In this document: in pieces, positions 1 through 64,000 of the stretch
Position numbering within the stretch: position 1 is the stretch's first letter
Layout: each line of letters begins with the position of its first letter
From: an uncultured Acetobacteraceae bacterium
Lineage (GTDB): Bacteria; Pseudomonadota; Alphaproteobacteria; Acetobacterales; Acetobacteraceae
NCBI GenBank assembly: GCA_903924985.1
Contig: CAIYDT010000083.1
Coordinates: 1-64,000, forward strand
Reading direction: 5' to 3'
Length of the DNA stretch: 64,000 nt
Translations under genes and position numbers: made by a program
Notes under the pieces: model-generated
The model's database searches: none
What the model saw: only the letters and a program-made list of their open reading frames with translations
Told to the model about the DNA's origin: nothing

Positions 1-133
1 CAGGAGAAGTTACCGCTCTACCTGGGTTTTTTCCAGTTCGTCCATAACGCCCGCAAACGCGGGAAAAACCTCCTCGCAGCGCTGGTCGGAGCCATCGTCG
101 CATGAAAGAGGACCCACCACCCCGGAACACAGA

Positions 134-2563
134 ATGAGCCTCCGGGATTTGTTTGAGGCCGCCCGCCCGGACGCCGATGGCAGCGTGACGATCGTCCGCG
201 ACGACGGCACGGTTTTACTGCATCATCCCGACGATGGGCGCGTCATCATTGGCGCGCGCATGCCAAATTCCCTTCCCTGGTACCGTGCCGCGGCGGCGGG
301 CGGCGGTCATTATATCGCGGATGGATTGGGGGACGTCGGGCCGCGGTCCGTTTGGATTCAACGGCTCCGCGATTTCCCATTGCTGATCGACGTCGTTATC
401 TCGGTGCGGGCGGCACTGGCGGCCTGGCAGCATCAGTCATTCTACATTGCCGCCGGCACCACGGCGATGGTCGCCACGCTCGCCATTCTGTTCAGTTTGC
501 TTGCTGGGCAATTCCGCAGTTTGTCGCGATCCGAGGCGTCCCTGTCGCAACGCAATCTCGATCTGGAGCGCAGTGGCGCTCGGCTGGCGGAGCAGACCGT
601 CGCACTTCGGGCGGCGGCGGAAGCGTTGCAGGTCAGCCAACGCGAAGTGGCTGAAAAGTCCAATGTGCTCGAAACGACGCTCGAGCATATGGACGAGGGG
701 ATCATGCTGGTCACCGCCGATCGCATGGTGGCTGTGTGCAACAAGCGTGCGATGGACTTGCTCGATCTGCCATCCGATTTGATGACCAACCGGGCCAGTT
801 TCGACGACGTGTTGCGGCATCAGCGGGAAAACAACGAATTCGCGTATGCCTCCGTGGGCCTTCAGGAACGGATTGGACGAGGGCAGGTGCCGGACGTCGC
901 ATCGGTCTATGAGCGGAAGCGACCGAATGGCCGGATGCTGGAAATACGAACCACGCCATTGCCGGGCGGCGGCATGGTACGCATCTACGCCGACGTGACC
1001 GAACGGAAAGCGGCGGAAGCGCGAGCCGATCTGGCGCGGATACAGGCGGAGGAAGCAAAAGCGCAGGCGGAGCTGGCGAATAGGGCCAAGACTGAGTTTC
1101 TGGCCAATATGTCGCATGAAATTCGCACGCCGATGAACGGTATCATAGGCTTGAGCGAAATCTTATTGCGAGGGAAACTTGATACGCAGCAACTGGAGTG
1201 CGCCGAAGGGGTGCACGATTCGGCTAAATCATTGTTATATATTATTAACGATATTCTCGACATTTCCAAACTGGAAGCCGGTCGTCTAGAGCTGGAATCG
1301 CGTGACTTCGATTTGGCGGGTATGGTGGACGCGTCCGTCAGCCTGTTGGATCTTCAAGCGCGGGAGCAGCGCCTGGCATTGAATGTCCATATCGCTCCCA
1401 AGCTGCGGCGGATGGTACATGGCGACCCGGTCCGGTTGCGCCAGATCATCCTTAATCTGGTCGGCAATGCCCTGAAATTCACGGAACAGGGACGGGTGGA
1501 TGTGCGGGTTTCCGTTGCGGATCGAGACGATCCGAACCGGATTTTGTTCGAAGTCGTGGACACCGGCATCGGGATGACCGAGGATACCAAGTCTCGTTTG
1601 TTCCAGAAATTTACCCAGGCGGATAGTTCCATATCCCGCCGGTTCGGCGGTACGGGTTTGGGACTCGCTATCAGCCGGGAGTTGGTCGAGCTGATGGGCG
1701 GAACCATCGGCGTGGACAGCAAACCGGGGCAAGGTAGTCGCTTTTATTTCAACCTGGCATTGCCGCCGGCGATCGGCGAACCAAAAGCCGATTATACGCC
1801 CGCGCCACACGCGGTGGACGGACGAAAGCTGTACGTCCTGGTCGTCGATGATAACAAGATCAACCAGCGCCTTATTACCGTGCTGCTGGAAGCCGAGGGA
1901 CATCGGGTGCAGGTTGCGTCAAACGGCCGCGAGGCGGTCGAGGCAGTAATGCGGGAGACATACGATGCGATCCTGATGGATGTGCAGATGCCGGTGATGG
2001 ACGGCGTGCAGGCCACACGGCGCATCCGCGGGTTGCCCACGCCGCGCTGCGATATTCCGATCATCGCGCTGACTGCTGACGCCCTGGCTGGCTCGGACGA
2101 ACGGTATCGGGCGGCAGGCATGGACGCCTATGTCAGCAAGCCGCTGGATCCGGCGACGTTATTCGGAAAACTGGCCTCGGTTACAGGCGACGGGGCCAAA
2201 GTCCGGCCGGTTGCCGTTGGGACCGCGGCGATGAGTGACGACACCATTCGGAACCTACGCGACATCCTGCCCGGCAACCAGTTTTCCGATTTCCTGAACG
2301 AATCGGTGGCCGATATCGCGACAAGGGCCGAGCGCTTGCGCGTAAATTTGGAGGCATCCGACGCTATCGCCGCTGCCAAAGAGGCGCACGACATGGTTTC
2401 GGTTGCCGGTAATTGTGGAGCAGGCGTGGTCAGTGCTCTGGCACGGGAGATCGAACATGCCTGCCGAGCGGGCGATCTTCAGGCAGCTCGGGCGAGCGTT
2501 CCGGAGTTTGCACGCGCCACGGCCGAGGCCATCGCCCGCCTGAATGAGGTTCGCGCGGCTTAA
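134..2563 (+). CDS. Hybrid sensor histidine kinase (partial dCache, TM, PAS-like, HisKA/HATPase, receiver, Hpt); probably 5'-truncated
   Basis: [19 protein letters not shown]-box, DTGIGM and [22 protein letters not shown]-binding motifs, [26 protein letters not shown] receiver, C-terminal Hpt-like [10 protein letters not shown]. Only one TM near the N-terminus. Confidence 0.92.
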
Positions 2564-2581
2564 CCAGCGGAGGCGTCTGTC

Positions 2582-3508
2582 ATGGCCAACCCGAAGACCG
2601 ATCCAGCCCGCTTCGAGGTCGTCAAAAACGCCCTGTTTGCTGCCGCCGAGGAGATGAAGATCGTCCTCGCCAAGACGGCCTATTCGCCGTTGTTGAAGGT
2701 TGCTGGGGATTACTCCCGCGGCATTTTCGACGCGAACGGCGACATGGTGGCGCAGGGGCCGGACTTGCCCATCCATCTGGGGTCGATGCCCGAAGCGGTG
2801 CGGGCGGTGGTGCGGGCGTTCCCGGACGTGGCGGTGGGCGATGTGTTCATCCACAACGACCCATACCATGGCGGCTCCCATCTGCCCGATGTTAACGTTG
2901 TGGCCCCAGCGTTTCATGGGGGGCGGTTGCTGGGTTTCGGCTGCGTGCGGGCGCATTGGCCGGATATCGGCAGCGCGTCGCCAGGGTCGTACGGCGCGGT
3001 GACGGAGATATACGGGGAGGGGCTGCGTCTGCCGCCCATCCGGCTGTATCGCGACGGCAAGCCGGACCCGTCCATCGAGGCGATCATTTTCGCCAATGTC
3101 CGCACCCCCGCCGAACGGCTGGGCGATCTGCGGGCCCAGGTGGCGGCAACCTGGCGCGGCACGCAGCGCATGGTGGAGCTGGCAGCGAAATATGGCACCG
3201 ACGAGCTTTTGCAGATTATGCGGGAGGTGCTGGACTACTCCGAAACCATGATGCGTGCCGCGTTACGCGCGCTGCCGGACGGGCCGGCGGTGGCGCTGTT
3301 GAAACCGCCGGTTGGCCCGACCCGGAAACTGAACAGCAAAGGCGGTTTCTTGGTGCCGGCTGGGTCGTTGGTCGTGCTGGATGCTCCGGGCTCCGGCGGC
3401 TTCGGCGATCCGGCTGAACGCGACCCCGCGGCCCTTTCCGAAGACCTGTTGGACGGCTACGTTACGTCGGTCGCCGCGCGCCGGGATTACGGGGTAGACG
3501 CGGCTTAA
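2582..3508 (+). CDS. Hydantoinase B / N-methylhydantoinase B-like protein with apparent internal deletion
   Basis: DPARFEVVKNALFAAAEEMKIVLAKTAYSPLLK and IHNDPYHGGSHLPDV typical of HyuB N-terminus; GSGGFGDPAERDPAALSEDLLDGYV typical of C-terminus; only 308 aa. Confidence 0.8.
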   Translation: MANPKTDPARFEVVKNALFAAAEEMKIVLAKTAYSPLLKVAGDYSRGIFDANGDMVAQGPDLPIHLGSMPEAVRAVVRAFPDVAVGDVFIHNDPYHGGSHLPDVNVVAPAFHGGRLLGFGCVRAHWPDIGSASPGSYGAVTEIYGEGLRLPPIRLYRDGKPDPSIEAIIFANVRTPAERLGDLRAQVAATWRGTQRMVELAAKYGTDELLQIMREVLDYSETMMRAALRALPDGPAVALLKPPVGPTRKLNSKGGFLVPAGSLVVLDAPGSGGFGDPAERDPAALSEDLLDGYVTSVAARRDYGVDAA

Positions 3509-3526
3509 CTTCGGGAGGAAACGCGT

Positions 3527-3772
3527 ATGTCGGAATCAGCAGTGGTCGCCCAAAAGGGCTCCTACAAAGTCGAAGTCGAAGCCGGGAAGGCTTACTGGTG
3601 GTGCTCCTGCGGCAAAAGCGGCAAGCAGCCGTTCTGCGACGGCTCGCACAAGGGTGGCTCGTTCAGCCCGATGAAGTTCGAAGCCGAGACGTCCGGCACG
3701 GTCAGCTTCTGCGGCTGCAAGGCCACCGGCAAGGCGCCGCGTTGCGATGGGTCGCACAAAAACTTGCCCTGA
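3527..3772 (+). CDS. CDGSH iron-sulfur domain protein (dual CDGSH)
   Basis: Two motifs: CSCGKSGKQPFCDGSHK and CGCKATGKAPRCDGSHK. Confidence 0.93.
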   Translation: MSESAVVAQKGSYKVEVEAGKAYWWCSCGKSGKQPFCDGSHKGGSFSPMKFEAETSGTVSFCGCKATGKAPRCDGSHKNLP

Positions 3773-3845
3773 TGGGTCGCACAAAAATTTGCCCTGATGG
3801 GTCGCACAAAAACTTGCCCTGATGGGTCGCACGAAAATTTGCCGT
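3746..3845 (+). repeat. Tandem repeat, 4 copies of a 25-bp unit GATGGGTCGCACAAAAACTTGCCCT
   Basis: Direct reading: copies at 3746-3770, 3771-3795, 3796-3820, 3821-3845 (last copy degenerate). Copy 1 is the 3' end of the CDGSH gene. Confidence 0.97.
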
Positions 3846-3857
3846 AAGGATCGTGCC

Positions 3858-4964
3858 ATGAAGATCGACGACGTCACGCTGACCATCTTCACCTGGGACG
3901 GCATTCCGGCCACCAGCTACCATCAGGGGTCTCTGGCGTCGTCGGGCAGTAACCTCGGCCTGCTCCGCATCCACACGGATGCGGGGCTGGTCGGGCACGC
4001 CTTTCTGGGTTCTGCCATGAACCCGGCTGGGATGGATGGGCCGCAGCTGATCCGTTCCCTGAAGCCGATGTTGATGGGGCAGGACCCGCTGGAGCGGGAA
4101 CGTATCCACGCCGGGATGCGGCTTATCAGTCGCAACGTCAGCTATCGGGTCGTCGGGGCGGTCGATACCGCACTGTGGGATTTGTGCGGCAAGATCGCCG
4201 GGCTGCCGGTGCATGCGCTGATGGGCACGTTTCGGAAGTCCATTCCCGCTTATGCCAGCTCGCAGGTGCTGCCGGATGCCTCCGCCTATGTGGAGCAGGC
4301 GCTGGCCTACAAAGCCGCCGGCTGGCAGGCTTACAAGATCCACCCGCCCCGCAACCCGGACCATGACATCGAGGTCTGTGTCGCCGTGCGTAAGGCGGTG
4401 GGGGACGACTACCGGCTGATGCTCGATTCAACCTGGTCGTATGAATACCCCGACGCTTTGCGGGTGGGCCGGGCGATCGAGGAGATGGGATATTATTGGT
4501 ACGAAGATCCTCTGGCCGATGAGGACATCAACGGCTACGTGAAATTGCGGGAAAAACTCGATATTCCGATCATGGCGACGGAATATCCGGCCGGCGGTCT
4601 CGATACCTACCCGATCTGGCTGACCGAGAAGGCCACCGATTATTTGCGGGGCGATATCCCCAACAAAGGTGGTCTGACAACCATGCTGAAAACCGCGCAT
4701 TTGGCCGAGGCCTTCGGGATGCGGTACGAAATTCACCACTCCGGCAATTCGCTGAACAACCTTGCCAATCTGCATCTGTGCATGGCGCTGCGGAACACCA
4801 CGATGTGGGAGGTTCTGCTGCCCGACGGGGCGCATAAGTACGGCATGGCGGTCGATCTGGCACCGGATGAGCAAGGGCTGATGCACGCGCCGGAGGGACC
4901 GGGGATCGGCGGTGCGATCGATTTCGATTTGATTGGGCGGAAGACGGAAGCGGTGCTACGCTGA
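3858..4964 (+). CDS. Enolase superfamily protein (mandelate racemase/muconate lactonizing enzyme family)
   Basis: MKIDDVTLTIFTWDG...VVGAVDTALWDLCGKIAGLPVHALMG...YKIHPP; the ORF-track start at 3822 lies inside the tandem repeat, ATG 3858 preferred. Confidence 0.88.
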   Translation: MKIDDVTLTIFTWDGIPATSYHQGSLASSGSNLGLLRIHTDAGLVGHAFLGSAMNPAGMDGPQLIRSLKPMLMGQDPLERERIHAGMRLISRNVSYRVVGAVDTALWDLCGKIAGLPVHALMGTFRKSIPAYASSQVLPDASAYVEQALAYKAAGWQAYKIHPPRNPDHDIEVCVAVRKAVGDDYRLMLDSTWSYEYPDALRVGRAIEEMGYYWYEDPLADEDINGYVKLREKLDIPIMATEYPAGGLDTYPIWLTEKATDYLRGDIPNKGGLTTMLKTAHLAEAFGMRYEIHHSGNSLNNLANLHLCMALRNTTMWEVLLPDGAHKYGMAVDLAPDEQGLMHAPEGPGIGGAIDFDLIGRKTEAVLR

Positions 4965-4968
4965 CCGC

Positions 4969-5154
4969 ATGGTCGCAGCGGTCAAAGTCCCGGAGTTGAT
5001 GTCGGTCGGGGCGCAGTTGTTGCGGCGTGGTCCCGACGGCACATGGCCGGAACTGCCGCTGACCATTGAGGCAGGCGATCTTGTGCTGGAAAGCATCGGC
5101 TTTCAGGCGCCCATTGCGGCCCTTTACGCCGGCACCTGGCTGGCGCCGGCGTAA
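4969..5154 (+). CDS. Short hypothetical protein
   Basis: 61-aa ORF directly after the enolase-superfamily gene, no recognised domain. Confidence 0.4.
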   Translation: MVAAVKVPELMSVGAQLLRRGPDGTWPELPLTIEAGDLVLESIGFQAPIAALYAGTWLAPA

Positions 5155-5161
5155 GCCAGAC

Positions 5162-5482
5162 CTACCCCACCGCTGCCGCGGTCGCCGCCGCAGCCCACGC
5201 CGTGACGGTCCACAGCACCAGCAGCGCCAGCCGCGCCAGCGGCGTCAACGCCGGGGCTTCTTCGTCTTCGGCGAGGGCCGCGCCGCCGTTCAGCGCCAGC
5301 ACGGTCAGCGGCACGTAGACGACGAAGCTGACCAGCGTTGCCATCAGCAAGCCGGCGACGCAGGGGCCGACACCCAGAACCGGGACGGCGGCGCAGGCGG
5401 CGACCACATGCGCCAATCCCGGCAACCAGGCCTTATCGGCGGTGTCCGGCGTGAGTACGGCGCGTTCGGTCAGGGAGGCCAT
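5162..5482 (-). CDS. Small hypothetical membrane protein
   Basis: 106 aa with three hydrophobic stretches, 4 nt downstream of cysI on the same strand. Confidence 0.6.
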   Translation of the reverse strand: MASLTERAVLTPDTADKAWLPGLAHVVAACAAVPVLGVGPCVAGLLMATLVSFVVYVPLTVLALNGGAALAEDEEAPALTPLARLALLVLWTVTAWAAAATAAAVG

Positions 5483-5486
5483 CGGG

Positions 5487-7190
5487 TCAGCTCCTCAGCT
5501 CAGGGGACAAATTTTCGTGGAAATCGAGGCCGGTGACCGTCTGCGCCACCACGCCGGTGCGCACGACGAAATCGCCGAATTTTTCGCCTGGCTGACGGTC
5601 GCGGGCGAAGGACGCGAACAGCGGTGTCAAGGCAGCAACGATCGCATCGTCGCCGACATCGCGCTTGTAGAGCTTGTTCATGCGCATGGCGGTGTGGGAA
5701 GCGCCGAGGTACAGGTTGTACAGGCCGGGTGTCCGCCCGACCAGGCCGATTTCCGACATGTACGGCCTGCCGCAGCCGTTCGGGCAACCGGTCATGCGAA
5801 TGGTAATGTCCTCATCGCCGAGGCCCAGCCGGTCCAGCACGCCTTCCAGGCGGGTGATCAGATGCGGCAGGTACCGCTCGCTTTCGGCCAATGCCAAACC
5901 GCAGGTCGGCAGCGCCACGCAGGCGATGGCGCTGCGTCGCAACCCGCCGGCTTTCTGGTCCAGGCCGTATTCCGCGATCACCGCTGCGACGGCATCGCGC
6001 CTGGCGGGCGGAATAGCCGCCAACACAAGATTCTGGTTCGCGGTGATGATGAAGCGGCCGGCATCCAGCTTCGCGATCTTGTGCAGGCCTTCCATCTGCC
6101 GGCCGGAAATCCGCCCGCTTTCGACATACAGGGAAAAATGCGACCGCCCATCGGCGCTGGTTTCCCAACCAAGCTTGTCGCCGGCCGAGACGAAGGCGAA
6201 ATCGCGCGCCGGCTGCAATGGCGTTGCCAGACGGGCATTGACCGCGTCCACGAATGCACCGACGCCCATGCGGTCCATGGTGTATTTCAGGCGGGCGTGC
6301 TTGCGATCGGAACGATCGCCGAAATCGCGTTGCACCGTCACGATCTTCTCTGCGACGTCGGTGACCTGTTCGGGAGGGCAGAAGCCGATGATATCGCCGG
6401 GGCGGGGATAGGTATCAGGCTCCCCATGCGTCATGCCCATGCCGCCGCCGGCCGCGACGGTGTAGCCGATAACGCGGTCGTGTTCGACTATGGCGATGAA
6501 AGCCAGGTCCTGCGCCAGAGCATCGACGTCGTTGTAGGGTGGCAACGCAACGGCGATCTTGAATTTTCGCGGCAAATAGGTCTTGCCGTAGATCGGCTCG
6601 TCGGTTTCCTCGCCGCCCGCGACGCGTTCCTCACCGACCCAAATTTCGTGCCAGGCTCGGCTTTTCGGCAGCAAATGCGTGGCGATGGCATTCGCCATTT
6701 CGGACACGGTCTCGTGCAGCTTGCCCCGCCATGGATGCACCGATGCCACGACGTTGCGGTTCACGTCGCCGCAGGCCGCGATGGTGTCCAGCAGTTCGGT
6801 GTTCAGTTCCTGAATGGCCGGGCGCAGGTTGGATTTGATGATGCCGTGGAACTGGATGGTCTGGCGCGTGGTCAGCCGCAGCGTGCCGTTGCCGCGCTGG
6901 ATCGCCACCTTCTCCGCCGCCAGCCATTGCGCGGGCGACAGGATGCCGGCCGGCACCCGCATGCGCGCCATGAAGCTGAACGCTTTTTCCATCCGCTGCT
7001 TGCCACGTTCGGCTCGCAGGTCGCGGTCGTCCTGCAAATACATGCCGTGGAATTTGACCAACTGCTGATCGTCGTCGGCGATGGCGCCAGTTTCCACCCG
7101 CGTCAGGCCGTCCGCCAAGGTGCCGCGCAAGTAGTTGCTGCGGGATTTGATGCCCTCGTTGGCCGACAGCGGCCGTTCCAAAATGTCCAT
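5487..7190 (-). CDS. cysI: Sulfite reductase (NADPH) hemoprotein beta-component
   Basis: Siroheme/4Fe-4S motif MTGCPNGCGRPYMSEIGLVGRTPGLYNLYLG; TLRLTTRQTIQFHGI; adjacent flavoprotein subunit. Confidence 0.96.
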   Translation of the reverse strand: MDILERPLSANEGIKSRSNYLRGTLADGLTRVETGAIADDDQQLVKFHGMYLQDDRDLRAERGKQRMEKAFSFMARMRVPAGILSPAQWLAAEKVAIQRGNGTLRLTTRQTIQFHGIIKSNLRPAIQELNTELLDTIAACGDVNRNVVASVHPWRGKLHETVSEMANAIATHLLPKSRAWHEIWVGEERVAGGEETDEPIYGKTYLPRKFKIAVALPPYNDVDALAQDLAFIAIVEHDRVIGYTVAAGGGMGMTHGEPDTYPRPGDIIGFCPPEQVTDVAEKIVTVQRDFGDRSDRKHARLKYTMDRMGVGAFVDAVNARLATPLQPARDFAFVSAGDKLGWETSADGRSHFSLYVESGRISGRQMEGLHKIAKLDAGRFIITANQNLVLAAIPPARRDAVAAVIAEYGLDQKAGGLRRSAIACVALPTCGLALAESERYLPHLITRLEGVLDRLGLGDEDITIRMTGCPNGCGRPYMSEIGLVGRTPGLYNLYLGASHTAMRMNKLYKRDVGDDAIVAALTPLFASFARDRQPGEKFGDFVVRTGVVAQTVTGLDFHENLSPELRS

Positions 7191-7201
7191 TTCGGAATCC
7201 C

Positions 7202-8932
7202 TTAGTAAACGTCACGGAGGTAGCGGCCGTCGCGGCGGATCGCGTCCAACTCGGCTTTCGCGTCTTGCGCGCCCTGATCGGCGAGAATGCGCAGCAGCAT
7301 GGCGTGCACGTCCTTCGCCATCGCGTTCATGTCGCCGCAGACATAAAGCGCGGCGCCGTCGCGCAGCCATCCCGCCAGTTCGGAACGAGACTCCCACATG
7401 GTGTCTTGCACGTAGCGCTTGGCGGGTTGATCGCGGGAGAACGCGACATCCAGCCGGTTCAGCACGCCGTTCTTCAGCCAATCCTGCACTTCCAGTTGGT
7501 ACAGGAAGTCATGGGTGAAATGGCGGTGCCCGAAAAACAGCCAGTTGCGGCCCTTGGCATCCTCGGCCTCCCGTTCTTGCAGGAAGCCGCGAAAGGGGGC
7601 GACGCCAGTGCCGGGGCCAATCATGATAACGGAGCGATCCGGATCGGCCGGCAGGCGGAAATGCTGGTTTGGCCGCAGGAACACGTTCACCCGGTCGCGG
7701 GTGCGTTCGGTCAGATCGACGGACGCAACGCCCTGCCGTGCACGGCCGTGCGAGTCATACCGCAGCGCCGCAACCAGTAGATGGGCTTCCTCGCCCACTG
7801 CCTTGCGAGACGACGCAATCGAGTAATACCGCGGCGGCAGCGGGCGCAGCAGGCCGGTTAGCTGTTCGGCGGTCAGCTTGGACGCGCCAGCTTCCAGCAG
7901 GTCGACGATCTGGCGGCCGGTGGCCCAGCCGGGTTCGGCGGTGAAGCCGGTCAGTTTCGAAAAATCCTCGACCTGCTTGCCGGTCAGGGTGGTGATGTCC
8001 AGCCGCTCGATCAGCGCGGTCCGCAGGTCGCCGTTGCCGGACAGGCCGGCTGCTGTCAGCACAGCGTCGGCCAACGCCGGATCGTTCTGTGGGATGATGC
8101 CAAGCGCGTCGCCGGGCTCATAGAGGATGCCGGAGCCACCGAGAGAAAGTTCCAGGTGGTGGGTGTCGGAGGTGGAGCGGCTGCCGGTCAGGCGCACATG
8201 TTCGGTGATCTCAGCGGCGAAGGGATTGGCGCGGGTTGGGCCGTCCGCCGTGGGGCGGGCGAAATCGACGTGGATGACGGCATGGTCCACGGCCGGTTCG
8301 TCGGCCGGCTTCAGGATCGGCAGGGTCGCGTCGATCCAGGCGCTGGCGGGGGATTCGAAATCCAGATCGCAGTCGAGGCGGCCGGCGACGCGCGTGGCGC
8401 CGAGGGCGGCGAAGCGTTCGTCGAAGCGTTTGCCGACCTCACAGAACTGCGCGTATGCGCGGTCGCCAAGGGACAGTACAGCGTAGCGCAGCTTGTCGAG
8501 GCGCGGCGCGTCATCGGCCATCAGCGCATCCTGGAAATCGACGGCGCGTTGCGGCGGGTCACCCTCACCCCAGGTGCTGGCGATGACCAGCACGTTCTCC
8601 AATTCGGCCAACTGCGTCACGGTGATATCGGCCATATCCATGACTTTGGGCGCGAAGCCGAGCTTGGTGGCGGCCTTGCGGGCCTGCGCGGCGAGGGCCT
8701 CGGAATTGCCGGACTCCGTACCGAACAGGATGGTCAGCGGCGCGCGCCGGGCAGGGGGGGAGGCCGGAACCGAGGCCAGCCCCGGAGTATCATTGGCGGC
8801 GGCGAAACCGGCCAGGAATCCCGCTAGCCAGGTGCGCTGATCGGCGGTGCTGCCGGATATCACGGTGTTCAGGGCCGCGATCTGCTCGTCCGCGAAAGGC
8901 GCGGTTTTAGGCAGCAAGGGGGAGGCGGGCAT
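7202..8932 (-). CDS. cysJ: Sulfite reductase (NADPH) flavoprotein alpha-component
   Basis: Flavodoxin domain LTILFGTESGNSEALA; RYYSIASSR; IGPGTGVAPFRGFLQER; YVCGDMNAMAKDV. Confidence 0.96.
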   Translation of the reverse strand: MPASPLLPKTAPFADEQIAALNTVISGSTADQRTWLAGFLAGFAAANDTPGLASVPASPPARRAPLTILFGTESGNSEALAAQARKAATKLGFAPKVMDMADITVTQLAELENVLVIASTWGEGDPPQRAVDFQDALMADDAPRLDKLRYAVLSLGDRAYAQFCEVGKRFDERFAALGATRVAGRLDCDLDFESPASAWIDATLPILKPADEPAVDHAVIHVDFARPTADGPTRANPFAAEITEHVRLTGSRSTSDTHHLELSLGGSGILYEPGDALGIIPQNDPALADAVLTAAGLSGNGDLRTALIERLDITTLTGKQVEDFSKLTGFTAEPGWATGRQIVDLLEAGASKLTAEQLTGLLRPLPPRYYSIASSRKAVGEEAHLLVAALRYDSHGRARQGVASVDLTERTRDRVNVFLRPNQHFRLPADPDRSVIMIGPGTGVAPFRGFLQEREAEDAKGRNWLFFGHRHFTHDFLYQLEVQDWLKNGVLNRLDVAFSRDQPAKRYVQDTMWESRSELAGWLRDGAALYVCGDMNAMAKDVHAMLLRILADQGAQDAKAELDAIRRDGRYLRDVY

Positions 8933-9750
8933 CAGGCGTTCCTCAAGCTTTGGCGCGCTTCAGCGCGTACTGTCATGGGTTTGGTTTGCTGCCATTGGGC
9001 CAGCAGCGGTCGCAGCGCGACCACGGGACCGATGACGATCAGAAGAGGGGAGCCGGACACCGCCGCATCCCGGCCGACGTCCCGCAGCGTGGTCGTGGTG
9101 ACGCTTTGGCGCGGGGTGGTGGCGTCGGCGACCAGGGCGACTTGTTCGGTCGGGGCGCGTCCGGCGGCGATCAGGCGCTCGGCGATCGCGCCGATCTGGC
9201 GTTGCGCCATATAAAGGACCAGGACGTCGCCACCTCGTGCCAGGGACGCCCAGTCGATGTCGGCGAGTTCACCGTTGGAGTCGTGGCCGGTGGCGAAGGC
9301 TACGGACCGAGCGAGGCCGCGATGCGTGACCGGAATGCCGGCGGCGGCGGTGCCGCCAATCCCGGCGCTGATCCCCGGCACGATGCGGAACGGGATGCCG
9401 GCGGCGACCAGGGCCATGGCTTCTTCCCCGCCGCGCCCGAACACCAGCGGATCGCCGCCCTTCAGCCGTACGACGCGTAAACCCTGACGGGCGAGCTGAA
9501 CCAGCCGTTGGTTGATCCGAAGTTGTGGGGTGCGCTCGCCTCCGGCGCGCTTGCCGGCCGGTTCCAGGATCGCCTGGGGAGCAATGGATAAAATTTCGTC
9601 CGAGACCAGCGCGTCGTGCAGCACGATATCGGCCTGACTCAGCGCATGCGCCGCGTGCAGGGTCAGCAACCCGGGATCGCCGGGGCCGGCGCCCACCAGC
9701 CACACCGAACCCGGGTCGAACGTCGGCGGCAGGAGGCGGACGGGAATCAT
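8932..9750 (-). CDS. cobA: Uroporphyrinogen-III C-methyltransferase
   Basis: VWLVGAGPGDPGLLTLHAAHALSQADIVLHDALV; VRLKGGDPLVFGRGGEE; stop overlaps the cysJ start. Confidence 0.95.
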   Translation of the reverse strand: MIPVRLLPPTFDPGSVWLVGAGPGDPGLLTLHAAHALSQADIVLHDALVSDEILSIAPQAILEPAGKRAGGERTPQLRINQRLVQLARQGLRVVRLKGGDPLVFGRGGEEAMALVAAGIPFRIVPGISAGIGGTAAAGIPVTHRGLARSVAFATGHDSNGELADIDWASLARGGDVLVLYMAQRQIGAIAERLIAAGRAPTEQVALVADATTPRQSVTTTTLRDVGRDAAVSGSPLLIVIGPVVALRPLLAQWQQTKPMTVRAEARQSLRNA

Positions 9751-9904
9751 GCGACAACAGGCCTCGGGTGAGAGTTTCGAGGCTTTTAGAAGGATATTTT
9801 TCTATGGAATGCAATGGCGGGGAGAGAAAAAGAATTATTATGCTATAAATGGTATCGATGGGCGGATTTTTTCTTCTTTGGTGGAGCTTGGGGGGAGGGA
9901 TGCC

Positions 9905-11446
9905 TCACTGCCCCGAACGGCGGACGGTGGCTTCGTAGAGAGCCTCCAACTCCCGGCAGAGACCCGCCGGATCGAAAGCCGGGGAGACGGCAATCCGTGC
10001 CCGTTGGGTTTCACGGCTTGCGGCGAGGGCCTCCGGCGCCAGTCCCATGCGGATGCCGGTCGCGACGAACCCGGCCTCATCCGCTGCCGCGAACGCGTCC
10101 AGGCCGGCGGCCAGCAGAATGGAGCGGCTGGTGCGGCTGGCCCAGCGGTCGCCGTTGAAGGTTAGCAACGGGACGCCCTGCCATATGGCCTCGGCCGTGG
10201 TGGTGCCGCCGTTGTAGGGGAAGGCATCAAGCGCAATGTCGATGCGGTCGTAGGTGCGGAGGAATGCGAAGTGCTCAGCCCCGCCTTCGAGAATCAACCG
10301 GTCGGCGGGCAGTCCGTGGGCGGCGAAGCGGGCGACGAAATCGGCGCGGTTTCCCGCCTCGCCCAGGGTTCGGTTGCGCAGCAGCAGACGAGCGTTCGGG
10401 ACTCCCCGCACGATGCGGGACCAGGCGGCGATCACGGAGTCGGTGATCTTGTAGGCCGAGGCCAGGCTGCCGAAGGTCACGAATCCATTGGCCAGAGAGG
10501 GCGGCGGCGCCACGTCCGGCACGGGGTAAAACATATCGAAGGTCAGATAGGTGTGGCGGACCCGGCGGATGGGTTCGGAGAAAAATTTTTCTTCTCCGCT
10601 AGGCGCGACGGCCGCGTCGCCGATCACCCCGTCCAGGCCCGCGATGCCAGTCGTACCGTACATTCCCACCCAGGAGAACTGCACCGGCGCCGCGCGATAC
10701 AGCAGCAACGGCAGGCGGCGCTGGAAGCTGTAGCCATTCAGGTCGATCAGGACGTCCAACGCGTTTTCCATGATGAGGGACGCCAGCTTCTCATTGGTCA
10801 CGCCGGTCACGCCCCAGATGCGGTCGTCCGGATGGTCCCGGTAGCCGGACTCCGCCGAGGGGATGGTACGATCGGCGATGAAATGCACCTCGAATCGGTC
10901 GCGGTCGTGGGCGTTGATGACGCCCATGTAGCCCTTCATCCAGTTGCGCGACCCGAAGAAGGCACCGAGGTAGCCGATCCGCAGCTTGCCGTCGCGCGGC
11001 CGCGGAGGGGTGTTCAGAGGGCGGATGGTCGCGGCTTCGGCCGCGATCCAGGCCTCCCGCGCCCGCCGGATCGCGGCGTTGTCCATCGCCGGGTCGCCGG
11101 GGGCGGAGCAGGCGATGTTCCCCAACGCGAGTTGTCGCAGTGTGGCATCGCCGTCCCGCGCGATGCGGGCATAGTTTCTGTTGGAGTCCGTGACCTGGCC
11201 AAGCGCATACAGGGCCTCTCCCAGCGTCGCCCGCGCCGGCATGGCGCTGGGCGCGACTTTGACCGCGCGACGGAGCGCGGTCACGGCGTCGGAGAAGGCG
11301 CCGGCGGTGTAAAGGGCACAGCCGAGACCGTACCAGGCGAGATATAGACCTGGGTCGCTCCGTACTGCTTCCCGGTAAGCAGCGATGGCTTCGGGCAACT
11401 GGCCCTTGGCGTGTAGCGCGTCGGCGGTGGTTAGGGTGGCCGTCAT
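9905..11446 (-). CDS. TPR protein with SPINDLY/O-GlcNAc-transferase-like (GT41) C-terminal domain
   Basis: N-terminal TPRs from MTATLTTADALHAKGQLPEAIAAYREAV; C-terminal LDAFPYNGGTTTAEAIWQGVPLLTFNGDRWASRTSRSIL. Start at 11446 overlaps upstream stop (ATGA). Confidence 0.9.
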   Translation of the reverse strand: MTATLTTADALHAKGQLPEAIAAYREAVRSDPGLYLAWYGLGCALYTAGAFSDAVTALRRAVKVAPSAMPARATLGEALYALGQVTDSNRNYARIARDGDATLRQLALGNIACSAPGDPAMDNAAIRRAREAWIAAEAATIRPLNTPPRPRDGKLRIGYLGAFFGSRNWMKGYMGVINAHDRDRFEVHFIADRTIPSAESGYRDHPDDRIWGVTGVTNEKLASLIMENALDVLIDLNGYSFQRRLPLLLYRAAPVQFSWVGMYGTTGIAGLDGVIGDAAVAPSGEEKFFSEPIRRVRHTYLTFDMFYPVPDVAPPPSLANGFVTFGSLASAYKITDSVIAAWSRIVRGVPNARLLLRNRTLGEAGNRADFVARFAAHGLPADRLILEGGAEHFAFLRTYDRIDIALDAFPYNGGTTTAEAIWQGVPLLTFNGDRWASRTSRSILLAAGLDAFAAADEAGFVATGIRMGLAPEALAASRETQRARIAVSPAFDPAGLCRELEALYEATVRRSGQ

Positions 11447-13740
11447 GAACCCTCCCGCATCGCCCGCCAGATCCGGTACGGTGTCGCCGGTCCGTCGAAC
11501 CCCGTCACCCCAAACGGCGCCAGCGCGTCCAAAATGGCATTGGCGACGGCCGGGAAGCCACCGACGGCCCCGGCCTCCCCGGCGCCTTTTACCCCGAGGG
11601 GGTTGGTGGTGCAGGGGGTGCCGTTGAAAGAGAGATCGAAGGACGGCAGGTCGGCGGCGCGGGGCAAAGCGTAGTCCATGAAGCTCGCCGCCAGCGGCTG
11701 GCCGGACTCGGGATCGTAAACCGCGGCCTCCATCAACGCCTGGCCGCTGCCCTGGGCGATGGCGCCGTGCGCCTGACCGGAGGCGATCATGGGGTTCACC
11801 AGCACGCCGTAATCGTCCATCGCGGTGTACCGGTCCAGCGTGACGCGGCCGGTGTCGCGGTCGATCTCGACCTCCGCCACGTGGGTGCCGTTTGGGAAGG
11901 TCATCGCGTCGCGGGTCCAATGGTGGTATGTGTCCAGCGGCGTATTGGCCGTCCGGGCCAAGGCTGCGACGTCGAGGATGTCGATGGACCGGTTGGTGCC
12001 GACAGCGAGAAAAAACCCGTCCTCGAAGGTAATTTCTTCAGGCGCCGCGTCCAGAGCCTTGGCGGCGATGACGGTGCCCTTCTGGATAATCGTGTCCGAC
12101 GCCCGCCAGATAGCGGTCCCGCCCATATAGGTCGCGCGCGAGCTGCCATGCCCACCGCCCATGGGGATCTGGTCAGTGTCCCCCTGCCGCAGGTGGATCA
12201 GCGCGTTCGGTACCCCCAGCCGGTGGGCGAGAATTTGCGGAAACGTCGTCTCATGCCCCTGGCCGATGGTCTGGGTGCCGGTAATGAGTGAAACAGTGCC
12301 GTCGGCCTCGAACCGGATATCGACATTCTCCGAGGGCGGGCCGCCGGTCCCCTTGATGTGGCAGGCGAATCCCAGACCGCGCAGGGCACCGTGCCGCTCA
12401 CTGGCGGCGCGCCGGGCGGAAAAGCCGGGCAGGTCGGCGTTGGCCAACGCGCCGTCGAAGCATTTTTCGAAATTGCCGCTGTCCACCACGAAGCCGAACG
12501 CGTTGGTCATCGGGAACGCTCGCACCATGTTGCGGCGGCGCAGGTCCGTCCGGTCGAAGCCGCACTGAGCGGCGGCGCGGTCAATCAGGCGTTCCAGGAT
12601 GTTGACGGTCTCACCAAAGCCGGGGCCTCGGGTGACGCCGATGGGCGTCTGGTTGGTCAGGACGGCGCTGACCAGGATCTCGATGGCGGGAAAGTTGTAG
12701 ATCGTGCCTTGCAGATGCGGGTACTGGAAGGTCTGCAGCCCACCGGCACCGCCGGCCATGTAGCCGCCGAGGCAGGCGGTGCTGGATACCCGCAGCGCCA
12801 GGAAGTTTCCTTCCCTATCCAGCGCCAAGGTGGCCTCCGCATGGTGGTCGCGGGCCTGGTGGTCGGTTAGGAACACTTCTGAGCGGGTGGCGATCCACTT
12901 CACCGGCCGCCCGACGCGCTTCGCTGCCCAGGGGATCAGCGCGTGCTCGGGGTAGGTCATGTTCTTGGCGCCGAACCCGCCGCCGACGTCCGGCGCGATG
13001 AACCTCACTTTGTCAGGCGTGACACCCAGCCAGCGCGCGGCGAAATCGCGGTTGTTGTGGATGGCCTGGGCGGAGACGTGCGCGGTGTAGCGGCCCGCCG
13101 CCGGGTCGTAGGTGCCGACGACGCCGCGCGGCTCCATCGGGTTGGTGACGATGCGATGGTTGACGAAGCTGTGGGTGACGACGTGCGCGGCGGAGGCGAA
13201 GGCGGCGTCGACGGCCGCTATGTCGCCGTGGCGCCAGTCGAGGCAGAGGTTGCCCGGGACCGCTTCGGCGATTTGCGGCGCGCCGGGCGCTCGGGCGGCC
13301 TGGTGCGTGGTGACGGCGGGCAGGGGGGCGTAATCGACGCTCACCAGTTCCGCCGCGTCCAGTGCCTGGGCGCGGGTTTCGGCGACGACCAGGGCAACGG
13401 GTTCGCCGACGAAGCGCACCTTGTCGCGGGCCAATAGCGGTTGCGGGATGAAGGCGAAGGGTTCGCCGGTCTGGACATTGGCCTCCACCCCCGGGCGCAT
13501 GGGCTGCAACCCGTCGGCGTCGGCGTCTTTTATTGTGAGAACGGCCAGGACGCCTGGGATTTGCCTGGCGGCTGCGGTGCTGATGCTGCGTACCATCGCA
13601 TGCGGGTGGGGGGAGCGGACGAAAACCGCATGCGTCAGTCCGTCGAACGACAGATCGTCCAAATAGGCGCCGCCGCCGGTGACAAACCGGGCATCCTCCC
13701 GCCGCTTGGGGACGTCGCCGATTTTGGAGTGTGCTGGCAT
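11443..13740 (-). CDS. Xanthine dehydrogenase/CO dehydrogenase large-subunit-like molybdopterin-binding protein
   Basis: RREDARFVTGGGAYLDDL; FVGEPVALVVAETRAQALDAAELV; APDVGGGFGAKNMTYPEHAL; GVKGAGEAGAVGGFPAVANAI. Confidence 0.92.
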   Translation of the reverse strand: MPAHSKIGDVPKRREDARFVTGGGAYLDDLSFDGLTHAVFVRSPHPHAMVRSISTAAARQIPGVLAVLTIKDADADGLQPMRPGVEANVQTGEPFAFIPQPLLARDKVRFVGEPVALVVAETRAQALDAAELVSVDYAPLPAVTTHQAARAPGAPQIAEAVPGNLCLDWRHGDIAAVDAAFASAAHVVTHSFVNHRIVTNPMEPRGVVGTYDPAAGRYTAHVSAQAIHNNRDFAARWLGVTPDKVRFIAPDVGGGFGAKNMTYPEHALIPWAAKRVGRPVKWIATRSEVFLTDHQARDHHAEATLALDREGNFLALRVSSTACLGGYMAGGAGGLQTFQYPHLQGTIYNFPAIEILVSAVLTNQTPIGVTRGPGFGETVNILERLIDRAAAQCGFDRTDLRRRNMVRAFPMTNAFGFVVDSGNFEKCFDGALANADLPGFSARRAASERHGALRGLGFACHIKGTGGPPSENVDIRFEADGTVSLITGTQTIGQGHETTFPQILAHRLGVPNALIHLRQGDTDQIPMGGGHGSSRATYMGGTAIWRASDTIIQKGTVIAAKALDAAPEEITFEDGFFLAVGTNRSIDILDVAALARTANTPLDTYHHWTRDAMTFPNGTHVAEVEIDRDTGRVTLDRYTAMDDYGVLVNPMIASGQAHGAIAQGSGQALMEAAVYDPESGQPLAASFMDYALPRAADLPSFDLSFNGTPCTTNPLGVKGAGEAGAVGGFPAVANAILDALAPFGVTGFDGPATPYRIWRAMREGS

Positions 13741-13868
13741 TCGGCGATTTCCCCTCGCTGCGTGGTTTGCTGGTTTTACGGGGTTGGGTTCGGTTTGTCG
13801 CGCCAGATGGACTCTCCCGCCGATCCCCTCGTCCTGGTAGACTACCGATAAAGGACAGGTACCGACCC

Positions 13869-15197
13869 ATGACGCAAAAACGCCAACTTCGCCTGGGGGC
13901 TTTCATGCGCCCGGCCAGCATCCATGCCGCCGCGTGGCGCTACCCCGGCGCATTCCCGGACGCCAACTTCAACCTCAAGCACATGGTGCGTTTCGCCCAG
14001 ACGCTGGAACGGGGGAAGTTCGACGCCTTCTTCATGGCCGACCATCTGGCGGTACTGAACATGCCCATCCAGGCGCTGAAGCGCAGTGCCACGGTGACGT
14101 CGTTCGAGCCGCTGACCCTGCTGCCGGCGCTGGCCATGGTGACGGAGCATCTGGGGTTGATCGCCACCGCGTCCACCACCTTCGACCAGCCGTTCCACAT
14201 CGCACGTCGCTTCGCCTCGCTGGACCACATCAGCAACGGTCGCGCGGCGTGGAACGTTGTGACCACGTCCAACCCGGATTCCGCCCTGAACTTCGGCCTG
14301 GACGAGCATGTCGAGCACGACGAACGCTACTGGCGGGCGCGCGAGTTTATCGGCGTGGTCAAAGGCTTGTGGGACAGCTTCGCCGAGGACGCATTCGTCC
14401 GGAACACCGAAACCGGCGAATATTTCGACCCTTCACGCATGCATGTGCTGAACCACAAGGGCGAGCATTTATCCGTTCGAGGCCCCCTGAACATCGCCCG
14501 ACCGGTGCAGGGCTGGCCGGTGATCGTGCAGGCCGGTGCGTCGGAGGCCGGGCGCCAGATCGCCGCCGAAACCGCCGAGGTGATCTTCGCCAGCCAGCGC
14601 GACATCGGCGAAGCGCGTGCGTTCTCCGACGATATCCGGTCCCGGATGGTTCGGTTGGGGCGGAACCCCGAGCACATGAAGATATTGCCGGGATGCTTCG
14701 TGGTGGTGGGGGAGACGGAGGAAGAAGCGCGCGAGAAGCGGCTGCGGCTGGATAGTCTGGTGCACTACGACAGCGCCATCGCGCAGTTGTCGATTAACCT
14801 GGGCTGCGATGCGTCGGTGTTCGATCCGGATGCGCCGCTGCCGGAAATCCCGCCCTCGAACGCGAGCCAGAGCGGGCGTGACCGGACCGTGGCGATGGCG
14901 GCGAAGGAAGGGCTGACGGTGCGGCAACTGGCGCAACGGCTCGGCGGGTATGGGGGGCTGTCGATGGTGGGGACCCCCGCCTCCATCGCGGATAGGATGG
15001 AGGAGTGGCTGATGACCGGGGCCTCCGACGGGTTCAATATCATGTTCCCGTACTTGCCGGGTGGGCTGGACGACTTCGTGGATATGGTGGTGCCGGAGTT
15101 GCAGCGGCGGGGACTGTTCCGGACGGAGTACGAGGGGAAGACGTTGCGGGAGAATCTAGGGTTGCCCCGGCCGGCGAACCGGTTTTTCGAGGGGTAA
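13869..15197 (+). CDS. LLM-class flavin-dependent monooxygenase (NtaA/SnaA/DszA type)
   Basis: LGAFMRPASIHAAAWRYPGAFPDANFNLKHMVRFAQTLERGKFDAFFMADHLA; GRAAWNVVTTSNPDSALNFG. Confidence 0.93.
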   Translation: MTQKRQLRLGAFMRPASIHAAAWRYPGAFPDANFNLKHMVRFAQTLERGKFDAFFMADHLAVLNMPIQALKRSATVTSFEPLTLLPALAMVTEHLGLIATASTTFDQPFHIARRFASLDHISNGRAAWNVVTTSNPDSALNFGLDEHVEHDERYWRAREFIGVVKGLWDSFAEDAFVRNTETGEYFDPSRMHVLNHKGEHLSVRGPLNIARPVQGWPVIVQAGASEAGRQIAAETAEVIFASQRDIGEARAFSDDIRSRMVRLGRNPEHMKILPGCFVVVGETEEEAREKRLRLDSLVHYDSAIAQLSINLGCDASVFDPDAPLPEIPPSNASQSGRDRTVAMAAKEGLTVRQLAQRLGGYGGLSMVGTPASIADRMEEWLMTGASDGFNIMFPYLPGGLDDFVDMVVPELQRRGLFRTEYEGKTLRENLGLPRPANRFFEG

Positions 15198-15322
15198 GCT
15201 ATAGCCGATACGAATTTCTTGGGCGCCTTCGAGGATAATCGGGCACCGATCGGCTGGCCCGAACAACAACCCCGGTGCTACATCGCCTGGACCTACTCTC
15301 CGACCAAGGACTCCTGAAAAGC

Positions 15323-16309
15323 ATGCCCCGTCGTTTTCTGGTGACCGGCGGTGCCGGCTATGTCGGAAGCCATCTCGTGGCCGCGCTCTGCGACCGGGGC
15401 GACACCGCCGTGGTGCTTGATAATTTCCACATTGGCCACCGGCGGGCCGTGCCGGACGGCGTGCGCACGATCGACGCGGACCTGTCCAACATCGCGGCCG
15501 TCGATGACGCGCTGTCCGACGGTCCCTGGGACGCCGTTTTCCACTTCGCGGCCCTGTCCCAGGTGGGGGAATCCATGCGCGAACCCCTGCGCTACCTCTT
15601 GGAAAACGGCGGCAACGGCATGCGCCTGATCGACGCATGCGTGCGCCACGGGGTCGGCCGTTTCGTGCTGTCCTCCACCGCCGCGCTGTTCAATGCGGCC
15701 GGCGACGATCCGATCCCCGAGGACGCGCCGATCGATCCCAACTCCGCCTACGGCGAAAGCAAGTGGATGATCGAGCGTGCCCTCCGCTGGGCCAGTCAGG
15801 TGCACGGATTGCGCTATGCCTGCCTGCGCTATTTCAATGCCGCCGGCGCCGATCCTCAGGGGCGCCTGGGGGAGGATCACCGGCCCGAAACCCACCTGAT
15901 GCCGTTGGCGATCGACGCCGCCCTCGGCCGCCGTCCGCCGCTGGTGGTGTTTGGCACCGATTATCCCACCAGGGACGGTACCTGCGTCCGCGACTACATC
16001 CACGTCACCGATCTGGCCGCTGCCCATCTGCTGGCGTTCGAGGCGATGGAGCACGGCGACATCCGCTGGAACCTAGGTAACGGCGCCGGCTACTCGGTGC
16101 TGGAGGTGCTGCAGGCCGTGGAGCGGGTCTCCGGCCGCCCGGTCCCGCATGTCTTGGCCGAACGGCGGCCGGGCGATGCCGCGTCGTTAGTGGCCTCAGC
16201 CGAACCAGCGCTGAAAGCCGGTTGGCAGCCGCGATACGCCGCGCTCGATGACATCGTCCGCACCGCGTTCCAGTGGCGCCTGGCGCACCCGAACGGCTAC
16301 GGCAACTAG
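15323..16309 (+). CDS. galE: UDP-glucose 4-epimerase
   Basis: RRFLVTGGAGYVGSHLVAALCDRG; SAYGESKWMIE; RYFNAAGADPQGRLGEDH; GTDYPTRDGTCVRDYIHV. Confidence 0.93.
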   Translation: MPRRFLVTGGAGYVGSHLVAALCDRGDTAVVLDNFHIGHRRAVPDGVRTIDADLSNIAAVDDALSDGPWDAVFHFAALSQVGESMREPLRYLLENGGNGMRLIDACVRHGVGRFVLSSTAALFNAAGDDPIPEDAPIDPNSAYGESKWMIERALRWASQVHGLRYACLRYFNAAGADPQGRLGEDHRPETHLMPLAIDAALGRRPPLVVFGTDYPTRDGTCVRDYIHVTDLAAAHLLAFEAMEHGDIRWNLGNGAGYSVLEVLQAVERVSGRPVPHVLAERRPGDAASLVASAEPALKAGWQPRYAALDDIVRTAFQWRLAHPNGYGN

Positions 16310-16388
16310 GGTGCACTGGCCCCTCATCGCCATGACTCTGAGAGAGCAATGCGTCGCTCCAGTCGCTTCAGTCATTATTGCGGGGCGC

Positions 16389-17549
16389 CTAAGACTGCTG
16401 TGCCTCCGGCGACAGTACGATGCAGCTGGTGCGCCCGTGCGTCAGCTTCTCGCACGCCTGCACGGCGGCGTCGTGCGACAGCCCGGTCAGCCGAGCACGC
16501 CATAGCGTGCCGCGGGTTTGGTGCACCATGCCGACATAGGGGTGCGCCACCGCCAGCTCCGCTTTGGCGCGGTCCTTGGCGATCCCCAGCGCGGTCCGCG
16601 CCTGAGTCTGATTGGCATAGGCCCCGACCTGGATCGCCCATTGCCCGGTCTCACCCGAGGCGTGGCGGAACGGGATCGGCTCCGCCGCATGCGCGGACGC
16701 AATCAACGCGAACCGATTAGGCGCCGGCGGCACGACCGCCGCGACGCGGGCTGGCTCCGGCGGCGTCACGCGCAGCGGCTCCACCGGCGCGGGGGCGGGA
16801 AGTTGCGCCATCGCGACCGGCGCGGCGACCGGTATGCGGCCATTGCCGTTATTGGACGCGAACTGCGCGTTGCGGCCATAGCGGGTGCCAGGCGGGATGC
16901 GTATCGGAAGTTCGTTCATCGCGTAGGCCTCGGCCGGGGAGCGGACCTTCGGCGAGACGCCTTGCAGATGGGGTCCGATCATCGCGACGTAGCGGCGGGT
17001 TTCGTCCGGCAGCGGCCGGTTGTTGGCGAGGTAATCGTCCAGGCGGTTCGGTCCGGCATTATAAGCGGCCAGGAAGCCGGGGGCGCCGTAGATGTCGTAC
17101 ATCTCCCGCATATACGCCACACCCGCCATGATGTTGTCGTGCGGCTCGTATGCGTCGTCGCCGAGGTTATGCCGTTGCCGCAGCTCGTCGTAGGTGCCCG
17201 GCATCACCTGCATCAGGCCCATCGCGCCGGCGCTGGAAGTCACCAGCTTGCCGTTGATGTATTCCTTGCCGCCGGATTCAACACGCATCAAAGCGCGGAT
17301 CCAGGGAGTGGGCACGTCGAACCGAGCGGACGCTTCGTGGATATAGGGGCCCCAGGGATCCTCCGGCGGGCCAGGCGGCGTGTAGTTGCCACGGGCATGT
17401 GCCGCGTAATGGGCAGCCACATTGCTGGACGAAACGCCGGAGCCATGGCTGCAAGCGGCCAGCAAAGCCAGCGCGAACAAGGCTCCCACAGCCCTGACCA
17501 GGGTAAAATTCCGGCGCGGTCGGGTCATCAGCGGGGGTGTCTCCGTCAT
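16389..17549 (-). CDS. Lytic transglycosylase (SLT) with C-terminal SPOR domain, lipoprotein-like
   Basis: LLAACSHG lipobox-like; ALMRVESGGKEYINGKLVTSSAGAMGLMQVMPGTYDELR; SPOR-like WAIQVGAYANQTQARTALG. Confidence 0.92.
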   Translation of the reverse strand: MTETPPLMTRPRRNFTLVRAVGALFALALLAACSHGSGVSSSNVAAHYAAHARGNYTPPGPPEDPWGPYIHEASARFDVPTPWIRALMRVESGGKEYINGKLVTSSAGAMGLMQVMPGTYDELRQRHNLGDDAYEPHDNIMAGVAYMREMYDIYGAPGFLAAYNAGPNRLDDYLANNRPLPDETRRYVAMIGPHLQGVSPKVRSPAEAYAMNELPIRIPPGTRYGRNAQFASNNGNGRIPVAAPVAMAQLPAPAPVEPLRVTPPEPARVAAVVPPAPNRFALIASAHAAEPIPFRHASGETGQWAIQVGAYANQTQARTALGIAKDRAKAELAVAHPYVGMVHQTRGTLWRARLTGLSHDAAVQACEKLTHGRTSCIVLSPEAQQS

Positions 17550-17784
17550 GGCGCGGCCGCGAAGGCCAAACAGTCGCTGTCACCCCAACATGCGGGAACG
17601 GGCGTGTATGAACGGCCTCGTCCAGGCGTTGCTGAGGTGATCAGTCAGCAAAAGCGCCTAACCCCTTATCCCCAAGCGTAGTTTTTCGCAAGAGGGAGAA
17701 TGTGCGATCATTAACACCGGCCGAGTCGTGCGCTTGCCTCTCGGTATAGCGCCCGGCCATGATGCGCGGGGGTGGAGAATTGCC

Positions 17785-18117
17785 ATGCGATGGGCTGTTG
17801 GCGGCGTTGGAATAGGCATTTTGGCGCTGGCGTCATGCGCGTCTCAGGCCCCGAAACCCGTCGTGGTGGATACAAAAATCCCAGCGCACGCCGTCATTTT
17901 GATGATACGGCCGGTGCAGGCGGGCGATCCGCGTGCCGCCGGTCTGTTGCGGATCGGGCCGGATGCCGCACCCACCCTGACCGGTAAAGCGGAGTATGTC
18001 GTGCGCACCGACGACGGCGCGACCCTGGCGATCGTGCAGGCCGCCGATCCCGGATTGCGCCCCGGCGCGTTCGTCACTGTCAGTCGCGGCGAGCAGGCAA
18101 CACTAGCCGCGCGTTAG
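17785..18117 (+). CDS. Small putative lipoprotein
   Basis: MRWAVGGVGIGILALASCAS lipobox; no recognised domain. Confidence 0.6.
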   Translation: MRWAVGGVGIGILALASCASQAPKPVVVDTKIPAHAVILMIRPVQAGDPRAAGLLRIGPDAAPTLTGKAEYVVRTDDGATLAIVQAADPGLRPGAFVTVSRGEQATLAAR

Positions 18118-18177
18118 GGTTTGATTGCCGCGCCCCAGGTTGCTGTTTGGGGGTGGATGGGCTATCGGCCGCGCCGC

Positions 18178-19032
18178 ATGAGCCAAGCCGTCACCTCCGT
18201 CGCGCGAAACGCGACCCTCGAATTTCAGGCCGGTCAGTCGTTTGCCACGCGCAACCGGCACGCGGTCGCCGATATCGTGGACGGTGTGTCGCTCTGGCGG
18301 CTGGCCTTCACCCTCGCCTGGCTCGACATTCGGCTGCGTTATCGCGGTTCCATGCTTGGCCCGCTTTGGCTAACGATATCCACCGGCGTCATGGTTGGGA
18401 TGCTCGGCTTCCTGTACGCCAAGCTGTTCAAAATGGATTTGCAAGAATATTTGCCATTCTTGGCTTTATCGCAGGTGCTGTGGGCCTTCATGGCAACGGT
18501 GGTGGCGGAGGCCTGCACCACGTTCACCGACATGGTGGGGCTGATCCGGTCGGTGCGTATGCCGATGTTCGTTTTCTCGCTGCGTGCCGTGGCACGAAAT
18601 CTGCTGGTCCTGGGGCACAACGTTATCGTCATCGTCGTGGTGTTCGCGGTTTTCCGCATCTGGCCGGGGTGGCACGGGCTGCTGGTTATTCCCGGTCTCG
18701 CGTTGTGGATATGCGATGCCCTCGCACTGACTTTGCTGCTGGGCGGGTTGTGCGCGCGGTTCCGCGATATCAATCCGATCGTCAACAGTTTGATGCAGAT
18801 CACGTTCTTTGTTACGCCCGTTATTTGGAAACCAGAACAACTGGGTGCCCTTCAATCCTATTTGCCGTTCAATCCGCTGTTCGATATGCTGGAGATCGTG
18901 CGCGCACCCATGTTGGGCGAGCACATATCGTTGCTATCCTGGTTTGGCGCGATCCTGTTCAGCGCGGTGGTGTGCGGCGTGTCCTGGATGTTCTTCGTGC
19001 GTGCCCGCGGCCGCGTGGCGTTCTGGGTCTGA
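18178..19032 (+). CDS. ABC-2 type polysaccharide export permease (Wzm/KpsM-like)
   Basis: LAWLDIRLRYRGSMLGPLWLTISTGVMVGMLGFLYAKLF; NPLFDMLEIVRAPMLGE; paired with an ATPase. Confidence 0.9.
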   Translation: MSQAVTSVARNATLEFQAGQSFATRNRHAVADIVDGVSLWRLAFTLAWLDIRLRYRGSMLGPLWLTISTGVMVGMLGFLYAKLFKMDLQEYLPFLALSQVLWAFMATVVAEACTTFTDMVGLIRSVRMPMFVFSLRAVARNLLVLGHNVIVIVVVFAVFRIWPGWHGLLVIPGLALWICDALALTLLLGGLCARFRDINPIVNSLMQITFFVTPVIWKPEQLGALQSYLPFNPLFDMLEIVRAPMLGEHISLLSWFGAILFSAVVCGVSWMFFVRARGRVAFWV

Positions 19033-19035
19033 TCG

Positions 19036-19797
19036 GTGAACATGGAAGCCCGGATCGAAATCGAAGGCGTTTCCGTCTTCTTCCCGCTGTATCATGGCAG
19101 TTCCCGCAGCCTGAAAAAGACGGTGGCCGCGGCGGCGACCGGGCGGCTGGGTCAGGACAAGCAACACCGGGTGGTCGTGAGGGCGTTGAACAACGTCAGC
19201 TTCACCCTGCGGCGCGGCGAACGGCTCGGATTGGTCGGCTCCAACGGCGCGGGCAAGACCACGTTGTTGCGCACGCTGGCGGGGATTTATGAGCCGGTGA
19301 TGGGCCGCGTCAGCGTGCATGGCAGCCTGAACGCGCTGCTGGACACATCCCTCGGCATGAATGTCGACATGAACGGGCGGGAAAACATCATGCTGCGCGG
19401 CCTGTTCAACAGGCTGCCGAAATCGATGCTGCCGCAACTGGAACGCGATGTCGCCGACTTCGCGGAACTCGGCGATTTCCTCGATCTGCCGGTGCGCACC
19501 TATTCCGCCGGCATGGTGGTGCGGCTGGGATTCGCGCTGGCCACCGCGATCCGGCCGCAAATCCTGTTGATGGACGAATGGTTCCTGGCCGGCGATGCCA
19601 GTTTCATGGAAAAGGCCCGCCGTCGGCTGGAAGAGCTGGTGCGCGGCGCGGATATCCTGGTGCTGTCGACGCATTCGCTGGATATCGTGCGCACCTGGTG
19701 CACCCGCGTGATCTGGCTGGAGCAAGGCGTCATCCGAGCGGATGGGCCGGCGGATGAGGTACTGGCGCAGTATTTGGCGGAGGCTGGCGGGGACTAG
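19036..19797 (+). CDS. Polysaccharide ABC transporter ATP-binding protein (Wzt/KpsT-like)
   Basis: LGLVGSNGAGKTTLLRTLAG; YSAGMVVRLGFALATAIRPQILLMDEWFLAGDASFMEKA. Confidence 0.95.
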   Translation: MNMEARIEIEGVSVFFPLYHGSSRSLKKTVAAAATGRLGQDKQHRVVVRALNNVSFTLRRGERLGLVGSNGAGKTTLLRTLAGIYEPVMGRVSVHGSLNALLDTSLGMNVDMNGRENIMLRGLFNRLPKSMLPQLERDVADFAELGDFLDLPVRTYSAGMVVRLGFALATAIRPQILLMDEWFLAGDASFMEKARRRLEELVRGADILVLSTHSLDIVRTWCTRVIWLEQGVIRADGPADEVLAQYLAEAGGD

Positions 19798-19800
19798 GCG

Positions 19801-23013
<3,213 letters not shown>

Positions 23014-23018
23014 AACGA

Positions 23019-23246
23019 TCAGGTGCTGGGGGCGCGGGCGTCCGGATCCTTCACCACCGTGAAACCGGACCCGCGGAGGTGCCGCACCAGCCGTTCGGCG
23101 GTGATCCTAGCCATCATGTCGTCGGCATGATGCACACGCTTGCGGCCTTCATAGCGCAGGGCGAAGGCGAGGGATTCGATCAATTCGTCCTCGACCGTGG
23201 GAGAAACGGGATCGGGGTGGGCGGGGGAGGGGGGTGGCTCGGGCAT
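23019..23246 (-). CDS. Small conserved-type hypothetical protein upstream of dnaE2
   Basis: [67 protein letters not shown]; same strand, 5 nt from dnaE2. Confidence 0.65.
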
Positions 23247-23257
23247 GGAGGGAGTAT

Positions 23258-23272
23258 ATTCATGATTTGTTC
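23258..23272 (-). promoter_or_regulatory. Putative LexA/SOS-box-like site (ATTC-N7-GTTC)
   Basis: + strand ATTCATGATTTGTTC; one mismatch to the alphaproteobacterial GTTC-N7-GTTC consensus, just upstream of the small gene + dnaE2. Confidence 0.45.
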
Positions 23273-23363
23273 TTAACAGCAAGAAGCCAATTGGCATCGA
23301 AGGGGGCTCGGCGGTGCCGGCATAAATGCCTCTTTTCGGAGCGGTTGACCATAACGCGATGAT

Positions 23364-23381
23364 CGTATAATTTTTTATACG
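23364..23381. repeat. Perfect inverted repeat CGTATAA-TTTT-TTATACG
   Basis: Direct reading; 7-bp arms, 4-nt loop, between divergent genes. Confidence 0.8.
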
Positions 23382-23489
23382 TTGGCTGTGGTCGCGGACC
23401 ACGTTCCGTCATGGCATGCAGTCAGGCAAGAGCGGTCGTCCGGGCATGAATACCGCTGGGCCGGACGGGACTTGGAAGAAGGAGGTCGA

Positions 23490-24185
23490 ATGGCGCGCGT
23501 ACTCGCACATCATGTCCGTAAGGATATGGCGTTGCTGAGTCTGTGCGAACTGCTGCTCTCGGCGGTATTCATCTACATGTTTCTGTTGTCCTCCGATGTG
23601 GCGCCCCGTTCCCTCGCGGCACGGATCGCGCTTTCGTGGAACAAGTTTTGCCTGGCGTCGGCCATCCCCTTGGCGATCGTCGCCCTTCTGATCGAGCTCG
23701 ATAACCCGGGACCGGTGTTCTATCGTCAGGAGCGGACGCGCCTGCGTGGGCGACCCTTCATATTGCTGAAACTCCGCGGCATGCGCGCCGATGCCGAAGC
23801 GAGCGGCACACCGCGCTGGGCGCGGAAGCGCGACCCGAGGATCACCCCGATCGGGCATATCATTCGCCAGACCCGTATCGACGAACTCCCGCAACTGTTG
23901 AACGGGGTACGCGGTGACAGGAGCATGATCCGACCGCGGCCGGAGCGGTCGCATTTCGTCGAGGAACCCGCCCTCGCAATTCCGTTCTATCATAAACGCG
24001 AAGCGGTCAGGCCCGGCATCACCGGCCAGGCGCAGGTGAACTACACCCATGGCGCCTCAGTCGAGGAGGCCCGCGAAAAACTGGCCTGCGACTTGTACTA
24101 CGTCAAAAACCGGAGCATTCTGTTGGCTATCGCGATCCCATGTTCGACCGTCCAGGTGATTTTGTTCCGTGAGGGTGCGTGCTGA
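23490..24185 (+). CDS. Exopolysaccharide sugar transferase (EpsB-type, apparently missing its central domain)
   Basis: PGPVFYRQERTRLRGRPFILLKLRGMR; RQTRIDELPQLLNGVRGD; RPGITGQAQVNYTHGASVEEAREKLACDLYYVKNRS. Confidence 0.8.
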   Translation: MARVLAHHVRKDMALLSLCELLLSAVFIYMFLLSSDVAPRSLAARIALSWNKFCLASAIPLAIVALLIELDNPGPVFYRQERTRLRGRPFILLKLRGMRADAEASGTPRWARKRDPRITPIGHIIRQTRIDELPQLLNGVRGDRSMIRPRPERSHFVEEPALAIPFYHKREAVRPGITGQAQVNYTHGASVEEAREKLACDLYYVKNRSILLAIAIPCSTVQVILFREGAC

Positions 24186-24265
24186 CTGATGTACACTCTT
24201 CGCGATGAGCACCCGGAGACGTGGCGGTCCGTGACTGAACGGCGGCTCTCGATGGGATATTGGTT

Positions 24266-26326
24266 ATGACATCCGATTTCCCGGCAGTGGCCGGGCTGCA
24301 TGCCGTCTGTGCGTTGGCCTATGGCTTTCTGTCCGCGCTGATCCTCGCGCGGCAATCCTCGGCCGCTGCCGGTCGCAGCCGTACCGGGCTGTGGCTGGCC
24401 GTGGCATGCCTGACAACCGCCATCTGGGCGGGGTCGGTGGCATTCTTTTGGAGCTCCCGCCTCATGGGCATTGCTGCCTGGCTGGAGCTGGCTCGCACCG
24501 TCGCCTGGTACGGTTTCATCCTGCATCTTTACCGGCAGACGGTGACGGCCCCGCGGCAGATGATGCAGGCCTTCACGACCATGGGGTTGCTGGCGATCCT
24601 GTTGGTTGGCGGTTTGCCGCTGCTGGACGCGCTGTTCCATCAGCCGGCGGCGTCGGTGGCCTCGATCGGTCCGGTTATCAGGCTGGGTTTCGCGGTATCG
24701 AGCATCCTGCTGCTCGAAAACCTATATTTCAACACGGCGCCGGACGTCCGCTGGCACATCAATCTGCTTTGCATCGCGTTGGGCGGATTGTTTCTCTACG
24801 ACGTCCTTCTGTATTCCGATGCGCTGCTGTTCCGCCGGTTGTCGCTGCCGCTGTTCACCGGCAGAGCACCTGCCACCGTCGTCGCCGCCCCGCTGATCGC
24901 GCTGGCCGCTGCTCGTGCGCGCCGGTGGAAGATCGATATCCATGTCTCGCGCGACGTGGTGTTCCACAGTTTTACGCTGATTGCCGCCGGCATATTTCTG
25001 GTGTCGATCGCGATGACCGGGGAAATTATGCGCCGCGGCGGCGCCGAATGGGGCTATGTCGCGGAGGTCACGCTGATCTTCGCCGGGCTGCTGACGGTCG
25101 CGGTGCTGCTTACGTCGGGTTCGATACGGTCCCGCCTGCGGATACTGCTTGTTGATAATTTCTTCAGCGCCCGCTATGACTACCGGCGGGAATGGATGCG
25201 CTGTATCGATACGCTGACCGCGCCGGAATCCTATGTCGGCCTGCACAAGCGCGCCATCCAGGCCGTGGCGCAGGTGGTGGACAGCCCGGCCGGTGCCTTG
25301 TTCGTCCGGGCACCCGAGGACGTCGCGTTCCAGTGGGCGGGTTCCTGGAACCTCCCCGCGGCGACCGAGCCCATCCCACCCGGCGATCCCTTGGTGCCAT
25401 TGTTCCGCGACGGCGACTGGATCGTTGTGTTGGACGAATCCCCCCAGGCTCGGGTGGGCCTGTCCGCATTGCCGCGCATCTGGCTGGCCGTCCCGCTGAG
25501 CCATTTCGGCAGCCTGATCGGTTTCGTTGTGCTCGCGGAACCGCGGGCGCAGTTCAAGCTGGAGCGCGAAGTCTACGATCTGCTGCGTGTCGTGGGGCGG
25601 GAGGTCGCCAGCCGAGTCGCGGAACAGCGCGCCGCCCAAATTCTGGAGCAAACCCGGCAGTTGCGCGAGTACAGCCAACGTTTCGCCTTCGTGATACACG
25701 ACATCAAGAACGTGTCCGGCCAGCTGTCCATGCTGCTGACGAATGCGGAGGTGCATGCCGACAACCCGGAATTTCAGCGCGACATGCTGGTCACCGTGCG
25801 CGCGTCGGTCGGTAAGATCACCAGGCTGCTGACCCGGTTGCAGGTCGATCGGCAGGAGCGTAGCCACACCCTTGTTGCCCCGCTCGAGCATTTGAAGGCG
25901 GTTGTCGAAACCTGTCGCATCACCCGTAAGGCGCCGGTCGATTTGCACGACGACGGCAATAAAGCCGGCATCGCCATCGATCCCGAGGCCTTCGATGCCG
26001 TGCTGACGCACCTGCTGAACAACGCCGTGGACGCATCCGGCGGCGAAAAGGTAACGGTGGGCCTGAGGCATCAGAACATGAGTGTGGTGATCGATATTGC
26101 CGATCGAGGTCAGGGAATGACGCCGGAATTCGTGCGCGACGAGCTGTTCCGTCCCTTCGCCACCACCAAAGGCGGCGGCCACGGCATCGGCGCGTTCCAG
26201 GCCCGGGAATTGATTCGTGACGCCGGGGGGGATCTGTCGGTACTAAGCCGGATGGGCAAAGGGACAACGATGCGCTTATTATTGCCGGCGGTGCCGGTGG
26301 GCGTTGCCGCGTCGCTGACGGGTTGA
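24266..26326 (+). CDS. prsK: PEP-CTERM/EPS system histidine kinase PrsK-like
   Basis: Multi-TM N-terminus (VCALAYGFLSALIL), GAF-like region, FVIHDIKNVSGQLSMLLTNAEVH H-box, HGIGAFQARELIRDAGGDLSV; immediately followed by PrsR-like regulator. Confidence 0.85.
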   Translation: MTSDFPAVAGLHAVCALAYGFLSALILARQSSAAAGRSRTGLWLAVACLTTAIWAGSVAFFWSSRLMGIAAWLELARTVAWYGFILHLYRQTVTAPRQMMQAFTTMGLLAILLVGGLPLLDALFHQPAASVASIGPVIRLGFAVSSILLLENLYFNTAPDVRWHINLLCIALGGLFLYDVLLYSDALLFRRLSLPLFTGRAPATVVAAPLIALAAARARRWKIDIHVSRDVVFHSFTLIAAGIFLVSIAMTGEIMRRGGAEWGYVAEVTLIFAGLLTVAVLLTSGSIRSRLRILLVDNFFSARYDYRREWMRCIDTLTAPESYVGLHKRAIQAVAQVVDSPAGALFVRAPEDVAFQWAGSWNLPAATEPIPPGDPLVPLFRDGDWIVVLDESPQARVGLSALPRIWLAVPLSHFGSLIGFVVLAEPRAQFKLEREVYDLLRVVGREVASRVAEQRAAQILEQTRQLREYSQRFAFVIHDIKNVSGQLSMLLTNAEVHADNPEFQRDMLVTVRASVGKITRLLTRLQVDRQERSHTLVAPLEHLKAVVETCRITRKAPVDLHDDGNKAGIAIDPEAFDAVLTHLLNNAVDASGGEKVTVGLRHQNMSVVIDIADRGQGMTPEFVRDELFRPFATTKGGGHGIGAFQARELIRDAGGDLSVLSRMGKGTTMRLLLPAVPVGVAASLTG

Positions 26327-26337
26327 TCGGAACGGGA

Positions 26338-27753
26338 ATGGCGAAACCCAAACTTTTGATCGTCGAGGACGATGAGGGTCTCTGCTCCCAGTATCGCTGG
26401 GCGTTTCCGGCCTGCGACGTCCTGATTTCGCACACACGGCAGCAAGCCATCGCGTTGGTCAAAAAGGAAGACCCGCCGGTCGCGATCATGGACCTCGGTC
26501 TGCCGCCCGATCCCGACGGCGTCAGTGAGGGCTTCGCTACCCTGGGAGAAATCCAGGCCATCGCGCCGAAGACCAAGGTAATCGTGGTAACCGGCAACGG
26601 GGAGCGCCGGAACGCGCTGAAGGCTATCGCCTCCGGCGCTTACGATTTTTGCGAGAAGCCCGTCGAGATCGAGTTGCTGTGCACCATCATCGAGCGTGCC
26701 CTGAACCTCTACCGGCTGGAGGAAGAAAACCGAGCGCTCGCGGCGACACCGGCGCGGTCCCCGATCGAGCGGATCGTGACTGGCAATCCCGGGATGCTGA
26801 AACTTTGCCACGATATCGAAAAGCTGGCGACCACCAACGTGCCGGTGCTTCTGCTGGGCGAAAGCGGCACTGGTAAGGAAGCGCTGGCTCAGGCGCTGCA
26901 CGACCTCGGGCCACGGAAGCGCGAACCCTTCGTGGCGATCAACTGCGGCGCGATCCCAGAAAATCTGCTGGAAAGCGAGTTGTTCGGCCACGAGCGCGGC
27001 GCCTTCACCGGCGCGGTGAAGCAAACTATCGGCAAGATCGAAACCGCCAACAAGGGCACTCTGTTCCTGGATGAGGTCGGCGATCTCCCGCACCCGCTGC
27101 AGGTCAAGCTGTTGCGCTTTTTGCAGGACCAGATCGTCGAACGGATCGGCGGCAGGCAAAAAATCCAGGTTGACGTCCGTATCGTCTCGGCCACCAATGC
27201 CAGCCTTGAGGACAAAATCGCCCAGGGCCAGTTTCGCGGCGATCTGTTCTACCGGATGAACGCGGTTACCATCCGCATTCCGCCGTTGCGCGACCGCGGC
27301 GGCGATGCGGCCCTGCTTGCGAACTATTTCCTGAACAGGCTCAACCAGGAATTTGGCCGCAACATCCGCGGCTTCACCGAAGCGGCGAGCGCTGCCATCG
27401 CCGCGCATTCCTGGCCAGGGAATGTGCGGGAGCTGGAAAACCGGATGAAGCGCGCGGTCGTCATGGCCGAACGTCGGGTGATCGATGCGGTGGATTTGGA
27501 GCTGGTGCCCCCCGCCGAGGGGCCGCCCGATTTGGACCTCCGCGCGGCGCGACTGCGCGCGGAGCGCGAAGTCGTCCACATTGCTTGGGCGCGCAGCAAT
27601 CATACCTTATCCGTTGCAGCGCGCCTTCTCGGCATCAGCCGCCCGACGTTGTATGGGTTGCTGGAGGCGCACGGAATTGAGGCCGATGGCGGCAAAGTCC
27701 CTGAAGCTGGGGTGGAAACCGCCGGAAGCGGCGGCGAAGTTCAGGTCTCATAG
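26338..27753 (+). CDS. prsR: Sigma-54-dependent response regulator, PEP-CTERM-associated PrsR-like
   Basis: Receiver [62 protein letters not shown]+ motifs; C-terminal [30 protein letters not shown]. Confidence 0.9.
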
Positions 27754-27772
27754 CAACTGAGGTTAATGTTTT

Positions 27773-30535
27773 ATGCGTTATAGATCTCTCGGCTGGATCG
27801 TCCTGGGTGCTTGGTTGAGCGTCTGGCCTGGCGCCGCGCATGCCGACTATATGTCGAACGCTCGCGCTTCATTGAAAAAGGGCGATCTGAAATCCGCGCA
27901 GATCGATCTGCGAAACGCCGTCCGGAGTGACCCGCAAAACGCCGAAGCCCATTATCTGCTTGGCAAGGTGGCGATCGAGTTGGGCGATCCGGTGGCTGCG
28001 GAACGCGAAGCCTCCGCCGCTCGGGATCGCGGATACGACCCGCACCAAACCGTTCCACTGCTGGCGCAGGCCCTGCTGTCGCAGAATAAGAACCCCGAGC
28101 TACTGGAGAAGCTGAAGCCCGAGGGCAAGGACGGACCGCTGGATGCCGCCATCCTGGTCGCGCGGGGCTACGCCCAGATCAATCTCAATTTGCCGGAGGA
28201 TGCGCGCAAATCCTTTGCCGACGCGGAAGCTGCCGCGCCCAATGCCGTCGAACCGCTGCTGGCCGATGCCCGTCTGGCGGTCGCGCGCAACGATCTCCAG
28301 GGTGCCCTGGAGAAGATCGATCGCGCCATCAGTGCCCAGCCGAAATCCGCTGAGGCATTGATGGCCAAAGCGCAGTTGCTGCGGCTGAAAAGCGATGCTG
28401 CTGGTGCGATGGCCGTACTCGACGCCCTGGTCGCCGACCAGCCGAGCATCACACAGGCCCGCCTGGATCGCGCCGATCTGGCGTTGGCGACGGGTCAGCC
28501 AGAGATTGCCCGCGCCGATGTCGATACGGTCCTCAAGGGTACCAAAGGCAACATTCAGGCGCTGTATCTGGATGCCGTGATCAAGGCACAGGCAAAGGAC
28601 TACAAGGCCGCCGACGAAGGCCTGCAGCGCATTCAGAGCTATCTTGGTCGCATCCCGCGAGCGTATTTCCTTCAGGCGGTGGTTAAGGAACAGCTGGGTC
28701 AAATCGAAGAAGCCGAGGACGCGGCCCGCAAATATTTGGCCAAGGCGCCCAACGACCTTGGCGGTTACAAGGTTCTGGCCCGCATTCTGTTCGTCAAGCG
28801 CCGGCCCGATCTGGTCGTCGAGACCCTGGCGAAGGTCACCGAATCCGGCAAAGCCGACGCGGAGGCATACGATCTGTTGGGACGCGCCTACGCGGCCACC
28901 AACCGTCCTGCCGATGCGATCGTGAATTTCCAGCGCGCCGAAGCTTTGGCGCCGAACGACGTGGGCTTGCAGACACGCCTCGCCGCCGTGCGGATGGGGC
29001 AGGGCGACGTCGACGCCGCCGTTGGCGACCTGGAGCACACGCTTGAACTCGCGCCGAAAATGCCGGCCGTCGGGGAGACTTTGTTCTTCGCCGCCATGGC
29101 CACCGGCGACCTGAACAAGGCCGCCGCCGTGCTTGAAAAAATCAAGGCGGCGCAGGGGGATACCGACGTCGTCGGCAACCTCGAAGGCCTGTTCAAGATG
29201 GCTAAGCTAGACATGGCGGGCGCCGAGGCAGTGTTCCGCGCGGAAGTCGCGAAACATCCAGACTTCACGCCGGCCCAGGTCAATCTTGCCCGGGTTATGG
29301 CCATGAGCGGGCGTCAGGATGAGGCGGAGAAAGTTCTTAAGGATCTCGTGACCAGGCAACCCACGGCGGAACCGGCCTTGAGCATGCTGACGTCCACCTA
29401 CGCGCAATCGAACCGCATGCCGCAGGCCGTGGATCTGCTCGATCACGCGCACCGCGTTGAGCCGAAGAACGTGCGGATCGCCACCAGCCTTGGCGATCTC
29501 TATATCCGGTCGGGGGCGCCGCAGAAGGCGCTCGATCTGATCGGGAAGGAAACGGGCGCCAATGCGCTGACGACCGAGATGCTGAGCCTGCGCGCCGCGG
29601 CGCAGTTGGCGTTGGGGCAGAAGAAGGACGCCCGCGACACCTACAGCGATTTGCTGAAGAAGGATCCCAGCGTCGTGGGCGCGCGCCGACAGCTGGTCGC
29701 GTTGCAGATCGAAGCCGGCGATTTCGAGTCCGCACGCAGCCTGCTGACCGCCGGCATCGCGGCTACCCCGCGCAATTATCAGCTGTATCAGGATCTCGCG
29801 ATGATCGATCTGCGGTCGACCGGGATCGAGGCGGCTTTGGCAACGGCCGACCGCCTGATGTCGCAGGACCGCGACTTCACCATGATCAGGGCCTTGAAGG
29901 GCGACATCTTCATGGCGGCGAACCGCGCGCAGGACGCTATCAACGCCTACAAGGAAGCCATGACCACGGCGCCGTCCAGCACGCTTGCCACCCGTCTTGC
30001 CGCGGCCCAGCTGCGCGGCCAGGCCGCGGACGATGCGATCAAGACGCTCTCTGACTGGGTGGCAAAGAATAAGGATGACCTGGGTGCCTTGGAGCAACTG
30101 GCCGAGATCCAGATCGGTCTGAACAGGCTGCCGGAAGCGGCGAACGATCTGGAGGCCCTCCTCAAGACCAAACCGCACGATGCGATCGCCTTGAACAACC
30201 TGGCCTGGGTTTACCAGCAAGTGGGCGATGCGCGGGCCATGGATCTGGCGCGCCAGGCCTACGTCCTGGCACCTGGGGCCCAGACCGCCGATACGCTTGG
30301 CTGGATTCTGACCTCCTCCGGCCAGGCCGATATCGGCGTGACGTTGCTGCGCCAAGCCAGCACCGAAGCCGCGAACGACCCGCGCGTGCAGTACCACTTC
30401 GCCGTGGCGCTGAATAACACCGGCAAAAAGGATGATGCGATCAAATACCTGACCGGTGTTGTGGCAACCAAGGGAGAGTTCAAGGAAAAAGCCCTGGCGC
30501 AGCAACTGCTGGACGAATTGAAGAAAGGCTCCTGA
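27773..30535 (+). CDS. prsT: Large TPR protein of the PEP-CTERM system (PrsT-like)
   Basis: 920 aa, signal peptide, serial TPRs (SARASLKKGDLKSAQIDLRNAVRSDPQNAEAHYLLGKV...); directly downstream of prsK-prsR. Confidence 0.85.
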   Translation: MRYRSLGWIVLGAWLSVWPGAAHADYMSNARASLKKGDLKSAQIDLRNAVRSDPQNAEAHYLLGKVAIELGDPVAAEREASAARDRGYDPHQTVPLLAQALLSQNKNPELLEKLKPEGKDGPLDAAILVARGYAQINLNLPEDARKSFADAEAAAPNAVEPLLADARLAVARNDLQGALEKIDRAISAQPKSAEALMAKAQLLRLKSDAAGAMAVLDALVADQPSITQARLDRADLALATGQPEIARADVDTVLKGTKGNIQALYLDAVIKAQAKDYKAADEGLQRIQSYLGRIPRAYFLQAVVKEQLGQIEEAEDAARKYLAKAPNDLGGYKVLARILFVKRRPDLVVETLAKVTESGKADAEAYDLLGRAYAATNRPADAIVNFQRAEALAPNDVGLQTRLAAVRMGQGDVDAAVGDLEHTLELAPKMPAVGETLFFAAMATGDLNKAAAVLEKIKAAQGDTDVVGNLEGLFKMAKLDMAGAEAVFRAEVAKHPDFTPAQVNLARVMAMSGRQDEAEKVLKDLVTRQPTAEPALSMLTSTYAQSNRMPQAVDLLDHAHRVEPKNVRIATSLGDLYIRSGAPQKALDLIGKETGANALTTEMLSLRAAAQLALGQKKDARDTYSDLLKKDPSVVGARRQLVALQIEAGDFESARSLLTAGIAATPRNYQLYQDLAMIDLRSTGIEAALATADRLMSQDRDFTMIRALKGDIFMAANRAQDAINAYKEAMTTAPSSTLATRLAAAQLRGQAADDAIKTLSDWVAKNKDDLGALEQLAEIQIGLNRLPEAANDLEALLKTKPHDAIALNNLAWVYQQVGDARAMDLARQAYVLAPGAQTADTLGWILTSSGQADIGVTLLRQASTEAANDPRVQYHFAVALNNTGKKDDAIKYLTGVVATKGEFKEKALAQQLLDELKKGS

Positions 30536-30563
30536 TCCGCCGCCAAGGAAAGTGGAGGGCGTC

Positions 30564-31745
30564 ATGGCGCCGATACGCCTGCTGACGTTCTCCACGCTCT
30601 ACCCCAACGCTGCCAGGCCAAATCACGGGGTATTCGTGGAGAACCGGCTGCGCCATTTGCTGGCCAGCGGTGAGGCGACCAGCACCGTGGTGGCCCCGGT
30701 ACCGTATTTTCCCAGCCGCGATCCCAGGTTTGGCGATTGGGCGCGGCACGCCGCGGCGCCGGCGGCGGAAACGCGCAACGGCATCGCGGTGTTGCATCCG
30801 CGTTACCTGTCGATCCCGAAAGTCGGCATGTCGGTCGCGCCATACCTCATGTATGTGGCGATGGTGCCGGTGCTGCGGCGCCTGCTCGCGGACGGCAATC
30901 GCTTCGACGCGATCGACGCGCACTACTTCTATCCTGACGGGGTGGCCGCGGTATGGCTCGGGCGGCGGTTCGGGTTGCCGGTGGTCGTCACTGCCAGGGG
31001 CAGCGACATCAGCCAATTGCCCGACTATCCAATCCCGCGCCGGCTGATCCGCGGGGTTATCGCCCAATCCGCCGCGATGATCACGGTCAGCGCGGCGCTG
31101 AAGGACGCATTGCTGGCGCTGGGTGCCCCGAACCAGAAGGTGACGGTGCTGCGCAACGGCGTCGACACCGCGCTGTTCCATCCGCCGGCCGATCGGGACG
31201 CATTGAGGCGCGAACGCGGCCTGACCCGTAAGACGCTGATCTCGGTCGGATTGCTGATCGAACGAAAAGGCCACGATCGCACGATCGAGGCGATGGCAAA
31301 ATTGCCGGAGTTCGAGTTGCTGATCGCGGGGGAGGGGCCGGAGCGGGACCGGCTGGCTGCGTTAATCGCTCGGCTGAGTTTGACCGACCGCGTGCGCTTG
31401 CTGGGTGCCCGGCCGCACGCCGAACTGCCGGCGTTATACGGAGCCGCGGATGCGTCGGTGTTGGCGTCGTCGCGGGAAGGCTGGGCGAATGTGTTGCTGG
31501 AATCGATGGCATGCGGCACCCCCGTCGTTGCCAGCAACATTCCGGGCAACCCGGAGGTGGTGCGTACCCGGGACGCCGGCCTGATCGTGAAAGAGAATAC
31601 GCCCGACGGTATTGTGGCGGGTGTGCGCGCATTGTTCGACCCGCTGCCGGACCGCGCGGCGACCCGAGCCTACGCAGAGCCGTTCAGTTGGGATGAAACG
31701 ACGGCCGGGCAGTTGGCGCTGTTTCGGCGGGTTATTGGGGTGTAG
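30564..31745 (+). CDS. Glycosyltransferase family 4
   Basis: NHGVFVENRLRHL; VVVTARGSDISQLPDYP; SREGWANVLLESMACGTPVVASNIPGNPEVV. Confidence 0.92.
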   Translation: MAPIRLLTFSTLYPNAARPNHGVFVENRLRHLLASGEATSTVVAPVPYFPSRDPRFGDWARHAAAPAAETRNGIAVLHPRYLSIPKVGMSVAPYLMYVAMVPVLRRLLADGNRFDAIDAHYFYPDGVAAVWLGRRFGLPVVVTARGSDISQLPDYPIPRRLIRGVIAQSAAMITVSAALKDALLALGAPNQKVTVLRNGVDTALFHPPADRDALRRERGLTRKTLISVGLLIERKGHDRTIEAMAKLPEFELLIAGEGPERDRLAALIARLSLTDRVRLLGARPHAELPALYGAADASVLASSREGWANVLLESMACGTPVVASNIPGNPEVVRTRDAGLIVKENTPDGIVAGVRALFDPLPDRAATRAYAEPFSWDETTAGQLALFRRVIGV

Positions 31746-31757
31746 GGCGCCGCCGGC

Positions 31758-32522
31758 TCAAACCCCTCGCCACACCGGTGGGCGCTTGGTCAGGAACGCC
31801 TCCATCCCCTCCCTGAAGTCGGCGCTGCCATAGCACAGGCGGATCAGGTCTTCGTCCGGTGGCAGCGCGTCCCGCAGGCGGCGCAATGCCTCCTTTGTCG
31901 CGCGGAGCGTCAGCGGCGCGTGGCTGGCGATCAGTTCGGCCAGTTCGGTTGCGCGCGTGGCCAAAGCTTCGGCGTCGGGCAGGGTTTCGCCGATCAGCCC
32001 AGCGGATTGCGCTTCCTGGGCGTTCAGCAGGCGCGCTGAGAAAATCATATCCGTGACGCGCGCGGGTCCGATCAGCGCGGACAGGCGGGCGATGTTGGAC
32101 ATCGACAGGCAGTTGCCGAGGGTGCGCGCGATCGGAAAACCGAACCGGGCGTTCGCGGCGGCGATGCGCAGGTCGCAGGCGGCGGCTATGCCGGCCCCGC
32201 CACCGGTGCAGGCCCCCGCGATGGCGGCGATGGTGGGGACAGCGCAACGCTCCAGCGCGCCCAGCACGCGGTCGATCTTGGCTTCGTAGGCGATCCCGTC
32301 CTCGGCGGAGGAGAATGCCTTGAATTGCGCGATGTCGGTGCCGGCGGCGAAGGCTTTGTCGCCAGCGCCGGTGAGGATCAAAGCACGTGCCGCGCCAGGA
32401 CTGGCGGCGATCTCAGCCAGCCGCTCGTACATCGCGAAGGTCAGCGCGTTGCGCGCGTGCGGGCGGTTGAGGACGATGTGCCCGATGCCGTCGCGAATAT
32501 CGTAGAGGAGTTCTTCGGTCAT
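31758..32522 (-). CDS. Enoyl-CoA hydratase/isomerase family protein
   Basis: IGHIVLNRPHARNALTFAMYERL; DKAFAAGTDIAQFK; GACTGGGAGIAAACDLRIA. Confidence 0.9.
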   Translation of the reverse strand: MTEELLYDIRDGIGHIVLNRPHARNALTFAMYERLAEIAASPGAARALILTGAGDKAFAAGTDIAQFKAFSSAEDGIAYEAKIDRVLGALERCAVPTIAAIAGACTGGGAGIAAACDLRIAAANARFGFPIARTLGNCLSMSNIARLSALIGPARVTDMIFSARLLNAQEAQSAGLIGETLPDAEALATRATELAELIASHAPLTLRATKEALRRLRDALPPDEDLIRLCYGSADFREGMEAFLTKRPPVWRGV

Positions 32523-32801
32523 ATGGGGGTTATGCATAAATCGCGCCGGTTTGGCGAATATGAGCCATGCCGCCCGCACACAATAATTTCATTTGAGAGC
32601 GGTCGCGAACGCTCCGCGATGACGTAATCGTTTCCTTGACATTCCAAGTCGCGCTGCCGCAAAATTGACCCAGGACCGGTCATTGATATTTGGTCAATAA
32701 CGACCGGCCCCGAGCCGACACTGCGAGGTATCGACCCGCTCCTCTCGTTTCGTTGAACCTGAGGAGTTTTGCGAACACAACGCGCGAAGTGGAGAGGCAA
32801 A

Positions 32802-34424
32802 ATGACCACGATCCGAAGCACTTGGACAAGACCCAATCCGCCGCCCTTGACAGGACTTTTGGCCGCTGCCGATTGGTCTGGTTCCGCGACGATGGCGATC
32901 CCGCGCGGCACCCTGATGGCGCAAAACGATGCGTCCAATCTGTACATCGGCCTCGATCTGACGGCCGAAACCGGCGCCGCCAATCCGAATGACTATTTCT
33001 GGTTTGTCGTAGATATGAATGACAACGGCGCCATCGATGCCAATCGCGACAAGCTGTTCAGCGACTGGCCCGGCACGCCCAACCGGCTCGGCATGTGGCT
33101 GATGGCGGGCCCCGATACGACCTGGCCGGCGGCGAACAGTCAGTCGATTCCCTCGCAGGTGCGGCAGGGTTTCGGTGCGTCGGTGAACGCGGCCGCCGGT
33201 CATCGCCAATGGCAAATCGCCTTCGCGCTGTCCGATCTGAACATCGCGATCGATCCCAATGGCCCCGCGCCCGTTGTGCGATTCGGTTTGCGAATCGCCA
33301 CGGATCCCGGTTTTACCGGTGAGACGCCCGCCAATCCGCTCGGCGACTTCAGCCAATTTCACGAGATTATTCTCGCGACGATGCCCAGCGCGGCGGCTGC
33401 CAATGTCGGCCCGGTCATCGCGACCGTCGGGCTGATCGGCACCGGCATGATCGGCGCTGATGGTTACTGCAATATTCCTATCGCCCAGCCCTATTATTTC
33501 CACCCGCAGGAGGCTGCTTTCAGCGGCACGCTGAACCTGATCGGCAACGTGGCGGCTCTGAACACGCTCTGGGCGTCAGGGGCACGGAAATACAAAGTGC
33601 TGCACCGGTTCGGCAACACGGCGGCGGCGGTCAACGCGGCGGCATGGACGCCCATTCTGCAAAGCTGGGCGAACTACCAGATCGTCGGACCCGACGATAT
33701 ATGGCAATCGTTCGGACCGGATGCTGGCGGATTCTACCCGATGGTGGATCCGGCGGTGCCGTACACCATCCAGAATCTCGTTTTCCAATGGACGACCTCG
33801 GCCGAACCGGACGGGTTGCATCAGTTCGAGCTACAGTTCTTCAATCCCGCGAGCGTCCTGGTGGCGAGCCCGGCGCAGGTGCTGACCCTCAAGCTGGACA
33901 ATCAACCAGCAACGGTCAGTCTGATCAACGTACTGCATGGTGGTACGCCGATACCGCCGTGCGCGATCATCACCCTCGCATCGGCCACGGACGGGGTGCG
34001 GATCGAATACGAGTCGTTCGATCCGGAAGGAGACCTCTGGAGTTACGCGGTGACGGCCGAGTACGGGCACGGGCTCTCGGCGACCATCTTCAGTGACAGT
34101 TACCCGCCACATGCCAATGCCGCGCATAATTGGCAGGGTCTGACGGACGATACCAAGCCGGCTTCCCCAGCGGTGTGGGTGCCGCCCGTAACCTGCGCCT
34201 ATCTGTTCAGGATCACGGCCACGACCCGCACCACTGACGGATATGAGTTCCCGGTCATCAGCAGCACCGACTTCCAGACGGTGACCCTGATCAAACCGGG
34301 CGTCGTCTTCCGGCAGGTGGTGCCGGCCGGCCCGGCGCGGGTTGCCGCGAAGGGCTTCGGGGCTCCGGTGCTGACCTCTGCCGCCGGGCGGCAGCCGGTG
34401 AAGAAATTGGCCGTAACGACATAA
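32802..34424 (+). CDS. Uncharacterised protein with N-terminal CBM9/DOMON-like module
   Basis: NLYIGLDLTAETGAANPNDYFWFVVDMNDNGAIDANRDKLFSDWPG resembles CBM9-like folds; good RBS (ggagag) 5' of ATG; rest unrecognised. Confidence 0.6.
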   Translation: MTTIRSTWTRPNPPPLTGLLAAADWSGSATMAIPRGTLMAQNDASNLYIGLDLTAETGAANPNDYFWFVVDMNDNGAIDANRDKLFSDWPGTPNRLGMWLMAGPDTTWPAANSQSIPSQVRQGFGASVNAAAGHRQWQIAFALSDLNIAIDPNGPAPVVRFGLRIATDPGFTGETPANPLGDFSQFHEIILATMPSAAAANVGPVIATVGLIGTGMIGADGYCNIPIAQPYYFHPQEAAFSGTLNLIGNVAALNTLWASGARKYKVLHRFGNTAAAVNAAAWTPILQSWANYQIVGPDDIWQSFGPDAGGFYPMVDPAVPYTIQNLVFQWTTSAEPDGLHQFELQFFNPASVLVASPAQVLTLKLDNQPATVSLINVLHGGTPIPPCAIITLASATDGVRIEYESFDPEGDLWSYAVTAEYGHGLSATIFSDSYPPHANAAHNWQGLTDDTKPASPAVWVPPVTCAYLFRITATTRTTDGYEFPVISSTDFQTVTLIKPGVVFRQVVPAGPARVAAKGFGAPVLTSAAGRQPVKKLAVTT

Positions 34425-34450
34425 GGGGTCGTGTAACCATCCACCGACAA

Positions 34451-34484
34451 GAGTGGACCGGCCCTTGTAGGGGCCTGTCCACTC
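34451..34484. terminator. Stem-loop (GAGTGGAC...GTCCACTC)
   Basis: 8-bp outer arms plus inner GGCCC/GGGCC; 27 nt after a stop codon; no T-run. Confidence 0.5.
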
Positions 34485-34564
34485 CTACAGCGCCTATTTG
34501 TCCCGAGCGCGATTTGCGTCCGGCCGCAATCCTTCCTACCGTCCTGGCCGGAAGGGATCGGCCC

Positions 34565-34933
34565 GTGCGCCACAACGGATATGCAGCGACAATCGGCCTG
34601 CTGGCGGTGCTCTTTGGCGCCTGCCCGGCGCTGGCCGACGCCATCGACGGGCATTGGTGCGCCGCGGACGGGCGGCGGCTGCGGATCGATGGGCCGGCCA
34701 TCGTGACTCCCGGCGGCCGTCATCTCCAGGGCAACTACGACCGCCACCATTTCAGCTACGTGGTGCCGCTGCCCGAAGCCGGAGCCGGCCAGACCGTCGC
34801 CATGGTCCTGCTCGGCGAAACCGCGGTGCGGGTCCAATTTGGCGAGGCGCCCGCCGAGGTATGGAATCGCTGCGCGCCGCGGCTCAGCCTGCGGCGCGAA
34901 CATGGCAAAGAACCAAGGACAGGAAACGGATGA
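34565..34933 (+). CDS. Small exported hypothetical protein
   Basis: Signal-peptide-like ATIGLLAVLFGACPALADA; stop overlaps next ATG (ATGA). Confidence 0.6.
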   Translation: MRHNGYAATIGLLAVLFGACPALADAIDGHWCAADGRRLRIDGPAIVTPGGRHLQGNYDRHHFSYVVPLPEAGAGQTVAMVLLGETAVRVQFGEAPAEVWNRCAPRLSLRREHGKEPRTGNG

Positions 34934-36558
34934 CCGACGATACGATGCTGCGCACGCCCAAGGCGAAGCCGGCCACGATTAAAGCCAAGGCCCACCCGGA
35001 CAGTTGGGAGCCGGAACTCGCCGAACTGCGCCAGCGCCAGGCCCTCGCACGCCAGATGGGCGGGCCGGAGCGGGTGGAGCGGCAGCACAAAGGTGGGCGG
35101 CTGACGGTGCGGGAGAGGATCGACAAGATGCTCGATCCCGGCACTTTCAAGGAAATCGGCAGCATCGCCGGCAAGGCGACCTACGACGACAAGGGCAACA
35201 TCACCGAATTCATGCCGGGCAACTGCGTGTTCGGGCGCGGGACGGTTGACGGCCGGCCGGTGGTGATCGCCGGCGACGATTTCACCCTGCGCGGCGGGTC
35301 GGCGGATGCCTCCATCAAGGGCAAGCCCAAGATGTCGGAGCAGCTCGCCACCGAGTTCCGCATGCCCATTATCCGCATGATCGAGGGTTCCGGCGGGGGC
35401 GGGTCGGTCAAGACGATCGAAACCACCGGGCGCGCCAATCTGCCGGGCGGGCTGACTGAAACCACGTCATTCGACCTGGTCGCCAACCAGATGGCGCAGG
35501 TGCCGGTGGTCGGCCTGGGCCTCGGGTCGGTCGCCGGCTTGGGCGCTGCCCGTCTGGTCGCGGCGCATTATTCCGTGATGGTGAAGGAAATCGCCGCCGT
35601 CTTCGTCGCCGGACCGCCGGTGGTGGAGCGCCTCGGCGAAGCCCGCACCAAGCAGGAACTCGGCGGCTGGGAAATTCAGCTCGCCTGTGGCGGGGTCGAT
35701 CACGCGGTCGATACCGAGGAACAGGCCTTCGACGCCGCCCGCAAGTTCCTGTCGTACCTCCCAAGCAGCATCCACGATGTGCCGCCGAGGGTGATCGGCT
35801 GGGACGATCCTAATCGGTCGGACGAAAAACTGATCTCGGTGATTCCCCGGGTGAAGAAGCAGGCGTACCACATGCGCCGCATCATCGACTCGGTGGTGGA
35901 TCAGGGTAGCTTTTTCGAGCAGGGGCGGTTGTTCGGCCGCTCCATTATCACGGGATTCGCCCGTCTGGACGGTTGGCCGGTGGCGGTCATGGCTGGCGAT
36001 CCGCTGTTCGAGGGCGGCGCCTGGACCGCGGATACGTGCAGCAAGATCATCCGCTTCGTCGATATGGCGCAGACTTTTCACCTGCCCATCGTGCATCTCG
36101 TGGACTGCCCCGGCTTCCAGGTCGGGCTGCGGGCTGAAAGCACCGCCGTCATCCGCTGGGGCGTGCGGGCGCTGTCGGCGATCAACCAGACAACGGTGCC
36201 GTGGTGCAGCATCGTGGTGCGCAACTGCTATGGCGTTGGCGGGTTAGGGCATCAGCCCGTGGGGCGGCTGGCGCTGCGCTATGCCTGGCCGTCCGCCAGT
36301 TGGGGATCGCTGCCGCTGGAGGGCGGAATCGAGGCCGCCTATCGCGCGGAGATCGATGCTTCGGACGACCCCCAGGCCAAATTAAAGGAGATCGAGGATA
36401 GGCTGAACCGGCTTCGTTCCCCCTTCCGGACGGCGGAACCTTTTTGGGTTGACGAAATCATCGACCCGCGCGACACCCGCCGCCTTCTCTGCGATTTCGC
36501 GAATCTGGCGGGGCCGCTAAGGACGCCAGGGGAGTCGAAATTCGGCATGCGGCCGTAG
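34930..36558 (+). CDS. Acyl-CoA carboxylase carboxyltransferase (beta) subunit
   Basis: ERQHKGGRLTVRERIDKMLDPGTFKEIGSIAG; IIRMIEGSGGGGSV; LVDCPGFQVGLRAE; WGSLPLEGGIEAAYRAEI. Confidence 0.92.
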   Translation: MTDDTMLRTPKAKPATIKAKAHPDSWEPELAELRQRQALARQMGGPERVERQHKGGRLTVRERIDKMLDPGTFKEIGSIAGKATYDDKGNITEFMPGNCVFGRGTVDGRPVVIAGDDFTLRGGSADASIKGKPKMSEQLATEFRMPIIRMIEGSGGGGSVKTIETTGRANLPGGLTETTSFDLVANQMAQVPVVGLGLGSVAGLGAARLVAAHYSVMVKEIAAVFVAGPPVVERLGEARTKQELGGWEIQLACGGVDHAVDTEEQAFDAARKFLSYLPSSIHDVPPRVIGWDDPNRSDEKLISVIPRVKKQAYHMRRIIDSVVDQGSFFEQGRLFGRSIITGFARLDGWPVAVMAGDPLFEGGAWTADTCSKIIRFVDMAQTFHLPIVHLVDCPGFQVGLRAESTAVIRWGVRALSAINQTTVPWCSIVVRNCYGVGGLGHQPVGRLALRYAWPSASWGSLPLEGGIEAAYRAEIDASDDPQAKLKEIEDRLNRLRSPFRTAEPFWVDEIIDPRDTRRLLCDFANLAGPLRTPGESKFGMRP

Positions 36559-36603
36559 GTGGCGCCTGGACTTTCCGGCATCGGATAGCGGTCCGGGAAA
36601 CGC

Positions 36604-36874
36604 ATGATCCGCTTCGAGTGGGATCGGAACAAGGCCAGGACAAACCGCGCCAAGCATGGCGTTGCGTTCGAAGATGCGTGCTTGGTATGGGATGATCCGC
36701 GGTATATCTTGCGGCAGGATCGCCACGAGGATGGCGAGGAACGATGGCAGATAATCGGCTATGCACGCGGCATTGTAATTCTTGTCGTGTGGCATATCTA
36801 TCCCGACCCGAATGACGAAGAGAGAGTCAGAATCATTGGTGCGCGTAAGGCGGAGCGACGGGAGCGGAGCGCCT

Positions 36875-36891
<17 letters not shown>
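36604..36891 (+). CDS. brnT: BrnT-family ribonuclease toxin, no BrnA seen
   Basis: FEWDRNKARTNRAKHGVAFEDACLVWDDP...EERWQIIGYARGIVILVVWHIYP..ERVRIIGARKAERRERSAYE is the BrnT signature. Confidence 0.88.
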
Positions 36892-40483
<3,592 letters not shown>

Positions 40484-40566
40484 CGGCGGAGGCCGGACCT
40501 GGTCCTCGCGCTCGGGGTTCCAGAGTGCCAGGCCATTGGCATAAGGGGCGCCGAATATCGCGCTTC

Positions 40567-40715
40567 CCTTCGTGCCATCGCGCCTTTCAGTTATCATTCG
40601 GCCCACAAGCGGCATCGGCCGTCGAAATTTCGGCACCTGCAACCGCGCCCCATGACGTTTCGGCACAGCTTGGTGGCGCCCGTTTTTAAAACTGAAAGAC
40701 ACGATGGCACGAAGG
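40567..40715. repeat. Inverted repeat pair (~26-bp arms) enclosing ~97 bp, MITE-like or long-stem RNA
   Basis: Left arm CCTTCGTGCCATCGCGCCTTTCAGTT; right arm is its reverse complement with 2 mismatches (AACTGAAAGACACGATGGCACGAAGG). Confidence 0.75.
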
Positions 40716-40859
40716 TATCGCCCACCCACCACCCCACCCCCCGTTGCCGCCGGGCAGGCGTGCGAATAGTGTAGTTGACTGCGAACGCGAGGGGTTTCAG
40801 AAGCCCCCGCGCGCGCAGGCCTGGGATTCGAACCTGGGCCGGAGGAATAGGAGCCTGTC

Positions 40860-42647
40860 TTGCAGCCGACCGACATCCACGACCCCGACTACTTTCATAA
40901 GGTGGTCGACTGCCAATGGGCTTGCCCGGCGCATACGCCGGTGCCGGAGTATATCCGGCTGATCGCCGACGGCCGCTATGCCGACGCGTTCATGATCAAT
41001 TGGAAATCGAACGTCTTTCCCGGAATCCTCGGCCGGACCTGCGACCGACCGTGCGAGCCGGCCTGCCGCCGTGGCCGGGTGGAGGACGAACCCGTCGCGA
41101 TCTGCCGCCTCAAGCGCGTGGCCGCCGATTTCAAGGGCGACGTGTCCGACCGCATGCCGCCGCTGGCGACCACCCGCAACGGCAAGAAGATTGCCATCAT
41201 CGGCGCCGGGCCGGCATCGCTGACGGTGGCGCGCGACTTGGCACCGCTGGGCTACCATTTGGTGGTGTTCGACGGTGATTCGCGCGCTGGCGGCATGATC
41301 CGCTCGCAAATCCCCAAATTCCGCCTGCCTGAGGAAGTGATCGACGAGGAAGTCGGCTACGTCACCGCCATGGGGCCGGAGATGCGGCTGGGCCAGCGGG
41401 TCGACAGCCTCAAGGCGGTTCTGGACGAAGACTACGATGCGGTGTTCGTCGGCACCGGCGCGCCGCGCGGCCGCGATCTGCCGATTCCCGGCCGCCAGGA
41501 AGCCGCCGCCAATATCCACATCGGCATCGACTGGCTGTCCTCCGTCTCGTTCGGGCACATCTCCAAGATCGGCAAACGCGTCATCGTGCTCGGTGGCGGC
41601 AACACCGCGATGGACTGCTGCCGCTCCGCCCGCCGCCTCGGCGGCGACGACGTGAAGGTGATTGTCCGTTCGGGATTCGAGGAGATGAAGGCCTCCCCCT
41701 GGGAGAAGGAAGACGCGATGGGGGAAGACATCCCCATCATGAACATGCTGGTGCCCATCGCCTTCATCCACGAAGACGGCAAGCTGATGGGCATGACCTT
41801 CGACAAAGTGAAGGCCGAATACGACGCGCGCGGCCGCCGCAACCTGATTTCGACCGGCGAGGAACCGGTGTTTCACGCCTGCGACGACGTACTGGTCGCG
41901 GTCGGGCAGGAGAACGCATTCCCTTGGATCGAACGCGATATCGGCCTGAAATTCGACGACCGCTGGGATATGCCCGTGGTGGATGAGGCCACCTTTCAGT
42001 CGACGCATGAAAAAGTGTTCTTCGGCGGGGACGCGGCGTTCGGCCCGAAGAACATCATCTGGGCCGTGGCGCATGGGCACCAGGCTGCCATCTCCATCCA
42101 CAAGTTCTGTCAGGGCGAAGACGTCGCGGTTCGCCCGCCGCCAGGTGTCACCATCGTCAGCCAGAAGATGGGTATCCACGAGTGGAGCTACGACAACGAC
42201 GTCTCCCTCGATCTGCGCTTCAAAGTGCCGCATCGCGATAAGTTCGCCGCGCTGTCGGACATCAAGGCCGAGGTGGAGCTGGGCTTCGACCTTAAGCTCG
42301 CGTTCGCGGAGGCACAGCGCTGCCTGAACTGCGACGTGCAGACGGTGTTCGAGGACAAGCTGTGCATCGAATGCGACGCCTGTGTCGATATTTGCCCGGT
42401 CGATAGCATCAGCTTTACCGCCAATGGCGCGGAAGTCGATCTGCGGATGCACCTCAGTGCGCCGGCCAAAAATCTGACGCAGTCGATCTACGTATCGAAA
42501 GAATTGAAGACCGGCCGGGTAATGGCGAAGGACGAGGACGTCTGCCTCCATTGCGGCCTATGTGCGGAGCGCTGCCCGACGGGCGCGTGGGATATGCAAC
42601 GGTTCCTCATCGACGTGGCACAGGCGGAGAGCGCATGTTGCAAGTAG
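40860..42647 (+). CDS. GltD-like FAD/NAD(P) oxidoreductase with C-terminal 2x[4Fe-4S] domain
   Basis: IAIIGAGPASLTVARDLAPLGYHLVVFDGDSRAGGMIRSQIPKFRLPEEVI; CIECDACVDICPVD and CLHCGLCAERCPTGAW. Likely TTG start. Confidence 0.9.
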   Translation: MQPTDIHDPDYFHKVVDCQWACPAHTPVPEYIRLIADGRYADAFMINWKSNVFPGILGRTCDRPCEPACRRGRVEDEPVAICRLKRVAADFKGDVSDRMPPLATTRNGKKIAIIGAGPASLTVARDLAPLGYHLVVFDGDSRAGGMIRSQIPKFRLPEEVIDEEVGYVTAMGPEMRLGQRVDSLKAVLDEDYDAVFVGTGAPRGRDLPIPGRQEAAANIHIGIDWLSSVSFGHISKIGKRVIVLGGGNTAMDCCRSARRLGGDDVKVIVRSGFEEMKASPWEKEDAMGEDIPIMNMLVPIAFIHEDGKLMGMTFDKVKAEYDARGRRNLISTGEEPVFHACDDVLVAVGQENAFPWIERDIGLKFDDRWDMPVVDEATFQSTHEKVFFGGDAAFGPKNIIWAVAHGHQAAISIHKFCQGEDVAVRPPPGVTIVSQKMGIHEWSYDNDVSLDLRFKVPHRDKFAALSDIKAEVELGFDLKLAFAEAQRCLNCDVQTVFEDKLCIECDACVDICPVDSISFTANGAEVDLRMHLSAPAKNLTQSIYVSKELKTGRVMAKDEDVCLHCGLCAERCPTGAWDMQRFLIDVAQAESACCK

Positions 42648-44497
42648 TAGACCGTATCGAAGGCCTCCAGCGGGTTAACGATTTCGTCGTCAAGTTCGCG
42701 AACGTGAACGGGTCCGGTTCGGCCAGCGCCAACGCGCTGTTCGTCAAATCGGTGCTGCGCATGGGTATCTCGGCGACCCCCCGGAATATCTTTCCGTCCA
42801 ACATCCAGGGTCTCCCGACCTGGTACGAGGTGCGGATTTCCGAAGCCGGTTACCTCGGCGCGCGTGGCGGCGGACCCGACCTCATGGTCGCGATGAACCC
42901 GCAGACCTGGGACAAGGACGTCAAGGGCATCGAGCCCGGCGGGTACCTGTTCTACGACAACACCAAGCCGATGCCGGAATCGAAGTTCCGTCCCGATGTG
43001 GTTACGATCGGCGTGCCGCTGACCCGCATGACGAATGAGGCGTACAGCAATCCGCGCCAGCGTCAGCTGTTTAAGAATATCGTCGGCTTGGGCGCTTTAT
43101 CGGCGCTGCTGGACATGGATCCGGCGGTGATCGAGCAGCTGCTGGCCGAGCAGTTCAAGAACCGCGACAAGCTGATCGAAGCCAATGTGCAGGCGCTGCA
43201 CATGGGCCGCGACTGGGTGAAAGCCAATCTGGACTGCCCGATCGGCCTGATGCTGCGCAAGGCGGACTCGGTCGGCGACCGCATCTTCATCGATGGCAAC
43301 AGTGCCGCGGCTTTGGGCGCGGTGTATGGCGGTGCCACGGTCTGCGCCTGGTACCCGATCACGCCGTCCTCGTCTTTGGCCGAAGCGTTCTCCAATTATT
43401 GCAACCGCATGCGGGTGGATAAGGCGACCGGCAAGAACAATTTTGCCATCGTGCAGGCTGAGGATGAATTAGCGTCCATCGGCATGGTCATCGGCGCCGC
43501 CTGGAACGGCGCGCGGTCGTTTACCGCGACCTCCGGCCCCGGCATTTCGCTGATGCAGGAGTTCATCGGTCTGGCGTATTTCGCCGAAATCCCGGCCGTC
43601 ATCATGGATGTGCAGCGCTCCGGCCCGTCCACCGGCATGCCGACCCGTACGCAGCAGACCGATCTGACGATCTGCGCCTATGCCAGCCACGGCGACACCA
43701 AGCACGTGCTGCTGATCCCCGAAGACCCGCATGAGTGCTTCGAGTTCGGCGCCCTGGCGTTCGATCTGGCGGACCGGTTGCAGACTCCTATTTTCGTGAT
43801 GCTCGACCTCGAAATCGGCATGAACGAACGGCTGACGAAGCCCTTCGCATGGGATGACAGTCGCAAGATGGACCGCGGTAAGGTCATGACCGCCGAACAA
43901 CTCCAGGCCGGCGCGAAGTTCGGACGCTATCTGGATGTCGATAACGACGGCATTGCCTACCGCACCTATCCCGGCACGCATCCGACCAAGGGCGCGTTCT
44001 TCACCCGCGGCACATCGAAGGACTCGATGGCCCGCTACTCGGAAGAAGGTCCCGACTACCAGGAGAATATGGAGCGGCTGCTGAAGAAGCACCGCACCGC
44101 CCGTTCCCTGGTGCCGCCCGCGATCGAGACGAAAGCCGCCAAGCCGACCAAGTACGGCGCGATCTACTTCGGCTCCACCAGCCCGGCAATCACCGAAGCC
44201 GACGAGCAACTGACCGCCAGGGGCGTGTCGCTCGACCTGTTGCGCTTGCGCGCCTTCCCCTTCGGGCCGGAAGTCGAAGCCTTCATCGAAGCGCATGAAA
44301 CAGTGTTCGTGGTGGAACAGAACCGCGACGGCCAAATGCGCTCGATGTTGATCAATGAGCTGGAAATCAACCCGAAGAAGCTGGCCAAGATCGTGCACTA
44401 CGACGGCACGCCGATCACCGCCCGCTTCATCGCCGGTGCCATTGGCGCCACCCTGAACATCGATACGTCCGCCAAGCTGCCCGAGGTGGTGTCATGA
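42635..44497 (+). CDS. korA: 2-oxoacid:acceptor oxidoreductase, fused gamma-alpha subunit
   Basis: N-terminal gamma-like FPSNIQGLPTWYEVRISEAGYLGARGG; alpha AALGAVYGGATVCAWYPITPSSSLAEAF; ATG 42635 overlaps upstream stop. Confidence 0.92.
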   Translation: MLQVVDRIEGLQRVNDFVVKFANVNGSGSASANALFVKSVLRMGISATPRNIFPSNIQGLPTWYEVRISEAGYLGARGGGPDLMVAMNPQTWDKDVKGIEPGGYLFYDNTKPMPESKFRPDVVTIGVPLTRMTNEAYSNPRQRQLFKNIVGLGALSALLDMDPAVIEQLLAEQFKNRDKLIEANVQALHMGRDWVKANLDCPIGLMLRKADSVGDRIFIDGNSAAALGAVYGGATVCAWYPITPSSSLAEAFSNYCNRMRVDKATGKNNFAIVQAEDELASIGMVIGAAWNGARSFTATSGPGISLMQEFIGLAYFAEIPAVIMDVQRSGPSTGMPTRTQQTDLTICAYASHGDTKHVLLIPEDPHECFEFGALAFDLADRLQTPIFVMLDLEIGMNERLTKPFAWDDSRKMDRGKVMTAEQLQAGAKFGRYLDVDNDGIAYRTYPGTHPTKGAFFTRGTSKDSMARYSEEGPDYQENMERLLKKHRTARSLVPPAIETKAAKPTKYGAIYFGSTSPAITEADEQLTARGVSLDLLRLRAFPFGPEVEAFIEAHETVFVVEQNRDGQMRSMLINELEINPKKLAKIVHYDGTPITARFIAGAIGATLNIDTSAKLPEVVS

Positions 44498-45549
44498 CCT
44501 TCATCCCGAAGCCCAAACTCCACCACCCCGACCTGCAAAAGAACGCGCTCGGCTATACGCGCCGCGACTACGAAGGGCCTGTGTCCACGCTTTGCGCCGG
44601 CTGCGGCCATGACAGCATCAGCGCGGCCATCGTGCGGGCGTGCTTCGAGCTGGATATCGAGCCGCACCGCGTCGCCAAGATGTCGGGCATCGGCTGCTCG
44701 TCCAAGACGCCGACCTATTTCCTGGGCGCCTCGCACGGATTCAATTCGGTGCACGGGCGCATGCCTTCGGTCGCGACCGGCGCCAATCTGGCGAACAAGG
44801 ATCTGATCTACCTCGGCGTGTCCGGCGACGGCGACAGTGCGTCCATCGGCATCGGCCAGTTCGCCCATGCCATGCGGCGCGGCGTCAACATGGTCTACAT
44901 CGTCGAGAACAACGGCGTGTACGGCCTGACCAAGGGCCAGTTCTCGGCAACGTCCGACAAGGGCGCCAAGTCCAAGCGCGGCGTGGTCAACAGCGATGAG
45001 GCCATCGACCTCGTGGGCATGGCCCTACAGCTGGGCGCGACCTTCGTGGCTCGCAGCTTCTCCGGCGACAAGGCTCAGCTCGTGCCGCTGATCGAGGCCG
45101 CGTTGAAACATGAAGGCATCGCGTTCATCGACTGCATCTCCCCCTGCGTGGCGTTCAATAACCACGAGGGTTCGACCAAGAGCTTCGACTACGTGCGCGA
45201 GCACAATGAGGCCCTGAATTCCCTGGATGTCATCACCGGGCGCTCGGAAATCACCGTGGACTACGCGCCGGGCACGCTGGAGATGGTGACGCAGCACGAC
45301 GGCTCCGTCCTGCAGCTCCGCAAGCTGCACACCAGCTACGACGTCAACGACCGCGTCGCCGCTTTGACCTACATGCAGCAGCGCGCCGCGGCCGGGGAGA
45401 TCGTGACGGGTCTGCTGTATGTCGATCCGAATCCCCGCGATCTGCACGCGCATCTGAAGACGGTCGACAAGCCGTTGAACGAGCTGGACGAAATGGCGCT
45501 GATTCCTGGGGCACGTGCGCTGGACCGGATCAACGCCGGGCTGCGGTAA
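44494..45549 (+). CDS. korB: 2-oxoacid:acceptor oxidoreductase, beta (TPP) subunit
   Basis: STLCAGCGHDSISAAIVRAC; SGDGDSASIGIGQFAHAMRRGVNMVYIVENNGVYGLTKGQ. Confidence 0.94.
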   Translation: MTFIPKPKLHHPDLQKNALGYTRRDYEGPVSTLCAGCGHDSISAAIVRACFELDIEPHRVAKMSGIGCSSKTPTYFLGASHGFNSVHGRMPSVATGANLANKDLIYLGVSGDGDSASIGIGQFAHAMRRGVNMVYIVENNGVYGLTKGQFSATSDKGAKSKRGVVNSDEAIDLVGMALQLGATFVARSFSGDKAQLVPLIEAALKHEGIAFIDCISPCVAFNNHEGSTKSFDYVREHNEALNSLDVITGRSEITVDYAPGTLEMVTQHDGSVLQLRKLHTSYDVNDRVAALTYMQQRAAAGEIVTGLLYVDPNPRDLHAHLKTVDKPLNELDEMALIPGARALDRINAGLR

Positions 45550-45560
45550 CGTGCCTCCCC

Positions 45561-45661
45561 CATCATGGTCGGGCTTGACCCGACCACCTCGGGCCAGTGT
45601 GTTACAAGAACGCGCCGTGCCACCACTTCCTGAGATGGTCGGGTCAAGCCCGACCATGATG
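45561..45661. repeat. Paired REP-like palindromes forming a 30-bp inverted repeat
   Basis: CATCATGGTCGGGCTTGACCCGACCACCTC (45561-45590) vs reverse complement of 45632-45661, 29/30 match; each arm has inner GGTCGGG-CTTGA-CCCGACC. Confidence 0.9.
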
Positions 45662-45669
45662 GTAAGCGA

Positions 45670-46371
45670 ATGGCCATGACGTCTGACTTCGCCGGCATCA
45701 AAACCCTCATGTTCGACCAGTACGGCACCCTGGTCGACATGCAAGGTGGTCTGATCGAGGTCGCGAAACCCTACCTCGCCTCCAAAGGCTGGGCCGGTAG
45801 CGCCAATTCCTTCGTCACCTGGTGGCGCCGCACGCACTACGAAAACTCCATGATCGATGCCCTGCTGCACAAGCAGCACATGCCCTACCGCGAGATCGGG
45901 CATCTATCGGTCACCCAGGTGCTGAACCGAGCGGGGATCGAACACACCCGCCAGGAAGTCGAAGCGCTGGTGGCGAGCATCGAACGCCTGAAACCCTTCC
46001 CGGAAATTCCCGTCGCCCTGGATCGCCTCCGCACCAAATACCAGATCGCGGTGCTGTCGAACGGCGACCCCGACATGCTGGAAGCCGCCAAGGCGCATCA
46101 TGGCCTGGCATACGACCACACCATCTCGGTCGCCGAGGCCAATGCCTTCAAACCGCACGTCGCGACCTACACCAAAGCCGCCGAAATCCTCGGGCTGCGC
46201 ATGGACGAAATCCTGTTTGTCGCCAACCACGAGTTCGACTGTGTCGGCGCCAAGGCCGCCGGCATGCGCGCCGCCTTCATCGACCGCCGCCAGCGGCCCT
46301 TCGCGTCATGGCCTTATCAGCCGGACGTCATCGTGCGAGACATGACGGCGCTGGCCGACCTGCTGGTCTGA
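45670..46371 (+). CDS. Haloacid dehalogenase type II (HAD superfamily)
   Basis: IKTLMFDQYGTLVDMQGG; VLSNGDPDMLEAA; VANHEFDCVGAKAAGMRAAFIDR. Confidence 0.9.
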   Translation: MAMTSDFAGIKTLMFDQYGTLVDMQGGLIEVAKPYLASKGWAGSANSFVTWWRRTHYENSMIDALLHKQHMPYREIGHLSVTQVLNRAGIEHTRQEVEALVASIERLKPFPEIPVALDRLRTKYQIAVLSNGDPDMLEAAKAHHGLAYDHTISVAEANAFKPHVATYTKAAEILGLRMDEILFVANHEFDCVGAKAAGMRAAFIDRRQRPFASWPYQPDVIVRDMTALADLLV

Positions 46372-46395
46372 ACCGAAAAACGGGGGAAACACACC

Positions 46396-47409
46396 ATGAC
46401 CTTCACCGTCCTCTACACCGACAAGATCTACGCCGACGACAGCGTCGAACGCCGCATATATGGCCCCGACGTCCGGGTGATTTTTCCTCCAGCCCCCACC
46501 AACGGCGTCGCGGACCTGTCCGATGAAGACTGCGCCGCCGCCGACGGGCTGATGACCCTGCGCCACCGCGTCACCGCCAAGGATTTCGAGCGTTTCCCCA
46601 AACTCCGCGCCGTGTGCCGCATGGGTGTGGGCTACGACAGCATCGACCGCATCGCCGCCAATGGTCGCCAGATCATGGTCCTCAACGTGCCCGATTATGG
46701 CACGACCGAGGTCGCGGACCATGCCATCTCCCTCGCGATGGCGCTGCGGCGCGGCCTGTTCATGCATCTGGAGGCGCAGCGCGCCGACCCGCCCGCCGCG
46801 TGGAAATACATCGACGACCCCTTGGTGCGCCGCTCGTCCGTCCAGACCTTCGGCATCGTCGGCATGGGCCGCATCGCCACCGCCGTCGCCCTGCGCGCCA
46901 AGGCCTTCGGCTTCCGCGTCGTGTTCTACGACCCGCTGTTGCCGAACGGGGTGGAGCTGGGCTTGGGAATCGGCCGAGCGCCGACGCTGGAAGCGCTGCT
47001 GGAGCAGACGGACACGCTATCCATCCACGTGCCGCTGACCCCTGACACCCGCAACATGATCGACGATCGCGCCTTGTCGCTGCTGCCCAAGGGGGCCGTG
47101 CTGGTGAACACCGCGCGCGGCCCGATCGTCGATATCGATGCCGTGGCGAAGCACCTGAAAAGCGGCCATCTGGCCGGCGTGGGCCTGGACGTGGTGCCGG
47201 TCGAACCCCCGGTCGAGCCGGTTCCCGAACTCATCCGCGCCTTCCGCGCTCGGGAGCCCTGGACCATCGGCCGGCTGATCATCACCCCGCATTCGGCATT
47301 CTACACCCCACAAGCCTGGGACGACATCCGCTCTAAATCGGCGGAAACGATGCGCGCGGCGTTGCTCGGCCCGAAGCCTCAGAACGTGATCCCACCTGAC
47401 TCGTACTGA
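46396..47409 (+). CDS. D-2-hydroxyacid dehydrogenase family protein (NAD-binding)
   Basis: QTFGIVGMGRIATAVALRAKAFGFRVVFYDP; LPKGAVLVNTARGPIVDIDAVAKHLKSGHLAGVGLDVVPVEPP. Confidence 0.93.
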   Translation: MTFTVLYTDKIYADDSVERRIYGPDVRVIFPPAPTNGVADLSDEDCAAADGLMTLRHRVTAKDFERFPKLRAVCRMGVGYDSIDRIAANGRQIMVLNVPDYGTTEVADHAISLAMALRRGLFMHLEAQRADPPAAWKYIDDPLVRRSSVQTFGIVGMGRIATAVALRAKAFGFRVVFYDPLLPNGVELGLGIGRAPTLEALLEQTDTLSIHVPLTPDTRNMIDDRALSLLPKGAVLVNTARGPIVDIDAVAKHLKSGHLAGVGLDVVPVEPPVEPVPELIRAFRAREPWTIGRLIITPHSAFYTPQAWDDIRSKSAETMRAALLGPKPQNVIPPDSY

Positions 47410-47537
47410 GGCGGGAAAGGGGGGCACATCATTGGCTAAAGGTTAGCGTGTGGCGGGGCCCCGGCCTCGCCCATTCGTCATGGTCAGGCCAGACCACAAC
47501 GGTGAAGGGTGGTCACGACGCCCAAAGTCAGCACGCA

Positions 47538-48521
47538 TTACCGCACCAGCTCCCGGTGTTCCGGGTCGACCATGCCGCTTCCACCCAGCGTCACGACATT
47601 TCCCACCAGCCGGTTGCCCGTCAGAGTAACCGGGGTGAGAGTGCTGTTGCGCACGAAAATGGTCGGTTCCGGCAGCACGCTGGTGAACTGGTTGTCGCGT
47701 ACGATCAGCAGGTTGGTTGGGTTGGTCACGCCCTCTACCCCGATAGAAATCGCCACCGCGAGGTTGCTGCTGTTTGCGCCTTTCTGCAGCACATTGTCCT
47801 GGATCAGGACATTGCCCCCATTCGGGATATCGATCGAATAGCTGGACGTCCCGCTATCGCCATCCGCGATCTCATTGGCGGCGATCACCGTGTTGCGCGC
47901 GCGGGATTTCACGTGGTGTGCGGTCCTGGTATCCAGAAAGTGGCAGTGCTCGACATCCAGCAGCGCGATCGGGGTGCCGGCATAAACGCCATGGGCGCAG
48001 GCGCCCTCGCACGATCCGTTGCCGCGGAACGCGCTCGCGGTAATCCGCACTTGGCTCGTTGGGCCGCCGCCCAGCAGGATGCCATTTTCGTTATCCAGGA
48101 ACCGGCTGTTCTCGATGGTCAGATTTGCGCCCTGGCCCAGGATGCCGGCGGCGGTGTGAAACTTGCCTCGCGCGCCGCTGAAGGTGATGTTGCGGATGGT
48201 GATGTCCTCACCTGTGATAATAAAAATGCCGCGTTCCAGGCAGACCTTGTTGGCGATAATCACCCCCCGCCCGTGCCCCTCGATCGTCAGATGGGCAGCA
48301 CGCCAGATCGAGCAGTCCCGGTAGAGGCCGGGCTCGATCACGACTTGGTCCCCGTCGCGCGCGATGGCGGCGGCCTGGCTTGGCAGCTTGAACGGTCCGT
48401 TCGGCCCAACCTGGATGATGCGGGCGAGCGCCGCATGGCCGCTACAGCCGAGCAGCATCAGCGTTGCGAGAACAAAAGCGACTGCGCTATGCCGGGGGAG
48501 AACGGGCCTTTCGTCGGTCAT
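47538..48521 (-). CDS. Exported right-handed parallel beta-helix protein
   Basis: N-terminal FVLATLMLLGCSGHAALA; repeats such as DITIRNITFSGARGKFHTAAGILGQGANLTIENSRFLDNENGILLGG. Confidence 0.85.
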   Translation of the reverse strand: MTDERPVLPRHSAVAFVLATLMLLGCSGHAALARIIQVGPNGPFKLPSQAAAIARDGDQVVIEPGLYRDCSIWRAAHLTIEGHGRGVIIANKVCLERGIFIITGEDITIRNITFSGARGKFHTAAGILGQGANLTIENSRFLDNENGILLGGGPTSQVRITASAFRGNGSCEGACAHGVYAGTPIALLDVEHCHFLDTRTAHHVKSRARNTVIAANEIADGDSGTSSYSIDIPNGGNVLIQDNVLQKGANSSNLAVAISIGVEGVTNPTNLLIVRDNQFTSVLPEPTIFVRNSTLTPVTLTGNRLVGNVVTLGGSGMVDPEHRELVR

Positions 48522-48558
48522 GATGGAGGCATCGTCCGAGGGGCCCGGGTAAGTCAAG

Positions 48559-49662
48559 ATGTTCGAACACCAAGCTACGTCTGACGCCCCGCTGGTGGTG
48601 CATGTGTTCCCCACCTTCGCGGTGGGCGGCGCGCAGGTGCGGTTCGCCGCCATTGCCAACCACTTCGGCAGCGCGTTCCGCCACATCGTGGTGGCGCTGG
48701 ACGGCAACCTGGAATGCCGGGAGCGGTTGAATGCCGACCTCGATGCCGTTTTTCCGATCGTGGACGCACCCAAAGGCTCGATGTTCGGTAACGCGCTGCG
48801 GTTCCGGCGGCTGTTGAAGCAATGGCGGCCGGACGTGCTGGTGACCGGCAATTGGGGCGCCATCGAATGGGCCATGGCCAACATCCCGCCCGTGACCCGC
48901 CACATTCACGTTGTGGACGGCTTCGGACCCGAGGAGCGGTCGGTGCAGATCCCCCGCCGTATCTGGACTCGCCGCCTGGTGCTGGCGCGCAGCCTGGTGG
49001 TTCTGCCGTCGCGCACTCTGGTGCGCATCGCGACGGAGATATGGAAGCTCAATTCGAGGTTTGTCCGCTACATCCCGAATGGCATCGACCTCGCCCGTTT
49101 CGCGGCGCAGGCCCGGACGCCGCACGATGGCCCACCCGTCATCGGCACCGTGGCGGCCTTGCGGAGGGAGAAGAACGTCGCGCGCCTGATCCGCGCCTTC
49201 GCAAGGGTGGTGTCGGAAACCCCCGCGCGACTGATCGTCGTGGGGGACGGGGAGGAACGGCCGGCGCTGACCGATCTCGCCGCCAGCCTGGGCGTGGCGG
49301 ATCACGTCACCTTCACCGGCCATCGCAATGACACGCCCGCGCTGTACGCCGGTTTCGACATTTTTGCCTTGTCGTCGGACACCGAACAAATGCCGCTATC
49401 CGTGATCGAGGCGATGGCCAGCGGCCTGCCGATTGTCTCCACTGGCGTCGGCGACGTCGGGGCGATGCTGGCCACCGAAAACGACCCGTTCGTCGTGCCG
49501 TTGGATGACGGCGCCATGGCTGACGCCCTGATCGCACTGCTGCGCGATCCCGTGCTCCGCGGCAGCCTCGGTGCGGCCAACCTCGAAAAGGCCCAGCGGG
49601 ATTTTGCCCAGGCGGCAATGTTCGAACGCTACCGCGCGTTGTGGATGGGGGAGGCGGGGTGA
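48559..49662 (+). CDS. Glycosyltransferase family 4
   Basis: VFPTFAVGGAQVRFAAIANHFG; GTVAALRREKNVARLIRAFARV; SSDTEQMPLSVIEAMASGLPIVSTGVGDV. Confidence 0.92.
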   Translation: MFEHQATSDAPLVVHVFPTFAVGGAQVRFAAIANHFGSAFRHIVVALDGNLECRERLNADLDAVFPIVDAPKGSMFGNALRFRRLLKQWRPDVLVTGNWGAIEWAMANIPPVTRHIHVVDGFGPEERSVQIPRRIWTRRLVLARSLVVLPSRTLVRIATEIWKLNSRFVRYIPNGIDLARFAAQARTPHDGPPVIGTVAALRREKNVARLIRAFARVVSETPARLIVVGDGEERPALTDLAASLGVADHVTFTGHRNDTPALYAGFDIFALSSDTEQMPLSVIEAMASGLPIVSTGVGDVGAMLATENDPFVVPLDDGAMADALIALLRDPVLRGSLGAANLEKAQRDFAQAAMFERYRALWMGEAG

Positions 49663-50696
49663 TCCAGATCACCCTGTCGGAAGTCCGCGATTTCGCTGCA
49701 CTGGGCGTTCGGTGGCGGGCGCTGGAAGATCGTTCGGCCCCGTCCTTCTTCCAAAGCTGGACCTGGACCGGCTGCCTCGCGGAACAGCGCTTCCCCAATC
49801 CCATCCTTGTGGAGGCTTTGGATGCCGGCGAAACGGTTGGCCTCGCGCTGTTCAATCGCCGCCCCGGCTTCGTCCGCGATGTGCTGTTCCTCGGCGAAAC
49901 CGGGGCACTGCCGTGGGACCGGCTGACGATCGAGCACAACGGGCCGCTGGTCACGCAAGGCCATTCTGTCGAAGTCACCGCCGCGATCCTGCGCGCGGCC
50001 GCCAGACGCTACGATCTGGTCCTGAGCGGCATGGCTGGAACCGGGTCAGGCCGCGTCGTCAAATCCCAACCGGCCCCCTTCGCGGTTCCCGGCACAGCCT
50101 ATTTCGACCGCCGCGGCGCCAACACCCGACAGCAAATTCGGCGATCCGACCGGGACTTCGCGGCGTTCGGACCGCTCGCCATCGCCCGTGCCGAAACCGA
50201 GGCAACGGCGCACGTCTGGCTCGATGCGATGGCCGGGTTGCACCAGGCGACATGGATCGCACGCGGCAGGCCTGGCAGCTTCGCCGACCCATGCTTCGGC
50301 CGCTTCCACCACGAACTGATCCGGCGTGGCATGCCTCGCGATGAAATCGACCTGCTGCGCGTCACCGCGGGGGATCGGGTGGTCGGCATCCTGTACAATT
50401 TCCGATTTCGCGGCCGGGTGTCGTCCTACCAGAGTGGCTTTGCCTATGACGGTGGCGACCCACGCCTCAAACCCGGCCTGACCTGCCACCGCATGGCGAT
50501 CGAGGCCTACGGCCAGGATGGCATTTCGGTCTACGATTTCCTGGCGGGGGACGAACGCTATAAGCGCAGCCTGGCCGACGGGGTCGAGACGCTACATTGG
50601 GCTGTGGCAGGGCCTTGGTGGTCGCCCCGCATGGCGATCCACGCGGCAAGGGGCTGGGCGGGCCGGCTGCGCGATGCTTGGGTGTGCAGATCATGA
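49660..50696 (+). CDS. GNAT/FemAB (CelD-like) acetyltransferase
   Basis: FFQSWTWTGCLAEQ; VVGILYNFRFRGRVSSYQSGFAYD; YDFLAGDERYKRSLADG; GTG start overlaps the GT stop. Confidence 0.8.
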
Positions 50697-52015
50697 AGCG
50701 GTTCTCGGTTTCCACGACGTCGGCCCTGGCCCTGCTCGTTTTCGGGGGCGGGCAGGCAGAGGCCGCGCCGATCGCCGCGGTGGCCGATTCATTACTGTTT
50801 GGGACCACCGATCAGGCGGACGTCGTACGCGAAAGCCTGTCCCTCGGCGGACCTGTCACGCCCCTGATCGCCGGGGTGACGCGCGCGGCTGGCGCTGTTC
50901 CCGACAGGCCGACGATTGCCGACCCAAGCGCGCAGACGCCGAGTGCGACCTTCACATATCGGCCAGCGGTGTCGGTGAGGGGAGACAGCGGTTTCGTCGG
51001 TTCGCTGGCCCCGAACAGCCGGCGCAATCCCGGCAACATCAGCAACCTGCGGGGTACGGTTGGGTCGGCGGAGGCTGGCATATTCTCGGTGCCCGCCACT
51101 GAAATCCTGATCAATGAGACGCCGGCGCGCGCCTATAACTACATATTCCGGCCAAGCCCGACGGTCGGTTCGGTGCTGTCAGGTTCGGGTACCACCGTTA
51201 TCTTTCCGCGCGAGATGGCCGAGGATCATCCAGGCCATTCGGTTTTCATTGGGGTTCGGCCACCGGCGCCTGACCAAGACAGCGATGCGGCGGGGCGCCG
51301 AGTGTCTACCCTCAGCGCGACTCGTTCGGCGACACCGACGGTGGTCGTAACACCCCTTCCAGGCCCGAACCCTCAAGCCGCGGCGACCGCGGCAAGCCTG
51401 GGGTATCGGTTGGATACGGGGCTGATGACGACGATCGGGTTCTCCACGAAGGGTGTGCCGCCGACCCCCTTTCACCCCGGGGCCGCGTCATCTTCGTCTT
51501 TGGGGTATACCTACGTCCCGGTCGGGCGACGTCCGGCCCCGGACCTTCTCGCGGAGGCCGCTCGTGGCAGCACCCTGTCCGCCACGATTACGGCGCCGGG
51601 TGGCGATCCGGCCCGTCGCGATTGGCGGGATGGCGATCAGGCCGATCCGCGGGATGCCAACAATGACCTGGATGCTTCGCCTGTGTTGGCAAGCACCATG
51701 AGCGGAAATCTGTCGCGGGCGGGCGGGATCCGGCCGGGCGTTGCCACCGACATTTTCGTCGTCGCTGCACCGGACGCCGGACGGGACCGCCGCGTTGAGG
51801 AACTTGTTACCATCCCAATCCTGGTCAAAGGCGGATTGGCCGAACGCGGCAGCGCCGGTAAGTCGATGCTGTCCGCGTCCCAGGCCGCCGAAATGGACCA
51901 AGGCAATGCCCTGATCCGATACGGGCTGGCCGCGACGGCCGTGCTGTTGCCGGCGGGTCTCGCCTTCCTTGGCTTTCGCATGGTCAGGCGGGCTGCTTTA
52001 CGCCGGTTAGGTTGA
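50693..52015 (+). CDS. Uncharacterised exported protein with C-terminal TM and Arg-rich tail
   Basis: MKRFSVSTTSALALLVFGGGQAEAA signal peptide; C-terminus LIRYGLAATAVLLPAGLAFLGFRMVRRAALRRLG; start overlaps acetyltransferase stop (ATGA). Confidence 0.7.
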   Translation: MKRFSVSTTSALALLVFGGGQAEAAPIAAVADSLLFGTTDQADVVRESLSLGGPVTPLIAGVTRAAGAVPDRPTIADPSAQTPSATFTYRPAVSVRGDSGFVGSLAPNSRRNPGNISNLRGTVGSAEAGIFSVPATEILINETPARAYNYIFRPSPTVGSVLSGSGTTVIFPREMAEDHPGHSVFIGVRPPAPDQDSDAAGRRVSTLSATRSATPTVVVTPLPGPNPQAAATAASLGYRLDTGLMTTIGFSTKGVPPTPFHPGAASSSSLGYTYVPVGRRPAPDLLAEAARGSTLSATITAPGGDPARRDWRDGDQADPRDANNDLDASPVLASTMSGNLSRAGGIRPGVATDIFVVAAPDAGRDRRVEELVTIPILVKGGLAERGSAGKSMLSASQAAEMDQGNALIRYGLAATAVLLPAGLAFLGFRMVRRAALRRLG

Positions 52016-53035
52016 TCGGACACGGTGCCGCAATCGCCCGAGGTCGTGCCGTGCCATCGCCAGCAGGCCCGCGGGGCGCCACGGGTCGATCAGCAGTAAC
52101 CCGATCCGTTGCCGCCGCTGTGCCGCCCAGTCCCGCTTATACGGGTCGTCGCCGCGCCCGAAATCGATCGCGTTCACCCGTTCCTGGTCCAGCAAGTGCC
52201 GCAGCATGAGCGCGGTGAGCACAGTGCCGGGGGAGTGCGCCTTAAACGCCTCATCGTGCGCCAGCTTCAGCACCGTCGCCTGGCCATGTTCCACGATCCA
52301 GAATTGTGCCGCGACCGGTTTTCTGCCCAGAGACCACAGACCCAGGCGCAGGATGCCCAGGTCGGATGCGGTCCGCATCAGCGCGGCGTTGAAGCGGGGG
52401 AAGGGTTCGGGGTCCTTCCAGCTTGTGGCGTAGACGTCTTCGAACGCGGCGATTCCCCGGGCCAGGTTTTCCTGGGCGTCGATCAGGGTAAATCGCGCAT
52501 CGGGCAGCCGTTCGGCGCGCCGCAGCCGGCGGCGGATGGTTTCTCGCAAGGCACCGGGGCGGCGGGCCAGGTAACCGGCCCAGTCGAGACCCGAGACATC
52601 CTCATGCCAGTTGCCAAAGTGGCGGAATTGCCGGACGGTCAGGCCGGCGGCGGTGGCGCCGGCGATCAGCGCCGGCAAATGCGGCCACTCGGCCGGCAGC
52701 GCGTCGATTCGGGTCACGGGGTTGCGGCGGCAATGGTGGGCAAAGGCCTCGCAGGCCGCTTCGGCATCGGCGTCGGGCGCGATCATGGGGGTGTACCGGC
52801 ACGTGTACGGCGTGGTGAAGCTGTTCGCGCCAAGCATCGGGAACAGGCCCGCCGCCACGCCGTCCATGCGGCACAGCACGAAGCTGGCTTCGGCACCGGG
52901 CGGTGTCGCGTACGACAGCACTGCTCGCCACCAGGCCTTGGTCGAGAAGACCGAGTCCGCCGCTTCGAACAGGCCGTCCGGCACATCGTCCGCCGACCGG
53001 AGAACCTCGGTGTTAGCGGAACGCATACCACGCAT
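52007..53035 (-). CDS. GNAT/FemAB (CelD-like) acetyltransferase
   Basis: VFSTKAWWRAVLSY; TVLKLAHDEAFKAHSPGTVLTALMLRHLLDQERVNAIDFGRGDDPYKRDWAAQ. Confidence 0.85.
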   Translation of the reverse strand: MRGMRSANTEVLRSADDVPDGLFEAADSVFSTKAWWRAVLSYATPPGAEASFVLCRMDGVAAGLFPMLGANSFTTPYTCRYTPMIAPDADAEAACEAFAHHCRRNPVTRIDALPAEWPHLPALIAGATAAGLTVRQFRHFGNWHEDVSGLDWAGYLARRPGALRETIRRRLRRAERLPDARFTLIDAQENLARGIAAFEDVYATSWKDPEPFPRFNAALMRTASDLGILRLGLWSLGRKPVAAQFWIVEHGQATVLKLAHDEAFKAHSPGTVLTALMLRHLLDQERVNAIDFGRGDDPYKRDWAAQRRQRIGLLLIDPWRPAGLLAMARHDLGRLRHRVRST

Positions 53036-53750
53036 TGCCGATCCATTCGTGCAGCGCGAAATAGCTGACGTTCCAGGTGGAGGCTCGCGGCAGGAAGTCG
53101 TCCAGGATTGCCCCGTCCCGCCGGTCGGGCGGCGTGGGCGCGGGCGTGACGGTCAGGCCGGTGCCGCGAAACGCCAGCAGCGCCCGCTTCATGTGCCAGG
53201 AATGGGTGACGACGTAGACTGAGGTAATGCCGGCCTGCTTCAGGATATCGGCGCTGAACTGGGCGTTCTCCCAGGTTGTTTGCGACCGCTCCTCCCGCCA
53301 TTGGACCGGCACACGGAAGTCGTCCCGCATGCTCTCGGCCATGACGTCGGCGATGGACGGCAGATCCTTTTGCAGCGTGCCGCCGGAGACCAGCACCGGG
53401 AGGCCCGTCTTACGCTGCAATTTGGCGGCGGTGGCCAGGCGTTCCAGCGATAAGCGGCCGACGACGACGGGCGGATCGGCGCTGGTTCGGCGTATTTCCG
53501 CACCCAGCACGACAATGGCGCCGGGTGGGGCCGATACGGGCAGTGTGGAGGGCAGGTCGGTCTCCAGCCCATCCAGCAACCGGTCGGCGACCACCGGCAT
53601 TCCCAGAACGACCAGTCCTCCGACGGATATGCCCAGCAGGATGCGGCGCAGACGGAGGTGACCGCGCGGCAGCAGCAGGGCCGCCAGTGCCAAGGTGACG
53701 AACCCGAAGGGCGGGACCAGCAGGGCGACCAGAAGGGATTTGAGGAACAC
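53013..53750 (-). CDS. YdcF/ElyC/SanA (DUF218) family membrane protein
   Basis: AIVVLGAEIRRTSADPPVVVGRLSLERLATAAKLQRKTGLPVLVSGG; TTWENAQFSADILKQAGITSVYVVTHSWHMKRAL. Confidence 0.9.
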   Translation of the reverse strand: MFLKSLLVALLVPPFGFVTLALAALLLPRGHLRLRRILLGISVGGLVVLGMPVVADRLLDGLETDLPSTLPVSAPPGAIVVLGAEIRRTSADPPVVVGRLSLERLATAAKLQRKTGLPVLVSGGTLQKDLPSIADVMAESMRDDFRVPVQWREERSQTTWENAQFSADILKQAGITSVYVVTHSWHMKRALLAFRGTGLTVTPAPTPPDRRDGAILDDFLPRASTWNVSYFALHEWIGNAWYAFR

Positions 53751-53759
53751 GATCCGTGG

Positions 53760-54689
53760 TTACCGGCTCGCCGCCATCCACGCCAGCACTGGGCGCAGCC
53801 CATCGCGTAGCTGCACGGGGTCGTTCAGGTGCAAGGCGCTGCGTAGCCGGCTCGGATCCCCCAGGGAGTGGCGGATTTCCCCGGCACGCGGCGGCTGGAA
53901 GCTGTGATCCAGCCGCTTGCCGACCAGGCTGGCGATCAGATGCGCGAGGTCCAGCACCGAGGTCGCGGTGCCGGTGCAGACGTTGAACACCGGGGCGTCG
54001 GCGGGGCGCATCGCCATGCCGCCCAGCAACGCGGCGACCACGTCGGAGACATGGACAAAATCCCGCGTCTGCCCGCCGTCGCCGTAGATGGCGATGGGTG
54101 CGCCTCGGCCGATGCGCTCGCAGAAGATGGAAATGACCCCGGAGTAGGGGGAACGGGGGTCCTGCCTTGGGCCGTAGACGTTGAAGAAGCGGAAGCCGGT
54201 GGTGGGAATGCCGTGCACGTGGCTGGCGACCTTGGCGTGCAGCTCGCAGCCGAGCTTGTCTGCGCCGTAGGCGGATAGCGGGCTGCGGTCCGCGTCTTCC
54301 GTGATCGGGATGGTCTGGCAGTCGCCGTACACGGCGGCGGAGGACGCGTAGACCAGCGGGATTCTTTTGTCCGTGCGGCGGATGGCATCGAACAGGGTAA
54401 TGGTGCCGCTCAGGTTAACGCGATGGGTACCGGTCCAGTCGGTGACCCCACGCTCCACCGAGGCGATGGCGGCGAGGTGGAAGCAGCCGTCCATGCCCTC
54501 CATGGCGCCTTGCGCGGCTTCGGGGTCGGCGATGTCTCCCTCGATGAACTCGACCCCGGCCGGCAGGTTTTCCCGGTGCCCGGTGGACAGGTCATCCAGC
54601 ACCCGCACGCTGTCGCCGCGCGCCACCAGCGCGTCGCAAAGGTGGGAGCCGATGAAGCCGGCGCCGCCGGTGACGAGGTAGGCGGGCAT
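53760..54689 (-). CDS. NAD-dependent epimerase/dehydratase (nucleotide sugar)
   Basis: MPAYLVTGGAGFIGSHLCDALVARGDSVRVLDDLSTGHRENL; YGADKLGCELHAK; FRFFNVYGPRQDPRSPYSGVIS. Confidence 0.93.
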   Translation of the reverse strand: MPAYLVTGGAGFIGSHLCDALVARGDSVRVLDDLSTGHRENLPAGVEFIEGDIADPEAAQGAMEGMDGCFHLAAIASVERGVTDWTGTHRVNLSGTITLFDAIRRTDKRIPLVYASSAAVYGDCQTIPITEDADRSPLSAYGADKLGCELHAKVASHVHGIPTTGFRFFNVYGPRQDPRSPYSGVISIFCERIGRGAPIAIYGDGGQTRDFVHVSDVVAALLGGMAMRPADAPVFNVCTGTATSVLDLAHLIASLVGKRLDHSFQPPRAGEIRHSLGDPSRLRSALHLNDPVQLRDGLRPVLAWMAASR

Positions 54690-54690
54690 G

Positions 54691-55821
54691 TTAGCCGTTC
54701 GGCCGCAGGATTTGCCGCAGTACCGAACCGTCGGACAGGCGGTCGAAGCCTTCGTTGATCTGTTCGAGGGGTAAAAAACCGCTCCGCAGCTTGTGCACCG
54801 GTAGCTTGCCCCTCTGATACAGGCCGAGGAAGCGGGGGATGTCGCGCTTGGGAATGCAGCTACCCATGTAGCTGCCGCGGATGGATTTCTCGTCGGACAC
54901 CAGGGCGCCGTGCAAGTAGGAGAAGCTGGCGTTGCTCGCCGGCAGTCCGGCGCTGACCACCATGCCGCCGCGCGCGGCGATGGCATAGGCCAGGTTCATC
55001 GCGGGGATGGAGCCGGCGGTTTCGATCACGTAATCCAGCCCGCCTCCGGTGGCGTCCCGGATCTCCTGCACGGAGTCGGCGTTGCCCGCCAGGAAGCAGT
55101 CGGTGGCGCCGAGTTCGCGCGCCAGTTTCAGCTTCTCGGCGTTGGTGTCCACCGCGACGATGCGTTCGGCGCCGGCGATTACCGCGCCCATCAGAGCGTT
55201 CATGCCCACGCCGCCGAGGCCTACCACCGCGACCCGCCCTCCGGGTGGCACCTGCGCCGTGTTCAGCACCGCACCCACGCCGGTCAGCACGGCGCAGCCG
55301 AAGATGGTCGCGTCCTCAAGCGGGATGTCGTCCGGGATTTTGATCAGGGCGTTCTGCGACACCACGGCGTACTGCGCGAACACCGACAGGCCGCTGTAGT
55401 GGTAGATCGGTTCTCCTCCAGCAGACAGGCGACGGGCGCCGGAGATCAGCGTGCCATTGGTGCGCGACGCGTTGGAGCCCTGACAGAGGTTCGGGCGGCC
55501 GGCGTTGCAATAGCGGCAGTCGCCGCAGCTGGTGACGAAGACGCTGATCACGTGATCGCCGGCCTTCAGGCCGGTAACACCGGGGCCGACTTCCTCGACG
55601 ATCCCCGCGGCTTCGTGGCCGGGGATGGTGGGTAGTTTGCGCGGGCGCAGGTTCTCGATGGTCGACAGATCGGAGTGGCACAGGCCGGCGCCGATGATCT
55701 TGTACAGGACCTCGCCGGGGCCGGGGGGGTCGAGGTCGACTTCCTCAATCGTCATCGGCGTCGTGGTGGCGTAGGGGCGCGGCTTGCCCTGTTCCCGCAG
55801 CACCGCGGCTTTCATTTTCAT
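54691..55821 (-). CDS. Zn-dependent alcohol dehydrogenase (MDR)
   Basis: GAGLCHSDLSTIENLRPRKLPTIPGHEAAGIVEEVGPGV; CGDCRYCNAGRPNLC; VAVVGLGGVGMNALMGAVIAGA. Confidence 0.94.
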   Translation of the reverse strand: MKMKAAVLREQGKPRPYATTTPMTIEEVDLDPPGPGEVLYKIIGAGLCHSDLSTIENLRPRKLPTIPGHEAAGIVEEVGPGVTGLKAGDHVISVFVTSCGDCRYCNAGRPNLCQGSNASRTNGTLISGARRLSAGGEPIYHYSGLSVFAQYAVVSQNALIKIPDDIPLEDATIFGCAVLTGVGAVLNTAQVPPGGRVAVVGLGGVGMNALMGAVIAGAERIVAVDTNAEKLKLARELGATDCFLAGNADSVQEIRDATGGGLDYVIETAGSIPAMNLAYAIAARGGMVVSAGLPASNASFSYLHGALVSDEKSIRGSYMGSCIPKRDIPRFLGLYQRGKLPVHKLRSGFLPLEQINEGFDRLSDGSVLRQILRPNG

Positions 55822-55866
55822 GGGGGAGGCTCCTTCGCGCTTGCTGCGTTTATCGACGGGCGGGGC

Positions 55867-56496
55867 TTACGCGGCAAGGTCGGTGCTGGCGATAAAACAG
55901 CAACCCAATGCCAAAAGCTTGTCTTTAATGTCCTCGACGGTCGTACGCCCCGGCGCGGTCGGGATGCCGATGCCGCGGCAGGCGTCCTCGATGACAATGG
56001 TTTCATAGCCGAGCCGCAGCGCGTCCTCCGCCGACCAGCCGACGCAGAAATCGGTTGCGAGGCCAGTGAGAAAAATCCGCTTGAAGCCGCGCTGGCGTAG
56101 CCACCCATCCAGGCCAGTTGGCGTCGTCCGGTCGTTCTCGAAAAATGCCGAGTAGCTGTCCAGGTGCGGGTGGAACCCCTTGCGGACGACGACCTCGATC
56201 CGCGTCTGGTCGATGGCGGCATGAAGGGCGGCATTGGGGCTGCCGGCGATGCCGTGATCGGGCCACAGGGTTTGCCCGTCGACCGTGTCGAACGGCACCT
56301 TCCCCGGGTGGGTGCTGGCAAAGGAGAAGTGTCCGGGCGGGTGCCAGTCCTGCGTCGCGAAGGCGTGTGCGAAGCAGGGCAGCAGGCGGTTGATGACCGG
56401 CACGACCGCATGGCCGTCGACAACCGGGAGTTCGCCGCCCGGCATGAACGTGGGCTGGACGTCCATCAATCCCAGAATGTCGGTGTCGGGCTGCAT
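55867..56496 (-). CDS. pncA: Nicotinamidase (isochorismatase-like)
   Basis: LMDVQPTFMPGGELPVVDGHAVVPVIN; TQDWHPPGHFSFA; LWPDHGIAGSPNAALH; FLTGLATDFCVGWSAEDAL. Confidence 0.92.
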   Translation of the reverse strand: MQPDTDILGLMDVQPTFMPGGELPVVDGHAVVPVINRLLPCFAHAFATQDWHPPGHFSFASTHPGKVPFDTVDGQTLWPDHGIAGSPNAALHAAIDQTRIEVVVRKGFHPHLDSYSAFFENDRTTPTGLDGWLRQRGFKRIFLTGLATDFCVGWSAEDALRLGYETIVIEDACRGIGIPTAPGRTTVEDIKDKLLALGCCFIASTDLAA

Positions 56497-56497
56497 C

Positions 56498-57520
56498 TTA
56501 CACCTTGGTCAGGGTTTCGGGGGGCACGAAGTCCTTCCATCTTCCCGGCGTTTCCGGCTGCGCGCCATAGGGGGTCAGCGCGTCCGCCGCTCGTCCGATT
56601 AGTTCGGCGAAGGTCAGCCGGCGTTCGGCCAGAAACGCGTCCAGCTCGGCGATGCTGCGGGTCAATCCGGCGAAACCCTCATGCATGACCAGCGACAGCA
56701 TCTCCACCGCCGAGGCGCCGGCCAGCGCCATGCGCGCCGCATCGTGCCCGCCGCGCACACCGTTTGTTCCCATCAGGGGAAAGTCGGATCCCACGGCTTT
56801 GCGGCTGAGGGCCAGGAACCGGCACACGATCGGCAGCGCCCAGCCCCCCCCGTACGCCGCCGAGGTCCCCAGTAGCGGCGCCAAGGTATCCAGGTCGGGG
56901 ACCAGTGCCATGAACCGCCCCATCATACAGACGGAATCCGCGCCGCCTTCCTTCGCTGCCAGCGCCAAGGCCGGCAGGTTCGACGATAGGCCGGTCAGTT
57001 TGACCCATAATTGCATGTCCTGCGTGACCGCTCGCACGTTCGCAACGAGATCGCGCAGCCGAACGGGGTCGGTCTCCTGGACGATGGCGCCCGGTGTGGC
57101 CTCCGACGCGTGCGGGGCACCGACGTTCAGTTCGAACACCCGCAATCCGGCCGAGCGAGCCATGGAGGCGATGGCAATCGCGCCCTCCGCGCTGCCGTAG
57201 ACGATGCTGGCGGCGACGAATTTCTGCTCGCGCGCGGCATCGCGGTCGATGGCGGCGATGGCGGCGAACCACGCGGCGGTGTCCCGCTGCGACAGGCCGG
57301 AGCGGTTGAACAGCGAGTCCCCCAGCCAGGCATAGTCGGCGCGGTCGAGCTGCTGTCCGCCGGCCGGGTTCTCGTTCACCGACTTGGCGATCGCCCCCGC
57401 CGCCCCGGCGTTCAACGCGGCTCGAATTCCAGACTCGGTCATGACCGGCTCCCCCGATCCGCAGATCACGGGGTTGGGGAGCGTGAGCGTGCCGATGCGG
57501 GTGGTGAGGCGGTCGGTCAT
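56498..57520 (-). CDS. Dihydroorotate dehydrogenase-like (PreA/DHOD family) protein
   Basis: TRIGTLTLPNPVICGSGEPVMTESGIRAALNAGAAGAIAKSV; VFELNVGAPHASEA; LMGTNGVRGGHDAARMALAGASAVEMLSLVMHEGF. Confidence 0.85.
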   Translation of the reverse strand: MTDRLTTRIGTLTLPNPVICGSGEPVMTESGIRAALNAGAAGAIAKSVNENPAGGQQLDRADYAWLGDSLFNRSGLSQRDTAAWFAAIAAIDRDAAREQKFVAASIVYGSAEGAIAIASMARSAGLRVFELNVGAPHASEATPGAIVQETDPVRLRDLVANVRAVTQDMQLWVKLTGLSSNLPALALAAKEGGADSVCMMGRFMALVPDLDTLAPLLGTSAAYGGGWALPIVCRFLALSRKAVGSDFPLMGTNGVRGGHDAARMALAGASAVEMLSLVMHEGFAGLTRSIAELDAFLAERRLTFAELIGRAADALTPYGAQPETPGRWKDFVPPETLTKV

Positions 57521-57686
57521 GCGGTCGGTCCTGCTGATGCGCTTGCCTAGCGTCCCCGCCGCGCTGGGAAAAGGGGCGGCCCTATCTCAGGCCCTATCTG
57601 CCCCGACCAGCGGAAGGTTTTGCCGCCAGCGCTCCCACGCGTTAACGTACTGTACAGACCGATCCCGCCGCTGGAGGATGCCGCCC

Positions 57687-58439
57687 ATGCCTGTCGACAC
57701 CGACCTGGACGAATTCGCCCAATTGATCGATGCCGCCCAGCGCGTCGTCGTGTTTACCGGCGCCGGTATCAGCACCGAATCCGGCATCCCCGACTTCCGC
57801 AGCCCCGGCGGCACCTGGACCAAAATGAAGCCGATCGACTTCTCGGACTTCATGCGCTCCGACGCCGCTCGGCGGGAAACCTGGAAGCGTCGGTTCGATA
57901 TGGAGGGTGTGCTGATCAAGGCCACCCCCAATCGCGGGCACCGCGCGGTGGCGGAGCTGATCCGGTGCGGCAAGGCATCATCCGTTATCACCCAGAACAT
58001 CGACGGGCTGCACCAGGATTCCGGCATTCCCGACGACAAGGTGCTCGAGCTGCACGGCAACACCACCTACGCCCACTGCCTCGATTGCGGCCAGCGCTTT
58101 GAGATCGGCGCGCTGCGGGTGGATTTTGAACGCGACCGCATCGTGCCAAGCTGCGCCTGCGGCGGCTGGGTTAAGACCGCCACGATCTCCTTCGGGCAGT
58201 CGATGCCGCAGCGGGAGATGCAGTTGGCGCAGCGGGAAACGCTGTTGGCCGACCTGTTCATCGTGGTCGGGTCTTCGCTGGTGGTTTACCCCGCGGCGGG
58301 GTTCCCCGAACTGGCGACGCGCAACGGATCGGCGCTGGTGATCCTGAACCGGGACGAGACCCCGCTGGACGGGATCGCCGATCTGGTGATCAACCGAACA
58401 ATTGGCGACACGCTGGGCGAGGTCGTCGGAATCGATTGA
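57687..58439 (+). CDS. Sir2-family NAD-dependent protein deacylase
   Basis: VVVFTGAGISTESGIPDFRSPGGTW; SVITQNIDGLHQDSGIPDDKVLELHGNTTYAHCLDCGQ; FGQSMPQREM. Confidence 0.95.
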   Translation: MPVDTDLDEFAQLIDAAQRVVVFTGAGISTESGIPDFRSPGGTWTKMKPIDFSDFMRSDAARRETWKRRFDMEGVLIKATPNRGHRAVAELIRCGKASSVITQNIDGLHQDSGIPDDKVLELHGNTTYAHCLDCGQRFEIGALRVDFERDRIVPSCACGGWVKTATISFGQSMPQREMQLAQRETLLADLFIVVGSSLVVYPAAGFPELATRNGSALVILNRDETPLDGIADLVINRTIGDTLGEVVGID

Positions 58440-58480
58440 GCGGCGTTAACGTTTTGTTAACCTGATGGGTTCATGGTGGT

Positions 58481-58498
58481 GCCTCCACGACTGGAGGC
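58481..58498 (+). promoter_or_regulatory. Hairpin GCCTCCA-CGAC-TGGAGGC containing the likely SD of the toxin gene
   Basis: Perfect 7-bp stem, 4-nt loop; GGAGG lies 5-9 nt before ATG 58503. Confidence 0.6.
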
Positions 58499-58502
58499 AT
58501 CC

Positions 58503-58925
58503 ATGCGATTCAAGCTTGACCATCTATTCATAAAACCATATAACGATATAACCGATGAGGACGACGATGATGTCGACCCCGCCGAGCTGGTGTGGATCGG
58601 CAGCAGCCGCAAGGCGCTGCGGGAATTTCCTCCGACGGTGCGGCGGGCGTTCGGAGTGTCCTTGTTCGCGGTGCAACTGGGGGAGACGCCGCCCTCGGCC
58701 AAGCCACTGAAAGGGTTTCGTGGCGCCGGCGTGCTGGAACTGATCGAGGATCATCGGGGGGACACGTACCGGGCCGCCTACACGGTGCGGTTCACCGACA
58801 AGGTTTACGTTCTGCACGTGTTTCAGAAGAAGTCCAAGAAGGGGATCGCCACCCCCAAGATGGAAACCGATTTGATCCGGCAGCGGTTGAAGCTGGCGGA
58901 GGATCTTCACAATGGGGCCGAATGA
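58503..58925 (+). CDS. Type II TA toxin, phage-derived Gp49-like/HigB-like (RelE superfamily)
   Basis: ELVWIGSSRKALREFPPTVRRAFGVSLFAVQLGETPPSAKPLKGFRGAGVLELIEDHRGDTYRAAYTVRFTDKVYVLHVFQKKSKKGIATPK. Confidence 0.92.
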   Translation: MRFKLDHLFIKPYNDITDEDDDDVDPAELVWIGSSRKALREFPPTVRRAFGVSLFAVQLGETPPSAKPLKGFRGAGVLELIEDHRGDTYRAAYTVRFTDKVYVLHVFQKKSKKGIATPKMETDLIRQRLKLAEDLHNGAE

Positions 58926-59250
58926 TATGGAAAAGACCCACGAACTCAGCAGCGGCAACGTTTTCGCCGACCTTGGCCTACCTGATTCCGAACAGGAGCT
59001 GGTGAAGGCGAAACTGACTGTACAAATCTACCGGATTCTGAAGGCTCGCGGCGTAACGCAGGTCGAAGCGGCGCGGTTGCTGGGTACCACCCAGGCGCAG
59101 GTTTCCACCCTGATGCGCTGTAAGCCTGTTTCGGTATCTGTCGGCCGGCTGATGGAGTTCCTGACCACCCTGGGCCAGGATATCCAGGTTACCATCAGCC
59201 CGGCGCGGGGTCAGGATGTGGGGCGGATGTCGGTGGTGGTCAGGGGCTAA
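58912..59250 (+). CDS. XRE-family antitoxin (HigA-like), partner of upstream toxin
   Basis: VQIYRILKARGVTQVEAARLLGTTQAQVSTLMRCKPVSVSVGRLMEFLTTLGQDIQV; ORF overlaps toxin stop. Confidence 0.92.
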   Translation: MGPNDMEKTHELSSGNVFADLGLPDSEQELVKAKLTVQIYRILKARGVTQVEAARLLGTTQAQVSTLMRCKPVSVSVGRLMEFLTTLGQDIQVTISPARGQDVGRMSVVVRG

Positions 59251-59253
59251 CCG

Positions 59254-59658
59254 TTACGCCTTCTCGAACACCGGCAGCGTCAGATCGTCCTTCACCTTAT
59301 CGAACCCCACCTTCACCGGCAGCCCGACTCGCAGGTCTTCCTGCGTAATCCCCCGCACCTGGGCGTTCATCCGCACCCCTTCCTCCAGGTCCACCGTCAC
59401 CAGGATGTAGGGTAGGTCGCCCTTGAAACCCGGGTGGAAGGCGTAGTGGGTAATGGTCCAGCTATGCACCGTTCCGCGGCTGGAGGCCTCGATCCATTTC
59501 GCGTTCATTGAGTAGCACGCGTCGCACACCGGCCTGGGATAATGCCGCACCTTACCGCAATCGGCGCAGGCTTGCAGGCACAGGCGGTGTTCTTGCAGGC
59601 CGGTCCAGTAAGGTTGGGTGTCCGGGGTGGGGGAGGGGACCAGCTTATCGTATTCCAC
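59254..59658 (-). CDS. Zn-ribbon/OB-fold (DUF35-type) acyl-CoA-associated protein
   Basis: CLQACADCGKVRHYPRPVCDACYS; SRGTVHSWTITHYAFHPGF; adjacent thiolase. Confidence 0.9.
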   Translation of the reverse strand: MEYDKLVPSPTPDTQPYWTGLQEHRLCLQACADCGKVRHYPRPVCDACYSMNAKWIEASSRGTVHSWTITHYAFHPGFKGDLPYILVTVDLEEGVRMNAQVRGITQEDLRVGLPVKVGFDKVKDDLTLPVFEKA

Positions 59659-59661
59659 TGG

Positions 59662-60807
59662 CTAGGCCCTCCGCATGATGGCGAGCGCGCCGTCGCCCAT
59701 GTCGCCGTAGCCGGTGACCAGACCGATCTCGGCATCCTTCACCTGCGCCGCCGCTTCCCCGCGCAACTGGCGGGTGAGTTCGACGATGTGGTTCATCCCC
59801 GCCATATGCGCCTGCGACAGAAGCCCGCCATGGGTATTGACCGGCATCTTCCCGCCCAGCCGCAGGGCGCCGTTCTCGATGAAGCCCCCGCCCTCGCCCT
59901 TCTTGCAGAAGCCGAGGTCTTCGAGCTGGCACATCACGATGTAGGTGAAGCAGTCGTAGACTTCGGCCACGTCGATATCGCTGTGGGTGACGCCTGCCAT
60001 CGCGAAGGCCTTGGGCGCGGCTTTGGCCAGACCCAACGTGGTCAGGTCCGGCCGCTGGGTGATCGCGGAGGGCGAGTCCGGATGCCCCTCCGCCACGCCC
60101 ATCACCATGATCGGGCGTCTGGCCAGATCGCGCGCGATGTCCGGGGCGCTGATCACCACCGCCGCGCCGCCGTCGCTTTCCAGGGAGCAATCCAGCAGCC
60201 GCAGCGGGTCGGAGATCATGCGGCTCGCCTGATGATCCTCAATGGTGATCGGGGTCCGCATGGTGGCGTTCGATTGCAGGGAAGCGTGGTAGCGCGTGGA
60301 CACCGCGATCTCGGCCAACTGGCGGGAGGTGGTGCCGTATAGCTCCATGTGCCGCCGAGCCATGGGGGCGTAAAGCTGCGCGGGGGCGATGGCACCGAGG
60401 GGCATCTCGAACTCCCCGATCGTGCGGAACTGCGGCATTTGCTGCACCCGCGTGCCGATGCGACCGCCGGAGTAGCCCGTGCGGCCAAGCGACAGGAGCA
60501 CATGCTTGCAGATGCCGGCGTCGATCACGGCCATGGCGCATTGGATCGCGGCAACGGACGACGCGCCGCCCATCGGCGTGGTGGCGGAGAAGCGCAGGTC
60601 CTTGATGCCGAAATTGGTGACGAAGTCCTCGGCCACCGCGCCGTGACCATAGGGGATCAACCCGTCTATATCGGTGGGTTTCAGGCCGGCGTCGCGGATG
60701 GCGGCCAGCGACGCTTCCAGTTGGAACGACAGCGGGGTGCGATCGGTGCCTCGCAGATACTGGGTTTCTCCGACGCCGGTGACGGCGGCTGCTTCGTGCA
60801 GGGGCAT
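59662..60807 (-). CDS. Thiolase-family (acetyl-CoA acetyltransferase/lipid-transfer-like) protein
   Basis: AAVTGVGETQYLRGTDRTPLSFQLEASLAAIRDAGLKPTDIDGLI; DVAEVYDCFTYIVMCQLEDLGFC; HGGLLSQAHMAGMNHIVELTRQLRG. Confidence 0.92.
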   Translation of the reverse strand: MPLHEAAAVTGVGETQYLRGTDRTPLSFQLEASLAAIRDAGLKPTDIDGLIPYGHGAVAEDFVTNFGIKDLRFSATTPMGGASSVAAIQCAMAVIDAGICKHVLLSLGRTGYSGGRIGTRVQQMPQFRTIGEFEMPLGAIAPAQLYAPMARRHMELYGTTSRQLAEIAVSTRYHASLQSNATMRTPITIEDHQASRMISDPLRLLDCSLESDGGAAVVISAPDIARDLARRPIMVMGVAEGHPDSPSAITQRPDLTTLGLAKAAPKAFAMAGVTHSDIDVAEVYDCFTYIVMCQLEDLGFCKKGEGGGFIENGALRLGGKMPVNTHGGLLSQAHMAGMNHIVELTRQLRGEAAAQVKDAEIGLVTGYGDMGDGALAIMRRA

Positions 60808-60864
60808 GGGGTGGGTTCTCCTGCGCGGCAGTGTCGGTTAGACTCCGGGGTCCGTCAATTCGGC
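60800..60864. repeat. Left copy of a degenerate direct repeat flanking the OLD-like gene
   Basis: AGGGGCATGGGGTGGGTTCTCCTGCGCGGCAGTGTCGGTTA...GTCAATTCGGC; ungapped match to 62587-62651. Confidence 0.85.
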
Positions 60865-62544
60865 GCATACCGCCAAGCGGCGCATGAAATCGTGGACGTC
60901 CTCGTGGATTTCGTCTGGGAGCATATGGGCGGCCACTTCCTCACGCGTCGGTGCCATGCCAGCGATTGCTCTCAGCGATTGGAAGAGAGATTCATCGCCT
61001 TCGAACAGGATTAGCTTTCCATCGACGCGCCGGAAAATATCGGCGGTGACAGTTCGCCAAGTCCGTCCGGGGGGCAGGGACAGGAGTTGGTCCGAAAACC
61101 ATCGATCGACGACAGCCAATCGAAGCGACTGAAAGAGGTCGGTGTCTCCCGCTGGCAGATTTCTGGTCACGGCGCGATGCCAAGCATCCGGCACCAGAAG
61201 ATAGTTCTCGATATTCCGGCGCTTCCATTCCGCCAACGATGGATTGTCAGGACCCGGATGGAATGCTTTGGCATCGTCGTCGAAATCAAACAGCATCATC
61301 CTCTTAACCCCGGGGATGATCTGCTGTAAGGCTACAAAATGGTCGTCCGCTGCTTTTTTCATATCGCGCGTGCTGCCGCCGCCCATGGTATGAAAAGTAA
61401 ACTTGCCAACCGCGTCGGTGACGCCGCAAGCCTCTGCCCAGGCGCGCAAGATACGCTCATCCGTTTCACCCTCGACGTAAAGAATAAACGGCGATGCCCG
61501 CAGCCGGGTAATCTCTTCGTTCGCGACATCGGCCATGGCCCTGAGCAGCGCAGGTGTGGACTGAATGCGCTGCGGTACGCCTGCCAGCAGTGATATAATC
61601 TGCGCCCCATCCACGCCGCGAGCGAATTCTTCGGCATGAGTCGCGATCAGGAATTGGACCCCGCGCTGCTGTGATTGCAGTTTGAAATAATCCAAAATTT
61701 CCCGTTGCAAACGCACGTGCAGATGGGCGTCCGGTTCATCCAACAAGATCGTGGTTGGACTATACCCAAAGAGAAACGCCAACAGCGTGAGGGTTTGATG
61801 AAACCCGCTCCCGCCTGATATAATATCGTATTTACGTCCATTTTTTTCGTAATCGACGGTTATGTTGACGTCGGATTCCGGGTCGTATTTCGGTTTAACG
61901 ATACGAACGTCGAGCCAACGCTTGATTTGTTTCGCCAATTCATCCCATTCTGCGGTTTTGAGTTCGGCGACCCGAAGCAGCAGATTACGTAACACACCCC
62001 CAGGTTGTCCTTTACCGACCTGCTGCCGGATTGGCGCATCGTCGAGCCGCTTTTCTACCGGCTCCAAACCGGAAAATGGTGGGACATAGGCTATCTTCGG
62101 CAGAGTTCCCAGCTTGGCGAGCTGACGGAATTGCTCCCATCCCCCCTGAGGAATGGCGTAAATGGTCTGCTGCGATTGATATCGTAGTTGGACGCCGAAC
62201 GCGCCGCCGGTGCCATCGGCGTTCCGCCACGTCAGCTCGATTTCAATGAGAATAAATGCTTGCGTCTTCGTGGCGGTGTTCCGGCGGTCCACCCGGTCCT
62301 TCCACAGCAGGATGAACTCCGGCAACGGCAATGCGGTGAAATTCGGCAGCACGATCTGAATTCCCGTAGAGCCCCGGCGATCCACTCGCCGAAACTCATC
62401 GACGCAGAACTGCCAGATCGCCAAGGCCTGCAAAATCGTGCTCTTGCCGCTGTTGTTCGGCCCAACCAGCAGATCGAACTGGCCGAACTCGAAGACCTGC
62501 TCTCCGATAGCCTTGAAGTTTCGTAGCGTGAGCTTGTCGATCAT
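60838..62544 (-). CDS. OLD-like AAA/ABC ATPase with C-terminal TOPRIM domain
   Basis: FDLLVGPNNSGKSTILQALAIWQF Walker A; ISGGSGFHQTLTLLAFLFGYSPTTILLDEPDAHLHVRLQREILDYF; TOPRIM FILYVEGETDERILRAW and MLFDFDDD. Confidence 0.9.
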   Translation of the reverse strand: MIDKLTLRNFKAIGEQVFEFGQFDLLVGPNNSGKSTILQALAIWQFCVDEFRRVDRRGSTGIQIVLPNFTALPLPEFILLWKDRVDRRNTATKTQAFILIEIELTWRNADGTGGAFGVQLRYQSQQTIYAIPQGGWEQFRQLAKLGTLPKIAYVPPFSGLEPVEKRLDDAPIRQQVGKGQPGGVLRNLLLRVAELKTAEWDELAKQIKRWLDVRIVKPKYDPESDVNITVDYEKNGRKYDIISGGSGFHQTLTLLAFLFGYSPTTILLDEPDAHLHVRLQREILDYFKLQSQQRGVQFLIATHAEEFARGVDGAQIISLLAGVPQRIQSTPALLRAMADVANEEITRLRASPFILYVEGETDERILRAWAEACGVTDAVGKFTFHTMGGGSTRDMKKAADDHFVALQQIIPGVKRMMLFDFDDDAKAFHPGPDNPSLAEWKRRNIENYLLVPDAWHRAVTRNLPAGDTDLFQSLRLAVVDRWFSDQLLSLPPGRTWRTVTADIFRRVDGKLILFEGDESLFQSLRAIAGMAPTREEVAAHMLPDEIHEDVHDFMRRLAVCAELTDPGV

Positions 62545-62586
62545 GCAGGCCCCCTACCGAATTCGGGCCGCGCCGGCACCGGTGAC

Positions 62587-62651
62587 AGGGGCATGGGCTG
62601 GGTCCTCCTGTGCGGCAGTGTCCGTTACCCGAAGTCGGTCGTCAATTCGGC
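62587..62651. repeat. Right copy of the degenerate direct repeat flanking the OLD-like gene
   Basis: AGGGGCATGGGCTGGGTCCTCCTGTGCGGCAGTGTCCGTTA...GTCAATTCGGC; first 41 nt 37/41 identical to 60800-60840. Confidence 0.85.
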
Positions 62652-63206
62652 CCGCACGTTGTCGGGGAGGATGGCCATGTGGCCGTAATGGGGATGGTTG
62701 AAGCCCAGGGTAATCTCGGCCATCGGGAAGGCCGCGATCTGGGCGGCGGTGAAGGGGAAATGCACGAACTGCACCGACGATGCCTTGCCGTCCTCCCGCG
62801 TGCGGTCCTGATCGGCTTCCGCCACGCATCGGACCGTTTCGCTATCCAGTCGGATGAACGCGGTGTTTTCGATGCCGCCCAGACTATCCAGCACGCGGGC
62901 GCGGCGAATGGGATCGTCGATTTCGATCATGAAGGTGGCGGTGAGTTCCGATCCGTTCGGAATCAAAGGGTTATACGCTTCCAGTTCGCCGGGCACCTGC
63001 TCGGCACCGCCCTTTTCGATGTAGACCATCTCCTGGATTTGGTGCCACATCGTGTCGTAGGACTCGAAGTAGAAGGTAATGTAGGGGCCGACCTCAACCC
63101 GGCGGTTGCGCTTCCTGGCGGTGATCTCGCTGCGGAGTTGGGTGCGGTTTTTCGCGTATTCCGCAGCGGGGATGATGTCTGAAACAGTGATGATGCGTTT
63201 GGGCAT
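62625..63206 (-). CDS. DUF3501-family protein
   Basis: ITVSDIIPAAEYAKNRTQLRSEITARKRNRRVEVGPYITFYFESYDTMWHQIQEMVYIEKGG; next to CCG-domain protein. Confidence 0.88.
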   Translation of the reverse strand: MPKRIITVSDIIPAAEYAKNRTQLRSEITARKRNRRVEVGPYITFYFESYDTMWHQIQEMVYIEKGGAEQVPGELEAYNPLIPNGSELTATFMIEIDDPIRRARVLDSLGGIENTAFIRLDSETVRCVAEADQDRTREDGKASSVQFVHFPFTAAQIAAFPMAEITLGFNHPHYGHMAILPDNVRAELTTDFG

Positions 63207-63238
63207 GGGAGGCTCCTTAAACGACCGCGATGGTTGGG

Positions 63239-64000
63239 TCAGCCGGAAAACCCATAGGCACGCGCGAGCAACTGGATTGGGTGCGTCACCAGTTCGGGCC
63301 TGGCACCGTCCTGATCCAACGCATCGATACCCTGGGCGATATGCACGCCGGCCAGCGGGCACTCCGACATCACGAACCCCGCGCCGGTTTGCTGGGCGGT
63401 CTGAGCGACCGGCTTGCCGACTTTCATCGCGACAGGGAACCATTCCTCCTTGAAGCCCCAGGACCCGCCATGCCCCGAGCAGCGCTCGATCACCTTGACG
63501 GTGGAGCCAGGGATCAGGCGAAGCATTTCCGCGCCCTTCTGCCCCATATTTTGCGCCCGGGCGTGGCAGGCCATGTGCAACGATAATGTGCCCGGGACGG
63601 TCTGCATGCCCTCGGCCATACCTTCCTTCTTCGCGATATCGACGACGTATTCGCTGATATCGAAGGTCGCGCGGGACAACAGGGAAATATCGGGATCGCC
63701 TGGGAGAATAAGCGGCCATTCCGATTTCAGCATCAGCCCGCAGGACGGGACCAAGGCGATGATGTCGTAGCCCTTCTCGATCCAGGGCTTCATCTCGGCG
63801 GCCACCTTGCGGGCGTTGGCGGCGACCTCGTCGATGCGGCCTTGTTCCAGCAGCGGCATGCCGCAGCAACTGGGGTAAACCACGGTGGTTTCGACGCCGT
63901 TCTTCGCCAATACCCGGCGGGCGGCGACGCCGACATGGGGTTCGTTAAAATTGACGAAGCACGTCGCGTACAACACGGCTTTGCGGCCGAACGCCGGGGC
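63239..64000 (-). CDS. CCG-domain Fe-S oxidoreductase (heterodisulfide reductase/GlpC-like), truncated by window edge
   Basis: VVYPSCCGMPLLEQGRIDEV; ALVPSCGLMLKSEWPLI; HMACHARAQNMGQ; ERCSGHGGSWGFK; frame open to 64000. Confidence 0.9.
   Translation of the reverse strand, partial: APAFGRKAVLYATCFVNFNEPHVGVAARRVLAKNGVETTVVYPSCCGMPLLEQGRIDEVAANARKVAAEMKPWIEKGYDIIALVPSCGLMLKSEWPLILPGDPDISLLSRATFDISEYVVDIAKKEGMAEGMQTVPGTLSLHMACHARAQNMGQKGAEMLRLIPGSTVKVIERCSGHGGSWGFKEEWFPVAMKVGKPVAQTAQQTGAGFVMSECPLAGVHIAQGIDALDQDGARPELVTHPIQLLARAYGFSG

Follow-up and report, generated by a model that had tools for sequence, protein, structure and literature searches.

Class 1 OLD nucleases, such as P2 Old and Thermus scotoductus OLD, are single genes without adjoining defence partners, in which an ABC ATPase is followed by a TOPRIM-like half (PMC10568477). 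The OLD-like gene described here lies in a 64,000-nucleotide stretch of a contig from an uncultured Acetobacteraceae bacterium (hereafter, the window), and it shares with the Class 1 enzymes its solitary position, its apparent domain order and its length of ~570 aa. Unlike them, it is only ~15% identical by fold alignment, and its relatives are often found in type III restriction-modification (R-M) loci with a UvrD-like helicase. Its ATPase fold and motifs are also those of Gabija GajA, a Class 2 OLD, and in some relatives of the window gene a UvrD helicase lies directly downstream; however, the window OLD is ~50 aa shorter than GajA and gives only weak GajA profile matches, and ORF and Pfam searches of the window found no GajB/UvrD-like helicase beside it.

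The surroundings of the gene have counterparts of their own. As in the aerobic-type rubrerythrin cluster RBR-RFO-DUF3501 (PMC5114695), RFO and DUF3501 are neighbours, here located upstream of the insertion, and the window contig (64,775 bp) ends before any rubrerythrin gene could appear. The junction between DUF3501 and the next gene, a thiolase, resembles the tRNA-type hotspots found at gene 3' ends in having a duplicated gene end and several occupants in one place. In contrast to those hotspots, it has no recombinase, its breakpoints are not fixed and its duplicated piece is promoter-like. We think it likely, with a probability of about 0.72, that a foreign OLD was inserted at the DUF3501-thiolase junction and that the overlap between the neighbours, with a promoter in it, was copied, leaving both neighbours intact.

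The locus and the OLD-like protein

All genes around the junction are read from the reverse strand. The thiolase-like gene (59662..60807), of the lipid-transfer/acetyl-CoA acetyltransferase type, matches Pfam Thiolase_C_1, with NCBIfam thiolase-domain subfamilies below cut-off, and has an OB-fold/zinc-ribbon partner (59254..59658; Pfam OB_ChsH2_C and zf-ChsH2). On the other side of OLD (60838..62544; 568 aa) lie DUF3501 (62625..63206; Pfam PF12007, E 1.8e-58), a gene of the aerobic-type rubrerythrin cluster, and its upstream partner, a GlpC-like Fe-S oxidoreductase (63239..64000; Pfam CCG), which is the RFO of PMC5114695 and continues beyond the window. With these four genes as its neighbours, OLD stands alone. 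Adjoining the OB-fold gene, at 58473-59250, is a head-to-tail pair of Gp49-like (HigB-type) and HTH_37 (HigA-type) genes that is probably a toxin-antitoxin module.

The N-terminal half of OLD is an ABC-type ATPase with the Walker A motif GPNNSGKST, DEPDAH and an H-loop (Pfam AAA_15/AAA_21, E 1e-18); Walker A, the signature, Walker B and the H-loop are invariant in 24 relatives. No TOPRIM profile matched OLD. In the AlphaFold model (pLDDT 81), the strands and helices of the C-terminal half come in an order that fits TOPRIM, and three residues of this half, E358, D420 and D422, are again invariant in 24 relatives. Among PDB structures, the model matches PtuA, GajA and Thermus OLD with E-values of 1e-10 to 1e-12, and also retron PtuA. 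TM-scores are low, the GajA and TsOLD matches covering 500-661 columns with a TM of 0.27-0.30. Because it keeps 213 of the 222 columns conserved across 44 relatives, we regard OLD as intact. It is most likely a single-gene, ATP-driven DNA nuclease acting against phage or other foreign DNA, and its predicted role in defence is likely.

By its gene context, OLD is Class 1-like (PMC10568477). Among 31 relatives with well-covered flanks, neither R-M nor UvrD genes were detected beside 20, and 11 lie in a type III R-M locus, often with a UvrD-like helicase next. Loci made up of type III Res, Mod and OLD were seen in L034, L045, L049, L052, L055-L057, L059-L061, L077 and L078; the N-terminal part of the UvrD-like helicase that follows appears RelE-like by eye, and such loci could possibly be composites of R-M and a Gabija-like system. 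At L058:2321-11093, OLD comes directly after a 1263-aa SMC-like protein; read by eye, this protein is similar to JetC of Wadjet, and a JetD-like gene lies farther along.

The junction is present in two copies

An earlier note, made from the sequence alone, had described OLD as bracketed by a direct repeat of the junction, and our alignments confirm this. In a repeat search, the strongest direct repeat of the region paired 60799-60864 with 62586-62651 (66 nt, 80% identical ungapped), and comparison of the two flanks of OLD by blastn gave 38/42 identical positions from TAA to ATGCCCCTG (E = 9e-11), a stretch that takes in the stop, the leader and three codons at the thiolase start. When gapped, the copies measure 79 nt on the DUF3501 side (J1, 62573..62651, reverse strand), consisting of the DUF3501 end, the leader and a thiolase start remnant, and 95 nt on the thiolase side (J2, 60770..60864, reverse strand), including the last OLD codons. 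Their alignment scores 84, where none of 2000 shuffles exceeded 39, and the direct repeat search found nothing similar at the other gene junctions of the region. A further copy elsewhere in the genome was considered and dropped, the sole other near match (C91) falling within a gene that appears to be lpxC.

The stops of OLD (60838) and DUF3501 (62625), both TAA on the reverse strand, fall within their respective copies, as had also been claimed. The 12-mer GCCGAATTGACG precedes both stops in identical register, and it is because of this common 12-mer that OLD ends AELTDPGV and DUF3501 ends AELTTDFG, both of the form AELT-x(4). The OLD tail is perhaps partly native, as the OLD relative L050 ends TGTDPGNAV. 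The proposed remnant of the thiolase start, with a 16-nt deletion, stood only in part: it belongs to the optimal J1/J2 alignment, but the sequence past the deletion (TCACCGGTGCCGG) does not reach significance alone (p = 0.20, unanchored shuffle). The junction copy is therefore certain only up to ATGCCCCTG, and we have dropped the remainder as independent evidence.

Upstream of OLD, J1 holds a promoter-like element, TTGACG-N17-GACACT (62617..62645, reverse strand, by pattern scan), followed by CAGGAGG and a 17-codon open frame, MPLSPVPARPEFGRGPA (62541..62594, reverse strand), which derives from the duplicated thiolase start and whose TGA overlaps the start of OLD (ATGA). The same element in J2 (60830..60858, reverse strand) is still upstream of thiolase. 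Its spacer differs in 12 nt, yet the two hexamers remain exactly 17 nt apart in both copies. At 60841-60852, the altered J2 spacer has GACCCCGGAGTC in the position of ACCGACTTCGGG, a nearly perfect palindrome of 12 nt that leaves the spacing unchanged.

Empty sites and the origin of OLD

An empty site, in which DUF3501 adjoins thiolase across a gap of 35-61 bp, is directly observed in nine of 32 congeners (G021, G022, G023, G025, G005, G010, G011, G016 and G018). No close OLD homologue occurs in any of the 32, the best two matches being 31-33% identical and on other contigs, and 299 further family genomes contain none at E <= 1e-60. The nearest relatives of OLD are 50-66% identical and come from distant bacteria of many phyla; its GC3 is 0.65, against 0.80-0.87 in its neighbours. 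OLD is compositionally foreign and horizontally acquired. The empty sites in congeners, the absence of OLD there and its foreign GC3 therefore show the direction of change to be an insertion, in the case of OLD at any rate. The checks suggested in the earlier note all turned out in support of its reading as an acquisition and not a random intergenic placement.

We give practically no weight to the contrary reading that there was no insertion and that the repeat is a conserved resemblance, in ribosome site and coding sequence, of two ordinary junctions. Shine-Dalgarno and start sequences do lie inside the repeat, but the identity of the two copies, an alignment score far above the shuffle maximum and the dissimilarity of the other junctions in the region all speak against it, and the nine empty-site genomes together with a foreign OLD refute it.

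OLD had no match on plasmids (PLSDB, E <= 1e-40) or on phages (INPHARED, E <= 1e-20). We also considered OLD as a self-moving gene that brings about its own long target duplication and rejected this, as a repeat of the window type flanks 0/44 of its relatives; their flanks yielded two short exact matches only.

The J1 and J2 leaders agree with each other at 26/30 positions and with any congener at 23-24/31 at best. In the thiolase tree, the empty-site genome G021 falls outside the clade formed by the window genome (G000), G012 and G013. A single ancestral duplication shared by this clade was rejected, as the leaders differ among the three genomes while both copies in the window genome match. 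With J1 and J2 mutually closest, G021 outside the clade and the three leaders differing, we place the origin of the duplication in this lineage or in one very near it.

A donor of the latter kind is possible, though we hold it doubtful: a sister strain that already carried an OLD-junction unit could have supplied OLD on a circle or fragment, by homologous recombination in which a single crossover left two junction copies. J1 and J2 differ at ~10% of ungapped sites, as would be expected between sister strains, and are nearer to each other than to any compared congener. However, drift following an internal duplication would account for the same divergence equally well, and OLD with the window junction was found in none of the compared congeners or family genomes. 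This alternative concerns only how the DNA was rearranged and does not conflict with the promoter reading given below. Recombination with a related junction, as suggested in the earlier note, is one of several possible routes; circle integration, tandem or internal duplication and break repair are candidates alike.

A promoter-like element overlapping the end of DUF3501

The duplicated block is conserved at the level of DNA. Over the seven codons at the 3' end of DUF3501 (GAA TTG ACG ACC GAC TTC GGG/GCG), the nine empty-site genomes differ by no synonymous change; the gene-wide value is 0.357 synonymous changes per same-residue codon pair, and in genomes where thiolase is not adjacent the last eight codons give 0.436. 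TTG makes up ~10% of leucines in the remainder of DUF3501 and is found at the frozen site in 9/9. Conservation runs beyond the stop as TTGACG-N17-GA[AC][AC]CT (GAMMCT), and the sequences are divergent afterwards.

The element follows thiolase rather than DUF3501, as it stays with thiolase when DUF3501 is absent, displaced or replaced. G002 lacks DUF3501 and keeps TTGACGATCGGCTTCGGCTGACCGAACCT before thiolase. In G013, where an insert separates the two genes, the thiolase-side copy retains both hexamers, and the DUF3501-side copy retains the coding end with TTGACG changed to CTGACG. In G012, despite replacement by katG, the whole element is still before thiolase. A looser pattern, TTGACS-N17-GANNNT, which we framed after inspecting some of the upstream sequences, occurs upstream of thiolase with unrelated spacers in 3/12 other genomes (G028, G031 and G032) and in at most one genome in any of 20,000 shuffles. 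The exact pattern is found four times in the 5.6 Mb genome of the window, two of these at J1 and J2, and three times in G028 (6.8 Mb), once just upstream of thiolase; it is absent in G026, G029, G030, G001, G003, G006, G007, G009 and G014.

The simplest reading of these sequences is that TTGACG-N17-GAMMCT would be the core of the thiolase promoter, located inside the last DUF3501 codons. Its -35 hexamer TTGACG agrees with sigma-70 and its spacing is constant at 17, whereas the -10 hexamer, GACACT or GAACCT, is poor compared to TATAAT; a stock sigma-70 scan did not call the element. The weakness of the -10 hexamer, and downstream leaders that by eye can fold into hairpins, would also suit an RNA or operator element such as an attenuator or a repressor site, for which the argument from selection would otherwise be the same. 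We consider this unlikely, given that the length of the block and the 17-nt spacing fit a promoter core, with the spacer free to vary. That the duplicated piece comprises the DUF3501 tail together with what is probably the predicted thiolase promoter was not seen in the earlier note and is new here.

With a promoter in this position, the outcome of an insertion would depend on where it falls. A plain insertion upstream of the promoter would truncate DUF3501, and one downstream would part the promoter from thiolase, so both neighbours would keep working only if the insertion copies the overlap. We propose that a foreign OLD-like gene entered the DUF3501-thiolase junction in the lineage of this genome and that its insertion duplicated ~80-95 bp of the junction, J2 then preserving the thiolase promoter and J1 the coding end of DUF3501. 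From J1, OLD would in addition gain a promoter, a Shine-Dalgarno site and, coupled to its start via ATGA, a short leading frame, so that OLD may be expressed like the thiolase it displaced, and could have been expressed immediately upon arrival.

Other occupants of the junction

The earlier note raised the question of a hotspot, and the same junction does hold other genes in other genomes: a 0.9-kb insert in G013 with a small protein that has a PEP-CTERM-like tail (read from sequence, with no library match), nitrile hydratase subunits in G026, an amidohydrolase on the opposite strand in G029 and G030, and a chemotaxis receptor in G032. For G026, G029, G030 and G032 either arrangement may be the ancestral one. 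In G012 (C97; L081:4782-7237), a full katG (catalase-peroxidase) lies where congeners have the Fe-S oxidoreductase and DUF3501, with synteny on both sides; the Fe-S oxidoreductase is gone and DUF3501 is reduced to ~33 codons, a remainder that includes the whole element. The DUF3501 end is thus present twice where DUF3501 survives (the window genome and G013) and once where it does not (G002 and G012).

Several unrelated genes at one junction, a DNA block conserved at a gene 3' end and a gene end duplicated in both the window genome and G013 are also what one would see if the DUF3501 3' end were the attachment site of a site-specific recombinase and OLD and the other occupants were carried by small integrative elements which rebuild the end of the gene, as at tRNA genes. 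Yet no recombinase is encoded in the inserts of the window genome, G013, G026, G029/G030 or G032, and the breakpoints vary, lying at the -35 in the window genome, G013 and G002 and ~33 codons upstream in G012. The hexamers also turn up around unrelated spacers at loci where DUF3501 is not the neighbour, and none of the 44 loci of OLD relatives has flanking repeats of the window kind. We regard an attachment site as quite unlikely. Insertions are in any case tolerated at a boundary between functional modules, which this junction also is, and its several occupants therefore do not show that genes insert here at a high rate.

Single foreign genes are often found inside host operons without a visible mobile element, and the insertion with copied overlap that we favour suggests why, with one junction seen empty, filled and with its upstream genes swapped: selection would retain those events that copy the overlapping gene end and the promoter. 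Each ingredient is already known; their combination in a natural series of genomes makes a clean test case. It is tempting to speculate, and we do so tentatively, that this is a general rule of gene capture, in which, wherever the end of an upstream gene contains a promoter, only insertions that copy the overlap are tolerated, the guest gaining a promoter and a start region ready for use and the two host genes remaining whole. If true, such junctions would be standing landing sites for defence and accessory genes without a dedicated integrase, and a synonymous freeze together with a duplicated junction would be the signature to look for in other genomes.

Other features of these loci touch on the function and history of the genes concerned. 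The katG swap in G012 supports a role for DUF3501 in peroxide handling, and a rubrerythrin was read by eye in the Fe-S oxidoreductase-DUF3501 cluster of G013. A decayed thiolase start (56% over 80 codons) comes after DUF3501 in G024 (L164; C1, after 158420), an apparent loss of thiolase at the junction. TTGACGGGATCGCTGGTCTTACCGAATCT has ~35 occurrences in G029, most of them at contig ends, where the end of an insertion sequence would be expected.
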